From positions 1 to 46,853 of IMG/VR virus record IMGVR_UViG_3300017783_000046: 46,853 nt of DNA; one strand, 5' to 3'. The translations under genes and the position numbers were made by a program. How positions within the stretch are numbered: position 1 is the stretch's first letter; each line of letters begins with the position of its first letter. This document shows positions 1 through 46,853 of this stretch, in pieces. Source of the DNA: a virus. The notes below the pieces were generated by a model. That model saw only the letters and a program-made list of their open reading frames with translations. It searched no databases and was not told the origin of the DNA.

Positions 1-1
1 C

Positions 2-877
2 ACTGCTGGAACTGCTATTGCTACCACCTCTGATGGTGTTGGTACTGGATTGACTGTTGATACTACAGTTGATGCTTCTGGTGCTATCACTGCAGTCGCT
101 GCTAATGCAGGTGGTACTGATTACCTGATCGGTGAAACAATTACGCTTACCAACCCAAATCTGGGTGGTGCTTCAACATTCGACTTTGGTTCTTTGGTTG
201 CTGGTACTAACTACACAACTGGTACAGGTCTTACGACTACTGGTGGAGATAGCACTGGTCTTACCGTTGATATTGCTGCTACTGGCGGTAGCGTTACTGG
301 CGTTACGGTGAACGCTGCTAGTTCTGGTTATACTATCGGGAACACAATTACAATTGTAAACCCTGCAGCAACTGGACTTCTGACAGTAGATACTATCGGT
401 GCAGCAGATGCATTGAGAACTGCAGGAACTTATGTTATTGAAGGTTCAGATTACTCTGATACTGGTTCTGGTACTGGCGCAGAATTCTCTGTGGTGGTTG
501 ATGGTTCTGGTGCTGCTACTGTTACCGTTACCACCGCTGGTAGTGGATATGCAGTAGACGATACAATCACTGTCAATGATGCAAATCTTGGTGGTGGAGG
601 TGCTGCTAACCTCACATTTGATGTTGCAACTATTATTACCAGTGATGCAACTATTGATCTTTCCACGGTCTTCACCAATGCAACATTCGCACTTTCTGAT
701 ATCACAACGATGGAAGTTGGTGCAACTGTGACAGGTGCTACCAGTGGAACTACAGGTGTTATCACTGCTCTCGCTGCTAGTGCAATCACCGTCGATACTG
801 TTGATGGATTCTTCAAAGTTGGAGAAGTCGTCAGTGCTAATGATGTTACTACTTTGACTGTCAATTCATTCTCCTGA
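2..877 (+). CDS. Beta-repeat virion structural protein (5' truncated)
   Basis: The frame is open at the left edge, so this is the C-terminal 291 residues of a longer protein. A TTG at 50 is not a convincing start because the frame continues upstream of it. The product is rich in Gly, Thr, Ala, Ser and Val. It holds several degenerate copies of a beta-type unit with the core GSGY followed by a D/E-T-I-T strand and a LGG turn (visible around bases 110-170, 310-360 and 535-600). Such repeats are known in tail-fibre and whisker-like phage proteins. It lies just upstream of gp13, where T4 has gp12 and wac, so a fibre, whisker or baseplate decoration role is inferred. A similar repeat is inserted in gp14. 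The exact family is not recognised. Confidence 0.7.
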   Translation, partial: TAGTAIATTSDGVGTGLTVDTTVDASGAITAVAANAGGTDYLIGETITLTNPNLGGASTFDFGSLVAGTNYTTGTGLTTTGGDSTGLTVDIAATGGSVTGVTVNAASSGYTIGNTITIVNPAATGLLTVDTIGAADALRTAGTYVIEGSDYSDTGSGTGAEFSVVVDGSGAATVTVTTAGSGYAVDDTITVNDANLGGGGAANLTFDVATIITSDATIDLSTVFTNATFALSDITTMEVGATVTGATSGTTGVITALAASAITVDTVDGFFKVGEVVSANDVTTLTVNSFS

Positions 878-883
878 TAACTC

Positions 884-1690
884 ATGTCAGCAACTAAACC
901 TGCTACCGCAACCGAACTAAAAAACTATGCCCTTCGTAGGTTGGGTTATCCTGCCATCGACATCAATGTATGCGATGAGCAACTGGATGACCTAATTGAA
1001 GAAGCAATTAGTCATTGGCAAGAATTTCATTATGAAGGTTCTGCCCAACGTTTTATACGCATTGAAGTAACTGATGCGATGAAAGCAGCAGCATCTAGTT
1101 CTTCTGCAATTGCAGGTACTGATTGGTCAACCGTAGATAACTATGTTGATATGCCACCCAATACATTGGGTATCAATCATGTATATACAAGCGTTGGACC
1201 ATCTAGTGTTGTTCCTGGTAATATCTTCAACATCAAATATCAGATCTTCCTGAACGATATTTACAATTTCACTCATGGACAGATTCTGCATTATTACATG
1301 ACATCTCAGTATCTTGAGACTTTGGACTGGGTAACTAACTCTTCGCAGAATAGAAGAGTAAGATGGACTACTCATGAGAATAGACTGCATCTAGATTTTG
1401 ATTGGCAGGAAATGCAAACGGGTCAGTACATTTTAGTGGATGGTACATTTGGCGTTGATCCACAAATCTTTACTAGTGCATATAATAATGAATGGGTAAA
1501 AGGATATACCGAAGCACTCTTCCAGCAGCAATGGGGTCAGAACCTCAGCAAGTACGATGGCGTACAAATGCTGGGCGGTGTCACTTTGAACGGTCGTCAA
1601 ATTTTAGAAGACGGTCGTAACAAGAAAGAAGTTCTGATTCAAGAACTCCATAGTCGTTATGAACTACCTCCAATGGATCTGATAGGCTGA
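884..1690 (+). CDS. gp13: Neck protein gp13
   Basis: T4 gp13 forms, with gp14, the neck that seals the filled head and receives the tail. This 268-residue product (T4 form about 309) opens with an ATELKNYALRRLGYP segment, followed by an acidic helix with ISHWQEFHYEG. Both are typical of cyanophage gp13. The ATG lies six bases after the upstream stop, and no strong Shine-Dalgarno is visible. The stop shares one base with the gp14 start (TGATG), so the two neck proteins are probably translationally coupled. The identification rests on the N-terminal signature plus position directly before gp14, gp15 and gp16. Confidence 0.9.
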   Translation: MSATKPATATELKNYALRRLGYPAIDINVCDEQLDDLIEEAISHWQEFHYEGSAQRFIRIEVTDAMKAAASSSSAIAGTDWSTVDNYVDMPPNTLGINHVYTSVGPSSVVPGNIFNIKYQIFLNDIYNFTHGQILHYYMTSQYLETLDWVTNSSQNRRVRWTTHENRLHLDFDWQEMQTGQYILVDGTFGVDPQIFTSAYNNEWVKGYTEALFQQQWGQNLSKYDGVQMLGGVTLNGRQILEDGRNKKEVLIQELHSRYELPPMDLIG

Positions 1691-2853
1691 TGTCATACTC
1701 AAACACCCCTGCTAACAATTGCATTCAATCGGATTACGACAGTGCGTGTCGTATAAACATCAATGGATCCGAACAAGAGCAAGCATTTTTTGAAAACCTC
1801 ATTGTTGAATCTATTGAAATTTATGGTCAGGCGATATATTATATCCCAAGAACCAGAGTTACAACTGATGATGTACTCAATGAGATTCAAGAATCTTCAT
1901 TCGATTCGGCTTACCTATGCAGAGCATATGTCAATAATGTTGAAGGATGGGAAGGACAAGGAGAGTTACTTAGCAAATTTGGAATTCGTATAGAAGACAA
2001 AACAACTTTTGTTATCTCTCGTAAAAAGTTTACCGAAAAGGTTGACGACAATGTTACACTAGCAGTAGAAGGTCGTCCTAATGAAGGTGATCTGATCTGG
2101 TTCCCAGTTACAAAACATCTTTTTGAGATCAAGTTTGTAGAAGCAGAAAGACCTTTCTACCAACTGGGTAAAGGCTACGTTTGGGAAATGCAATGCGAAC
2201 TATTCGAGTACAGTGATGAGTCTATTGATACTGGTGTTGCTGATATTGATGCTGTGGAAACCACATTTGCTAACAGCATCAAACTTGTTATGGATCCTGG
2301 TGGGAGTGGTGATTTTTCTATTGGTGAAACCCTTACTGGTAATCTTTATACCGCTGTTGCTGCTGCTACTATTACTGGCGATGCTGTAACTTCTATTGCT
2401 GCAAGTAATGGTGGACAATATTATAATTCTGCATTACCTCCAACTGTCACTCTGACTGGTGGTGGTGGAACTGGAGCAACTGCAACTGCAACTGTTAGTG
2501 CTGCAGGTTTGGTAACTGGATTTACTATTACTGCTGGTGGTAGTGGATATACTTCTGCACCTACAGTAGTAATACAGGAATCTCCTAAAGACATACATGC
2601 TGAAGTCAAGTCTTGGGATAACAGTACAAGAGAACTTCAAATTATCAACCGCACTGGTACATTCAATGTTGCTGAGTATCTCAAAGGAGAGACCTCAGGT
2701 GCGCTTTGGAGTCCCGAGTCTTATAACACACTAAATAATACGAATAGTACATACGATCAGAACTCTCTCTTTGAGACTCTCGACGATGATATTATTGATT
2801 GGACCGAAGGTAATCCCTTTGGATATACAGGAAACGATAGCGATACCTTCTAA
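1690..2853 (+). CDS. gp14: Neck protein gp14 with inserted beta-repeat domain
   Basis: gp14 joins the gp13 ring in the neck. The N-terminal 200 residues look like ordinary gp14: a DVLNEIQESSFDSAYL segment, then GKFGIRIEDKTTFVI-type beta strands and a region ending in YVWEMQCELFEYS. The protein is 387 residues against about 256 in T4. The extra length is largely a Gly/Thr/Ala-rich domain at roughly residues 230-297, with the unit TGGGGTGATATATV followed by GGSGYTSAP. This unit is frequent in phage fibres and adhesins. After it the acidic C-terminal tail resumes. The gene overlaps gp13 by one base and gp15 by one base. Confidence 0.88.
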   Translation: MSYSNTPANNCIQSDYDSACRININGSEQEQAFFENLIVESIEIYGQAIYYIPRTRVTTDDVLNEIQESSFDSAYLCRAYVNNVEGWEGQGELLSKFGIRIEDKTTFVISRKKFTEKVDDNVTLAVEGRPNEGDLIWFPVTKHLFEIKFVEAERPFYQLGKGYVWEMQCELFEYSDESIDTGVADIDAVETTFANSIKLVMDPGGSGDFSIGETLTGNLYTAVAAATITGDAVTSIAASNGGQYYNSALPPTVTLTGGGGTGATATATVSAAGLVTGFTITAGGSGYTSAPTVVIQESPKDIHAEVKSWDNSTRELQIINRTGTFNVAEYLKGETSGALWSPESYNTLNNTNSTYDQNSLFETLDDDIIDWTEGNPFGYTGNDSDTF

Positions 2854-3689
2854 TGTTAGGCACATATTTCTACCACAATATTATTCGCAAGACCGTTATC
2901 GCGTTTGGTACGTTGTTCAATAACATCGAACTGAGACGTGATAGCGAAGTTATGAAAGTGCCACTAGCATATGGTCCTACAGATAAATTTCTTGCCAGAC
3001 TAGATCAAAATCCAGATCCTACTAACAAGCGTGTTCAGATCACACTTCCCAGAATCTCTTTTGAGATGGGTGGTATCGATTATGATGCTTCTAGAAAGGT
3101 TGCACCTACTGCTAAAGTTCAAATCCCTATCGGTGATACCACAAAAACTAAGACGGCATTCATGCCTGTACCATACAATCTTAGTTTCACCCTAAGTATC
3201 ATTGCTAAAACTCAGGAAGATTCGTTACAGATTCTAGAACAAATCATTCCATTCTTCCAACCACATTTCAATTTGACGCTCAAGTTAGTTGACACTATTG
3301 AAGAAGTGCGTGATATTCCTATCACACTAAACAGTATCAATTATGAAGATCTCTATGAGGGCAACTTTGCTCAGCGTAGAGCAATTTTATACACCTTACA
3401 GTTTACCGTAAAAAGTTATCTATACGGTCCTGTTACAGAACCTTCTACAATCAAGAAATCCATTATCGATACCTACGCAGATATGGATCAGGCGAAAGCA
3501 CCTCGTGTTACTCGCTACTCTGTTACACCAAAAGCAACTGTTGACTATAATGATGATGGTGCGATTACAGCAGCTGATGATGCCTTCGTGGATCCAGATG
3601 ATGACTTTGGATTCAATGAGATCTATTCCGAGTTCACAGATATGAAGAAACGGAATCCAGTAACTGACACCGATGAGGACATTACATGA
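2853..3689 (+). CDS. gp15: Tail terminator / sheath stabiliser gp15
   Basis: gp15 caps the finished tail, stabilises the sheath and provides the head-binding surface. The 278-residue length is close to T4 (272). The start MLGTYFYHNIIRK, the phrase LPRISFEMGGIDYD near residue 70 and ILEQIIPFFQPHFN near residue 128 match the T4 protein closely (LPRINLHLVDFSYN and IVEQILPYFQPHFN). The C-terminal 70 residues are acidic and less conserved. The start overlaps the gp14 stop by one base, and the end overlaps the gp16 start as ATGA. Confidence 0.95.
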   Translation: MLGTYFYHNIIRKTVIAFGTLFNNIELRRDSEVMKVPLAYGPTDKFLARLDQNPDPTNKRVQITLPRISFEMGGIDYDASRKVAPTAKVQIPIGDTTKTKTAFMPVPYNLSFTLSIIAKTQEDSLQILEQIIPFFQPHFNLTLKLVDTIEEVRDIPITLNSINYEDLYEGNFAQRRAILYTLQFTVKSYLYGPVTEPSTIKKSIIDTYADMDQAKAPRVTRYSVTPKATVDYNDDGAITAADDAFVDPDDDFGFNEIYSEFTDMKKRNPVTDTDEDIT

Positions 3690-4108
3690 GCACATTCGAT
3701 GGACTAGATGATGTATTTGGTACTGAACCTGCTGAATTGGAAACAATAAAAGCAGATAAACCTAAACTAAAGAAAAGTGAAACCCAGGATGTAAGACAAG
3801 ACTACGAGATATCTCGCGCTCAGTTACACAATCTAGTAATGAAAGGACAGGAGGCAGTAGATGGAATACTTGATGTGGCACGATCGTCAGATCATCCTCG
3901 TGCTTATGAAGTTGCTGGCCAGCTCATCAAGAACGTAGGAGATGTAGCAGATAAGTTGATGGATCTACAGAAAAAGATAAAAGATCTTGATGCAGAAGAA
4001 AAGAAAGTTACACAAAATACTACCAATGCACTCTTCGTTGGTAGTACAGCAGAACTACAAAAACTACTAAAGCAGCAAAAGGACATAAATAATACAGATT
4101 CAAACTAA
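3686..4108 (+). CDS. gp16: Terminase small subunit gp16
   Basis: The small terminase recognises DNA for packaging and stimulates the gp17 motor in the cytoplasm. The product is 140 residues (T4 164). It has an acidic N terminus followed by a long, mostly helical central segment (about residues 35-115) with heptad-like leucines, including QDYEISRAQLHNLV and VADKLMDLQKKIKDLD. This fits the coiled-coil core of gp16. It overlaps gp15 by four bases (ATGA). Unlike T4, where gene 17 follows at once, about 2.1 kb of accessory genes separate it from gp17, an arrangement common in cyanophages. Confidence 0.88.
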   Translation: MSTFDGLDDVFGTEPAELETIKADKPKLKKSETQDVRQDYEISRAQLHNLVMKGQEAVDGILDVARSSDHPRAYEVAGQLIKNVGDVADKLMDLQKKIKDLDAEEKKVTQNTTNALFVGSTAELQKLLKQQKDINNTDSN

Positions 4109-4114
4109 CTAGAC

Positions 4115-4651
4115 ATGACAGTTATCAACGTTCTAAACACCAACGACCTCGCTGGCGGTGCAACTGAATACCAGATTGTAAGCACTGGTTACTATCGTAT
4201 TATTAGTGCTGCTGCAGCAAGTACGGTATCATTCAATGATGGTCCCGCTATCACACTTATCCAGAATGAAGCATTGTTAGTGAAATCTGGAGCGAAGGTT
4301 GGTCAAGCAAGAATTGTAAAAGCAACAGATTCAGCTACTACTGTATATACTCTTGGGCAGCATCTCCAACAAACTGGAAGTCAACATCCATTTTCCACTG
4401 GAGATTTTATCGCAGTTATAGATGACTCTACTTCTCCTGCCATTGGCAGCGAGTTCCTATCTGCTGGCACGGCAGGCAAAAAGATTACGGCGTCCACTGG
4501 AACTACTATTACTACTGATGTTGATTCCTCTGCTGCTGCAGCAGACTATACATACGCTTACAGCGGGAATCAAGCAATAGTAAAAAGGGCAGTAAAGATT
4601 ACTGCAGGCAGTGGAGCAATTACTGTTGAAGAAATTGAGGTGGTTGGATAA
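4115..4651 (+). CDS. Conserved cyanophage structural-like protein
   Basis: This 178-residue product follows gp16 by six bases. It is rich in Ala, Thr, Ser, Ile and Val with few charges and alternating beta-like stretches, such as YYRIISAAAASTVSF and SGAITVEEIEVV. That composition suits a small virion decoration or fibre-like protein. No signal peptide, membrane segment or catalytic motif is visible. Its stop overlaps the next start (TAATG). Proteins of this type sit between genes 16 and 17 in other T4-like cyanophages as far as I recall, but no function can be named. The virion role is inference from composition and place. Confidence 0.6.
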   Translation: MTVINVLNTNDLAGGATEYQIVSTGYYRIISAAAASTVSFNDGPAITLIQNEALLVKSGAKVGQARIVKATDSATTVYTLGQHLQQTGSQHPFSTGDFIAVIDDSTSPAIGSEFLSAGTAGKKITASTGTTITTDVDSSAAAADYTYAYSGNQAIVKRAVKITAGSGAITVEEIEVVG

Positions 4652-4962
4652 TGGAATATAAAACATACGAACAGTTCGTGATCGAGTGCATTGATCTACG
4701 AGAAAGCAACAATGTCGAAGAAGGAGCAGCCTGGACAAAAAAATCAGGCAAAGCAAAATCTGGAGGACTCAATGAAAAAGGACGAAAGTCTTATGAGAAG
4801 GAAAATCCAGGATCTGACCTCAAAGCACCTAGCAAGAAGGTTGGAAATCCCAGGAGGGCATCCTTCTGCGCTCGAATGAAGGGCATGAGAAAGAGACAGA
4901 AACCTTCCAATAACACTGGAGATGATCGTCTGTCCAAGTCATTGAGAGCTTGGAACTGTTGA
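4651..4962 (+). CDS. Small basic DUF6321-like protein
   Basis: The product has 103 residues. The N-terminal 25 residues are acidic and variable. The rest is a strongly conserved basic block with GGLNEKGRKSYEKENPGS near residue 38, then KKVGNPRRASFCARMKGM and a C-terminal SLRAWNC. This block recurs almost unchanged in many large DNA phages and viruses of aquatic hosts and is recalled as DUF6321. Several Lys and Arg and two Cys suggest nucleic acid contact, but no activity is established. It starts by overlap (TAATG) with the preceding gene. Its stop is followed by a promoter-bearing gap of about 90 bases. Confidence 0.7.
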   Translation: MEYKTYEQFVIECIDLRESNNVEEGAAWTKKSGKAKSGGLNEKGRKSYEKENPGSDLKAPSKKVGNPRRASFCARMKGMRKRQKPSNNTGDDRLSKSLRAWNC

Positions 4963-5006
4963 TAAACCAACACGAATACTAAACATTTTGTAGCTATGTG
5001 ATACAC

Positions 5007-5012
5007 TATAAT
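5007..5012 (+). promoter_or_regulatory. Candidate -10 box before the 5055 gene cluster
   Basis: A perfect TATAAT lies in the 92-base gap after the DUF6321-like gene, and a second box TATACT occurs at 5027-5032. No good -35 hexamer sits 16-18 bases upstream of either, so the call is tentative. The gap separates the gp13-gp16 run from the small accessory genes before gp17. Confidence 0.35.
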
Positions 5013-5054
5013 GTCTAGATAACTATTATACTGTCAGTAGCGAGGAACGTATAA

Positions 5055-5342
5055 ATGACTAATGACCCTATAGGTCCAAAGCCTTTATCGGATTTATCGA
5101 TGAAGAGAGAGGAGTGTGGAAAGTGTGGTGCCATCTTTTTGAATGGACAGCACTATTGGAGTGGAACAGGCAAACTTGGAGATCCCCATGATCTTGCTGG
5201 ATTGGTATGCAATAATTATGCCAATGAACAATGCATCAATCCTTGCAGAGGTTCTGATTCTGGAATCACTTGGGAAAAGAGACTTGAAGGTCTGAAAAAA
5301 TTTGATGAAATGCTCGCTAAATACAATGAAGAAGATGAGTAA
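5055..5342 (+). CDS. Small cysteine-rich protein, possible zinc ribbon
   Basis: The 95-residue product contains CGKCG near residue 22, then further cysteines at CNNYANEQCINPC around residues 51-63. The spacing suggests a metal-binding ribbon, probably zinc. The C-terminal third is a charged helix rich in Glu and Lys. A purine-rich GAGGAACG sits just before the ATG. It belongs to the accessory set between gp16 and gp17. The function is unknown. The residues TATAAATG over the start resemble a late promoter, but they sit too close to the start codon to serve this gene. Confidence 0.65.
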   Translation: MTNDPIGPKPLSDLSMKREECGKCGAIFLNGQHYWSGTGKLGDPHDLAGLVCNNYANEQCINPCRGSDSGITWEKRLEGLKKFDEMLAKYNEEDE

Positions 5343-5348
5343 TCTATC

Positions 5349-5618
5349 ATGCAAAAAGTAATCAACTGTTTGGCAGTTCTGTCTTTCCTTGGAACTGCTT
5401 CTATCATTGGTGGTGGTGTTTACGTCTACGTCCAAAAAGATGCAATTTTGGACGGCGTAAAAGAAAAAGCAACTGAAGCTGTAATGGAAGCTGTAACTGG
5501 TGCATTGCCAGAACTTGTAGGTGGAATGATGCCTGAGATGCCTTCGATGCCTGGTGCAACTGGCGGTGCAGTTCCTGCTGGAGTACCTGGAGTACCTGCT
5601 GGCATTCCTGGATTCTGA
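5349..5618 (+). CDS. Small membrane-anchored Pro/Gly-rich protein
   Basis: The 89-residue product has one hydrophobic segment near the N terminus (about residues 8-28, ending YVYVQKD). An amphipathic helix follows, then a C-terminal tail of repeated GVPG and PAG units after MPEMPSMPG. A single-pass inner-membrane protein with a flexible tail is likely. It follows the cysteine-rich gene by six bases, and its stop overlaps the next start (TGATG). The function is unknown. Similar small proteins recur in this interval of cyanophage genomes. Confidence 0.6.
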   Translation: MQKVINCLAVLSFLGTASIIGGGVYVYVQKDAILDGVKEKATEAVMEAVTGALPELVGGMMPEMPSMPGATGGAVPAGVPGVPAGIPGF

Positions 5619-5824
5619 TGAATTTAGTATTACGTCCTTTAGATAATGTAAATGATCCTGTATGGTCAGTGATCTTTATGGTAGTCCTTGCTGTCGCAGG
5701 GGCATTCTATTGTATCTACTATATACTAGGAGTTGATGATAGAGAATCCCATGGGAGCAATGACACCACCAAGCAGGAAGAGCTGCTACAACTTTCGAGT
5801 AACGGAGATCAATCGTGTACTTGA
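5618..5824 (+). CDS. Small single-pass membrane protein
   Basis: The 68-residue product has one clear transmembrane segment at about residues 17-38 (VIFMVVLAVAGAFYCIYYIL) after a short N-terminal part. The start overlaps the preceding stop (TGATG). The last 30 residues overlap the nuclease gene in another frame and look unconstrained: polar, with no pattern. The gene may be real only up to the overlap. The function is unknown. Confidence 0.5.
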   Translation: MNLVLRPLDNVNDPVWSVIFMVVLAVAGAFYCIYYILGVDDRESHGSNDTTKQEELLQLSSNGDQSCT

Positions 5825-6212
5825 TGGTGATACTATTGATGTCACTATTGATCTCGGGTTTGATCTATACAAGAAAGAAAGAGTTAGAGTTGCAGGCGTT
5901 GATACTCCAGAAAAAAGAACACGAAACTTAGAGGAGAAGGCTCTTGGAATCGACGCAACCAACTGGCTCAAAGAAAAACTCGAAGGCACTTTGGCTGGTG
6001 ATGATGAGCTGTCTGTTAGGACTGAACTTGTTGGTGGCACTGGGAAATATGGGCGTCTTCTGGGTTGGCTTTACATTGGGGACGGAACTGTGTCGCTCAA
6101 TGAACAAATGATTGAAGAAGGATATGCTCACGCATATGATGGTGGTACTAAAGATATGAATCTCGAAGCATTGAAAGAGATTCGCAGAGCACATGGCACG
6201 TTAGTAGAATGA
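5736..6212 (+). CDS. Staphylococcal-type (thermonuclease family) nuclease
   Basis: This family cleaves DNA and RNA phosphodiesters using calcium. The active-site pattern is complete. DGDT is near residue 30, RVRVAGVDTPE near 50-59 supplies the Arg, Asp and Glu, and GKYGRLLGW near 103 supplies the second Arg. The domain fills the protein (about 158 residues), and there is no signal peptide, so it should act in the cytoplasm. AGGAG at 5728-5732 is close to the ATG at 5736, and ATG 5751 is an alternative. The start overlaps the small membrane gene, and the end overlaps gp17 as ATGA. The position beside the terminase suggests a link to genome processing or host DNA degradation, which is inference. 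Confidence 0.85.
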   Translation: MIENPMGAMTPPSRKSCYNFRVTEINRVLDGDTIDVTIDLGFDLYKKERVRVAGVDTPEKRTRNLEEKALGIDATNWLKEKLEGTLAGDDELSVRTELVGGTGKYGRLLGWLYIGDGTVSLNEQMIEEGYAHAYDGGTKDMNLEALKEIRRAHGTLVE

Positions 6213-7861
6213 GTAATCAAGAAGTATACCTAGGTAATCCCAATCTAAAAAAGGCGAATACCTCTATTGAGTTTACAAACAAGCAGATTGAAGAGTTTGC
6301 TAAATGTTATAATGATCCAGTATACTTCATCAAAAATTATGTGAAGATTGTATCCTTGGATGAGGGTCTGATTCCTTTTGACATGTATCATTTCCAAGAG
6401 GAGATGGTACAAAAGTTTCATGATAATAGATTCAATATTGCAAAACTACCACGACAGTCAGGTAAGTCTACCATCGTTACCTCATACCTGTTGTGGTATG
6501 TAATTTTCAATGACAACGTAAACGTAGCAATCCTTGCAAACAAAGCAGCAACGTCTCGTGAGATGTTACAACGTTTGCAAAGATCATATGAGAACCTACC
6601 CAAGTGGTTACAACAGGGTATTGTTCAATGGAACCGTGGATCATTAGAACTAGAAAATGGTTCTAAGATTATGGCAGCATCTACTTCTAGTTCTGCTGTT
6701 CGTGGTATGTCGTTCAACGTCATCTTCCTGGATGAGTTTGCGTTCGTTCCAAATCATATTGCAGATGAGTTTTTCTCCTCTGTATATCCTACTATCTCCT
6801 CTGGTAAATCTACCAAGGTGATTATCATCTCCACGCCACATGGGATGAACATGTTCTACAAACTGTGGCACGATTCAGAAAGAAAGAAGAATGAATATGT
6901 AAGTACAGAAGTTCATTGGTCTGAAGTCCCTGGTAGGGATGCTAAATGGAAAGAACAGACTATTGCAAACACAAGTGAACAACAGTTCAAGGTTGAGTTT
7001 GAATGCGAATTCTTAGGATCTGTAGACACTCTAATCAGTCCAAGTAAATTGCGGACGATGGTTTATAATGATCCACTCGTTTATAATAAAGGTCTTTCAA
7101 TTTATGAGCATGTACAGAAAGATCATAATTATGTTATCACTGTCGATGTTGCCAGGGGAGTATCGGGAGATTTCTCTGCCTTTGTTGTAATCGATACGAC
7201 AACTATTCCATACAAACTGGTTGCTAAGTATAAAAACAATACTATCAAACCTTTATTGTTTCCGAACATCATTTACGATGTAGCGAAAAATTACAATCAT
7301 GCATATATTCTAGTAGAAGTAAATGATATTGGTGGACAAGTTGCAGATATTATTCAGTTTGATTTAGAATATGAAAATCTTCTGATGGCATCAATGCGTG
7401 GTCGTGCAGGTCAAGTAGTTGGTCAAGGATTTTCTGGTAAGAAAACCCAGATGGGTGTAAAGATGTCTACCGCTGTGAAAAAGGTAGGATGCCACAACCT
7501 CAAAGCATTGATAGAAGAAGATAAACTAATCATCAATGACTATGATATCATTGCAGAACTAACTACATTTATTGAAAAGGGTCAATCATTCCAAGCAGAA
7601 GATGGATGTAATGATGACCTAGCAATGTCATTGGTTATCTTTGCATGGTTATCAACGTCAGATTATTTCAGAGAATTGAATGACGATGACATTCGTAAAC
7701 GGATTTATGATGATCAACGGGAAGCAATTGAAGAAGATATGGCACCTTTTGGATTTCTGGATGATGGACTAGGAGATACTGTAGAGGTAGATGCTAATGG
7801 AGATGTATGGCACGCGGATGAATATGGAGAGCGAGCGTACATGTGGGAGTATCTATCCTAA
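6209..7861 (+). CDS. gp17: Terminase large subunit gp17
   Basis: gp17 is the packaging motor: an ATPase that drives DNA into the prohead and a nuclease that cuts the concatemer. Walker A is RQSGKST at residues 82-88 and Walker B VIFLDE at 171-176. A coupling-type serine/threonine stretch IISTPHG follows. The RNase H-like nuclease domain begins near residue 310, with Asp313 in VDVARG. The 550-residue length is short of T4 (610) but normal for cyanophages. The start overlaps the nuclease gene (ATGA). The stop is followed by a late promoter for gp18. Confidence 0.96.
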   Translation: MSNQEVYLGNPNLKKANTSIEFTNKQIEEFAKCYNDPVYFIKNYVKIVSLDEGLIPFDMYHFQEEMVQKFHDNRFNIAKLPRQSGKSTIVTSYLLWYVIFNDNVNVAILANKAATSREMLQRLQRSYENLPKWLQQGIVQWNRGSLELENGSKIMAASTSSSAVRGMSFNVIFLDEFAFVPNHIADEFFSSVYPTISSGKSTKVIIISTPHGMNMFYKLWHDSERKKNEYVSTEVHWSEVPGRDAKWKEQTIANTSEQQFKVEFECEFLGSVDTLISPSKLRTMVYNDPLVYNKGLSIYEHVQKDHNYVITVDVARGVSGDFSAFVVIDTTTIPYKLVAKYKNNTIKPLLFPNIIYDVAKNYNHAYILVEVNDIGGQVADIIQFDLEYENLLMASMRGRAGQVVGQGFSGKKTQMGVKMSTAVKKVGCHNLKALIEEDKLIINDYDIIAELTTFIEKGQSFQAEDGCNDDLAMSLVIFAWLSTSDYFRELNDDDIRKRIYDDQREAIEEDMAPFGFLDDGLGDTVEVDANGDVWHADEYGERAYMWEYLS

Positions 7862-7877
7862 CAGAGAGTTAGTATTT

Positions 7878-7885
7878 TATAAATA
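7878..7885 (+). promoter_or_regulatory. T4-type late promoter before gp18
   Basis: A perfect TATAAATA lies in the 63-base gap between gp17 and gp18, 40 bases before the gp18 ATG. A TAGGAG ribosome-binding site sits at about 7911. In T4 this octamer is the -10 element read by gp55-bearing polymerase activated by the gp45 clamp, and both genes are in this window. Confidence 0.85.
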
Positions 7886-7924
7886 TTTCTAGAAACTGTA
7901 AAGATTCTTCTAGGAGTTTTAGAC

Positions 7925-10204
7925 ATGCCAGCAAATAATCAATTATCTCCTGGTGTAGTTGTTCTAGAAAGAGACCTGTCCGCCAATTTTGATATCCAAC
8001 AGGGTAACGTTGGCGTGATTGCTGGTCCTTTTGAGTGGGGTCCTGTCAATCAGGTCGTCGAGAACAGCGAGGAGCAAGAAGTTGTAGATAGATTCGGTGG
8101 ACCCGATGACTACAACTACGAGCATTGGTTCAGTGGAGTTCAGTTCTTGCAGTATGGTGGTCTCCTGAAGACTATTCGTACTGACAGTACCGATCTCAAA
8201 AACGCTGTATCCGATGGCACCGATACACCAGTCACCGCCGTAAAGATTCAGAACACTGATGTTTACGAGCAAACATTCGAGGAACCAGCCTCCGCAAACA
8301 ACTGGGAATTCGCCGTCCGTTATCCTGGTGCCAGAGGCAACAGCGTTCGGATGTTCGTCACCGATGCAGGTGCAGACCAAATCGCAGTTCTTCCCGCACC
8401 TGGTTCAGGTAACGAGTGGAAATTTACTTCTGGTGATGCACTGACTGCAGCATCTGGCGCGTCTGGCAAAGTTTATTCTTATAGAATTCAACTTACCGTA
8501 ACTACCGTTGTTGGTACTTTCGTACCTGGAACTGCAACTACGATTGACATCTCTGGTTCTTCAGAATCTATTGATGTTCTCTCGTTTGATGCCAAGAAAA
8601 AGATTCTTGAAATCGGTATTCCTTCTGCAGGTGTTACTGGTATCATTGCTGATGCACAAACTATTACTCAAGGAACCAACACTGCAGTAATTGCTGCTTC
8701 TGGTATTGAGCGTCAACTGCTTAGCGTAACCGACAAGGGTTCGATCAACTTTGCAGCAGCAGATAGCGTCGAAGATGCTGACAGCAACTCAGTGGCAATC
8801 ACTAGTGTTCGTGTCGAGTATAACGAGCGTGAGTATCTGCCTGGACAAAAGTGGATCAACATTGCTCCCCGTCCATCTACTACTCGTTTTGCTACTGAGA
8901 AAGGTGGTTTCCGTGACGAACTTCACGTTCTAGTCTTTGACTATGACGGTGGTATTACTGGAACGCCTTACGCATTGCTTGAAAAGCACATCGGTCTTTC
9001 TAAGGCTTCTGATGCTAAGAGCACAGTTGGTGAGACCAACTACTACAAGGAAGTCCTGAAGCAACTCTCTGATTGGGTTCTCTGGGGTGAGCATACTGCA
9101 CAAACCTTTACTGTTGGCGCTTCTGCTGCTGCTGGTAACTGGGGATTGTCTGTTGCTAACCGCAACTTCAACTTGATGCAGTCTGGACGTGGAAACAAAG
9201 TTGAACCTACTGGTCAAACGACTTACGGTTCTAAAGGTGGTTCTACTATCTGGTATGACTTCGCTGGTGGCGTTTCCTACACTGTTTCTAACAGTCAGTA
9301 TCAATTCACTTCCGATGATCTGAACACCGCATACTCCCTGATTGCCGATCCTGAGTCTGAGGATGTTGACTTCCTTATCTCTGGTCCCGCAGGTGGTTCA
9401 CGCGATGCAGGTCTTGCTAAGATCACTCATCTGATCAGCATCTGCGAACAGCGTAAAGATTGCATGGCATTCTTCTCGCCCCTTCGCTCTAACATCATTG
9501 GTCGCACCGATGGTGACGAGATCGCTGCTCAAATTCAAGACTACTTCGATGGTGCAGGTGCTTCATCGTATGCAGTATTTGACTCTGGTTACAAGTACAT
9601 CTACGACAAGTATAACGACAAGTTCCGTTATGTTCCTTGCAACGGCGACATCGCTGGTTTGGTACTTGACACTGCTCTGACTGAAGAGCCTTGGTTCTCC
9701 CCTGCTGGTTTCAACAGAGGAAACATTCGCAACAGCATCCGTCTGGCATATTCGCCTGCTAAGGATCAACGCGATAAGTTGTACTCCTCTAGAGTCAACC
9801 CAGTTGTGACCTTCCCTGGTCAAGGAACCGTTCTTTTCGGTGACAAGACTGCACAAGGATTCAAGTCGGCATTCGACAGAATCAACGTTCGCCGTCTCTT
9901 TATTGTTATCGAAGACGTGATTGCAGATGCAGCACAGTCTGTACTGTTCGAGCAGAACGATGACATCACTCGTTCATCTTTCGTTGGTCTCTGCGAGCCC
10001 TACCTGAGAGATGTTCAAGGAAGAAGAGGTATCATTGACTATCTTGTCAAGTGTGACTCCTCCAACAACCCACAAGATGCTGTTGACCGTGGTGAGTTCT
10101 ACGCTGAAATCTTCATCAAACCAACCCCAACCATCAACTACATCACCCTGACCTTCACTGCAACCCGTTCTGGCGTAGCATTTGAAGAAGCAGGCGAAGG
10201 TTGA
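7925..10204 (+). CDS. gp18: Contractile tail sheath protein gp18
   Basis: The sheath subunit assembles around the tube and contracts at infection. The product is 759 residues (T4 659). It starts with LSPGVVVLERDLSANFD, the usual sheath opening, and ends with FAEI-type strands followed by ITLTFTATRSG, the conserved C-terminal core that mediates subunit contacts. The middle region (about residues 140-300) is a Gly/Thr/Ala-rich surface insertion. A late promoter and TAGGAG precede it. Codons frequently end in C, as in gp19 and gp23, fitting high expression. It is followed by gp19 without a terminator. Confidence 0.95.
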   Translation: MPANNQLSPGVVVLERDLSANFDIQQGNVGVIAGPFEWGPVNQVVENSEEQEVVDRFGGPDDYNYEHWFSGVQFLQYGGLLKTIRTDSTDLKNAVSDGTDTPVTAVKIQNTDVYEQTFEEPASANNWEFAVRYPGARGNSVRMFVTDAGADQIAVLPAPGSGNEWKFTSGDALTAASGASGKVYSYRIQLTVTTVVGTFVPGTATTIDISGSSESIDVLSFDAKKKILEIGIPSAGVTGIIADAQTITQGTNTAVIAASGIERQLLSVTDKGSINFAAADSVEDADSNSVAITSVRVEYNEREYLPGQKWINIAPRPSTTRFATEKGGFRDELHVLVFDYDGGITGTPYALLEKHIGLSKASDAKSTVGETNYYKEVLKQLSDWVLWGEHTAQTFTVGASAAAGNWGLSVANRNFNLMQSGRGNKVEPTGQTTYGSKGGSTIWYDFAGGVSYTVSNSQYQFTSDDLNTAYSLIADPESEDVDFLISGPAGGSRDAGLAKITHLISICEQRKDCMAFFSPLRSNIIGRTDGDEIAAQIQDYFDGAGASSYAVFDSGYKYIYDKYNDKFRYVPCNGDIAGLVLDTALTEEPWFSPAGFNRGNIRNSIRLAYSPAKDQRDKLYSSRVNPVVTFPGQGTVLFGDKTAQGFKSAFDRINVRRLFIVIEDVIADAAQSVLFEQNDDITRSSFVGLCEPYLRDVQGRRGIIDYLVKCDSSNNPQDAVDRGEFYAEIFIKPTPTINYITLTFTATRSGVAFEEAGEG

Positions 10205-10245
10205 TAAAGTAAACATCGGCAAAAAACAACAGGAGTACAGAAACA

Positions 10246-10953
10246 ATGGCTAGAAATAAAGTTGACAGAAAAACTGTTGACAGTTCTATCGACTCTTTCA
10301 AGGCTGCCGCTAAGGGTGATTTCGCAAGACCTAATCTATTTGAAGTCTTACTTCGTTTCCCTGGTGCTTTGAGAAAAAGAGATCTCGGCGGCAGTGCCGC
10401 TGGTCTCTCACAACTCGGTCGGTTTACTGTTAGAGCAGCAAACCTTCCCTCGTCCCAGATGGGCGTTGTGGAAGTTCCCTTCAGAGGTCGTGTCCTGAAA
10501 ATTGCAGGAGACAGAACCTTTGAACCTTGGACTATTACGATCATGAACGATACGGGTTTCTCCCTCCGTCATGCATTCGAGAACTGGTTCAATAACATTC
10601 AAGCAGCAAGCGAGAACTTCACCAGTATTGGTGGTCTCGGAAATAGAAGAGACACCCAAGGTTACTTCGCTGACATGGAAGTTGCACAACTTTCCCGTGA
10701 TGGCGCACTAAACTTCAAGTCTGGTAACAAAGGTCGTGGTGGTAGCAGTGGCAGAACTAGAAACTCTGACAAAACTACTGCTGAACTGGCACGTTACGAG
10801 TTCATCAACGTCTTCCCTAGCAATATCTCCGCAATCGATCTTGATTACGGTAGCAATGATGCTATTGAAGAGTTCACTGTTGAACTTCAAGTCCAATACT
10901 TCCAACCTAAAGAGCGTCGTGGCGCTCGTCGGGGAGGACGGGCCAGAAACTAG
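10246..10953 (+). CDS. gp19: Tail tube protein gp19
   Basis: gp19 stacks as rings to form the inner tail tube. The 235-residue product is longer than T4 (163). The ARPNLFEVLLRFPG opening, VEVPFRGRVLKIAGDR near residue 75, WTITIMNDTGF and the late phrase FINVFPSNISAIDLDY are typical of cyanophage gp19. A Gly/Arg/Ser-rich loop near residues 160-180 and a basic C-terminal tail ending RRGGRARN account for the extra length. An AGGAGT ribosome-binding site lies at about 10230. It shares transcription with gp18, and its stop abuts the late box for gp20. Confidence 0.94.
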   Translation: MARNKVDRKTVDSSIDSFKAAAKGDFARPNLFEVLLRFPGALRKRDLGGSAAGLSQLGRFTVRAANLPSSQMGVVEVPFRGRVLKIAGDRTFEPWTITIMNDTGFSLRHAFENWFNNIQAASENFTSIGGLGNRRDTQGYFADMEVAQLSRDGALNFKSGNKGRGGSSGRTRNSDKTTAELARYEFINVFPSNISAIDLDYGSNDAIEEFTVELQVQYFQPKERRGARRGGRARN

Positions 10954-10961
10954 TATAAATA
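10954..10961 (+). promoter_or_regulatory. T4-type late promoter before gp20
   Basis: A perfect TATAAATA starts the base after the gp19 stop codon, 26 bases before the gp20 ATG. The short leader leaves little room for a ribosome-binding site, and none is strong. Confidence 0.8.
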
Positions 10962-10986
10962 GTCTGGTTAGGACTTCTATAATATA

Positions 10987-12636
10987 ATGTCGCAACTCTT
11001 TGGATTTTCAATTGAGAGGGCGAAGAAGGTCCCAAAAGGACCTTCTTTTGTTCAAAAGGATAATCTAGATGGCACTCTGCCCGTCTCGGGTGGAGGTCAC
11101 TATGGTTATTCGGTTGACTTTGATGGACAAATTCGTAATGAATGGGAACTGATTTCCCGCTATAGAGAGATGATTCTACAACCAGAGTGTGACTCTGCTG
11201 TAGATGACATCGTAAATGAAACCATTTGTGGCAACTTCGATGATGTCCCAATTGAGATTGAACTTAGTAATCTAAAAGTATCTGAAAAAATCAAGAGACT
11301 TATCAGAGAAGAGTTTGATGAAATCATTCGTCTCCTTGATTTTGAAAACAGATCATACGAAATTTTCCGCCGTTGGTACGTTGACGGTAGATTGTTTTTC
11401 CATAAAGTAATTGATCCTAAGAATCCTAGTGCGGGTATTGCCGAAATCCGTTATATCGATCCTAGGAAAATTCGTAAGGTAAAGGAAGTAGAGACAAAAC
11501 CTGCAAATGCTAATACTGCAGGAACTATTACTGATGATGCACTGTCACAAAGATCAGTAGAATATTTTGTATTTCATCCCAAAGGACTGAAAGCACTCAA
11601 TACTATTGGGTCTGCCCCTAACCAGTCTAATGGTTTGAGAATTTCTAATGATTCTGTGACTTATGTTCACAGTGGTCTCATGGATCTGAATAAGAACATG
11701 GTCCTGTCGCATCTTCACAAGGCAATCAAAGCAGTAAATCAACTGCGAATGATTGAAGACTCACTTGTAATTTATCGTTTATCCCGTGCCCCAGAAAGAA
11801 GAATCTTCTACATCGATGTTGGAAACCTTCCTAAACAAAAGGCGGAACAGTATCTTCGTGAAGTTATGGGGCGTTATCGTAATAAGTTGGTTTACGATGC
11901 TCAAACAGGGGAGGTCAGAGACGATAAAAAGTTTATGTCTATGCTTGAGGATTTTTGGTTACCCCGTCGTGAAGGCGGTAGAGGAACTGAAATCACAACT
12001 TTGCCAGGAGGTCAGAACCTTGGTGAACTGGAGGATGTCAAATACTTCCAGAAAAAACTCTACAAAGCATTGAATGTTCCTGACTCACGTATCGAGACAG
12101 AACAAACATTCAACATTGGTCGTGCTGCAGAAATCACAAGGGACGAAGTAAAGTTCCAGAAGTATGTTGCAAGACTGCGTAAACGTTTCAGTGAGTTGTT
12201 TACTGACTTGCTGAAAACACAATTGATCTTGAAAGGTATCGTCTCAATCGATGAGTGGGATCAACTAAAAGATCATATTCAATATGATTACATTGCTGAT
12301 AACTACTTCACAGAACTCAAAGAAATTGAGATCATGAATGAGCGGATGAACATGGTAAATACTATGGATCCGTTTGTTGGCAAATACTTTTCTATTGAAT
12401 ACATTCGTCGTCAAGTCATCAAACAGACTGATCGCGAAATTATTGAGATCGATAAACAAGTCGAGAAAGAACAGCAAGAAGGTCTTATTCAAGATCCGAA
12501 TGCAGAAATGGAAGGTGGTGCTTTACCACCTGCCGATGGAGAAATGGCAGATCCTTCAAATCCTGTCCCCGAGGAAGAACCACTCTTTACTCAGGATGAC
12601 ATCGACGCGGAAGATAAGAAAATCTCTAAGTTCTAA
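10987..12636 (+). CDS. gp20: Portal vertex protein gp20
   Basis: The dodecameric portal initiates head assembly and is the channel for DNA. The product is 549 residues (T4 524). The stretch IRNEWELISRYREM near residue 50 and PECDSAVDDIVNE are hallmarks of gp20, the gene used as a cyanomyovirus marker. The later FWLPRREGGRGTEITTLPGGQNLG near residue 325 is the conserved portal core. The C terminus is acidic and Pro-rich. Codons 13-21 contain a perfect 10-base-pair inverted repeat, reported separately. Its own late promoter lies in the gap after gp19. Confidence 0.96.
   Translation: MSQLFGFSIERAKKVPKGPSFVQKDNLDGTLPVSGGGHYGYSVDFDGQIRNEWELISRYREMILQPECDSAVDDIVNETICGNFDDVPIEIELSNLKVSEKIKRLIREEFDEIIRLLDFENRSYEIFRRWYVDGRLFFHKVIDPKNPSAGIAEIRYIDPRKIRKVKEVETKPANANTAGTITDDALSQRSVEYFVFHPKGLKALNTIGSAPNQSNGLRISNDSVTYVHSGLMDLNKNMVLSHLHKAIKAVNQLRMIEDSLVIYRLSRAPERRIFYIDVGNLPKQKAEQYLREVMGRYRNKLVYDAQTGEVRDDKKFMSMLEDFWLPRREGGRGTEITTLPGGQNLGELEDVKYFQKKLYKALNVPDSRIETEQTFNIGRAAEITRDEVKFQKYVARLRKRFSELFTDLLKTQLILKGIVSIDEWDQLKDHIQYDYIADNYFTELKEIEIMNERMNMVNTMDPFVGKYFSIEYIRRQVIKQTDREIIEIDKQVEKEQQEGLIQDPNAEMEGGALPPADGEMADPSNPVPEEEPLFTQDDIDAEDKKISKF
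11023..11049 (+). terminator. Terminator-like hairpin inside the gp20 5' end
   Basis: Arms AAGAAGGTCC (11023-11032) and GGACCTTCTT (11038-11047) are perfect complements around a five-base loop CAAAA. The right arm runs into TTCTTTTG. It lies within the reading frame of the portal gene, 36 bases after its ATG. The form resembles an intrinsic terminator or attenuator with a weak T tract. Partial reduction of portal transcripts is inferred, not shown. Confidence 0.45.
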
Positions 12637-12639
12637 ATA
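12632..12639 (+). promoter_or_regulatory. Weak late-promoter-like box before gp67
   Basis: TCTAAATA differs from TATAAATA at one base and overlaps the gp20 stop codon, 23 bases before the gp67 ATG. Such matches arise easily around TAA stops, so this is tentative. Confidence 0.25.
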
Positions 12640-12661
12640 GTACATACGGAGTGACTTTATT

Positions 12662-12991
12662 ATGTCAGATATTGCTAATGATATTGTGGATCAGGTGTTT
12701 GCAGGAGATAAATCTTCAGCAATAGATACAGTCGGCACCGCTATTCAAGATCGTGCATACGAATTGATTCAACAGAAAAAGATTGAGATCGCACAACAGT
12801 GGGGTTTTGAACTGGATCAAACGGGTCAAGAAGCTGCAGACGATGTAACAAATAGTCTTCCCGATGGTAGTGATGCACCCGAAGATGTTGAAGTTGATGG
12901 GCGCTTGCCTAGTGATCCACCAGTAGATTCAGCAGAAGAAGAACCAACCACACAGGACACAGAAAATGAAACTGATCTCGGAACAGATTGA
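12662..12991 (+). CDS. gp67: Prohead core protein gp67-like
   Basis: gp67 is a small component of the T4 scaffold core, cut to peptides by gp21. The 109-residue product has a helical first half with the pattern FAGDKSSAIDTVGTAIQDR then LIQQKKIEIAQQWGFE, comparable with the T4 gp67 helix ending IKEEKIAIA. The second half is an acidic tail rich in Asp, Glu and Pro, as in T4. It lies between gp20 and gp21, exactly as in T4. It overlaps the gp21 start by 26 bases. Confidence 0.8.
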   Translation: MSDIANDIVDQVFAGDKSSAIDTVGTAIQDRAYELIQQKKIEIAQQWGFELDQTGQEAADDVTNSLPDGSDAPEDVEVDGRLPSDPPVDSAEEEPTTQDTENETDLGTD

Positions 12992-13610
12992 AGAAGTAAA
13001 TTTTATTTCTGAATCTATTGACGGAAAGAAAAATTACTTTATTGAAGGTATCTTCCTCCAGGGCGAAATCAAAAATCGCAATGGTCGAATGTATCCTATG
13101 TCAGTTCTCGATCGAGAAGTTGAGAAGTATTCGGAAGGTTATATCAAAACTGACCGTGCTCTTGGCGAACTTGGTCATCCCGATGGTCCTAACCTAAACC
13201 TAGATCGAGTTTCACATAAGATCCAGTCACTCAATAAAGAAGGTACGAACTACGTTGGACGTGCCAAAATTCTTAGCACCCCTATGGGACAAATCGCTAA
13301 GAATCTACTTGATGAGGGAATCAAACTGGGTGTTTCGTCACGCGGTATGGGTTCAATCAAAAAAGAATCAAACTGTAGTGTAGTTTGTGACGACTTTATG
13401 CTAGCAACTGCTGCTGATATCGTTGCTGACCCTTCCGCACCAGATGCATTTGTTGATGGTATCATGGAAGGAAAGGAATGGGTATGGGATAATGGCATCC
13501 TCAAGGAATCTGCGATTGCTAAAATCAAAGTTTCTATTGATGAAGCAACCATTATCAACCTTCAAGAGCGCAAAGTTTCCGCGTTCCAGTCCTTTCTACA
13601 AAGTTTGTAA
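12966..13610 (+). CDS. gp21: Prohead core protease gp21
   Basis: gp21 is the serine protease that matures the prohead by cutting scaffold and capsid proteins. The 214-residue length matches T4 (212). The fold signature is present: GEIKNRNGRMYP near residue 33, the catalytic His71 in GELGHPDGP and the catalytic Ser in LGVSSRGMGS (Ser124 or Ser125). Then DFMLATAADIVADPSAPDAF follows near 143. The start lies inside the gp67 tail, and the stop comes just before the late box for gp22. Confidence 0.95.
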   Translation: MKLISEQIEEVNFISESIDGKKNYFIEGIFLQGEIKNRNGRMYPMSVLDREVEKYSEGYIKTDRALGELGHPDGPNLNLDRVSHKIQSLNKEGTNYVGRAKILSTPMGQIAKNLLDEGIKLGVSSRGMGSIKKESNCSVVCDDFMLATAADIVADPSAPDAFVDGIMEGKEWVWDNGILKESAIAKIKVSIDEATIINLQERKVSAFQSFLQSL

Positions 13611-13612
13611 TG

Positions 13613-13620
13613 TATAAATA
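13613..13620 (+). promoter_or_regulatory. T4-type late promoter before gp22
   Basis: A perfect TATAAATA follows the gp21 stop by two bases. It lies 41 bases before the gp22 ATG at 13661, which has AAAGGAG at 13646-13652. An in-frame ATG at 13610 lies upstream of any transcript from this promoter, which argues for the later start. Confidence 0.82.
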
Positions 13621-13660
13621 TTCTATAGAAAAGCAAATGCCGACTAAAGGAGAACAACAA

Positions 13661-14740
13661 ATGTCCGAAACCCTTGACAAAGAGTTTGAGGCGCATCTCT
13701 CCGAAGAGGAAATCTCTGAGGAAGCAGCTACTGGTTATGCTGCTGTGAAGAAGGGCGCTAAATCTGGCGAATCACAAGATCGTTCAGGTGCTAAGTACAC
13801 CGATATTGGTGGTACTAAAAATGATTCAGAGGAAGGTGCCGCTGGCACTAAGAATCTTGGTAGTTCAGCATCAGGTGCTGTATCTGCTGAGAAAGACAAG
13901 TCTCTGAAGACAAAACCATCCGATGCATCCAGTTCTATGCCTGGTGGTCTATCCTCAAAAATCTTTGATGAGGTTGAAGCAGATGACAAAGAAGAGACAA
14001 TCACTGAAGCCGAGTTCGACTTTACTGAAGATGTTGACGCTCTTGTCGCTGGTGAAGAACTCTCCGAAGAATTCAGAGAACGTGCAAAAACGATCTTTGA
14101 AGCAGCAGTAACTTCTAAAGTAAAGTCGGAAGTTGCAGCACTAAAAGAAGCATTTGAGACTGAACTTGAAAAGCAAGTTGCAGAACTCAAAGAAGAATTG
14201 TCCACACAAGTTGACGACTATCTCACATACGCTGCTCAATCCTGGATGAGCGATAATGAGCTTGCCATTGAGCACGGTGTGAAGAGTGAAATCTCTGAGT
14301 CGTTCATGAGTGGACTAAAAGGTCTCTTCGCGGAACATCATATTGGAGTTCCCGAAGATAAGTTCAACATGCTCGATGGCATGACTGAACAAATTGATGA
14401 AATGGAGCAAAAACTCAACGAGCAAATCGACACTAACGTTCAACTCAATAAGCAGTTGGGCGGTTATATGAAGATGGGTATTGTGAACGAAGTCGCTGCA
14501 GGTCTCGCTGAGACTCAGAAGGAGAAGCTTGCTTCTCTGGCAGAGGGTGTTGAGTTTGAAAGTGAAGAAGATTTTCTCAAGAAGATCGAAACTATCAAAG
14601 AATCATATTTCACTCGTCGTGAGGCGGTATCTACTACCGACCAAATGACTGAAGATGCCCAACCTTTGGTAGAAGAAGCACCAGCAACAAATGTTGCAAT
14701 GAGCTCTTATGTGGCTGCTCTAGCACGCTGGTCTAAATAA
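13661..14740 (+). CDS. gp22: Scaffold / prohead core protein gp22
   Basis: gp22 is the main internal scaffold and is digested by gp21 during maturation. The 359-residue product is highly charged, rich in Glu, Lys, Ala and Ser, and mostly helical. A long coiled coil runs from about residue 145 to 190 (VTSKVKSEVAALKEAF and onward) and a second from about 240 to 275. The conserved phrase YLTYAAQSWMSDNELAIEHG lies near residue 190. The start at 13661 was chosen for its AAAGGAG at seven to eight bases. The upstream ATG at 13610 would add 17 residues that precede the late transcript. It is followed by gp23 after 47 bases. Confidence 0.92.
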   Translation: MSETLDKEFEAHLSEEEISEEAATGYAAVKKGAKSGESQDRSGAKYTDIGGTKNDSEEGAAGTKNLGSSASGAVSAEKDKSLKTKPSDASSSMPGGLSSKIFDEVEADDKEETITEAEFDFTEDVDALVAGEELSEEFRERAKTIFEAAVTSKVKSEVAALKEAFETELEKQVAELKEELSTQVDDYLTYAAQSWMSDNELAIEHGVKSEISESFMSGLKGLFAEHHIGVPEDKFNMLDGMTEQIDEMEQKLNEQIDTNVQLNKQLGGYMKMGIVNEVAAGLAETQKEKLASLAEGVEFESEEDFLKKIETIKESYFTRREAVSTTDQMTEDAQPLVEEAPATNVAMSSYVAALARWSK

Positions 14741-14751
14741 TTGTAATTATT

Positions 14752-14759
14752 CGTAAATA
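14752..14759 (+). promoter_or_regulatory. Degenerate late-promoter-like box before gp23
   Basis: CGTAAATA matches six of eight bases of the late octamer and sits 29 bases before the gp23 ATG, with AAGGAG at 14773-14778. The capsid gene needs strong expression, so a local promoter would make sense, but the match is poor. Read-through from the gp22 promoter is enough to explain expression. Confidence 0.25.
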
Positions 14760-14787
14760 ACATTTTTTCTAAGGAGTACAAATTCCA

Positions 14788-16185
14788 ATGTCCGATCTAA
14801 GATCACTCCAGGAAAAGTGGGCACCCGTCCTTGACCACGAGTCTCTCCCCGAGATTGGTGATACCCACAAGCGCGGCGTCGTTGCCCAAATCCTGGAAAA
14901 CCAAGAAAAAGCACTTTCAGAAGAAGCACAAGTTCTTTCTGAAACCGTCCAAACTGTCGGTACAGGTGGTTTCGGTGGTTCTGCAACTGCAACAGGTCCT
15001 GTTGCTGGTTTCGACCCCGTTCTGATCAGCCTGATCCGCCGTTCAATGCCTCAGCTTATCGCTTATGATATTGCTGGCGTCCAACCAATGACTGGTCCTA
15101 CTGGACTTATCTTCGCGATGCGTACCGTTTACGGTTCCGAGCGCGATGCAACTAGTGGAGATTTCCGTGAAGGATTCTTCAACGAGCCCAACGCTGGTTT
15201 CTCTGGTGGTGCTGGTACAGGTCTCAGCAACTACGATCCTACCGCTTCCTCCAGTGCCGTCAACGATGCTGAAGGCGCTAACCCTGGTCTCCTGAACGAC
15301 AGCCCTGCTGGCGCTTATGAGGTTACTGGCGATGCAACTGGCATGGCAACAGGAACTGCTGAAGGTCTTGATGACAGCAGCGCATCCACGGCATTCCGTG
15401 AGATGGGTTTCTCGATCGAGAAGGTCACTGTTACTGCTAAGAGCAGAGCACTGAAGGCAGAGTACAGTCTTGAGCTTGCTCAGGACCTCAAGGCAGTTCA
15501 TGGTCTTGATGCAGAATCCGAACTGAGCAACATCCTCAGCACCGAGATTCTTGCTGAAATCAACCGTGAAGTTGTTCGTACCGTCATGGTGAACGCACGT
15601 CCTGGTGCTCAGAACAACACCGCCACTGCTGGTATTTTTGACCTTGACGTTGACAGCAACGGTCGCTGGTCTGTTGAGAAGTTCAAAGGACTTCTGTTCC
15701 AGATTGAGCGCGATGCTAACGCGATTGGTCATGAGACTCGTCGTGGAAAGGGCAACATCATGATCTGTTCTGCAGACGTGGCATCCGCCCTGGCAATGGC
15801 AGGCGTTCTCGATTACGCTCCTGCTCTGAATGGCAACAACGGTCTTATCCCTGACGATACCTCCAGCACCCTGGTTGGTACTCTGAACGGTCGTATCAAG
15901 GTCTACGTTGATCCTTATTCTGCCAACATCTCCGACAAGCACTTCTATGTCGTCGGTTATAAGGGAACTAACGCTTATGACGCTGGTCTCTTCTATTGCC
16001 CTTACGTGCCTCTCCAGATGGTTCGTGCGATCAATCCTAACACCTTCCAGCCCAAGATTGGCTTCAAGACTCGTTACGGCATGGTCTCCAACCCATTTGC
16101 TAATGGTCTTACGCAAGGCAGCGGCGCACTTACCGCTAACGCTAACCGTTACTACAGACGCACTCAGGTCGCAAACCTTATGTGA
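14788..16185 (+). CDS. gp23: Major capsid protein gp23
   Basis: gp23 builds the icosahedral head. The 465-residue product is shorter than T4 (521), as usual in cyanophages. It has the conserved QEKWAPVLDH opening and VQPMTGPTGLIFAMR near residue 98. EINREVVRTVMVNA and RRGKGNIMICSADVASAL follow in the second half. LSE at residues 43-45 and 50-52 are candidate gp21 cleavage sites (rule: Leu or Ile, any residue, Glu), so mature capsid protein may start near Thr53. Codons end in C far more often than in the replication genes. AAGGAG precedes the ATG, and a strong terminator follows. Confidence 0.97.
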   Translation: MSDLRSLQEKWAPVLDHESLPEIGDTHKRGVVAQILENQEKALSEEAQVLSETVQTVGTGGFGGSATATGPVAGFDPVLISLIRRSMPQLIAYDIAGVQPMTGPTGLIFAMRTVYGSERDATSGDFREGFFNEPNAGFSGGAGTGLSNYDPTASSSAVNDAEGANPGLLNDSPAGAYEVTGDATGMATGTAEGLDDSSASTAFREMGFSIEKVTVTAKSRALKAEYSLELAQDLKAVHGLDAESELSNILSTEILAEINREVVRTVMVNARPGAQNNTATAGIFDLDVDSNGRWSVEKFKGLLFQIERDANAIGHETRRGKGNIMICSADVASALAMAGVLDYAPALNGNNGLIPDDTSSTLVGTLNGRIKVYVDPYSANISDKHFYVVGYKGTNAYDAGLFYCPYVPLQMVRAINPNTFQPKIGFKTRYGMVSNPFANGLTQGSGALTANANRYYRRTQVANLM

Positions 16186-16225
16186 TTCTGGATGTTGTGG
16201 CGCAGGTTGCCCAACATGTCCTTAC

Positions 16226-16253
16226 AGACCTCCCGCAAGGGGGGTCTTTTTTT
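16226..16253 (+). terminator. Intrinsic terminator after gp23
   Basis: Arms AGACCTCCC (16226-16234) and GGGGGGTCT (16239-16247) form a 9-base-pair stem with one G-U pair closed by a GCAA tetraloop, followed by six T. It ends the head-gene transcript. Confidence 0.9.
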
Positions 16254-16255
16254 AT

Positions 16256-16263
16256 GATAAATA
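16256..16263 (+). promoter_or_regulatory. Late promoter variant before gp3
   Basis: GATAAATA, one base off the late octamer, lies directly after the terminator T tract and 22 bases before the gp3 ATG. A promoter is needed here because the terminator isolates gp3 from gp23. Confidence 0.5.
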
Positions 16264-16284
16264 TAGATAGCTTGGGAAGTTGAC

Positions 16285-16851
16285 ATGGCATCGGAATGGT
16301 ACGATAAACAACTAAAGAATAGGAATTACTTATCTCCTATTGGGTTCAGGTTGAATATCATCAAAGCACCTAAAGTATCATTCCTGTGTCAGCAAGTATC
16401 AATCCCATCTATTGAATTAGGTTCGATTGATGTTTACTATAAGGGATATGCTGCAGTACCCTATGAAGGTAATCTGAAGTATGCAGATTTTACGGTAGAG
16501 TTTTTAGTAGACGAAGATCTACAAAACTATTTGGAACTCCATGATTGGATGGTAGGTCTTGGTGTTCCTACATCACAGGCTGATAAATCTTCTTTTGTGC
16601 AAAACCTGAAAGAAAAGAATTACAGTAACTATGAGGATATTGAAGATACATCTGATGCAGATTTGTTTGTATTGAACAATAACTTACAAACAAACTTCCA
16701 AGTAAAGTTCATTGATATGTTCCCAGTATCACTGTCACCGTTGTCATTCGATGTTACTTCGGGAGACAATAACTACTTCACTTGTTCTGCAACCTTTAGA
16801 TACAACTACTACGAATTTATTATGCAAGGTGAGGCAGGTTACGTTGGATAG
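16285..16851 (+). CDS. gp3: Tail completion and sheath stabiliser gp3
   Basis: gp3 terminates the tail tube and fixes its length. The 188-residue product (T4 176) opens with ASEWYDKQLKNRNYLSPIGF. It then shows KAPKVSFLCQQVSIPSIELG near residue 28 and DFTVEFLVDEDLQNYLELHDWM near residue 70, a combination known from cyanophage gp3 proteins placed right after gp23. The fold is related to tube proteins. The short gap upstream has a terminator and a late-type box. The assignment relies on recalled cyanophage homologues and gene order. Confidence 0.8.
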   Translation: MASEWYDKQLKNRNYLSPIGFRLNIIKAPKVSFLCQQVSIPSIELGSIDVYYKGYAAVPYEGNLKYADFTVEFLVDEDLQNYLELHDWMVGLGVPTSQADKSSFVQNLKEKNYSNYEDIEDTSDADLFVLNNNLQTNFQVKFIDMFPVSLSPLSFDVTSGDNNYFTCSATFRYNYYEFIMQGEAGYVG

Positions 16852-16879
16852 TCAATGGAGACATGAGTACCTCGACATC

Positions 16880-17005
16880 ATGGGTTCTCAATTGTCAGAT
16901 TACAAGAAGAATTTATTAGAAACTGGTCCCAATAGCCTCGCACAAGCATGGACAATACAAGCGATGAAAAGGGATTATACCCTAAAGAAGTGGAACAAAT
17001 CCTAG
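16880..17005 (+). CDS. Possible small protein, 41 residues
   Basis: An ATG-started frame after gp3 encodes a lysine-rich, largely helical peptide containing LSDYKKNLLETGPNSLAQAW and ending LKKWNKS. The Shine-Dalgarno is weak. Its 3' part overlaps the 16948 frame, so at most one of the two may be real in that stretch. No function is recognised. Confidence 0.35.
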   Translation: MGSQLSDYKKNLLETGPNSLAQAWTIQAMKRDYTLKKWNKS

Positions 17006-17106
17006 ATATGTGGTATGATGGGGACTGGAACGATGCTCTCATAGGTTTACATCTTTATGAATCTAGAAAAAATACAGGAGTGGTGGGAGAAGGACAGCAA
17101 GATTGA
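16948..17106 (+). CDS. Possible small acidic protein, 52 residues
   Basis: The peptide contains YPKEVEQILDMWYDGDWNDA followed by a short hydrophobic segment. The Trp-rich, acidic composition looks like a genuine protein. The last 50 bases overlap the uvsY start in another frame. Function is unknown, and independent conservation would be needed to choose between this and the 16880 frame. Confidence 0.4.
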   Translation: MDNTSDEKGLYPKEVEQILDMWYDGDWNDALIGLHLYESRKNTGVVGEGQQD

Positions 17107-17485
17107 TCGTTCTCTTTTGTGTGAAGAGTCAGTAAAGATTCCACAGTTACATCAAAGGTACATGGAGATGTACAACATGTTCTTTCTCATGAAGAAAGAA
17201 TCCGAAGCAAAGATCAAAACAATGCGTCGTGATAAGTGGTTGTACTACAAGGGTAGAGCAAAGGCAGAAGTATACAAGAACCTACCATTTGATCTCAAAC
17301 TCACTACCAGAGAAGAGATTGACATGTTCATCGAAGCAGATGAGGAGTACCAAAAGGTAGTTCTAAAAGTAGACTACATAGATCAGATCCTCACATTTCT
17401 AGATTCGATTCTGCGACAAATCAATAATCGCACGTATCAAATCAAGAACGCTATTGAGTGGGAGAAATTTCAGAATGGATTATGA
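17057..17485 (+). CDS. uvsY: Recombination mediator UvsY
   Basis: UvsY loads the UvsX recombinase on gp32-coated single strands. The 142-residue length matches T4 (137). The start MNLEKIQEWWEKDSKID parallels the T4 form (MRLEDLQEELKKDVFID). The central basic helix with WLYYKGRAKAE parallels the T4 LDYYSGRG segment, and the C-terminal helix ends NAIEWEKF. The stop overlaps the next gene (ATGA), so UvsY and the oxygenase are coupled. Placement next to uvsW supports the call. Confidence 0.92.
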   Translation: MNLEKIQEWWEKDSKIDRSLLCEESVKIPQLHQRYMEMYNMFFLMKKESEAKIKTMRRDKWLYYKGRAKAEVYKNLPFDLKLTTREEIDMFIEADEEYQKVVLKVDYIDQILTFLDSILRQINNRTYQIKNAIEWEKFQNGL

Positions 17486-18057
17486 GATACGGTGAACCTT
17501 ACATCATTATGGATATTCCTCCAATCAGTTGGAGTAAGATAAAACAACGACTAGATGTTTTGCCGCTAAAGGAAGCGATGTTAGGTCGCAAAGCGACATG
17601 GCAAGACGGGTCTACAAAATGGTTGAAAACTGCGCGAGACTCTCGCGTAGGTTGGTTAGAAGATCCTCCTATCATGAACATGTTTTTTGATATGGCAGAT
17701 CAAGCTAACCATGAAGCTAAGTGGAATCTAAACATAGATTTTTTAGAACCATTGCAGTACACCGTATATGAACGGGATGGTCATTACGACTGGCACGTTG
17801 ATCAACATGAAGAGCCTAATGCTCAGAACCAAGTAAGAAAAATATCCTGTACATGTTGGGTCAACGATGACTATGAGGGTGGCGATTTCGATCTAGAAAT
17901 GTACAATCCAGTTACAGATCCCAGATACAAAACCTTTACTGCTAGTCCAGGTAAAGTAATTTTTTTCCTCTCTGATTGTTTCCACCGAGTACAACCAATT
18001 ACTTCGGGTGTAAGGAAATCATTAGTAGGATGGTTCTCAGGTCCCCCTTATGTCTAA
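17482..18057 (+). CDS. 2OG-Fe(II) oxygenase, copy 1
   Basis: The product belongs to the prolyl-4-hydroxylase-like superfamily, which hydroxylates proteins or nucleic acid bases using 2-oxoglutarate, oxygen and iron. The iron ligands are visible as His105 and Asp107 in YDWHVDQH and His168 in DCFHRV. The 2-oxoglutarate-binding Arg178 lies in GVRKSLVGWFSG. The product is 191 residues, essentially the bare catalytic domain. The ATG at 17482 overlaps the uvsY stop; an in-frame GTG at 17458 is less likely. The substrate is unknown. It is one of three distinct oxygenases in the window. Confidence 0.88.
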   Translation: MRYGEPYIIMDIPPISWSKIKQRLDVLPLKEAMLGRKATWQDGSTKWLKTARDSRVGWLEDPPIMNMFFDMADQANHEAKWNLNIDFLEPLQYTVYERDGHYDWHVDQHEEPNAQNQVRKISCTCWVNDDYEGGDFDLEMYNPVTDPRYKTFTASPGKVIFFLSDCFHRVQPITSGVRKSLVGWFSGPPYV

Positions 18058-19513
18058 CCTAGTAATCAAGAAAAAGAATGAAGTCTACTTGACAGTAGAA
18101 GCAGAAGCACATGTTCATTATGAACTGTCTGAGTTCTTTTGCTTTGAAGTTGAGTCTGCTAAATTCATGCAGAGGCAGCAACGTTATAAAAGATGGGATG
18201 GTAAAATTAGATTGTATTCTCCTGGTACAGGAGAGATCTATGTGGGTCTCCTCGACTATCTAACTGACTGGGCGTATGAGCATGGATATAGTTGGGAGTT
18301 TGAAGAGAGTAAATTCTTCGGACATCCAAAAGATGAGAATGAATTTATCACTCCAGAATCGGTTGTGGGTTTCGTAAAATCTCTGGGTGTACCGCATAAG
18401 GTTCGAGATTACCAGTACCGTGCAATCTGGGAAGCATTACGCTACAACAGACGATTGCTCCTGTCGCCCACAGCATCAGGCAAATCTCTAATGATCTATT
18501 CATTGGTTAGGTATCACATCAAGGCGGATAGGAATATTCTAATCGTAGTCCCAACCACCTCTCTTGTCGAGCAGATGTATAAAGACTTTGAGGAATATGG
18601 ATGGATGGCGTCCAAATACTGCCACAAAATATATGCGGGGGCAGAAAAATACACGGATCATCAGGTGGTAATTACCACTTGGCAGTCTGTTTATAAGGAA
18701 CCGCGTAAGTGGTTTGACAGGTTTGATGTTGTCATCGGTGACGAGGCGCACCTTTTCAAAGCTAAATCTCTTACTACGTTGATGGCGAAACTGCATGAAT
18801 GTAAATATCGTGTTGGATTTACTGGTACGTTAGATGGCAGTAGTACCAATCAACTTGTATTGGAAGGATTGTTTGGTAGATGCAGTCAAGTCACAAAGAC
18901 TAAAGATCTAATGAAGGCAGGATATGTTGCCAAACTAAAAGTACGAATACTAGTATTTGAACATCCTAAGCAATCATTCGATACTTATCAAGATGAGATT
19001 GACTGGATTGTTGAGAACCCTTCCAGGAACAAGTTCATCAAAAACCTTGTCAAAGATTTAGAAGGAAATACTCTAGTCCTGTTCAACTATGTAGAACGCC
19101 ACGGGGAACCTCTTTATGAACTTATAAATAGTGATGTAGATAAACCAACGTTCTTTGTACACGGTGGAGTTGATGTATCGGATAGAGAATCTATTCGTGA
19201 GATCACAGAACAAAGTAGCAATGCCGTTATTGTTGCTTCCTACGGTACATTTTCTACAGGCATCAACATTCGTAATCTACACAATGTTATCTTCGCTAGT
19301 CCTTCAAAGTCCAGAGTTCGCAACCTACAATCGATTGGTCGTGTTCTAAGGAAAGGCGAAAACAAGTCACAGGCAATATTATATGATCTCGCTGACGATA
19401 CTTCTAAGGGAGCATCTAGGCGAAACTATACTCTCAATCACCTTATAGAACGGGTAAAGGTGTACAACGAAGAGAAATTTGACTATGAAATTTTGGATGT
19501 AAAAATCAAGTGA
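18050..19513 (+). CDS. uvsW: RNA-DNA and DNA helicase UvsW
   Basis: UvsW is the superfamily 2 helicase that unwinds R-loops and branched recombination intermediates and switches off origin replication. The 487-residue product carries an N-terminal duplex-binding domain (QRYKRWDGKIRLY near residue 45). Walker A TASGKS is at 141-146, DEAH at 231-234, motif III GFTGT near 258 and the C-terminal SIGRVLRKG of motif VI near 428. The length is close to T4 (about 500). It overlaps the oxygenase gene by eight bases. Confidence 0.95.
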   Translation: MSNLVIKKKNEVYLTVEAEAHVHYELSEFFCFEVESAKFMQRQQRYKRWDGKIRLYSPGTGEIYVGLLDYLTDWAYEHGYSWEFEESKFFGHPKDENEFITPESVVGFVKSLGVPHKVRDYQYRAIWEALRYNRRLLLSPTASGKSLMIYSLVRYHIKADRNILIVVPTTSLVEQMYKDFEEYGWMASKYCHKIYAGAEKYTDHQVVITTWQSVYKEPRKWFDRFDVVIGDEAHLFKAKSLTTLMAKLHECKYRVGFTGTLDGSSTNQLVLEGLFGRCSQVTKTKDLMKAGYVAKLKVRILVFEHPKQSFDTYQDEIDWIVENPSRNKFIKNLVKDLEGNTLVLFNYVERHGEPLYELINSDVDKPTFFVHGGVDVSDRESIREITEQSSNAVIVASYGTFSTGINIRNLHNVIFASPSKSRVRNLQSIGRVLRKGENKSQAILYDLADDTSKGASRRNYTLNHLIERVKVYNEEKFDYEILDVKIK

Positions 19514-19517
19514 ACCT

Positions 19518-19964
19518 ATGCTCAACTATGTAAAACACGACGAAGAATTTCATTGTAGTATCCGCATGAAATATGGTGCGGAAATACTGGCAGTGGCAAT
19601 GGTATCTCGCGATGAAGATACTGACACTGATGTTGTCTATGTACAGAACCCAGTAGAAGTCAATGTTATGATCCATGAACGTCCAGATGGTAAGTCTGTT
19701 CGTGGTATGGGATTTTCCAAGTGGTGTGCCTTTTCTAACGAGGAGTTTTACATCATCAATGGAAATGATATTCTAACGATGTCTGCTCTTAGTAACGAGA
19801 TCATCATTTTGTATGAAGGTTATCTTCTTTCTGAAGAACACGATAAGTTGAATGAATCCGACCTTTCAACTGGTGGTACTCCTTCTAATCAGGTAAAAGG
19901 ATCTATCGGAAAGATAGAAGAAGCAAGAAAGAAGTTTGAAAGACTGTTCAATAATAAAGCCTAA
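19518..19964 (+). CDS. Conserved cyanophage protein, Sm-like pattern
   Basis: The 148-residue product starts with a small beta-rich region. It contains AEILAVAMVSRDEDTD, then NPVEVNVM, MGFSKWCAF, and a strand with MSALSNEIIILYEGYL near residue 95, followed by a helical charged tail. The order resembles the compact Sm-like beta barrel seen in small phage proteins with an AxVx, NPxxV and late I-L-E motif set. This is a pattern impression only. It sits between uvsW and gp55, four bases after uvsW, a conserved place in cyanophages. The function is unknown. Two further genes at 39917 and 40248 show a similar layout. Confidence 0.6.
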   Translation: MLNYVKHDEEFHCSIRMKYGAEILAVAMVSRDEDTDTDVVYVQNPVEVNVMIHERPDGKSVRGMGFSKWCAFSNEEFYIINGNDILTMSALSNEIIILYEGYLLSEEHDKLNESDLSTGGTPSNQVKGSIGKIEEARKKFERLFNNKA

Positions 19965-20011
19965 TAGTTCTTTTGAACCCCACAGTGTTAGTTTACAGGG
20001 AAAATCGGATG

Positions 20012-20040
20012 TTGTCAAGCTCTGATCTTTGTGTTATACT
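20012..20040 (+). promoter_or_regulatory. Sigma70-type promoter for gp55
   Basis: TTGTCA (20012-20017) and TATACT (20035-20040) are separated by 17 bases, each matching the vegetative consensus at five of six positions. It lies 24 bases before the gp55 ATG. Host polymerase could thus make the late sigma factor before late genes switch on. Confidence 0.75.
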
Positions 20041-20063
20041 ACCTGTGTTAGCAGAACAACCTC

Positions 20064-20537
20064 ATGCAAGTAACGCCAGTGAAAAGAAAAAAAGAACACT
20101 ACGTTGACAATAAGGAGTTTCTCAAAGCACTAGAGCATTACCGTGATGAGGTTGCTATTGCAGAGATTCAAAAGAAACCTAAACCTAGGGTGGGCAATTA
20201 CATCGGAGGATGCTTTCTAAAGATTGCAACCCACCTGTCGTATCGTCCTAACTTCATCAACTACATGTATAAGGATGACATGATTTGTGATGGAGTTGAA
20301 AACTGCATTCAATACATTGATAATTTTGATCCAGCAAAGTCTAAGAATCCCTTTGCATACTTCACACAAATTATTTACTACGCATTCTTGCGTCGGATTC
20401 AAAAAGAAAAACGCCAACTAGACATCAAAGATAAGATTATTGAAAGGTCTGGTTTTGATGAGATTGCATCTGTTGATTCTACTGATGAGAGTTATCACCA
20501 GATCAAGTCTAAGATTGAAATGAGAATGAACTACTGA
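20064..20537 (+). CDS. gp55: Late-promoter sigma factor gp55
   Basis: gp55 is the small sigma-family subunit that directs host polymerase to TATAAATA late promoters with help from gp33 and the gp45 clamp. The product is 157 residues (T4 185). The central region with YRPNFINYMYKDDMICDGVENC and NPFAYFTQIIYYAFLRRIQKE (residues about 70-115) is the sigma region 2-like core and matches gp55 well. It has a sigma70-type promoter directly upstream. The stop overlaps gp47 (TGATG). Confidence 0.94.
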   Translation: MQVTPVKRKKEHYVDNKEFLKALEHYRDEVAIAEIQKKPKPRVGNYIGGCFLKIATHLSYRPNFINYMYKDDMICDGVENCIQYIDNFDPAKSKNPFAYFTQIIYYAFLRRIQKEKRQLDIKDKIIERSGFDEIASVDSTDESYHQIKSKIEMRMNY

Positions 20538-21580
20538 TGAAAATCCTTCTTATTACGGACCAACATTTCGGTGTAAGGAATGATAACTTGGCGTACATTG
20601 AAATGTACCGACAGTTCTATACTGAACTCGTACTTCCTTATATCCAGAAGTCTGGTATTGATACTATCATCTGCTTGGGAGATACCTTTGACAAACGTAA
20701 GTCAATCAATTTCAATTCTTTAGAAGCAGCTAAAGAAATGTGGTTTACGCCATTACAAAAACTAGGCGTAAAGATGCACATGCTTGTAGGTAACCATGAC
20801 ATCTATTACAAGAATACCTTACGGATCAATGCGCCTAGAGAACTGCTGGGTGAGTACGACAACATCACTATTCACGATACCGCTAGCACAGTTAGGTTTG
20901 GTGATTTTCCTATACTTCTTTTGCCTTGGATATGTGACGACAATAGAGAACGAACCATGGAAAGCATCGCAGACAGTAATGCATCTGTCTGTATGGGCCA
21001 TCTTGAACTTGATGGTTTTGAGGCTCATCCAGGGTGTTTTATGAAGGGTGGTCAAGATTCTAACTTGTTCTCTAAGTTCAAGAAAGTATTCTCAGGACAC
21101 TTTCATATGAAGTCTACCAAAAAGAATATCAACTATCTTGGTAACCCATACCAGTTATACTGGAATGACTATGGGTGTAAGCGTGGATTCCATGTATTTG
21201 ATACCGATAGTTTGAAGACTACTTTCTATCGTAATCCTCATGACATGTTCCGCAAGATCTATTACAATGAAGGTGAAGTCCGAAAGGATAAAGAAGAGTC
21301 TGTCAAGGGTAAGTATGTCAAACTAATCGTTGAGAAGAAAGATAACCATGCTGCATTTGATCAATACCTTCGTAGTGTACAGGATGAGCAACCTGCAGAT
21401 CTAAACATCATCGAGAATCTCAGCGTAGATATTGAAGATGGTATTGATGTGGTAGAAACCGAAGATACCCTTACTATGCTAGAGACCTACATAGATGAAG
21501 CAAAAGGGAGTATAAAGGGAGACACCGAATCAATCAAAAGATTGGTAAAATCACTGTACATCGAAGCATGTGAAATCTAA
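20537..21580 (+). CDS. gp47: Recombination endonuclease subunit gp47
   Basis: gp47 is the Mre11/SbcD-like nuclease that with gp46 resects double-strand ends for recombination-dependent replication and degrades host DNA. The metallophosphoesterase motifs are in order: DQHFG near residue 8, GDTFDKR near 47, GNHD near 83 and SGHFHMKS near 187. The 347-residue length matches T4 (339). It overlaps gp55, and its stop overlaps the DUF3110-like gene by one base. Confidence 0.95.
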   Translation: MKILLITDQHFGVRNDNLAYIEMYRQFYTELVLPYIQKSGIDTIICLGDTFDKRKSINFNSLEAAKEMWFTPLQKLGVKMHMLVGNHDIYYKNTLRINAPRELLGEYDNITIHDTASTVRFGDFPILLLPWICDDNRERTMESIADSNASVCMGHLELDGFEAHPGCFMKGGQDSNLFSKFKKVFSGHFHMKSTKKNINYLGNPYQLYWNDYGCKRGFHVFDTDSLKTTFYRNPHDMFRKIYYNEGEVRKDKEESVKGKYVKLIVEKKDNHAAFDQYLRSVQDEQPADLNIIENLSVDIEDGIDVVETEDTLTMLETYIDEAKGSIKGDTESIKRLVKSLYIEACEI

Positions 21581-21831
21581 TGTGGATACTGATAGCACCT
21601 GAATCAGGTGGCGTATATGCTGCCAAAGATCTTACTAACACTAAAGTCGTTCAGATTTTTGAGGAAGAGGATGATGCCGTTCGCTATCATGGACTCTTAC
21701 AGGCAGAAGACTTCAAAGATATTCTGACAGTAGAAGAAGTAGATTTGACAACAGTGGTTGCAAATTGCAGAAAATACGGTTATAGTTATACCATCATAAA
21801 CAAAGACGAACTAGTTATCCCTCCTTTATAA
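21580..21831 (+). CDS. DUF3110-like small protein between gp47 and gp46
   Basis: The 83-residue product begins WILIAPESGGVYAAKD. It continues with a strand-helix unit VVQIFEEEDDAVRYHGLLQA and then the phrase TVEEVD near residue 53. This is the arrangement of DUF3110, a family known mainly from cyanobacteria and plastid-bearing eukaryotes. It overlaps gp47 and gp46 by one base each, so it is made together with the nuclease complex. Whether it modulates that complex or simply rides the operon cannot be told. The family's function is not known to me. Confidence 0.65.
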   Translation: MWILIAPESGGVYAAKDLTNTKVVQIFEEEDDAVRYHGLLQAEDFKDILTVEEVDLTTVVANCRKYGYSYTIINKDELVIPPL

Positions 21832-23552
21832 TGATCCTGTTTGAAAAAATTCGTTGGAAGAACTTCCTTAGCACTGGCAACCAGTTCACAGAGTTCAACC
21901 TAGCGGATTGTCCGTCTACCTTAGTCATAGGTAGGAATGGTGCTGGCAAGTCCACCATTCTAGATGCTTTATGTTTTGTTCTATTCAATAAACCGTTTAG
22001 GAAAATCAACAAACCCCAACTGGTAAACAGTATCAATGAGAAAGACTGTGTTGTAGAGGTTGAATTTTCTATCAATCTGTCCTTGTACAAAGTAGTACGA
22101 GGAATCAAACCCAATGTATTTGAAGTATACAAAGATGGAAGACTTCTCGACCAGGATGCAGCAGCTAAAGATACTCAAAAGTATCTTGAACAGCAAGTCC
22201 TCAAACTCAATTACAAGTCTTTTACACAAGTCGTCATCTTGGGAAGCTCAACATTTGTACCATTCATGCAACTCGCAGCAAATGTTCGACGAGAAGTAAT
22301 CGAAGATCTCCTTGACATTGGTATCTTCTCTAACATGAATCAGGTTCTCAAAGATCGTGTGAGTAGTCTCAGTCAACGTAAAGGTGATTGTGATCACATG
22401 ATGCAACTTGCATCCGAGAAGGTTTCCTTCCAAGAGAAGAACATCATGAACCTAGAGACTGTTGCTGAGCAACGTGTGGATGAGAAGCAGCAAAAGATTG
22501 TAGACAATCAAAAGAATATTGAACAGATTCAAAAGACACTCACCGAACTGCAATCTGTGATTGAATCTAAGGAAGACAATCAGACTGGTCGTGCAGATAT
22601 CTCTAATAAGATCGACCAACTAAAGACTATGAAAGCAAAGGTTGCTACCAAGAAAGCAGCTGTCCATAATGAATTCAACTTCCTTATGGAAAATGATACC
22701 TGTCCTACATGTAAGCAGAGTATTGATCCTGACTTCAAGCAACCTCGCATTGCACATTTAGATGCTAAGGAAATGGAATTTGCTTATGCTATAGAACAAA
22801 TGTCTGATGCAATTGGTAGCAGTGTAGAACAACTGCATATCCTAGAAGCAAATTCAAAAGAACTTTCAAAACTCAGATCTAACTATTCAACGCATGAACG
22901 TGACATCGTTCGTTTTGAATTTGAGAATTTAGATATCAGTAAGCAGATTATTGAACTCCAAACTAACTCGCCAGACCTTGCTGCAGAAAGAGAAACATTA
23001 GACTTTCTACAGGAAGCATATGATAAAACTAGATCTGACTGTGGTGAACTTAGTAAAGAGTATGATGAGTATCGTATTGTATCTAATCTCCTGAAAGATT
23101 CGGGTATCAAAAGCAGGATCATCAAAAAGTATGTTCCTGTATTCAATACACTGATCAATAAGTTCTTGCATAGTATGGACTTCTATGTGAACTTTACTCT
23201 AGATGAAAACTTCGACGAGAGTATCAAGTCTAGGTTTAGGGATGACTTTTCGTATGCCTCTTTCTCTGAAGGTGAGAAGCAGAAGATTGATCTTGCTCTG
23301 TTGTTTACCTGGCGAGAGATTGCCAAGATGAAGAACTCTGTGTCTACTAATCTATTGATTCTAGATGAAGTCTTTGACAGTTCTCTTGATGAAGGTGCTA
23401 CACAAGAACTACTAAAGATCTTACGTGGTCTGGGTAGTGATGCTAATCTATTTGTCATCTCTCACAAGGGAGAAATCCTTGTAGATAAGTTCCTTAGAAC
23501 TGCTATTGTTGAGAAAGTAAACGACTTTTCTAAAGTTCGTTACGATGGTTGA
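21831..23552 (+). CDS. gp46: Recombination endonuclease subunit gp46
   Basis: gp46 is the Rad50/SbcC-like ATPase partner of gp47. Walker A GRNGAGKS is at residues 34-41. Long coiled coils flank the zinc hook CPTC at residues 291-294. The ABC signature FSEGEKQKIDLAL is near 480, and Walker B LLILDEVFDSSLD follows near 508. The 573-residue length matches T4 (560). After the stop comes a gap of about 90 bases with a hairpin and a late-like box. Confidence 0.96.
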   Translation: MILFEKIRWKNFLSTGNQFTEFNLADCPSTLVIGRNGAGKSTILDALCFVLFNKPFRKINKPQLVNSINEKDCVVEVEFSINLSLYKVVRGIKPNVFEVYKDGRLLDQDAAAKDTQKYLEQQVLKLNYKSFTQVVILGSSTFVPFMQLAANVRREVIEDLLDIGIFSNMNQVLKDRVSSLSQRKGDCDHMMQLASEKVSFQEKNIMNLETVAEQRVDEKQQKIVDNQKNIEQIQKTLTELQSVIESKEDNQTGRADISNKIDQLKTMKAKVATKKAAVHNEFNFLMENDTCPTCKQSIDPDFKQPRIAHLDAKEMEFAYAIEQMSDAIGSSVEQLHILEANSKELSKLRSNYSTHERDIVRFEFENLDISKQIIELQTNSPDLAAERETLDFLQEAYDKTRSDCGELSKEYDEYRIVSNLLKDSGIKSRIIKKYVPVFNTLINKFLHSMDFYVNFTLDENFDESIKSRFRDDFSYASFSEGEKQKIDLALLFTWREIAKMKNSVSTNLLILDEVFDSSLDEGATQELLKILRGLGSDANLFVISHKGEILVDKFLRTAIVEKVNDFSKVRYDG

Positions 23553-23557
23553 AGTTA

Positions 23558-23573
23558 TGTATCGAGTGATACA
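23558..23573 (+). repeat. Inverted repeat after gp46
   Basis: TGTATC (23558-23563) and GATACA (23568-23573) are perfect complements around GAGT. There is no T tract, so it is not a classical terminator. An operator or an RNA 3'-end structure is possible. Confidence 0.4.
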
Positions 23574-23609
23574 ATATGTGTGTTACATTCAATAATCAGG
23601 ATATCCACA

Positions 23610-23617
23610 CATAAATA
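23610..23617 (+). promoter_or_regulatory. Late-promoter-like box upstream of small genes
   Basis: CATAAATA differs from TATAAATA at one base and lies 26 bases before the small frame at 23643. It is in a genuine gap, which favours it over chance, but it is not perfect. Confidence 0.4.
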
Positions 23618-23642
23618 CTAGTAGCATTATTGAGGTGGAATC

Positions 23643-23744
23643 ATGAGCGAAAAACGGTCTACATCATGGAGTTCCAAAAGTTACGGAGATGATTATGCAC
23701 AACCTATTGTCACGCTCACAACTGGATGGGTGGCGTCATTTTGA
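23643..23744 (+). CDS. Possible 33-residue protein
   Basis: The frame starts at ATG 23643, with a GAGGTGGAATC ribosome-binding region directly upstream. It encodes a Ser/Tyr-rich peptide beginning SEKRSTSWSSKSYGDDY and ends TGA at 23742. The good Shine-Dalgarno and position after a promoter-like box favour translation. No function is recognised. Confidence 0.5.
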   Translation: MSEKRSTSWSSKSYGDDYAQPIVTLTTGWVASF

Positions 23745-23757
23745 AGAGGGTATTGAT

Positions 23758-23871
23758 ATGTCCACGTCTGAACTAGACAGAATAAACGACTACTACGAAT
23801 GTCTAATAGAGTGCGACGATAGTCAATCATCATGTAAGAGAATTTGTGGGAGGGTATTATCAGAAACATAA
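23758..23871 (+). CDS. Small cysteine-bearing cyanophage protein, 37 residues
   Basis: The peptide MSTSELDRINDYYECLIECD continues with three more residues, then a CKRIC motif and a hydrophobic end. Pairs of cysteines CLIEC and CKRIC spaced about ten residues apart suggest a disulfide- or metal-linked helical hairpin. Similar tiny proteins recur in cyanophages. The start at 23758 has a GAGGG at 23746-23750; a longer frame from 23689 reads through the upstream small gene and is less likely. A terminator follows. Confidence 0.6.
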   Translation: MSTSELDRINDYYECLIECDDSQSSCKRICGRVLSET

Positions 23872-23880
23872 ATCACCTGT

Positions 23881-23901
23881 GGGGACGCTAGTCCCCTTTT
23901 T
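23881..23901 (+). terminator. Intrinsic terminator
   Basis: GGGGAC (23881-23886), loop GCTA and GTCCCC (23891-23896) form a perfect 6-base-pair stem followed by five T. It separates the gp46 transcript and the two tiny genes from the purC block. Confidence 0.85.
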
Positions 23902-23903
23902 CA

Positions 23904-23912
23904 TGCTATACT
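23904..23912 (+). promoter_or_regulatory. Extended -10 promoter for the small-gene block
   Basis: TGCTATACT, an extended -10 element, follows the terminator directly and lies 27 bases before the ATG at 23940. The same string TGCTATACTAA recurs before the AAA+ ATPase gene. There is no convincing -35, because the terminator occupies that position. Confidence 0.55.
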
Positions 23913-23939
23913 AAATATAGTGGGTGACGCAAGATCTAA

Positions 23940-24254
23940 ATGTTATCAACGCAATATAGATTGCGCTTAGAGTTTATCTGTAAGTGCATTGCCAATGGTG
24001 AGGAAGTCAAACTAGATGATATGATCTGGGCAGAAAAACTTGCTAAGTCTCATACACTCGCCAGAGATTGGTTACAAAAAGCACGAAGGCAATCTTCTCA
24101 ACAAATTGAAGAAGGTAGCACCGACGATTTTCTGAATAGGATGGGGTTAGGAGATCCCGACCCATCCAATCATAAAACGGGATTTACTAGTGCTGACGAC
24201 ATAAAAGAATGGTTCGGAAGAGACAAACCTGATGATTGGAGACAGCGAGACTAA
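23940..24254 (+). CDS. Conserved cyanophage hypothetical protein
   Basis: The 104-residue product opens with a helical segment LSTQYRLRLEFICKCIANGE, followed by an Asp-rich loop and WAEKLAKSHTLARDWLQKAR. The C-terminal half is polar with ADDIKEWFGRDKPDDWRQ. It is the first gene behind the extended -10 promoter and begins a series of eight genes linked by overlaps. No domain is recognised, and a regulatory or DNA-associated role would be a guess. Confidence 0.65.
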   Translation: MLSTQYRLRLEFICKCIANGEEVKLDDMIWAEKLAKSHTLARDWLQKARRQSSQQIEEGSTDDFLNRMGLGDPDPSNHKTGFTSADDIKEWFGRDKPDDWRQRD

Positions 24255-24430
24255 TGCCAAGTGAATTTGATTATGTCGAAGCACCTGTAGAAGGTGAAGT
24301 TGATAAGTGGGGATTCACAATCAAACCTGCTATTAGCGATAACGAATTGATTCGTAGGTGTCTAAGAAATGCTCCTTGTGGTTGTGACAAAAAACAAGTT
24401 GAACGAGTGATCCAACAATACTATGACTAA
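24254..24430 (+). CDS. Small hypothetical protein, 58 residues
   Basis: The product starts MPSEFDYVEAPVEG and carries a CGCDKKQVERVIQQYYD end with a Cys-Gly-Cys pair. The ATG at 24254 overlaps the preceding stop (TAATG), and an in-frame TTG at 24236 is unnecessary. The stop overlaps the next start. No function is recognised. Confidence 0.6.
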   Translation: MPSEFDYVEAPVEGEVDKWGFTIKPAISDNELIRRCLRNAPCGCDKKQVERVIQQYYD

Positions 24431-24527
24431 GAAACAATACAAACAATTGCTGCTAGATCATTTCACAGAGCGATTGGATAAGTTGACAGCAAAGGAACTG
24501 AAGGAACTTGTGGCAAGGCATACATGA
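24423..24527 (+). CDS. Small helical protein, 34 residues
   Basis: A short charged peptide with KKQYKQLLLDHFTERLDKL, predicted to be one amphipathic helix. It starts inside the end of the previous gene and ends in an ATGA overlap with the next. That coupling is the main support for a real gene. Confidence 0.5.
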   Translation: MTKKQYKQLLLDHFTERLDKLTAKELKELVARHT

Positions 24528-24655
24528 AGGATTATGTCTGTGTCGCAACATGGGATCCTATTTTCGAGATGATGCGCTATCGTTGGGTACACAAATCTGA
24601 AAAGGATCCTGTGCAATTCGTAAAAAACCTCAATCCAGAAGAGGTGTATCTTTGA
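24524..24655 (+). CDS. Small hypothetical protein, 43 residues
   Basis: The peptide begins MKDYVCVATWDPIFEMMRYRW and ends NPEEVYL. It is coupled to both neighbours by ATGA and TTGA overlaps, and AAGGCA lies before its start. Aromatic residues suggest a folded mini-protein. No function is recognised. Confidence 0.5.
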   Translation: MKDYVCVATWDPIFEMMRYRWVHKSEKDPVQFVKNLNPEEVYL

Positions 24656-24945
24656 AACAATTGTTCTTAGTTGACATCGGTGGTGGAAGATGTATCACTC
24701 ATGATGGACATGTTCAGATGGGTATCTTCAATCATACAGTAGAGAAGCATCTTGAGTTATGTCCTGAACAAGATTGGCAGGTAACATACTGGATGCCTGA
24801 TCCTCTAGGGTTACGATACAAGAGAGCAAACTTTCAGCATACTATGAAAGCAAACGAAGGTTCTGCTAGAACTGACAATGCTGGTGATAGTAGACCAAGA
24901 GACTTCCCAGATCAAGCAACAAATAGATTAGAAAGAACACTATGA
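24652..24945 (+). CDS. Hypothetical protein with TTG start
   Basis: The 97-residue product begins at TTG 24652, overlapping the previous stop as TTGA, with AGAGGTG about seven bases upstream. The first ATG in frame is at 24691 and lacks such context. The sequence has a LVDIGGGRCITHDGHVQMG beta region, YWMPDPLGLRYKR and a polar C-terminal tail. No known family is recognised. Confidence 0.55.
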   Translation: MKQLFLVDIGGGRCITHDGHVQMGIFNHTVEKHLELCPEQDWQVTYWMPDPLGLRYKRANFQHTMKANEGSARTDNAGDSRPRDFPDQATNRLERTL

Positions 24946-25070
24946 AGATGTGGGAGACAAAATGCTCTGGATGTGGTAAACTTACTCCAGCGAACCAGTG
25001 TCCTCAATTGATGATGGTTCCCCTTTGCAAACCTTGCTGGTTGAAGAAACAAAAACTATTATGGAAGTAA
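24942..25070 (+). CDS. Tiny zinc-ribbon protein, 42 residues
   Basis: The peptide contains CSGCG near residue 8 and CKPC near residue 29, the two knuckles of a zinc ribbon, with a basic C-terminal WLKKQKLLWK. It starts in an ATGA overlap with the previous gene and ends ten bases inside purC. Such mini zinc proteins usually bind nucleic acid or act as protein adaptors; the role here is unknown. It is very short but well supported by the cysteine spacing and coupling. Confidence 0.6.
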   Translation: MKMWETKCSGCGKLTPANQCPQLMMVPLCKPCWLKKQKLLWK

Positions 25071-25759
25071 TTACAGAAGGAAAAGTCAAAACTGTTTATC
25101 AAGGTGACGATGCACAGCAAGTCATCATTGAGTATCACGATAAAGTGACAGCAGGTAATGGAGAGATGGTTGACCATCCCTTAGGAAAGGGATCTCTCTG
25201 TTGCAGTATTTCATCTGTCATCTTTGAGAAACTTTCCAAAGAACATATACCAACCCATTATATCAATATGGTTGGTGCTAACAAGATGATCTGCAGAAAG
25301 GTTAGTATCGTTCCACTAGAAGTTATTTGTAGGAACCGTGCTGCTGGATCTATTGTTCGTGAGACAACTCTTCAGGAAGGTTACTCACTACCACATCCTA
25401 TTGTCGAGTTTTTCTTGAAGGACGATACTAAGCATGATCCTCTACTGACAAGAGATCGTGTACGTCTAATGGGACATGATCCTGAACCTTTGGTTGAGAT
25501 GACACTAAGGATCAATGACTACCTCCGTCAGATGTTTTACATCATGGGCATTGACCTGGTTGACTTCAAGATCGAATTTGGTTATACTGCTCATGGAGAA
25601 CTACTACTTGCTGATGAGATCAGTCCTGACAGTATGAGACTATGGAAAATTGGTGGTGATGAACGATATGATAAAGACCTATTCCGAAAGGATGAAGGTG
25701 ATATCGTCCCTGCCTATCGTGAGATCCTTGACCGACTACAACCACTGGCAATCCAATGA
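25061..25759 (+). CDS. purC: SAICAR synthetase PurC
   Basis: PurC joins aspartate to CAIR with ATP in purine synthesis. The 232-residue length fits the bacterial enzyme. EGKVKTVY is at residues 6-13. SLCCSISSVIFEKL, the ligand-binding VPLEVICRNRAAGS near 95 and LVDFKIEFG near 165 are followed by LADEISPDSMRLW. All are conserved in active PurC. ATG 25061 is used because the upstream extension lies over the zinc-ribbon gene. It is an auxiliary metabolic gene of cyanophages that probably raises purine supply for phage DNA; that role is inference. Confidence 0.95.
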   Translation: MEVITEGKVKTVYQGDDAQQVIIEYHDKVTAGNGEMVDHPLGKGSLCCSISSVIFEKLSKEHIPTHYINMVGANKMICRKVSIVPLEVICRNRAAGSIVRETTLQEGYSLPHPIVEFFLKDDTKHDPLLTRDRVRLMGHDPEPLVEMTLRINDYLRQMFYIMGIDLVDFKIEFGYTAHGELLLADEISPDSMRLWKIGGDERYDKDLFRKDEGDIVPAYREILDRLQPLAIQ

Positions 25760-25899
25760 AGTGCAAAGTTGAACTATACAAAGCAGGTACAGTCTTTCAT
25801 GAGGTTGTAATTGCTAGAGACTATAAGGATGCTAGGCAAACTGCTTTGGCAAGAAATCCTGGTGCAACTGTTATGGGAGTCACGGCGGTATTTGAATGA
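25756..25899 (+). CDS. Small conserved cyanophage protein, 47 residues
   Basis: The peptide begins MKCKVELYKAGTVFHEVVIA, then RDYKDARQTALARNPGATV and a last strand MGVTAVFE. It reads like a compact beta-beta-alpha-beta unit seen repeatedly in cyanophage genomes. ATGA overlaps link it to purC and to the next gene. Function is unknown. Confidence 0.65.
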   Translation: MKCKVELYKAGTVFHEVVIARDYKDARQTALARNPGATVMGVTAVFE

Positions 25900-26165
25900 A
25901 ACATTACATTCCTGATGAGATTAGAAAGAACTCATTTGCTTGTTTCACTAGTTTGAATGAAGCAGAGCGAGCATGTGTTCTACTCGGTGACGAAGCATAC
26001 CGTGAGTCACTAGACCTTGACAACGATGATGCTCCCTGCTGGCAGATTCCAAGTGGAGAACACTCTACTTTTGCTGGATGGAATCCTATGTGTGTCCCCA
26101 CGATAGATTACATAGTATGGAAACTAAATAACCGTAAGGGTATTATCAGCGGAGAAATCTACTAA
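25896..26165 (+). CDS. Hypothetical protein
   Basis: The 89-residue product starts MKHYIPDEIRKNSFACFTSL. A helical stretch with ERACVLLGDEAYRESL and an aromatic middle CWQIPSGEHSTFAGWNPM follow. It overlaps both neighbours (ATGA, TAATG). It looks like a folded cytoplasmic protein but belongs to no family I can name. Confidence 0.6.
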   Translation: MKHYIPDEIRKNSFACFTSLNEAERACVLLGDEAYRESLDLDNDDAPCWQIPSGEHSTFAGWNPMCVPTIDYIVWKLNNRKGIISGEIY

Positions 26166-26416
26166 TGATAAAGATTACACCTCAGACATACATCGATATG
26201 AATAAGGAGTTTGAAGAGGAAGATATTCCCTTCCGAGTCAGTATTCCTACACAGGAACAGATTGATGAGCATCGCTCACAACCAGCACTACCTTATCACG
26301 CACCACCAGCAATAGATATGGTTGCTGAGATGTGGAAGAAGCATCGGGCAAAAGAGCAAGAAGAGAGTATAAGACAATTAGAGAATGAGGCATCTGATTA
26401 TGGCATAGGCAAATGA
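26165..26416 (+). CDS. Hypothetical charged protein
   Basis: The 83-residue product is rich in Glu, Lys and Pro. It has a helical N terminus (YIDMNKEFEEEDIPFRV) and a C-terminal helix (MVAEMWKKHRAKEQEESIRQ). It is coupled upstream by TAATG and downstream to the HNH gene by ATGA. The function is unknown. Confidence 0.6.
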   Translation: MIKITPQTYIDMNKEFEEEDIPFRVSIPTQEQIDEHRSQPALPYHAPPAIDMVAEMWKKHRAKEQEESIRQLENEASDYGIGK

Positions 26417-27423
26417 GTATGGATACAAAAGTCTGTAAAAAATGTGGTGTTGAAAAACTAGTCTCTAATTTTGGTAAGGGGGGTAAGCAGCAGAGAGCAA
26501 ATGGGGAATGGAAGCAGTATTATCACAGCACTTGTAAGCAGTGTGTAAATACACCGAGAGTTCGCAAGGATAATCTAGATCCAAAAGTTTGTAATATTTG
26601 TTGTATTTCAAAATCTTTATCTGAGTATGCTTATGAACCCAGTCGTGATAGGTATCGTGGCGATTGTAAGAAATGTAAGTATCAGCAACGAATGAAGAGT
26701 CGTGCAAAAAATCCAGAGATTGTTGCAAGAGAGAGGGAACGTAATCGCTGGCGATATAATAATGTAGAGGGTGTTGCTGAACGTGCTAAAGAAGTTTCTG
26801 ATAAATCTCGCGCAAAACACAAAGATCGTAGGAATGAGGAACAACGTGATCGTTATGCAAATGATCCAGAATATGCTGAGCGTCATCGTCAAAATCAAAG
26901 AGCTCTTTGGTCAAATAATCCAGAGTATCGCGAGAAGGCAAAGAAACAGAATAAAATTTACAGAGAAGAAAATAAAGAAGAACTTCGTATCAAACAAAAA
27001 CAATATCAGTTAGAAAATAAAGAACGGATTTCAGAAAGAAATAAAAAACATAGAAAAGAAAATCCTGAGCATCATAAAAAACTCAGAAAGATACAGTATG
27101 AAAAACATCAAGAGAAACTTGTTGAAGATCAAAAGAGAATCCGAAAAGAACGCAGGCAATATCTAAGAGAATATCTTGGTGGTAAATGTGTTAGGTGTGG
27201 TGCAACTGAGAGATTAGAATTTGATCATATTATTCCTGCAGATAAGTCCTATACCATAGGATCTAACATTACGTGTTTTTCTTTAGAAGAACTCATTTTG
27301 GAAGTAGATAAGTGTCAACTTCTTTGTCGTCCATGTCACATTCAAAAAGGTATAGAGAATGGTGATTATGTCGGATCAAAAGGACTGCCTGAAGAGGTGA
27401 AGAAGAGGAGAATTAGAAAATGA
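26413..27423 (+). CDS. HNH endonuclease with two N-terminal zinc ribbons
   Basis: The 336-residue product is a probable free-standing homing endonuclease. The N terminus holds two zinc ribbons: CKKCG with CKQC at residues 8-44 and CNIC with CKKC at about 60-88. A long, basic, Glu/Lys/Arg-rich helical linker follows (about 95-250). The C-terminal HNH domain starts with CVRCG near residue 259, then LEFDHIIPADKSYTIGS and finishes CQLLCRPCHIQKG. The linker is noticeably more A+T-rich than flanking genes, which suggests acquisition. It overlaps both neighbours. Confidence 0.88.
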   Translation: MSMDTKVCKKCGVEKLVSNFGKGGKQQRANGEWKQYYHSTCKQCVNTPRVRKDNLDPKVCNICCISKSLSEYAYEPSRDRYRGDCKKCKYQQRMKSRAKNPEIVARERERNRWRYNNVEGVAERAKEVSDKSRAKHKDRRNEEQRDRYANDPEYAERHRQNQRALWSNNPEYREKAKKQNKIYREENKEELRIKQKQYQLENKERISERNKKHRKENPEHHKKLRKIQYEKHQEKLVEDQKRIRKERRQYLREYLGGKCVRCGATERLEFDHIIPADKSYTIGSNITCFSLEELILEVDKCQLLCRPCHIQKGIENGDYVGSKGLPEEVKKRRIRK

Positions 27424-27521
27424 GTCAGGCATTGGTGGTATTTGGATTGCTACTACCACTAGCATTAGTAGCAATTATACTAAAACTGAACTCATGGGTA
27501 TCCAAAGTCAATAATGAATGA
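27420..27521 (+). CDS. Tiny membrane protein, 33 residues
   Basis: MSQALVVFGLLLPLALVAII is a single transmembrane helix followed by a short polar tail. It starts in an ATGA overlap with the HNH gene. AAGAGGAG lies about seven bases upstream of the ATG. It may be a membrane micro-protein; function is unknown. Confidence 0.5.
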   Translation: MSQALVVFGLLLPLALVAIILKLNSWVSKVNNE

Positions 27522-27547
27522 CAGATCGGGTAGTGGCACACTAGCAC

Positions 27548-27577
27548 TTGACGGGGGGTCGTCTGGTGAGTTATAGT
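27548..27577 (+). promoter_or_regulatory. Candidate promoter over the start of the VWA gene
   Basis: TTGACG (27548-27553) and TATAGT (27572-27577) are separated by 18 bases, close to the vegetative consensus. It overlaps the likely GTG start at 27566, so it would only produce a shortened protein from ATG 27608. It may be fortuitous. Confidence 0.3.
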
Positions 27578-29734
27578 AGGTATATACCGAAACGCCCTAC
27601 TGAACAGATGAGTGTCAACACTGAAGTCAAAGGCACCCTTGCAAAACTTCTTGCGACTGAGAATCTTCATGTTGAGCACCGTAAGATCTCTACGGCATAC
27701 TTCAATACGGAAACTCGTGTTCTTGCTCTCCCTATCTGGAAAGACGTTACGGGGGATGTGTATGACCTTCTAGTGGGTCATGAGGTAGGTCATGCTCTAT
27801 ATACTCCTAACCTAGATTTTGGCAATGCTCCAAAGGATTATGTGAATGTCATAGAGGATGCAAGAGTAGAGCAAAAGATGAAGCACCTTTATCCTGGTCT
27901 TCGCAAATCTTTTTACCTAGGATATCAAGAACTCAATAAAAAAGATTTCTTCAATTTGAGATCTACTTATAAGAAGTTGTCAGATTGGAAACTGATTGAT
28001 CGTATCAATATATACTTCAAAGTTGGTACTGTATGCAATGACCTGCCTTTGAATTTCAATGCTGAAGAACAAGTGTGGGTTGATCGTATTGCCAATGCAG
28101 AAACATATGAAGAAGTTCTTCAACTCGCTGAAGAACTTTATGCTTGGGTCAAGGATGATGCTGAACAGAATCCAGATGTTCCTACTCCGCCAACTAAACC
28201 AAATAACTCCACAAGTGCTGATGGTGATAGAGAATATTCTCCACAGAGTAGTGACGAAAAAGAAGATGCTGATGGCAGTGGCGATAGCAATCCTACTGGT
28301 GGAAACGATAAAGATATTGATTCAGATTTAGATGATGTTGATGACAACCTAGATCAATCTGATACAGAACGTGCATGGAATGATAACCAGTACATGCTTA
28401 TTGATGACGACGCAAAGGAGTGGATATATCTTGACCTACCAGAAGTAAATCTTGACAAGGTTGTTGTTCCTTATAAGGTGATTCAAACAAAACTTGAAAA
28501 TCACTTTATGCATGAAAATGTCGATGGCGAGGCATTCACTAGGTCTGTAGATAAGACAACTGATGTATATAAAAAGTACAAGCATGATGCACAATCATCA
28601 GTGAACTATCTGGTGAAGCAGTTTGAAATGAAAAAATCAGCAGACAAGTATTCACGTTCTTCTGAGTCTAGAACTGGTGTTATCAATACTAATGCTCTTT
28701 ACAAATATAAACTGACTGACGATATTTTCGTTCGTAGTAATGTAGTTTCAGATGGTAAGAATCATGGTCTCATGTTCTTACTTGATTGGTCTGGATCTAT
28801 GTCTAATTGCATGATGGATACGATCAAGCAACTGTATAACCTTATGTGGTTCTGTCGTAAAGTTCAGATTCCTTTTGAAGTGTATGCATTCCAATCTACA
28901 ATGTATGGAGAGTATTCACAATATGGTGATAACCATAAAGCAAAACGAAATACTTTAGGCATTTCAAAATCATTCAGGTTGCTTCAGTTGTTTACTTCTA
29001 GCATGAAGAAGAAAGAACTGGATGATCAGATGCTTTTGATTTGGATTCAGTGCTATGGTATGTGCAGCAATTACTATACTGCTCACAGTTATTGTAGGGA
29101 ATATACTTTAGGTGGAACACCTCTTGCTGAAGCAGTAATCTGCATTCGTGAATTGGTTAGTAAATTTACTAAGAACAAAAGTATTCAGAAAGTAAATGTC
29201 ATCGCTTTGACAGATGGGGAATCAAATCCCATGTTCTACAATGCAGAAAAACTTACTACTAGGTATGGTGAAGATTATTGGAACACAAGTTTGCTTTGTC
29301 ATAATTTGAATAAGGTTTTTATTCTTCGTGATCCTGTAACAGGGTATCAGCGACGGATTGAAGCAAGCCCATTTCTAACAACTAAAGAGATTGTTTCTTT
29401 CTATCGTGAGATTACTGATTACAATTGGATTGGTTTTAGATTGTGTAGCAAGCGTGAAGCAAATACCATGATCAGTTTCTATGGTAACGATTCTCAGGAA
29501 TATCACACTTCATGGTCAAAAAATAAATTTATCGAAATACATAACAAGTGTGGATTTACTGTGCAGTACCTTATGCCAAATCAAAATATTGGTTTTGGTA
29601 CTAGTGACTTGGAAGTCAAACCAAAAAAAGAAGTTGCATCTAAAGCAGAACTTACTAGGGCTTTCAAAAAGCACATGGGATCCAAGATGACAAACAAAAC
29701 TATTCTAAACAAATTTGTGGAGGTGATTGCCTAA
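27566..29734 (+). CDS. VWA-domain protein with HExxH metallopeptidase-like N terminus
   Basis: The product is about 722 residues. An N-terminal zincin-like site HEVGH (bases 27779-27793) is followed about 22 residues on by Glu in NVIEDARVEQ, the usual third ligand. An acidic Asp/Ser-rich linker (bases about 28150-28370) separates it from a C-terminal von Willebrand A domain. That domain has the MIDAS string DWSGSMS near base 28784, TPLAEA and a later LTDGES. The GTG at 27566 follows GGGGGG by seven bases and keeps the conserved SYSRYIPKRP opening; TTG 27548 and ATG 27608 are alternatives. VWA proteins usually partner MoxR-type ATPases, and one is encoded next door. CobT-like labels exist for such proteins, but cobalt chelation is unlikely here. 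Confidence 0.8.
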   Translation: MSYSRYIPKRPTEQMSVNTEVKGTLAKLLATENLHVEHRKISTAYFNTETRVLALPIWKDVTGDVYDLLVGHEVGHALYTPNLDFGNAPKDYVNVIEDARVEQKMKHLYPGLRKSFYLGYQELNKKDFFNLRSTYKKLSDWKLIDRINIYFKVGTVCNDLPLNFNAEEQVWVDRIANAETYEEVLQLAEELYAWVKDDAEQNPDVPTPPTKPNNSTSADGDREYSPQSSDEKEDADGSGDSNPTGGNDKDIDSDLDDVDDNLDQSDTERAWNDNQYMLIDDDAKEWIYLDLPEVNLDKVVVPYKVIQTKLENHFMHENVDGEAFTRSVDKTTDVYKKYKHDAQSSVNYLVKQFEMKKSADKYSRSSESRTGVINTNALYKYKLTDDIFVRSNVVSDGKNHGLMFLLDWSGSMSNCMMDTIKQLYNLMWFCRKVQIPFEVYAFQSTMYGEYSQYGDNHKAKRNTLGISKSFRLLQLFTSSMKKKELDDQMLLIWIQCYGMCSNYYTAHSYCREYTLGGTPLAEAVICIRELVSKFTKNKSIQKVNVIALTDGESNPMFYNAEKLTTRYGEDYWNTSLLCHNLNKVFILRDPVTGYQRRIEASPFLTTKEIVSFYREITDYNWIGFRLCSKREANTMISFYGNDSQEYHTSWSKNKFIEIHNKCGFTVQYLMPNQNIGFGTSDLEVKPKKEVASKAELTRAFKKHMGSKMTNKTILNKFVEVIA

Positions 29735-29977
29735 ATGAGTACAGTAGCAACGATTTATTCTAATGGGAGTCAAGAGTGTGAGCGGATGGCAGCACTCCTG
29801 GAAGCACTTGATGGAGACTTTCATAAGTACGAACTAGGAATTCATTTTAGTGACAAACAGTTTCATAATGAATTTGGTGAGGAAGCAGAGTATCCTCAGT
29901 GTTCTATTGGTATGAAGCATGTAGGTAACATGCATGACACACTTCATTATATGAAGGACCATAAGATGTTCAGTTGA
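29735..29977 (+). CDS. Glutaredoxin-like protein with altered active site
   Basis: The 80-residue product has the thioredoxin-fold layout. A first strand ATIYSNGSQEC leads into a helix with LLEALD. A later YPQCSIG matches the cis-proline turn of glutaredoxins. The usual CxxC is reduced to SxxC (Ser12, Cys15), so normal dithiol chemistry is unlikely. It follows the VWA gene with no gap and precedes the AAA+ gene by a promoter-bearing spacer. Its role may be binding or redox sensing, which is inference. Confidence 0.65.
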   Translation: MSTVATIYSNGSQECERMAALLEALDGDFHKYELGIHFSDKQFHNEFGEEAEYPQCSIGMKHVGNMHDTLHYMKDHKMFS

Positions 29978-29994
29978 TGGACTGGCACAGGGTC

Positions 29995-30023
29995 TTGCAC
30001 CGCCCTTGATTCTATGCTATACT
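29995..30023 (+). promoter_or_regulatory. Promoter before the AAA+ ATPase gene
   Basis: An extended -10 TGCTATACT ends at 30023, with a weak -35-like TTGCAC 17 bases upstream of TATACT. It lies 23 bases before the ATG at 30047. The -10 region is identical over eleven bases with the promoter at 23904. Confidence 0.6.
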
Positions 30024-30046
30024 AACCATATCAACACAAGAGACCA

Positions 30047-31105
30047 ATGGCAGTCCCTCAAGCAATCACTACTAAACAATTAGTCGAGTACCTTCAAGAG
30101 ACTGTAGGTTCAGAATTTACTAGCAAGGATCTAGCAAGTGCTTCTGCTCACTTTGGAGTCGGTCTCCAAACAATCGCCAAACGTGTATTGCAGTTCAAGA
30201 CTGCACCAGGAAAATATAGTGTGGTTCCTCAAACCAATGTTCAAAAGCAACCTGACATCTTGATTCCAAATAAGAATGATTCCTATGTCCCTTTTGGTTC
30301 TTTCCAAGATATCAAAAAAGTTATTCGCAGCGGTGAATTTTATCCTGTCTTCATCAGTGGTTTTTCTGGCAATGGAAAAACTTATTCCGTGGAACAATCT
30401 TGTGCTCAACTTGGGCGTGAGTTGATTCGTGTAAACATTACTATTGAAACTGATGAAGACGATCTACTTGGCGGTTTCCGTCTGGTTGATGGTAATACTG
30501 TGTGGCATAATGGTCCTGTCATTGAGGCTCTTGAGCGAGGTGCTGTCCTCCTTCTGGATGAGATCGATTTGGCATCCAACAAAATCCTTTGCCTTCAATC
30601 GATCCTTGAGGGTAGTGGAGTCTTCCTCAAGAAAATTGGTAAATATGTAAACCCTGCCGAAGGATTCAATGTTGTTGCAACTGCAAATACTAAGGGTAAA
30701 GGCAGCGATGACGGTCGCTTTATTGGAACCAATATTCTCAACGAAGCATTCCTCGAACGTTTCCCAATTACATTCGAGCAAGATTATCCAACTGCGACGG
30801 TAGAAACTAAGATCCTGTTGAATGTCGGTTGCGATCCTGAGTTTGCAGAAAATCTAATCAAGTGGGCAGGAGTCATTCGTAAGACATTCTTTGATGGAGG
30901 AGTCGATGAAGTTATCACTACTCGTCGTCTAGTACACATCGTAGAAGCATATAAGATCTTTGATGATCGTGTAAAGGCAATCACACTATGTGTCAATCGT
31001 TTCGATGATGACACTAAACAATCTTTCCTGGATCTCTATACAAAGGTTGACGCTGGTCTCGAAGAAGAGTATACTGGGGAAAATAATAATCTATTGAATG
31101 ACTAA
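30047..31105 (+). CDS. cobS: MoxR/CobS-type AAA+ ATPase
   Basis: This AAA+ ATPase is labelled CobS (cobaltochelatase subunit) in many cyanophages. The 352-residue product has an N-terminal helical region, Walker A GFSGNGKT at 105-112 and Walker B VLLLDEID at 167-174. The MoxR-type insert ESILEGSG-like region follows, then sensor 1 VVATANTKGKG near 219. No other cobalamin genes are present. Together with the adjacent VWA protein, a MoxR-VWA remodelling pair is a more economical reading. It is coupled downstream by TAATG to the clamp operon. Confidence 0.88.
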   Translation: MAVPQAITTKQLVEYLQETVGSEFTSKDLASASAHFGVGLQTIAKRVLQFKTAPGKYSVVPQTNVQKQPDILIPNKNDSYVPFGSFQDIKKVIRSGEFYPVFISGFSGNGKTYSVEQSCAQLGRELIRVNITIETDEDDLLGGFRLVDGNTVWHNGPVIEALERGAVLLLDEIDLASNKILCLQSILEGSGVFLKKIGKYVNPAEGFNVVATANTKGKGSDDGRFIGTNILNEAFLERFPITFEQDYPTATVETKILLNVGCDPEFAENLIKWAGVIRKTFFDGGVDEVITTRRLVHIVEAYKIFDDRVKAITLCVNRFDDDTKQSFLDLYTKVDAGLEEEYTGENNNLLND

Positions 31106-31395
31106 TGAGTTTCAAATACAATGAAGAAGAGCTCCTGAAGGAGCTCCGTGATTACATTGCGGGAACTTATGGTCAGCATTATTCTGCTGGCAATGAGAAG
31201 ATCCAAACGTTAGATTTGATTGAAGCATGTGGTGATGCAGAACCATTTTGCAGATCTAACATTCTGAAGTATGCTTCCCGCTACGACAAGAAAGGCACTG
31301 CCCGAAGGGACATCATCAAAATCCTACACTATGGATTGTTGTTGCTGCATTTCAATGACCAAAACTCAAACCGCGAAACTTACCCCAACCGATGA
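31105..31395 (+). CDS. DUF3310-like small protein
   Basis: The 96-residue product contains IQTLDLIEACGDAEPFCRSN, then ILKYASRYDKKGTARRDIIK and a final hydrophobic helix ILHYGLLLLHF. This layout matches DUF3310, helical proteins common in phages and sometimes labelled nucleotide-kinase-like without proof. It overlaps the AAA+ gene (TAATG) and gp45 (ATGA). A perfect 7-base-pair inverted repeat (31129-31135 and 31140-31146) lies in its first codons. Confidence 0.6.
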   Translation: MSFKYNEEELLKELRDYIAGTYGQHYSAGNEKIQTLDLIEACGDAEPFCRSNILKYASRYDKKGTARRDIIKILHYGLLLLHFNDQNSNRETYPNR

Positions 31396-32045
31396 CCGTT
31401 ATTTCAACACGTACCCGTGACATTCTCAGGAACTTTGCGGCGATCAACAATTCCATTGTAATCAAACCTGGAAAGCAGATTCGTACTCTGAGTATCAACA
31501 AAAACATTCTTGCATCTGCAGAAGTTCTTGAGGAGTTTGATAAGCAGATCTCTATCTATGATTTGTCTTCTTTCATCAGTGGCGTTGATCTGTTCCCTTC
31601 AACAGAACTGCAACCAGAGTCTACATATGTTCGCCTAGTTGACACTCAGGATGAGCGTCGTCAGTCTCGGTTCTACTATGCAGATCCTGAGATTATTGTT
31701 CAACCTCCTGAGAATGATATCACTCTCCCTAGTGTTGATGTAGAATTCAATATCTCAGTGCGAGACTATATCAATGTGATGAAGGCAGCACGTTTGTATA
31801 AGGTTCCTGATGCATGTGTCTTTGGTTCTAACGGTAAGGTCAACTTTTGTGTGACTGATAAGAAGAATGAAACTTCTAACAGTTACACTGTTGAAGTTGG
31901 AGAAACTGATCACGACTTCTGCCATTGCTTCAAGATTGAGAATCTCAATATTATTGAGTCTGATTACAACATTCAGATTAGCAACAGTAAAGTTGCTAAG
32001 TTCACCACTAAAGGACTCTGCTATTGGATTGCACTTGAACCATGA
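31392..32045 (+). CDS. gp45: Sliding clamp gp45
   Basis: gp45 is the trimeric clamp for DNA polymerase gp43 and the mobile activator of late transcription. The 217-residue length is close to T4 (228). The phrases TRDILRNFAAINNSIVIKPG at the start, EFDKQISIYDLSSFIS near 48 and the C-terminal strand KFTTKGLCYWIALEP identify it. It overlaps both neighbours by ATGA. Confidence 0.95.
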   Translation: MTVISTRTRDILRNFAAINNSIVIKPGKQIRTLSINKNILASAEVLEEFDKQISIYDLSSFISGVDLFPSTELQPESTYVRLVDTQDERRQSRFYYADPEIIVQPPENDITLPSVDVEFNISVRDYINVMKAARLYKVPDACVFGSNGKVNFCVTDKKNETSNSYTVEVGETDHDFCHCFKIENLNIIESDYNIQISNSKVAKFTTKGLCYWIALEP

Positions 32046-32587
32046 GTTATGCTATTTCTGGATACGACTTTCTCCCCTCTCTACTAGATGAACGTGAAGT
32101 CTCGTATCTAGGGGCAACACTCAGTAGCGAATTTGAAAGTAGAACCGCTGCTTGGGATGAAGGTAGAGGAATGACAAAGATGATATACAAACCGCCTTGT
32201 GCAGAAGAGTATTATCATCGAGTTCAATACTTTTTGAACAGTTATCTACGAACTGATTTATTGGAAACCTATTGGTTTTGCACTAGGTATTACAACAAAT
32301 CATTTATGGCAGCACATACAGATCGCAATGCCTGTGAAGTCTCTGTCAGTTTGAACATCATCCAAGATCAACCTTGGGAGTTGCAACTACTAGACCGATT
32401 CGGTGCAAAGCAAAAATTTGAAACCTTGCCTGGTGATGCAGTATTATACAGTGGTATAGATCTAGAACACTGGCGGACTCCATACCAAGGAGAACAGTAC
32501 ACACAACTATTTTTTCATTATGTTAGATCGACTGGACCTTACAACCGAGAGCAGGGGGATGAAGGCCCTGCCGATTACGGAGTTTGA
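32042..32587 (+). CDS. 2OG-Fe(II) oxygenase, copy 2
   Basis: The 181-residue product shows the double-stranded beta-helix iron site: His92 and Asp94 in AHTDRN and His143 in LEHWRTPY, preceded by LPGDAVLYSG. It differs clearly in sequence from the other two oxygenases of the window, so it is not a recent duplicate. The 2-oxoglutarate-binding basic residue is not obvious in the usual place. It lies between gp45 and a cysteine-rich protein. The substrate is unknown. Confidence 0.75.
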   Translation: MSYAISGYDFLPSLLDEREVSYLGATLSSEFESRTAAWDEGRGMTKMIYKPPCAEEYYHRVQYFLNSYLRTDLLETYWFCTRYYNKSFMAAHTDRNACEVSVSLNIIQDQPWELQLLDRFGAKQKFETLPGDAVLYSGIDLEHWRTPYQGEQYTQLFFHYVRSTGPYNREQGDEGPADYGV

Positions 32588-33104
32588 TTACACTAAACGT
32601 GAGTGTGGTACTTGTAGTGAGTGCTGCCAAGGACATCTGTATGGCGATGCTCATGGCATTCCATTCTTTCCTGGTCAACCATGTCACTATTGGGATCCTA
32701 GCAATAGTTGCGGTGGGTGCAGCATTCACAAAGATCGTCCTCCAATCTGTTCCGATTTTGAATGCTTGTGGAAACAAACTAAGCAGATGCCTCAGTGGAT
32801 GCGACCAGATCGTACCAAGGTTCTGATGTATCAACGGGCATATCAGGATGTTGAAGGTGACTACTTGGAACCTGGTGAGGTAATCAACTGGATCTCTGCT
32901 GTCGAGTGCAATCAAAAGATGGACTCTGCTATGCTGTCTTGGTTGATTCAGCAAGCACGCAACAACGAATGGAACTTGCATTATCAGATCAATAAAGTTG
33001 ATCACTATCTTGGATCTGAAGTCTTTCATAATTTCGTAAATGAAAGTGCTAACGGTGTGAGTCAACAACTTGTATACAATGAGAATGGTCAATTAGTAAA
33101 ATGA
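32559..33104 (+). CDS. YkgJ-like cysteine-cluster protein
   Basis: The 181-residue product carries the YkgJ-type metal or iron-sulfur binding pattern: CGTCSECCQGHL near residue 17, CHYW near 39, then CGGCSIH and RPPICSDFECLW to about residue 70. Members are annotated as zinc- or iron-chelating, and function is mostly unknown. The C-terminal half is helical. ATG 32559 gives a compact start next to AGGGGG, while ATG 32520 in the same frame would overlap the oxygenase more. The neighbour is an iron-dependent oxygenase, which hints at shared metal chemistry. Confidence 0.72.
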   Translation: MKALPITEFDYTKRECGTCSECCQGHLYGDAHGIPFFPGQPCHYWDPSNSCGGCSIHKDRPPICSDFECLWKQTKQMPQWMRPDRTKVLMYQRAYQDVEGDYLEPGEVINWISAVECNQKMDSAMLSWLIQQARNNEWNLHYQINKVDHYLGSEVFHNFVNESANGVSQQLVYNENGQLVK

Positions 33105-34042
33105 AGGATTTCCTTTGGGTTGAAAAGTATCGTCCACAGACGATTGAGGAATGTATTCTCCCTGATGAAACTAAGGATATCTTTAGTGGATTTGTTGAGC
33201 AGGGAGAAATCCCCAATCTACTTCTCAGTGGTACTGCTGGTATTGGAAAGACTACAATTGCAAAAGCATTATGTACACACTTAGGTGCTGATTATATTCT
33301 TATCAATGGATCTGATGAAGGTAGATTTCTAGATACCATTCGTGACAAGGCAAAGTCGTTTGCGTCTACCGTCTCTTTGACCTCTAGCAGCGCCCACAAG
33401 GTCATCATTGTGGATGAGGCAGATAACACTACTCCCGATGTCCAACTGCTTCTGAGAGCGACTATCGAAGAGTTCCAGAAGAACTGTAGGTTCATCTTTA
33501 CTTGCAACTTCAAGAATAAAATTATTGATCCTCTGCATAGCAGAACCACTGTCATCGATTTCAATACATCGGGCAAGGTCAAGCAGCAGATGGCAGGTAA
33601 GTTCTTAGCGCGTTGTGAACAGATTCTTCAAGCAGAAGGTGTAGATTACAGCACCAAAGTCTTGGCGGAACTGATCATGAAACATTTCCCTGACTTCCGT
33701 CGTACCTTGAATGAGTTGCAAAGATACTCATCTACTGGTAAGATTGATACAGGCATCATGGCAGTTCAGTCTGATGCTTCTTACTCTGCTCTTATGTCGA
33801 GCATGAAGAATAAGAAGTTCACTGATGTCAAGAAATGGGTAGAGCAGAATGTAGATAATTCTCCTGCCCATATCATGCGTGCAGTGTATGACAAGATGTA
33901 TACTGCATTAGAGAAACCTAGTATTGCAGCAGCGGTTCTTATCATTGCTGAGTATCAATACAAGTCTGCATTCGTTGCAGATCAAGAGATCAATTTACTT
34001 GCTTGCTTTACTCAACTCATGATGGAGTGCGAATTCAAATGA
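33101..34042 (+). CDS. gp44: Clamp loader large subunit gp44
   Basis: gp44 is the AAA+ ATPase that with gp62 opens gp45 and places it on primed DNA. The 313-residue length matches T4 (319). Walker A GTAGIGKTT is at 44-52, Walker B VIIVDEAD at 101-108 and sensor 1 FIFTCNF near 131. The opening LWVEKYRPQTIEEC is typical. It overlaps both neighbours by ATGA. In T4 gene 62 follows directly; here two genes intervene. Confidence 0.95.
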   Translation: MKDFLWVEKYRPQTIEECILPDETKDIFSGFVEQGEIPNLLLSGTAGIGKTTIAKALCTHLGADYILINGSDEGRFLDTIRDKAKSFASTVSLTSSSAHKVIIVDEADNTTPDVQLLLRATIEEFQKNCRFIFTCNFKNKIIDPLHSRTTVIDFNTSGKVKQQMAGKFLARCEQILQAEGVDYSTKVLAELIMKHFPDFRRTLNELQRYSSTGKIDTGIMAVQSDASYSALMSSMKNKKFTDVKKWVEQNVDNSPAHIMRAVYDKMYTALEKPSIAAAVLIIAEYQYKSAFVADQEINLLACFTQLMMECEFK

Positions 34043-34635
34043 ACAAACTGATTTATGGTGAGGCAATCAATGATGTCTCTAAACCCAATAGAAAACTTTA
34101 TGTGCGCTGGGTGGGTATTCTTCGTCGTACTGATAGTAGGGATCCCAATTGGAAAGACTATCGTCTCTATGAAGATTGCACCCTTCATCCAGATTGGTTG
34201 TACCTATCTAACTTTATAGACTGGGTGACCTCGTGGGATAACTGGGAAACGAAATGTATAGATAAGGACATCAAATATCCTGGTAATAGGATGTATAGTC
34301 CTGATACATGTATCATGGTTAGTAAGGAAATAAACAATTTTTTTGTTGAACCAAGTAATAGAACACCTGTTGCATCTGATCTTCCTCAAGGAGTTTACTA
34401 TAGTCTACCTCGTGACAGAAATAAAAATACTCCATATCGTGCCATATCCAGATTTGAGGGCAAGCAAATATGGGGTGGAAAACATGCTACAGTAGAATCT
34501 GCATTGCAAGCATTCAGGAAACTGAAGTTTGAATCGCTCGGAACCCTTATTGAACGTGAACAGTGCCCTACAGTAAAACAAATTCTTCAAGAGATCTATG
34601 AAACTAAAGACACCCCTTCGTTATCCAGGTGGTAA
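34039..34635 (+). CDS. AP2/HNH-like phage endonuclease-family protein
   Basis: The 198-residue product resembles phage endonuclease-associated proteins. It has a YVRWVGILRR segment, then WLYLSNFIDWV, KDIKYPGNRMYSPDTC near residue 80 and INNF. A C-terminal AP2-like unit follows: GVYYSLPRD, YRAISRFEGKQIWGG, then ATVESALQAFRK. The AP2-like part is normally DNA-binding. A complete HNH catalytic triad is not evident, so activity is uncertain. It sits between gp44 and dam, overlapping both, in what looks like an insertion. Confidence 0.6.
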   Translation: MNKLIYGEAINDVSKPNRKLYVRWVGILRRTDSRDPNWKDYRLYEDCTLHPDWLYLSNFIDWVTSWDNWETKCIDKDIKYPGNRMYSPDTCIMVSKEINNFFVEPSNRTPVASDLPQGVYYSLPRDRNKNTPYRAISRFEGKQIWGGKHATVESALQAFRKLKFESLGTLIEREQCPTVKQILQEIYETKDTPSLSRW

Positions 34636-35503
34636 ATCACGAGCGACAAAAAAACTTGCACAGTTTCTTCCTAACATGGATGAGATTCGTGAGTTTCGTG
34701 AACCTTTCCTAGGAGGTGGTTCTGTCGCTCTCTACATGACACAGATGTATCCACACCTATCCGTGTGGGTAAATGATCTGTACGTGCCCCTGGTGGACTT
34801 CTGGCAGCAGTTACAGTCTGAGGGTCAGCAGATGCGTGATCAACTCATACAACTCAAGCATCGCCATCCAGATCCTATCTCAGCGAAGGTTTTGTTTCTA
34901 GAGGCAAAGGAGTATCTAAGTAAGGATGTACGAAATACTACCGCCTTGCAACGTGCAATTAGTTTTTACATTGTAAACAAATGCTCGTTCTCTGGTTTGA
35001 CAGAAGCATCTTCTTTTTCTAAGGCAGCATCAGAGTCTAACTTTTCGGTGCGTGGTATTGACAATCTTCCTTACTATCAGCAAGTGATTCGTAATTGGAA
35101 GATTACTAACTATTCATACCAGCAGATGATTGCTAAAGGATCTGACCTATTCATTTATCTAGATCCTCCTTACGACATCAAAGATAATCTGTATGGTCGC
35201 AAGGGAAATATGCACGCAAGGTTCAATCATGATACCTTTGCTGCCGACTGTAACCAGTATAAGGATACAGTCAAAATGATGGTCTCGTACAATACAACCA
35301 ATCTAATCAAGGAACGGTTTGTTGAATGGAGTCCATACGAATACGATCACACATACACCATGCGGTCTGTGGGTGATTACATGTCTGACCAAAAAGAACG
35401 AAAGGAACTGGTACTAATCAATTATGGCATTCGATCAGAACTACCCCTTGAAGGACTATCTGAACTCAATCAATCTGAGCAAGAAGAATCTTCTACACAG
35501 TGA
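34598..35503 (+). CDS. dam: DNA adenine methyltransferase (D12 class)
   Basis: Dam transfers a methyl group from S-adenosylmethionine to adenine N6. The 301-residue product has the N-terminal LRYPGGKSR at 7-15, motif I FLGGGS at 37-42, a central NKCSFSGL and motif IV DPPYD at 189-193. All mark the D12 class. The domain is complete by about residue 275. The last 26 residues read the gp62 start region in another frame and look incidental. The target site is likely GATC by analogy only. Confidence 0.93.
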   Translation: MKLKTPLRYPGGKSRATKKLAQFLPNMDEIREFREPFLGGGSVALYMTQMYPHLSVWVNDLYVPLVDFWQQLQSEGQQMRDQLIQLKHRHPDPISAKVLFLEAKEYLSKDVRNTTALQRAISFYIVNKCSFSGLTEASSFSKAASESNFSVRGIDNLPYYQQVIRNWKITNYSYQQMIAKGSDLFIYLDPPYDIKDNLYGRKGNMHARFNHDTFAADCNQYKDTVKMMVSYNTTNLIKERFVEWSPYEYDHTYTMRSVGDYMSDQKERKELVLINYGIRSELPLEGLSELNQSEQEESSTQ

Positions 35504-35819
35504 TGATCCTGCATGGGAAAAGAAGTACCCTGCTTTCATTATAAACAAGTGCATGTCTCATCACATGGATACTATCATGTATGCAAATGAGATAAATCAG
35601 TACCCAGAATTAGACAACCTCTTGCAGTATGATTTTTTTATAAATACTGTGAGACCCCGTAAGAGATTTTCTCCGTGGGGTAAGAAGGAGAAAGCACAAG
35701 ATCTTGATATTGTAAAACAGTATTATGGTTATAGTGATGAAAAGGCTATTGATGCCCTTCGTATTTTGACTTCGGATCAACTAGATTTTATTAGATCTAA
35801 ATTAGATACAGGTGGTTAG
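35424..35819 (+). CDS. gp62: Clamp loader small subunit gp62
   Basis: gp62 completes the gp44-gp62 loader. The 131-residue product is shorter than T4 (187), as in other cyanophages. The opening MAFDQNYPLKDYLNSINLSK, then AWEKKYPAFIINKC and the basic RPRKRFSPWGKKEKAQDLDI (T4 PRGKRYGKWAK) support the call. It overlaps dam by 80 bases. The stop lies one base before the regA ATG. A perfect TATAAATA occurs inside at 35639-35646. Confidence 0.82.
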   Translation: MAFDQNYPLKDYLNSINLSKKNLLHSDDPAWEKKYPAFIINKCMSHHMDTIMYANEINQYPELDNLLQYDFFINTVRPRKRFSPWGKKEKAQDLDIVKQYYGYSDEKAIDALRILTSDQLDFIRSKLDTGG

Positions 35820-35820
35820 C

Positions 35821-36276
35821 ATGGGTGATACGGAAGTTATCTGGAACAAAAGTGACATGATTGAAGTGACTCTGGGTGAACCAGATGACTTCCTCAAGGT
35901 TCGTGAAACGCTTACAAGAATTGGAGTTGCTTCTCGCAAGGAACGCAAACTCTATCAATCTTGTCATATCCTTCATAAAAAAGGACAGTATTATATTGTC
36001 CACTTCAAAGAATTATTTGCTCTAGACGGAAAGAAGGCGAATATCACAGAGAATGATATTCAACGTAGAAATAGGATCATTCAACTTCTTTCTGATTGGG
36101 GACTTGTGAAAATTGTAGCACCAGATTCGGTTCTCAATCTCGCACCTCTGAGTCAAATCAAGGTAATTTCCTATAAGGATAAAGGAGATTGGCAACTTGA
36201 GTCGAAATATAACATCGGCAAAAAGAGGCAATCTGACAATGACGGTAACACCACAACAACCCCCCAAGGAACCTAA
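35821..36276 (+). CDS. regA: Translational repressor RegA
   Basis: RegA binds ribosome-binding regions of early mRNAs, including its own and the replication genes. The core from residue 13 onward, MIEVTLGEPDDFLKVRETLT then YQSCHILHKKGQYYIVHFKE, aligns almost word for word with T4 RegA (MIEITLKKPEDFLKVKETLT). The protein has 151 residues against 122 in T4, with about 12 extra at the start and a polar tail. AGGTGG precedes ATG 35821; ATG 35857 would give the T4-like start. It overlaps the next gene by 38 bases. Confidence 0.95.
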   Translation: MGDTEVIWNKSDMIEVTLGEPDDFLKVRETLTRIGVASRKERKLYQSCHILHKKGQYYIVHFKELFALDGKKANITENDIQRRNRIIQLLSDWGLVKIVAPDSVLNLAPLSQIKVISYKDKGDWQLESKYNIGKKRQSDNDGNTTTTPQGT

Positions 36277-36538
36277 GAAGTCTGGTCCTAAGTTTGATTG
36301 GGCAGATGAAGGTTTGTCTGCACTAGTAAGAGTTGCTATCCTCTCATGGTCAGCAGCAATTCTTACTCTAAACTATGTAACTGTACCTGGAATACCACAG
36401 AAAAATATTGATCCAACTTTTATTGCATCTGTCTTTACTGGAACCTTAGCTACTTTTGGAGTTCAGGCAGCAAAGAAAAAAGATGACAGAGAAGAACCTG
36501 AAGTGAAGAAAGAATCTAAAAAAGATGGAGATAAATGA
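36239..36538 (+). CDS. Membrane protein with two hydrophobic segments
   Basis: The 99-residue product has a Pro/Lys-rich N terminus and FDWADEGLSALVRVAILSW, with hydrophobic stretches at about residues 30-45 and 60-80. The tail is highly charged (KKKDDREEPEVKKESKKDGD). A GAGG about eleven bases before ATG 36239 supports that start over the TTG at 36197. A membrane-anchored cytoplasmic-tail protein is likely. It is overlapped by regA and by the next gene. The function is unknown. Confidence 0.6.
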   Translation: MTVTPQQPPKEPKKSGPKFDWADEGLSALVRVAILSWSAAILTLNYVTVPGIPQKNIDPTFIASVFTGTLATFGVQAAKKKDDREEPEVKKESKKDGDK

Positions 36539-37298
36539 TATTGGTATTACTGGGATCGATATTCAGGATGTAAGAATTCCTGAATCTAGAGTTCTTACAC
36601 CTAATTCATTACCCCTAGCTCCACCTGTCACGTTGGATCTAGGGTTTCCTATTGTAAACGTACCTGGATGTGTAGAATCTCATAGTCAAAATAGCACCAA
36701 GAATAATAATCTAATAGAGAATGACCCCAAAGGAACGATTACTTATTGCGATGCAGGTGTACCGTCATATGATCCTTTACAATTCGAGCCCGATCAAATC
36801 GTGCCGACATATCCATCTGGAATTGATACGAGAAAACGAGAAGAATCCGATCCTCCAGAACCCCCTGCAGCAGCACCACCTCCAACCCGTACAGAAGCAG
36901 TAACAGTAAACTGCCCTGCAAGAGATCAAGAACTAAAAAACCCTGTAGGAAAGATCCTAGAGGGTAATAAGAAAATTACTGGATATGAATTGGTAGGTAA
37001 GGAATGTATAATGGTTACAGAAGATCTAGGTATTACAGATCAAATTGTATCTAACATTCCCAATGCTGGGATGGTAACAACTACTGCGAGTATTGCTGTA
37101 GTTGCGACGAGTTCTGCACTGCTCGCAAAACCCGCTGTCGATCTTCTTTTGAAAGTGGTGAAGCCGACTGTAAAGAAGATCCTGAAGAAGGTATCTCAGA
37201 TTCGGGGGAAGGTATCGAAGATTGAATCTGTGAAGGATCGCCGTCGCGACCAGCGCCATAGGAATCGGGCGATACGGATACTTCGGGGGAAGGAATAG
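36525..37298 (+). CDS. Proline-rich membrane protein with basic C-terminal tail
   Basis: The 257-residue product has a PPVTLDLGFPIVNVPGC region. A central Pro-rich stretch (PPEPPAAAPPPTRTE near residue 110) is followed by one hydrophobic segment at about residues 186-203 (TTTASIAVVATSSALLAKPA). The tail is strongly basic, with KPTVKKILKKVSQIRGKVSK and a last Arg-rich part. The 3' end overlaps the leftward gene by 218 bases on the opposite strand. It is recalled as conserved in cyanophages; a virion or envelope role is a guess. Confidence 0.65.
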   Translation: MEINDIGITGIDIQDVRIPESRVLTPNSLPLAPPVTLDLGFPIVNVPGCVESHSQNSTKNNNLIENDPKGTITYCDAGVPSYDPLQFEPDQIVPTYPSGIDTRKREESDPPEPPAAAPPPTRTEAVTVNCPARDQELKNPVGKILEGNKKITGYELVGKECIMVTEDLGITDQIVSNIPNAGMVTTTASIAVVATSSALLAKPAVDLLLKVVKPTVKKILKKVSQIRGKVSKIESVKDRRRDQRHRNRAIRILRGKE

Positions 37299-38070
37299 TA
37301 TGATAGTGAGGAGAAATCTGATTCTTATTCATCACTACAACGTCGGCACACACTGAATAGTAAGGACTCTTAGGATGGAACATGATTCCTTCCTTCATTA
37401 GACTGCCGCAATTCTTGAGACGAGCAATCTCAAAGTCCAATCTTTTATTGGCAGTCAACTGACTATTCAATTCGATCTGTGTTTGTGCTGCCTTCTTACA
37501 AAGGTCTTGTAAATTCTTATCTGTAGGTGTACTCCAGGTCATAGAGAACCCCAAACCTAAACTGAAATTATCTTTCTGTCCAGTTCTAGTTTTTTTATGG
37601 AAGAGGATGTCGCCAGGATTATCAATACGTCCATCATCATTATAATCTCCTACATCATATACTGGATCGTCATAAAAGTCTTCGTATGGTCTAGCAGCAG
37701 AAGCAGTTCCTGTTACATAGGGGGTGAAGTTGCGAGTGGGACCTTGACATGATACACCTCCTCCGTATGTGTTTGTAATATATGGTCCCTGAAGGACTTG
37801 AATAGCTTGGTTTGTAACGGAGCCTGAACTATTAGCCACAGGAGAAGCAGTAGCAGACACACCACCAATAGTTTCAGCATAAGATGGACTAGCAAATAAT
37901 AATGTTATTGGGAGAAGATACTTGTAGTATCGGTTATGCTTGTAACCTCGGTCGTTCTTTGTATAATTGTTTGGTTGCTCAAACCAGGACCTGAATACGT
38001 TTCTGTGAACTGAAACGCTCCTCCTGGTATCGTCTGTGTGAAGTTTGGTCTGGTTGTTACTCCCTTCCAT
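37081..38070 (-). CDS. Secreted-type conserved cyanophage protein (leftward 3)
   Basis: The 329-residue frame has a signal-peptide-like segment YYKYLLPITLLFASPSYA at about residues 48-65, followed by ETIGGVSATASPVANSSGS. Then come NTYGGGVSCQGPTRNF, an Asp-rich VYDVGDYNDDGRIDNPGDIL near 140 and GFSMTWSTPTDK. The conserved region ends near VCADVVVMNK. The last 80 residues are Ser/Pro-rich and lie antisense to the rightward gene. No ATG, GTG or TTG lies just before the signal peptide. The only start, 38070, adds 47 residues overlapping leftward gene 2 in another frame, with GGAG ten bases upstream. The true start is unclear. Confidence 0.7.
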   Translation of the reverse strand: MEGSNNQTKLHTDDTRRSVSVHRNVFRSWFEQPNNYTKNDRGYKHNRYYKYLLPITLLFASPSYAETIGGVSATASPVANSSGSVTNQAIQVLQGPYITNTYGGGVSCQGPTRNFTPYVTGTASAARPYEDFYDDPVYDVGDYNDDGRIDNPGDILFHKKTRTGQKDNFSLGLGFSMTWSTPTDKNLQDLCKKAAQTQIELNSQLTANKRLDFEIARLKNCGSLMKEGIMFHPKSPYYSVCADVVVMNKNQISPHYHTIPSPEVSVSPDSYGAGRDGDPSQIQSSIPSPESEIPSSGSSLQSASPLSKEDRQRVLRAVQNSSQLQQYSQ

Positions 38071-38342
38071 GATGATGTCACTCCGTCAATAGTTACATTG
38101 CTAGAACCTGTTCCAGGGCTCAGCGTACCATTACTAGTTATACCACTACCTGTAGCAGAATATTGGTAACCAGTATTATAATCCATGCTATTTATTGTCT
38201 CATTTATCGTCTGAGTTGTCTCCGTCCGGCTCGTCATCGACCCCTGTGTGAAGTTTGGGACCACGGGGACCGCCAGGGCAGCTGCAGGTATGACACTTGC
38301 AACCACCGCACTTAGGGCAGACCAACGAATCATAGTATTCAT
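37905..38342 (-). CDS. Secreted-type small protein (leftward 2)
   Basis: The 145-residue product starts with a classic signal peptide (MNTMIRWSALSAVVASVIPAAALAVP, with cleavage likely after ALA near residue 24). The remainder is a Thr/Ser/Gly-rich beta-type domain. A VPNFTQGSMTSRTETTQTIN motif is echoed later by RPNFTQTIPGGAF. AGGAGGAT lies about seven bases before the ATG. It is the second gene of a leftward trio and overlaps the third by 166 bases in another frame. Function is unknown; export across the inner membrane is inferred. Confidence 0.72.
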   Translation of the reverse strand: MNTMIRWSALSAVVASVIPAAALAVPVVPNFTQGSMTSRTETTQTINETINSMDYNTGYQYSATGSGITSNGTLSPGTGSSNVTIDGVTSSWKGVTTRPNFTQTIPGGAFQFTETYSGPGLSNQTIIQRTTEVTSITDTTSIFSQ

Positions 38343-38353
38343 TGCGATCCTCC

Positions 38354-38848
38354 TTAGTCAATTACAGTGATCTCACTAACATATTGGCCAGTTGCAGTCG
38401 TTCCAGCACCACCAGCAGTCACGGTGAGAAGACCTGCAGAGGTGACTGTACCAGCTAATGTACCTGCTGAACCAGCAGTATAACTTGTGGTGTTTGAGAA
38501 GTTAGGAACAGTTCCTACCGTAGGAGCAGCAGTTGGGACTGCATCACCTTGAGTATAAGACTGGGAGAATGAGAAAGCAGATTCTGCAGTTCCTTGGACT
38601 GCTTCGATAGTACCAGGAGAATAAATTCCACTAGTAATAGTACCAGTAGAAACAGCATCTGCTGTGGTGCCATCAGTAGTACCGATGTTTGTTCCTGAGA
38701 TACTAAACGAGGATCCAATTCTCGTTGCCTGAGTTCTAGCAGCATCAACAGTTAGTTGAACACTAGAAGAGTGTTTTGATACAAGTCCACCAGCGTTAGC
38801 AGCAGTAGCGGTCATCAGTAACATTACAAAGGGAAGAAATCTGTACAT
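38354..38848 (-). CDS. Secreted-type small protein (leftward 1)
   Basis: The 164-residue product from ATG 38848 begins MYRFLPFVMLLMTATAANAG, a clear signal peptide. A mature part of low-complexity Thr/Ser/Gly/Ala beta repeats follows (VPNFSNTTSYTAGSAG, echoing the VPNF motif of leftward 2). TTGGGGAAAAT precedes this ATG. An in-frame ATG at 38878 would add ten residues but lies at the expected transcription start of the late promoter, so 38848 is preferred. Confidence 0.72.
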   Translation of the reverse strand: MYRFLPFVMLLMTATAANAGGLVSKHSSSVQLTVDAARTQATRIGSSFSISGTNIGTTDGTTADAVSTGTITSGIYSPGTIEAVQGTAESAFSFSQSYTQGDAVPTAAPTVGTVPNFSNTTSYTAGSAGTLAGTVTSAGLLTVTAGGAGTTATGQYVSEITVID

Positions 38849-38887
38849 TATATTTTCCCCAATTTTATATGGATTCATGGCTAGAAG

Positions 38888-38895
38888 TATTTATA
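38888..38895 (-). promoter_or_regulatory. Leftward T4-type late promoter
   Basis: TATAAATA reads on the minus strand, 40 bases upstream of the ATG at 38848, in the gap between the leftward trio and hsp20. The spacing is the same as for the gp18 promoter. It implies that the secreted trio is expressed late. Confidence 0.8.
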
Positions 38896-38963
38896 ATTTA
38901 CAGTCTTGAAAATAGGGTACAATCCGAACATATTACAAACTGATTATGGATCTAAATAATTTC

Positions 38964-38980
38964 GGTTGCCTTCGGGGACC
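38964..38980 (+). repeat. TTCG-loop hairpin in the hsp20 leader
   Basis: GGTTGCC and GGGACC pair around a TTCG tetraloop, allowing one bulged base and a G-U pair. It lies 35 bases before the hsp20 ATG and well before its AAGGAG. It could stabilise the mRNA 5' end; no T tract follows, so it is not a terminator. Confidence 0.35.
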
Positions 38981-39015
38981 ATACAATTCAAACTCGCTTT
39001 ATAAGGAGTAGATAC

Positions 39016-39543
39016 ATGACTGGACTGAGAAAGTTCACGGCAAAGGATATGAATGCCGTGGTAGATGCTGTTGAAAGATACAGTGTTGGACTAGATGACA
39101 TTGTTTATAGACTACATTCATATGGAATGGGTAGTGTCAATGAGGCATATCCACCATATAATCTGGTGAAGGAATCAAACATCAAGTGGCGTATTGAGAT
39201 GGCACTTGCTGGATGGTCACCTGAAGAGGTTGAAGTCTCTACTGAGACTAACGTTCTCCTAATCAGATCCAAGGCAGCGAAGTCCAAAGGGGAAGAAGAG
39301 TACATGCACCGTGGCGTGTCTACTCGGACATTCGCTAGAGGGTTCAATTTGTCAGATGATGTGGAAGTCACCAAAGTGACTTTCCAAAACGGGATGCTTA
39401 TGATAAACTTACAGAGGATCATTCCAGACCACCAACAATTGAAAATCTATGAAATCGCGGATACTTCAATTCCTAATGAATCCAGGGACGCTAACATCTC
39501 TCACACTGCTGGGGATGATAGCACTGATAGGGGCACTGCATAA
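39016..39543 (+). CDS. hsp20: Small heat shock protein Hsp20
   Basis: Hsp20 proteins are ATP-independent holdase chaperones and a hallmark of T4-like cyanophages. The 175-residue product has the alpha-crystallin core from about residue 45 (YPPYNLVKESNIKWRIEMAL) through RGVSTRTFARGFNLSDDVEV to the strand FQNGMLMINLQRIIP near 125. The C-terminal extension beyond residue 140 is polar and lacks a clear IXI motif. AAGGAG precedes the ATG. The gene may protect phage or photosystem proteins during infection, which is inference. Confidence 0.93.
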   Translation: MTGLRKFTAKDMNAVVDAVERYSVGLDDIVYRLHSYGMGSVNEAYPPYNLVKESNIKWRIEMALAGWSPEEVEVSTETNVLLIRSKAAKSKGEEEYMHRGVSTRTFARGFNLSDDVEVTKVTFQNGMLMINLQRIIPDHQQLKIYEIADTSIPNESRDANISHTAGDDSTDRGTA

Positions 39544-39658
39544 CCATGCTCATTATAAAATGAATATGGATGCAGATAGTTACGTGAGACAGTGGTGCAG
39601 ATCATCCGCTGAAAATAAAAAGACCTGCATCAGTTATGGTGGCAACATGGACTACTAA
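39476..39658 (+). CDS. Small membrane protein
   Basis: The 60-residue product has one transmembrane segment (LTSLTLLGMIALIGALHNHA) and a polar C-terminal part with two Cys and YVRQW. It overlaps the hsp20 end in another frame. Starts at 39449, 39476 and 39515 are all possible; none has a strong ribosome site. A terminator follows 23 bases after the stop. Confidence 0.55.
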   Translation: MNPGTLTSLTLLGMIALIGALHNHAHYKMNMDADSYVRQWCRSSAENKKTCISYGGNMDY

Positions 39659-39681
39659 CCAACCTATATAAAACACAACCG

Positions 39682-39706
39682 AAGAGACCTTACGAGGTCT
39701 CTTTTT
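39682..39706 (+). terminator. Intrinsic terminator after hsp20 unit
   Basis: AAGAGACCT (39682-39690) and AGGTCTCTT (39695-39703) form a perfect 9-base-pair stem capped by TACG, a UNCG-type tetraloop, with a T run of five over the stem end. It closes the hsp20 transcript. Confidence 0.9.
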
Positions 39707-39720
39707 GTTTGAGGAACACT

Positions 39721-39951
39721 ATGAATGTATTTGTAAATTGCTGTCCTAGCAACTACAATGGCGATTCGGAACTAGTAACAGTTCAAGTACCTAAGAAGTA
39801 TACAGATGAGGTTCTAGCATATGCTCGTACACTGTCTGATGCTTATGGTATCGAAGACACCAGAGTGGTAAAGGACATCGTAAAAGAATCTATTATGCAA
39901 ATTGAGCAAAGGTATTATGACCGTCAAAATCGCAAGACTAAGAAGTCGTGA
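39721..39951 (+). CDS. Hypothetical protein
   Basis: The 76-residue product starts MNVFVNCCPSNYNGDSELVT, with a strand then a helical region EVLAYARTLSDAYGIEDTRV and a basic helical tail. GAGGA lies seven bases before the ATG at 39721; the in-frame TTG at 39709 is inside the terminator context. It is the first gene of the polymerase operon. No family is recognised. Confidence 0.6.
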   Translation: MNVFVNCCPSNYNGDSELVTVQVPKKYTDEVLAYARTLSDAYGIEDTRVVKDIVKESIMQIEQRYYDRQNRKTKKS

Positions 39952-40294
39952 AGATGTCATTGCTGACTTCAAGGAAGTATTTGGTCCTGAAGATGAGCAA
40001 GGCAACAAAAGACCTATAGCATATGCTATGCGTCTACCATATGAGATTCGTGTTCTTGAAATTGACATGAATCAAGATCATAAAGGAAGCATTAGGAAGG
40101 TCAGTGAACCTGAATTATTCTTTGCTCCTTGGGCACCTCTTTCAAAAGAGAAAGATATCTTTCTCCGAATGGAAGAAGTGATTAGTTTATATGATCCCCA
40201 TGATGCAGTCATGGAAAAATACACAGAAATTACAAAGGTACATCAAGATGGACAACGTGAAAATCCTGCTCCTGAAGAACGGGGGACTGACTGA
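39917..40294 (+). CDS. Conserved cyanophage protein upstream of gp43, Sm-like pattern
   Basis: The 125-residue product opens MTVKIARLRSREDVIADFKE, followed by RPIAYAMRLPYEIRVLEI, a strand with LFFAPWAPLS and a last strand-like stretch MEEVISLYDPHDAVME. This order (R/K-S-x-E-D-V-I-A-D, later PY-x-V, F-x-P-W and a closing strand) resembles small Sm-like beta-barrel phage proteins. It is an impression only. It overlaps the genes on both sides. The function is unknown. Confidence 0.62.
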   Translation: MTVKIARLRSREDVIADFKEVFGPEDEQGNKRPIAYAMRLPYEIRVLEIDMNQDHKGSIRKVSEPELFFAPWAPLSKEKDIFLRMEEVISLYDPHDAVMEKYTEITKVHQDGQRENPAPEERGTD

Positions 40295-40514
40295 TTATTT
40301 GATTGGTAGAGTTACAGAACTAGATGAAGAACCATCTGTGTTTGTTGAAAAGTGTTACAAGATTCAAAGTGAGGATATGGAACAATACCCACTCTATGCG
40401 AAGCAGCGTGACTTGTTCTTGACATCTGACTCGATCTTTACTATAGTGGAACCGAACAAGGCGGTCCTAGAGATGTACCTTGACAAGGAGAAAAACGAAC
40501 CAACTACCGAATGA
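40248..40514 (+). CDS. Conserved cyanophage protein directly before gp43
   Basis: The 88-residue product starts MDNVKILLLKNGGLTDYLIG, then ELDEEPSVFVEKCYKI and RDLFLTSDSIFTIVEPNKAV, ending with a short charged helix. The layout resembles its upstream neighbour in miniature. AAAGG precedes ATG 40248. It overlaps gp43 by ATGA, so the two are translationally coupled. The function is unknown. Confidence 0.65.
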   Translation: MDNVKILLLKNGGLTDYLIGRVTELDEEPSVFVEKCYKIQSEDMEQYPLYAKQRDLFLTSDSIFTIVEPNKAVLEMYLDKEKNEPTTE

Positions 40515-43012
40515 GTTTTTACACCAACGTCGAACTGATTGGCGACAAGATTCTATACCGTGGGTATGAGAATGGTCAGTACATACAGTCACGTACACAC
40601 TTTTCTCCCACGTTGTTCATTACATCGAATAAGCAAGAGAAGTACAAGACACTTACTGGCAAGAATGTCAAACCAATTCAGTTTGAAAGTCCTCGTGAAG
40701 CACGAGAGTTTATAGGCAAGTACGAGGGCGTACATGGTGTAGAAGTTCACGGATACGAGAGGTTCTTGTATCAGTTTATCTCTAAGGAATTTCCTGGAGA
40801 GATTGACTATGATATGTCATTGATGAATATCATCACTATTGACATTGAGGTTGCTTGCGAGAACGGTTTCCCTGATGTAGAAAGTTCTGCAGAGGATGTT
40901 CTCTTGATTACGATCAAGAATATGAACACAAAGAAACTTATTACTTGGAGCACAAGAGAGGCAGATCCTCCTGAGGGAGTAGAGTTCAGAGTCTTTTGGA
41001 CAGAGCAAGAACTCTTGAGTGATTTTGTTGGTTGGTGGGTAGAGAATACTCCTGACATCGTAACTGGTTGGAACTGTAACCTGTACGATATTCCATACCT
41101 GTGCCGTCGTATTGATCGTGTGCTTGGATCTAAATGGAAGACATCGCTATCTCCTTGGAACAAAGTCAATGAACGTGAGATCACGATCATGGGTCGTGTG
41201 AACATTGCCTATGAAATCGTGGGTGTTTCTGTACTGGATTATCTGGATCTCTATAAGAAGTTCACGTATACCAACCAAGAATCATACCGATTAGATCACA
41301 TTGCAGATGTTGAACTAGGTCAACGCAAACTTGATCACAGTGAGTATGACACGTTCAAAGATTTCTATACAGAAGGGTGGCAGAAGTTTGTAGAGTATAA
41401 CGTCATTGACGTTGAACTAGTAGATCGTCTTGAGGACAAGATGAAGTTGCTAGAACTTGCTGTCACTATGGCGTATGATGCCAAGGTAAATTTTGAGGAT
41501 GTCTATTCTCAGGTCAAAATGTGGGACACACTGATCTACAATTATCTTGGCAAGAGTAACATTGTTGTGCCCCCAAAACAGACATCGCGTAAAGATGATA
41601 AGTACGCTGGTGCATATGTAAAAGAACCGAAGCCAGGGTTGTACGAGTGGGTTGTGTCATTTGACTTGAACTCACTGTATCCACACCTTATCATGCAATA
41701 CAATATATCTCCCGAAACTCTGTTGGAACGTAAGCATCCTAGAGCGACGGTTGATCGTCTACTGGGTCAAGAGATTGATTTTTCAGAACTAGATGGACAA
41801 ACTGTATGTGCTAACGGTGCTATGTACGACACCACTGTGCAAGGTTTTCTACCAAAAATGATGGAGAAGATCTATGAAGAACGAAAGATTTACAAAAAGC
41901 GAATGCTGGCCTCTAAGCAAGATCTTGAAAATTCCAAGACACCTGCAGAGACCACATCACTTCAAAAGGATGTGTCCAGATTCAACAACATCCAAATGGC
42001 AAGAAAGATCCAACTCAACAGTGCCTATGGTGCCATCGGAAACCAATACTTCAGATATTACAATCTTGCAAATGCTGAAGCGATTACGCTCTCGGGTCAA
42101 GTCTCGATTCGATGGATCGAAAACAAAATAAATGTCTACCTAAATAAATTGCTGAACACTGAGGGCAAAGATTATGTTATCGCTTCCGATACTGACAGCA
42201 TTTATATCTGTCTTGATCTACTTGTCAGTTCAGTATTTGCTGGTAAGGATGTTCCTAAGGAGAAGGTCGTTAGTTTTATTGATGCCGCCTGTAAGGAAAG
42301 AATAGAACCTTTCATCACACAGGCATACGAGGAACTAGCAAACTATGTCCATGCTTATGATCAGAAGATGATCATGAAGCGAGAGACTATTGCTGACAAA
42401 GGTATTTGGACTGCAAAGAAGCGTTACATTCTAAACGCATGGGACATTGAAGGTGTTCGTTTTGCAGAACCCAAACTAAAAATCATGGGTATTGAAGCGG
42501 TCAAATCTTCTACACCTGGACCATGTAGACAGAAGATCAAAGACTCACTCAAAGTGATCATGAACGGCACAGAAGATGAAGTGCAAAAGTTTATTGCAAA
42601 CTTCCGTGAAGAATTTCGTTCTCTAAAACCAGAACAAATTTCTTTCCCACGAGGTTGCAATAATTTACAAAAGTGGAGTAGTAATACTACTCTGTATAGT
42701 AAGGGTTGTCCTATTCATGTGCGTGGAGCACTTTTATATAACTTCCATCTGAAGAAGAACAACCTTACAAATAAGTATCCATTGATTCAGAACGGAGACA
42801 AGATCAAATTCATCTATCTACGAACTCCAAACCCCATCATGGAGAACGTAGTTTCTTTCGTTGGTGAGATGCCAAAGGAACTCAATCTTGAAAAGAATAT
42901 TGATTATGATGTACAGTTCGAGAAGAGTTTTCTAGCACCACTACAAGTCATTATGGATACTATTGGATGGAAAGTCGAAAAAATTGCAACCCTAGAATTC
43001 TTATTCGGATGA
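40511..43012 (+). CDS. gp43: DNA polymerase gp43 (family B)
   Basis: gp43 replicates phage DNA and proofreads 3' to 5'. The 833-residue product (T4 898) has exonuclease motif I in ITIDIEVACE near residue 112 and motif II near WNCNLYDIPYL at 188. Polymerase motif A is DLNSLYP with Asp385, motif B QLNSAYGAIGN near 501 and motif C DTDS at 560-563. All catalytic residues are present, so both activities should be intact. It is coupled to its neighbours by ATGA. Confidence 0.97.
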   Translation: MSFYTNVELIGDKILYRGYENGQYIQSRTHFSPTLFITSNKQEKYKTLTGKNVKPIQFESPREAREFIGKYEGVHGVEVHGYERFLYQFISKEFPGEIDYDMSLMNIITIDIEVACENGFPDVESSAEDVLLITIKNMNTKKLITWSTREADPPEGVEFRVFWTEQELLSDFVGWWVENTPDIVTGWNCNLYDIPYLCRRIDRVLGSKWKTSLSPWNKVNEREITIMGRVNIAYEIVGVSVLDYLDLYKKFTYTNQESYRLDHIADVELGQRKLDHSEYDTFKDFYTEGWQKFVEYNVIDVELVDRLEDKMKLLELAVTMAYDAKVNFEDVYSQVKMWDTLIYNYLGKSNIVVPPKQTSRKDDKYAGAYVKEPKPGLYEWVVSFDLNSLYPHLIMQYNISPETLLERKHPRATVDRLLGQEIDFSELDGQTVCANGAMYDTTVQGFLPKMMEKIYEERKIYKKRMLASKQDLENSKTPAETTSLQKDVSRFNNIQMARKIQLNSAYGAIGNQYFRYYNLANAEAITLSGQVSIRWIENKINVYLNKLLNTEGKDYVIASDTDSIYICLDLLVSSVFAGKDVPKEKVVSFIDAACKERIEPFITQAYEELANYVHAYDQKMIMKRETIADKGIWTAKKRYILNAWDIEGVRFAEPKLKIMGIEAVKSSTPGPCRQKIKDSLKVIMNGTEDEVQKFIANFREEFRSLKPEQISFPRGCNNLQKWSSNTTLYSKGCPIHVRGALLYNFHLKKNNLTNKYPLIQNGDKIKFIYLRTPNPIMENVVSFVGEMPKELNLEKNIDYDVQFEKSFLAPLQVIMDTIGWKVEKIATLEFLFG

Positions 43013-43167
43013 ACACTCAAACTAAATTCGTAGTAACCTACCAAAAAGCTTTCGGTTTCTCTGTGCGAGAAGAGAAAGAATTTGATATACTAGAGGATGC
43101 ACAATGGTTCTCCCGTGCCATGAAACGGGCAAAATTTATCACAAACATTTTGGAGGTCAAGTCTTGA
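43009..43167 (+). CDS. Small protein between gp43 and uvsX
   Basis: The 52-residue product begins [20 protein letters not shown], then an acidic turn and a helix [12 protein letters not shown]. It overlaps gp43 (ATGA) and contains the uvsX ribosome-binding site, ending in TTGA with its start. A longer frame from TTG 42967 only extends into gp43. Function is unknown. Confidence 0.65.
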
Positions 43168-44174
43168 ATTTTCTACAGGATGTAGCAAAGGAGATTGGTA
43201 ATGAGTATGCAGGACTTGTCAGCGATGGTGTCGCAGCAGGAGACACTGGTGGTTTCATTGACACTGGTAGTTACATTTTCAATGCTTTGGTTAGCGGTTC
43301 AATCTACGGTGGAGTCCCCTCAAACAAGATCACTGCTATCGCTGGTGAGTCTTCTACTGGCAAGACTTTCTTTTGCCTTGGGATTGTTCAGCATTTCCTT
43401 GACAGTAATCCCGATGCTGGAGTAATTTACTTTGAGTCTGAGTCTGCTATTTCTAAGCAGATGATTGAGGATCGTGGTATTGCATCTGATCGTATGATGA
43501 TTGTACCTGTTGCAACCATCGAACAATTCCGAACTCAGTCTTGTCGTATCCTTGACAAGTATATGGAGCAGGATGAATCAGACCGCAAACCTTTGATGTT
43601 TGTTCTGGACTCTCTGGGTATGCTTTCTACTGAGAAGGAGATTGCTGACGTAGCAGCAGATAAGCAGGTCAGGGACATGACCAAGAGTCAGTTGATCAAG
43701 GGTGCCTTCAGGGTGCTCACACTCAAACTAGGCAAGGCAAACGTGCCCATGCTGGTCACTAACCATACCTACGATGTCATCGGTGCCTATGTGCCAATGA
43801 AAGAAATGGGTGGTGGTAGTGGTCTCAAGTATGCATCTTCTACTATCATCTATCTGTCTAAGAAGAAAGAGAAGGATGGTACAGATGTTGTTGGTAACAT
43901 TATCAAATGCAAAGCACAGAAGTCACGTCTGACCAAGGAGAACTCTCAGATTGAAACACGTCTTTATTACGACCGTGGATTGGACAGGTATTACGGACTA
44001 CTGGAACTGGGTGAGAAGTATGGAGTCTTCCAGCGGACTGGCAACCGTATCAAGATTGATGGTTCTTCTGTTTATCCTAAACAGATTCTCAAGGATCCTG
44101 ATAAATATTTCACGCCAGAAATAATGCAAGCATTAGATGAGTGTGCAGGAAAGGAGTTTAGGTATGGCAACTGA
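43164..44174 (+). CDS. uvsX: Recombinase UvsX (RecA-like), TTG start
   Basis: UvsX catalyses strand exchange in recombination-dependent replication and repair. The 336-residue product has Walker A GESSTGKT at 61-68, [12 protein letters not shown] as Walker B near 142 and the DNA-binding loop region [11 protein letters not shown] near 213. The TTG at 43164 follows GGAGG (43152-43156) by seven bases and overlaps the upstream stop, while an ATG at 43104 is inside the preceding gene. The length fits cyanophage UvsX (T4 391). Confidence 0.95.
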
Positions 44175-44727
44175 TCTGAAAGAATATATCCGTTGCTACG
44201 ATGCTCTCGTACCAATGGACTTATGTCACCAAATCATCAATGAGTTTGAATTGGAGCGACGTAAAGAAGTTGTGGATAAAAAGTTTAGACCCAAGTGGAC
44301 TGAGTTCAATGTGTCTAAGCATTTTTCAGAACCAACTTGGCAGATGATTCAGACACAAGTACAAAAGTATTTTGTTGATGCTGTCGGTTTGTACATCAAA
44401 GATCTAGATGTTGGTGCTGATTTCCCATCATCATATTGTTTTGAAGAGTATCGTATCAAGAAATACGAGATGGGATCTGACGATCAGTTTCAAGATCATG
44501 TTGATGTCCAGGATTACCAATCTGCTAGACGTTTCGTGTCGGTCATGCTATACTTGAACAACGCCCCAGTTGGTGGGCGGACTCACTTCCCTCGCATCGA
44601 CTATGAAATCGAAGCAAAGGAATGTAGGATTGCTATCTTCCCTGCTAACTGGATGTTCCGACATGCAGGAAGACCAACCCTAGAATCTAACAAGTACATT
44701 ATGGGGTCTTACCTCCACTACCTATGA
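44164..44727 (+). CDS. 2OG-Fe(II) oxygenase, copy 3
   Basis: The 187-residue product has iron ligands His112 and Asp114 in QDHVDVQ and His167 in FRHAGRPT, with the 2-oxoglutarate-contacting Lys177 in NKYIMGSYL. The intervening [10 protein letters not shown] and GGRTHFP strands fit prolyl-hydroxylase-like enzymes. AGGAAAGGAG precedes ATG 44164, 11 bases inside uvsX. The stop overlaps gp41. The substrate is unknown. Confidence 0.85.
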
Positions 44728-46103
44728 GTATCGAAGAACTTATTATAAATAACCTTTTATCTCAAGAGGAGTACACAAGAAAAGTTCTTCCGTTTATAAA
44801 ACCTGAGTATTTTACTCTCAGATCTCATGCTGTTCTCTTTGAACTGACATCTGTCTACGTGGAAAAGTACAATGTACTACCCACACGAGAGGTTTTGTTT
44901 ATTGAATTGGACAATCGTGACGATTTGAATGAGCAGTTCTACAAAGATAGTAGAACATGTCTAGAGAATGTTACTTTAGACAGGTCTGAATACCAGTGGA
45001 TCATGGACTCTACCGAAAGGTGGTGTCAAGAACGAGCAGTCTATCTTGCTCTGATGGAATCTATCAAGATTGCTGACGGTCAAGATAGTAAGAATGATAA
45101 GGGAGCAATCCCAACAATTCTACAGGAAGCACTAGGTGTATGTTTCGACTCTCATGTGGGACACGATTACATAGAAGATTCCGATGCCAGATACGCCACT
45201 TATCATAAAGTTGAGGCGAAAATTCCGTTCGACTTGGAGTTCTTCAATAAGATTACGAAGGGGGGTCTCCCTAGTAAGACGCTCAATATTGCACTTGCTG
45301 GTACTGGTGTGGGCAAGTCTTTGTTTATGTGCCATTGCGCCGCTGCCACACTCTTACAAGGTAAAAATGTCTTGTATATCACATTGGAAATGGCAGAAGA
45401 GAAGATCGCGGAACGCATTGACGCAAACCTTCTCAACGTTCCCATTCAAGACTTGAGTACATTACCCAAGCAAATGTTTGATAAGAAGATTACTTCTCTT
45501 GGCACCAAGACTAAAGGGAAACTAATCATCAAAGAGTACCCTACTGCCTCAGCACATGACGGACATTTTTCTGCTCTTCTTAGTGATCTTGCTCTCAAGA
45601 GGAATTTTAGACCCGATATTGTCTTTATTGATTACCTCAATATCTGTGCTTCTTCGCGATACAAGGGATCTCTCGTCAACTCCTATACCTATGTCAAGTC
45701 AATCGCTGAGGAACTTAGGGGAATGGCAGTCAAACACGATGTGCCTATTGTCTCAGCTACACAGACCACTCGTGCAGGTTACGGTAGCTCTGATGTTGAC
45801 ATTACTGATACTTCTGAATCCTTTGGTCTTCCTGCTACTGCTGATCTTATGTTCGCCCTTATTTCTACTGAGGAATTGGAAGGAATGAATCAGATTATGG
45901 TGAAGCAGTTGAAGAATAGATACAATGATGGTGCAAGTAACAAGAGATTCTGTTTAGGTATTGACAGATCAAAGATGAGACTCTATGATGTAGAGCAGTC
46001 TGCCCAAGATGATATCCAGGACTCTGGGCAAGACGAAGTAAGACCTTCTATCCTGGATAAATTCAAAGCAAAGAAAACTTTTCAAGAACTAAAGTATGAC
46101 TAA
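44724..46103 (+). CDS. gp41: Replicative helicase gp41 (DnaB-like)
   Basis: gp41 is the hexameric 5' to 3' helicase that works with primase gp61. The 459-residue length is close to T4 (475). The N-terminal helical domain is followed by Walker A GTGVGKS at 193-199, TLEMAEEKIAERIDANLL near 224, Walker B DIVFIDYLNI near 297 and SATQTTRAG near 345. It overlaps the oxygenase (ATGA) and mazG. A perfect TATAAATA at 44744-44751 lies inside its first codons. Confidence 0.95.
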   Translation: MSIEELIINNLLSQEEYTRKVLPFIKPEYFTLRSHAVLFELTSVYVEKYNVLPTREVLFIELDNRDDLNEQFYKDSRTCLENVTLDRSEYQWIMDSTERWCQERAVYLALMESIKIADGQDSKNDKGAIPTILQEALGVCFDSHVGHDYIEDSDARYATYHKVEAKIPFDLEFFNKITKGGLPSKTLNIALAGTGVGKSLFMCHCAAATLLQGKNVLYITLEMAEEKIAERIDANLLNVPIQDLSTLPKQMFDKKITSLGTKTKGKLIIKEYPTASAHDGHFSALLSDLALKRNFRPDIVFIDYLNICASSRYKGSLVNSYTYVKSIAEELRGMAVKHDVPIVSATQTTRAGYGSSDVDITDTSESFGLPATADLMFALISTEELEGMNQIMVKQLKNRYNDGASNKRFCLGIDRSKMRLYDVEQSAQDDIQDSGQDEVRPSILDKFKAKKTFQELKYD

Positions 46104-46506
46104 GCGAGTAAACACTGATGCCTATTTGGAGTTCGTCAATGAAGTCACGTCGCAACCATCGAAAGATAACGAAGCATTCATTTATCGTATTCAAGAACTT
46201 CAAGGGCAAGACTTTCATGCCGAGCGATTGCTTACTGCTGCTGTAGGAGCATGTGCTGAGGCAGGTGAGTTTACTGAGATTGTGAAGAAGATTGTCTTCC
46301 AAGGTAAACCTGTTAATGAAGAGAACATGTTTCATATGAAGCGTGAACTTGGTGACATCATGTGGTATATTGCACAAGCATGTATGGCATTGAATGTTAG
46401 TATTGATGAAGTTATTGCTATGAATGTAGACAAACTCAAGGCACGTTATCCTGGTGGTGAGTTTGATGTTCACTACTCAGAGAATCGTCAGGAAGGTGAT
46501 GTCTGA
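46096..46506 (+). CDS. mazG: MazG-type nucleotide pyrophosphohydrolase
   Basis: MazG enzymes hydrolyse nucleoside triphosphates to monophosphates and in bacteria can influence ppGpp. The 136-residue product has the metal-binding pattern EAGEFTEIVKK (Glu55, Glu58) and ELGDIMWY (Glu84, Asp87), which together form the four-helix active site. It is a single-domain form, as in other cyanophages. It overlaps gp41 by eight bases. Effects on the host growth state are inferred. Confidence 0.92.
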   Translation: MTKRVNTDAYLEFVNEVTSQPSKDNEAFIYRIQELQGQDFHAERLLTAAVGACAEAGEFTEIVKKIVFQGKPVNEENMFHMKRELGDIMWYIAQACMALNVSIDEVIAMNVDKLKARYPGGEFDVHYSENRQEGDV

Positions 46507-46625
46507 TGGACGGAGCAGTACACGCTTGGCATTCCATGAGTTACGTGGAGGGGTTCTTCTTCTCTGTCTGGATCTTAGGAATGTATTATGTCAAACTAAA
46601 AATGGATAAGAGGTTTGGACGATGA
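46506..46625 (+). CDS. Tiny membrane protein, 39 residues
   Basis: The peptide begins MDGAVHAWHSMSYVEGFFF and continues as a hydrophobic helix (SVWILGMYYV) ending in a basic tail. It overlaps the mazG stop (TGATG) and the next start (ATGA). AGGAAGGTGA lies upstream. Its coupling supports translation. No function is recognised. Confidence 0.5.
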   Translation: MDGAVHAWHSMSYVEGFFFSVWILGMYYVKLKMDKRFGR

Positions 46626-46853
46626 ATCTTACACAAGATGAACTTTGGGAAACAATTCACACTCTCGGTTGGAATGTCAGAGATGACAATATCGTAATCG
46701 AGATTGGTGGTACACAGGTATCTGGTATCGAACAACCTGAAGGATACAATAAGAAGTGGTCATCTCAAAAGGGTGACCGCAAGTATAATAAGGATGCCTT
46801 TATTGTATTGAAAAACCTCTCACGAAACGACGACACAAAATCACAACCTATGG
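46622..46853 (+). CDS. Hypothetical protein, 3' truncated
   Basis: The frame opens at ATG 46622, in an ATGA overlap, and runs off the right edge after 77 codons. It begins MNLTQDELWETIHTLGWNVR, then beta-like IVIEIGGTQVSG and a Lys-rich loop. The product resembles a small cytoplasmic phage protein, but no family is recognised. The true length is unknown. Confidence 0.6.
   Translation, partial: MNLTQDELWETIHTLGWNVRDDNIVIEIGGTQVSGIEQPEGYNKKWSSQKGDRKYNKDAFIVLKNLSRNDDTKSQPM

Follow-up and report, generated by a model that had tools for sequence, protein, structure and literature searches.

In ocean surveys cobS, which is counted as a core cyanophage gene, is widely interpreted as an auxiliary metabolic gene for vitamin B12. 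The locus analysed here raises the question of whether this ATPase gene and its large neighbour serve cobalt chelation or form a remodelling machine of another kind. The window, the whole 46.9-kb virus record that we analysed, derives from a T4-like cyanophage, with S-SSM2, S-RIM14 and S-ShM2 as its best-matching isolates (91–94% protein identity). The region under study (27420–31105) comprises the end of an HNH gene, a 33-aa open reading frame (ORF), one large and one small ORF, and the ATPase gene, for which the PHROG label is ‘porphyrin biosynthesis’, that is, cobS (Table 1). A PADLOC search for defence systems returned no match.

Table 1. Features of the zincin-VWA/ATPase locus in window coordinates; residues are numbered from TTG 27548.
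Feature	Coordinates	Strand	Basis
Zincin-VWA protein (phrog_459 ‘peptidase’; CobT-like), 708 aa	27608–29734	+	phrog_459, E=3e-282; start as in S-RIM14
N-terminal zincin-like domain	27608–28186	+	AlphaFold2 model, Foldseek, invariance in 109/109 and 70/70
HEVGH, residues 78–82	27779–27793	+	
Candidate third zinc ligand, Glu103 in NVIEDARVE	within zincin-like N-domain	+	
VWA domain plus C-terminal tail	28559–29731	+	MIDAS columns invariant or nearly so; best Foldseek match NorD VWA
MIDAS: DWSGS, T524 of GGTP, D556 of TDG	DWSGS from 28784	+	
Glutaredoxin-like protein, SQEC instead of CPYC; non-conserved neighbour	29735–29977	+	phrog_22, E=2e-13
MoxR/CobS-type AAA+ ATPase, 352 aa	30047–31105	+	phrog_249, E=1e-137; AAA_5, E=3e-16; own clade
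33-aa putative membrane ORF; non-conserved neighbour	27420–27521	+	no relative beside the large gene in fetched loci

The two core genes sit as the first-pass annotation had described them, but the 722-residue product that it gave for the larger one is better replaced by the 708-aa product of ATG 27608, which is annotated likewise in the 91%-identical S-RIM14. The in-frame codons upstream, TTG 27548 and GTG 27566, overlap a promoter-like sequence (TTGACG-18-TATAGT, 27548–27577), a kind of site whose frequency in the region does not exceed that in shuffled sequences. ATG 27608 is very probably the true start, with the two upstream codons less likely.

The same annotation had joined the glutaredoxin-like and membrane ORFs to the pair in a four-part cassette, which comparison with other loci did not bear out. 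The SxxC glutaredoxin-like ORF is real, as its phrog_22 match shows, but relatives of it lie near the large gene in only 6 of about 180 viral loci, window included, and in the other five they are upstream of it. Of the proposed co-conservation of three genes, what stands is the ATPase/VWA pair, conserved in T4-like cyanophages and their relatives. The glutaredoxin CxxC/CxxS active site is absent (SQEC in the window, SMEC or NMES in relatives); the first active-site cysteine is replaced in all relatives found, leaving a degenerate but retained protein. The 33-aa membrane ORF had no detectable relative beside the large gene in any fetched locus. At the matching place S-RIM14 has only a short gap, lacking both this ORF and the HNH endonuclease gene, so that the segment carrying them here (26413–27521, between an 83-aa ORF and the large gene) looks like a recent insertion. 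We therefore rejected both small ORFs as conserved parts of a cassette, given their rarity near the large gene and the gap in S-RIM14.

Two further genes of the window deserve mention. The product of 32042–32587 is labelled ‘ferrochelatase’ in PHROG, yet shows the HxD...H pattern typical of 2-oxoglutarate/Fe(II) oxygenases, and the label is probably wrong. That of 32520–33104 has a YkgJ-type CxxCxxxCC cluster with a zinc- or iron-binding look and belongs to phrog_9155, a family of unknown function.

The ATPase has intact Walker A (GFSGNGKT) and Walker B (LLLDEID) motifs, sensor 1 (ATANT) and an ERF arginine finger, all at alignment positions that vary little or not at all among diverse phages; its N-terminal extension of about 80 residues matched no Pfam model. 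Against the CobS profile TIGR01650 it scored 64.7 bits, with a cutoff of 558.55, and the match began at profile position 67, the N-terminal part of the profile being unmatched. In a tree of AAA proteins, the phage family formed one clade (support 99/99) apart from the chelatase CobS clade (100/99) and was not nested within CobS. As a CbbQ_C search for outgroup ATPases gave two loci only, outgroups are few in the tree and several of its branches are long, and only the split between these two well-supported clades is used here. Earlier doubt about the cobS label is supported. Distant CobS-like ATPases also occur in Staphylococcus phage JD007 and Microbacterium phage Pumpernickel (L222 5707–6825 and L221 5755–6837, respectively), where the large neighbours that we checked are not zincin-VWA proteins.

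We then examined conservation of the large protein. In 109 homologues, HExxH, Glu103-Asp104, Arg106 and the MIDAS residues Asp413, Ser415, Ser417 and Asp556 were invariant, and the longer motifs HEVGH, NVIEDARVE and DWSGS...GGTP...TDG were invariant or nearly so; these sequences had been retrieved partly by their HExxH and ED motifs, so that the invariance is partly built in. For this reason, retrieval was repeated with a seed from the VWA domain only, outside the N-domain. Among the 80 loci obtained, which as top-scoring matches are biased towards close relatives, HExxH and ED.R were retained in 70 of 70 full-length homologues. The motif is therefore not a chance occurrence, and loss of HExxH from most homologues, which would have counted against the first-pass interpretation, was not seen. 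More distant phages also keep it, as HESAH in Ochrobactrum phage OC, HECYH in ICP2, HEAGH in a Zobellviridae phage and HETLH in a Microcystis phage. On plasmids, where the site was inspected in three proteins only, it reads HEAAH in an IncC plasmid and HEVAH in an Enterobacter plasmid.

The two genes travel together. Using tblastn, we found the large protein in 463 phage records and a full-length ATPase in 453, with genus counts that agree between both genes (365 Synechococcus, 61 Cyanophage and 24 Prochlorococcus). The genes adjoin in S-PM2, P-HM1, S-CRM01, Ochrobactrum phage OC, Stenotrophomonas phage DLP6 and pelagiphage HTVC008M. In 68 of the 80 VWA-seeded loci a same-strand ATPase gene lies downstream, and the remaining 12 loci end within 1.5 kb. 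Gene order varies: the ATPase gene is upstream in two loci (L100 and L101) and on the opposite strand in a third (L096). The initial description of a MoxR-VWA pair is accordingly upheld, with an AAA_5/MoxR-type ATPase carrying intact Walker A and B motifs beside a VWA protein with an intact MIDAS and an invariant zincin-type site.

We used AlphaFold2 to predict the structure of the zincin-VWA protein from 59 phage-type sequences (pLDDT 81). A Foldseek search with the whole model returned the VWA domain of NorD, from the NorQD complex, first, and the MIDAS domain of MDN1 (midasin) was among the significant matches. Among solved structures NorQ/NorD thus has the VWA fold nearest to that of the phage protein, and its AAA+/VWA complex is solved as well; a zincin domain, by contrast, is not known in NorD. 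As this search showed the VWA domain only, the N-domain had to be folded separately. Modelled alone (27620–28186), it reached a pLDDT of 92, with HExxH (54–58, model numbering) in a helix spanning 45–61 and E79 in a helix spanning 72–90, which is the gluzincin arrangement. Its 13 best PDB matches, among which several entries are the same proteins, were all zincins (probability up to 1.00, best E=0.04) and included selecase, jannalysin, abylysin, ArdC and IrrE/PprI. The predicted N-domain is alike to these minigluzincins, ArdC and IrrE/PprI in fold and in the arrangement of HExxH and Glu, although they stand alone or have other partners and the likeness is structural only. The model thus suggests a minigluzincin/ArdC/IrrE-like zincin fold, with marginal E-values that make the Foldseek evidence by itself less than strong.

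These marginal E-values would also fit a different role for the domain, as an adaptor module that binds metal without cutting protein, within an ordinary MoxR-VWA chaperone. The MoxR-VWA partners NorD and CobT work without an active peptidase, which lends such a role some plausibility. However, the glutamate of HExxH, whose role in zincins is catalysis rather than zinc binding, is invariant, and we consider a non-proteolytic adaptor very improbable.

The large protein matched no Pfam family at all, and among TIGRFAM models it matched only TIGR02442 (E=0.08) and not TIGR01651, the CobT equivalog. A search of solved structures with its sequence gave nothing useful, the CobT match lying mainly in the low-complexity linker. 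A scan of bacterial genomes revealed HExxH-bearing relatives in Pseudovibrio, Methylobacter, Turicimonas, a planctomycete and others; of six that were scanned, five exceeded the Pfam CobT (PF06213) cutoff and the sixth matched CobT_C. Profile comparison with hhalign aligned the phage proteins with this zincin-bearing CobT-like bacterial family (99.8%, E=1.6e-28, 478 columns). Once proteins from plasmids and from other phages had been added, the family in turn aligned with alphaproteobacterial CobT (100%, E=8e-39, 555 columns). A direct step from the phage proteins to cobaltochelatase CobT was rejected, as it gave a 66% match to the VWA domain only and no significant N-domain match; the intermediate family is needed.

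By profile homology through this intermediate family, the large protein is homologous to CobT and falls within a zincin-bearing CobT-like branch of phages and plasmids. It shares with CobS/CobT (TIGR01650, TIGR01651, PF06213/PF11775) the AAA+ partner and the order of N-domain, acidic linker and VWA domain. In a joint alignment, however, chelatase CobTs have SMALR or SYALR where the others have HExxH; the motif is absent at that site from all 25 cobaltochelatase CobTs (0/25), which mostly read [SA]xAL[RK], whereas HEVGH is invariant in the phage protein. By parsimony, CobT may have lost HExxH. The contrast drawn earlier, a remodelling pair rather than a cobaltochelatase, is therefore correct as to the intact zinc site but a false choice as to ancestry, the large protein being a CobT relative both in the hhalign chain and in Liu et al. 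2021 (PMC8651126). The peptidase label, in turn, is more than an error: mobile-element members of the branch keep the zinc site intact and under constraint, whereas the chelatase lacks it. The CobT of Pseudomonas phage nickie (L219 3439–5523) is viral, yet lacks HExxH as chelatase CobT does.

Liu et al. 2021 (PMC8651126) regard the cyanophage peptidase as a misannotated CobT and propose that viral CobST hijacks host CobN. On this proposal, the viral proteins would dock on CobN and replace or boost ChlI/ChlD during cobalt insertion, so that more cobalamin is available to nucleotide synthesis, with HExxH a relic or a structural feature. A host partner is available: in 81 genomes of the picocyanobacterial family, a CobN-family match was found in 79 (69 above the family cutoff) and the CobT N-domain in none (0/81), which accords with the literature, where cobS and cobT are stated to be missing from cyanobacteria. 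Most of these genomes have a second, weaker CobN-family match, presumably the related Mg-chelatase large subunit. The window has no CobN, and the first-pass annotation noted the lack of any chelatase partner, but that absence carries little weight: CobN, the large subunit, would be supplied by the host, and genes of the CobN family are present in picocyanobacteria. The CobT homology through the intermediate family is also as the proposal would have it. Several observations oppose it. HExxH is absent from real CobTs, and a relic would not be expected to remain unchanged in so many lineages whose proteins are 25–55% identical. The phage ATPase lies outside the CobS clade and is far below the CobS cutoff (65 versus 559 bits). 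Similar pairs occur in a pelagiphage and on plasmids of E. coli, Klebsiella and Salmonella. Aerobic corrin synthesis is not expected in these three enterobacteria. Finally, a 2026 survey reported a cobS gene in a virus whose assigned host, SAR86A, has no known cobalamin synthesis genes. As the host does have CobN, a B12 role keeps some probability, although we regard it as unlikely: a zinc site that is characteristic of the mobile-element branch, and that the chelatase lacks, speaks for remodelling or proteolysis.

In unrelated carriers, gene neighbourhoods of the pair involve replication and recombination. In the window and in cyanophages, gp46/47 and gp45/gp44 are near; elsewhere the pair is near ligase and dnaE (nickie), primase and polymerase (ICP2 and a Zobellviridae phage), or RecT and a YqaJ exonuclease (Pseudovibrio), and Ochrobactrum phage OC shows a replication/recombination context likewise. 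T4-like phages have large replication modules with conserved gene order, so this context is suggestive only. A tblastn search with the Pseudovibrio protein recovered 1,333 plasmids, 1,178 of them conjugative, and the same kind of pair is carried by the enterobacterial plasmids noted above. The IncC and RecT-YqaJ elements share with the phages the zincin site (HEAAH...EDCRIE), the VWA MIDAS, a CobS-like AAA protein and ssb/bet/exo linkage; they differ in that their VWA protein is only about 16% identical to the phage protein, a DUF3150 gene is added and the ATPase gene is several genes off. On one IncC plasmid (L231 2792–10785) the order is AAA, hypothetical, ssb, bet, exo, DUF3150 and zincin-VWA, with the AAA and VWA genes bracketing the recombination genes. 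In the four loci checked, a DUF3150 gene also lies between the ATPase and bacterial zincin-VWA genes (L113 4650–5762, L115 2764–4074, L117 4589–5734 and L123 1836–3140). DUF3150 is a possible third partner, one not seen in the phage loci examined. Two SXT papers do not name CobS/CobT-like genes.

A MoxR ATPase and a vWA protein with an N-terminal metallopeptidase were described in group 2.2 jumbo phages by Iyer et al. 2021 (PMC7824862), who proposed a role in virion assembly by analogy with Acidianus two-tailed virus. As described, that architecture is the same as the one found here, although the paper ties it to jumbo phages and virion assembly and mentions neither CobS nor CobT. By extension, the cyanophage pair might be a chaperone-protease that builds tail or capsid parts, the peptidase trimming structural proteins. 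Relatives of the same architecture nevertheless occur on conjugative plasmids, which make no virion, and the phage pairs are located within replication/recombination modules rather than with the structural genes; we regard an assembly role as quite improbable.

We consider it probable that the pair is an ATP-driven MoxR AAA+/VWA remodelling machine with a zincin domain, a relative of CobT by ancestry and not a cobaltochelatase subunit. Beside what the computations show, namely the domains with their intact motifs, the association of the two genes, their neighbourhoods and their separation from chelatase CobS and CobT, we infer an ATPase-VWA complex, zinc binding, proteolysis and a target. A ring of the ‘CobS’ ATPase would act through the VWA adaptor, which would grip an acidic residue of the substrate through the MIDAS metal, and ATP turnover would remodel the captured substrate. 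The minigluzincin-like N-domain would most likely bind zinc and cleave a peptide bond, either of the captured substrate or of the adaptor. The target may, on a reading that we hold tentatively, be a protein complex tied to phage DNA replication or recombination. We weighed against the zincin-armed machine the Foldseek E-values of the N-domain, the nickie CobT without HExxH, CobT homology that runs through an intermediate only, a gene context that is suggestive only and the presence of host CobN.

Both pieces of this account are already published separately (Liu et al. 2021, PMC8651126; Iyer et al. 2021, PMC7824862); what is new is the zinc-site link between them. In its widest form, which is speculative and which we think has less in its favour than against it, the machine would be a widespread ATP-dependent zincin protease-remodeller of phages and conjugative plasmids for replication/recombination complexes, from which CobT derived by loss of the zinc site, and cyanophage cobS would be no B12 gene. 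If the zincin-armed remodeller is real, the B12 readings of cobS would be wrong, and a similar machine would travel on IncC and other conjugative plasmids beside recombination genes.
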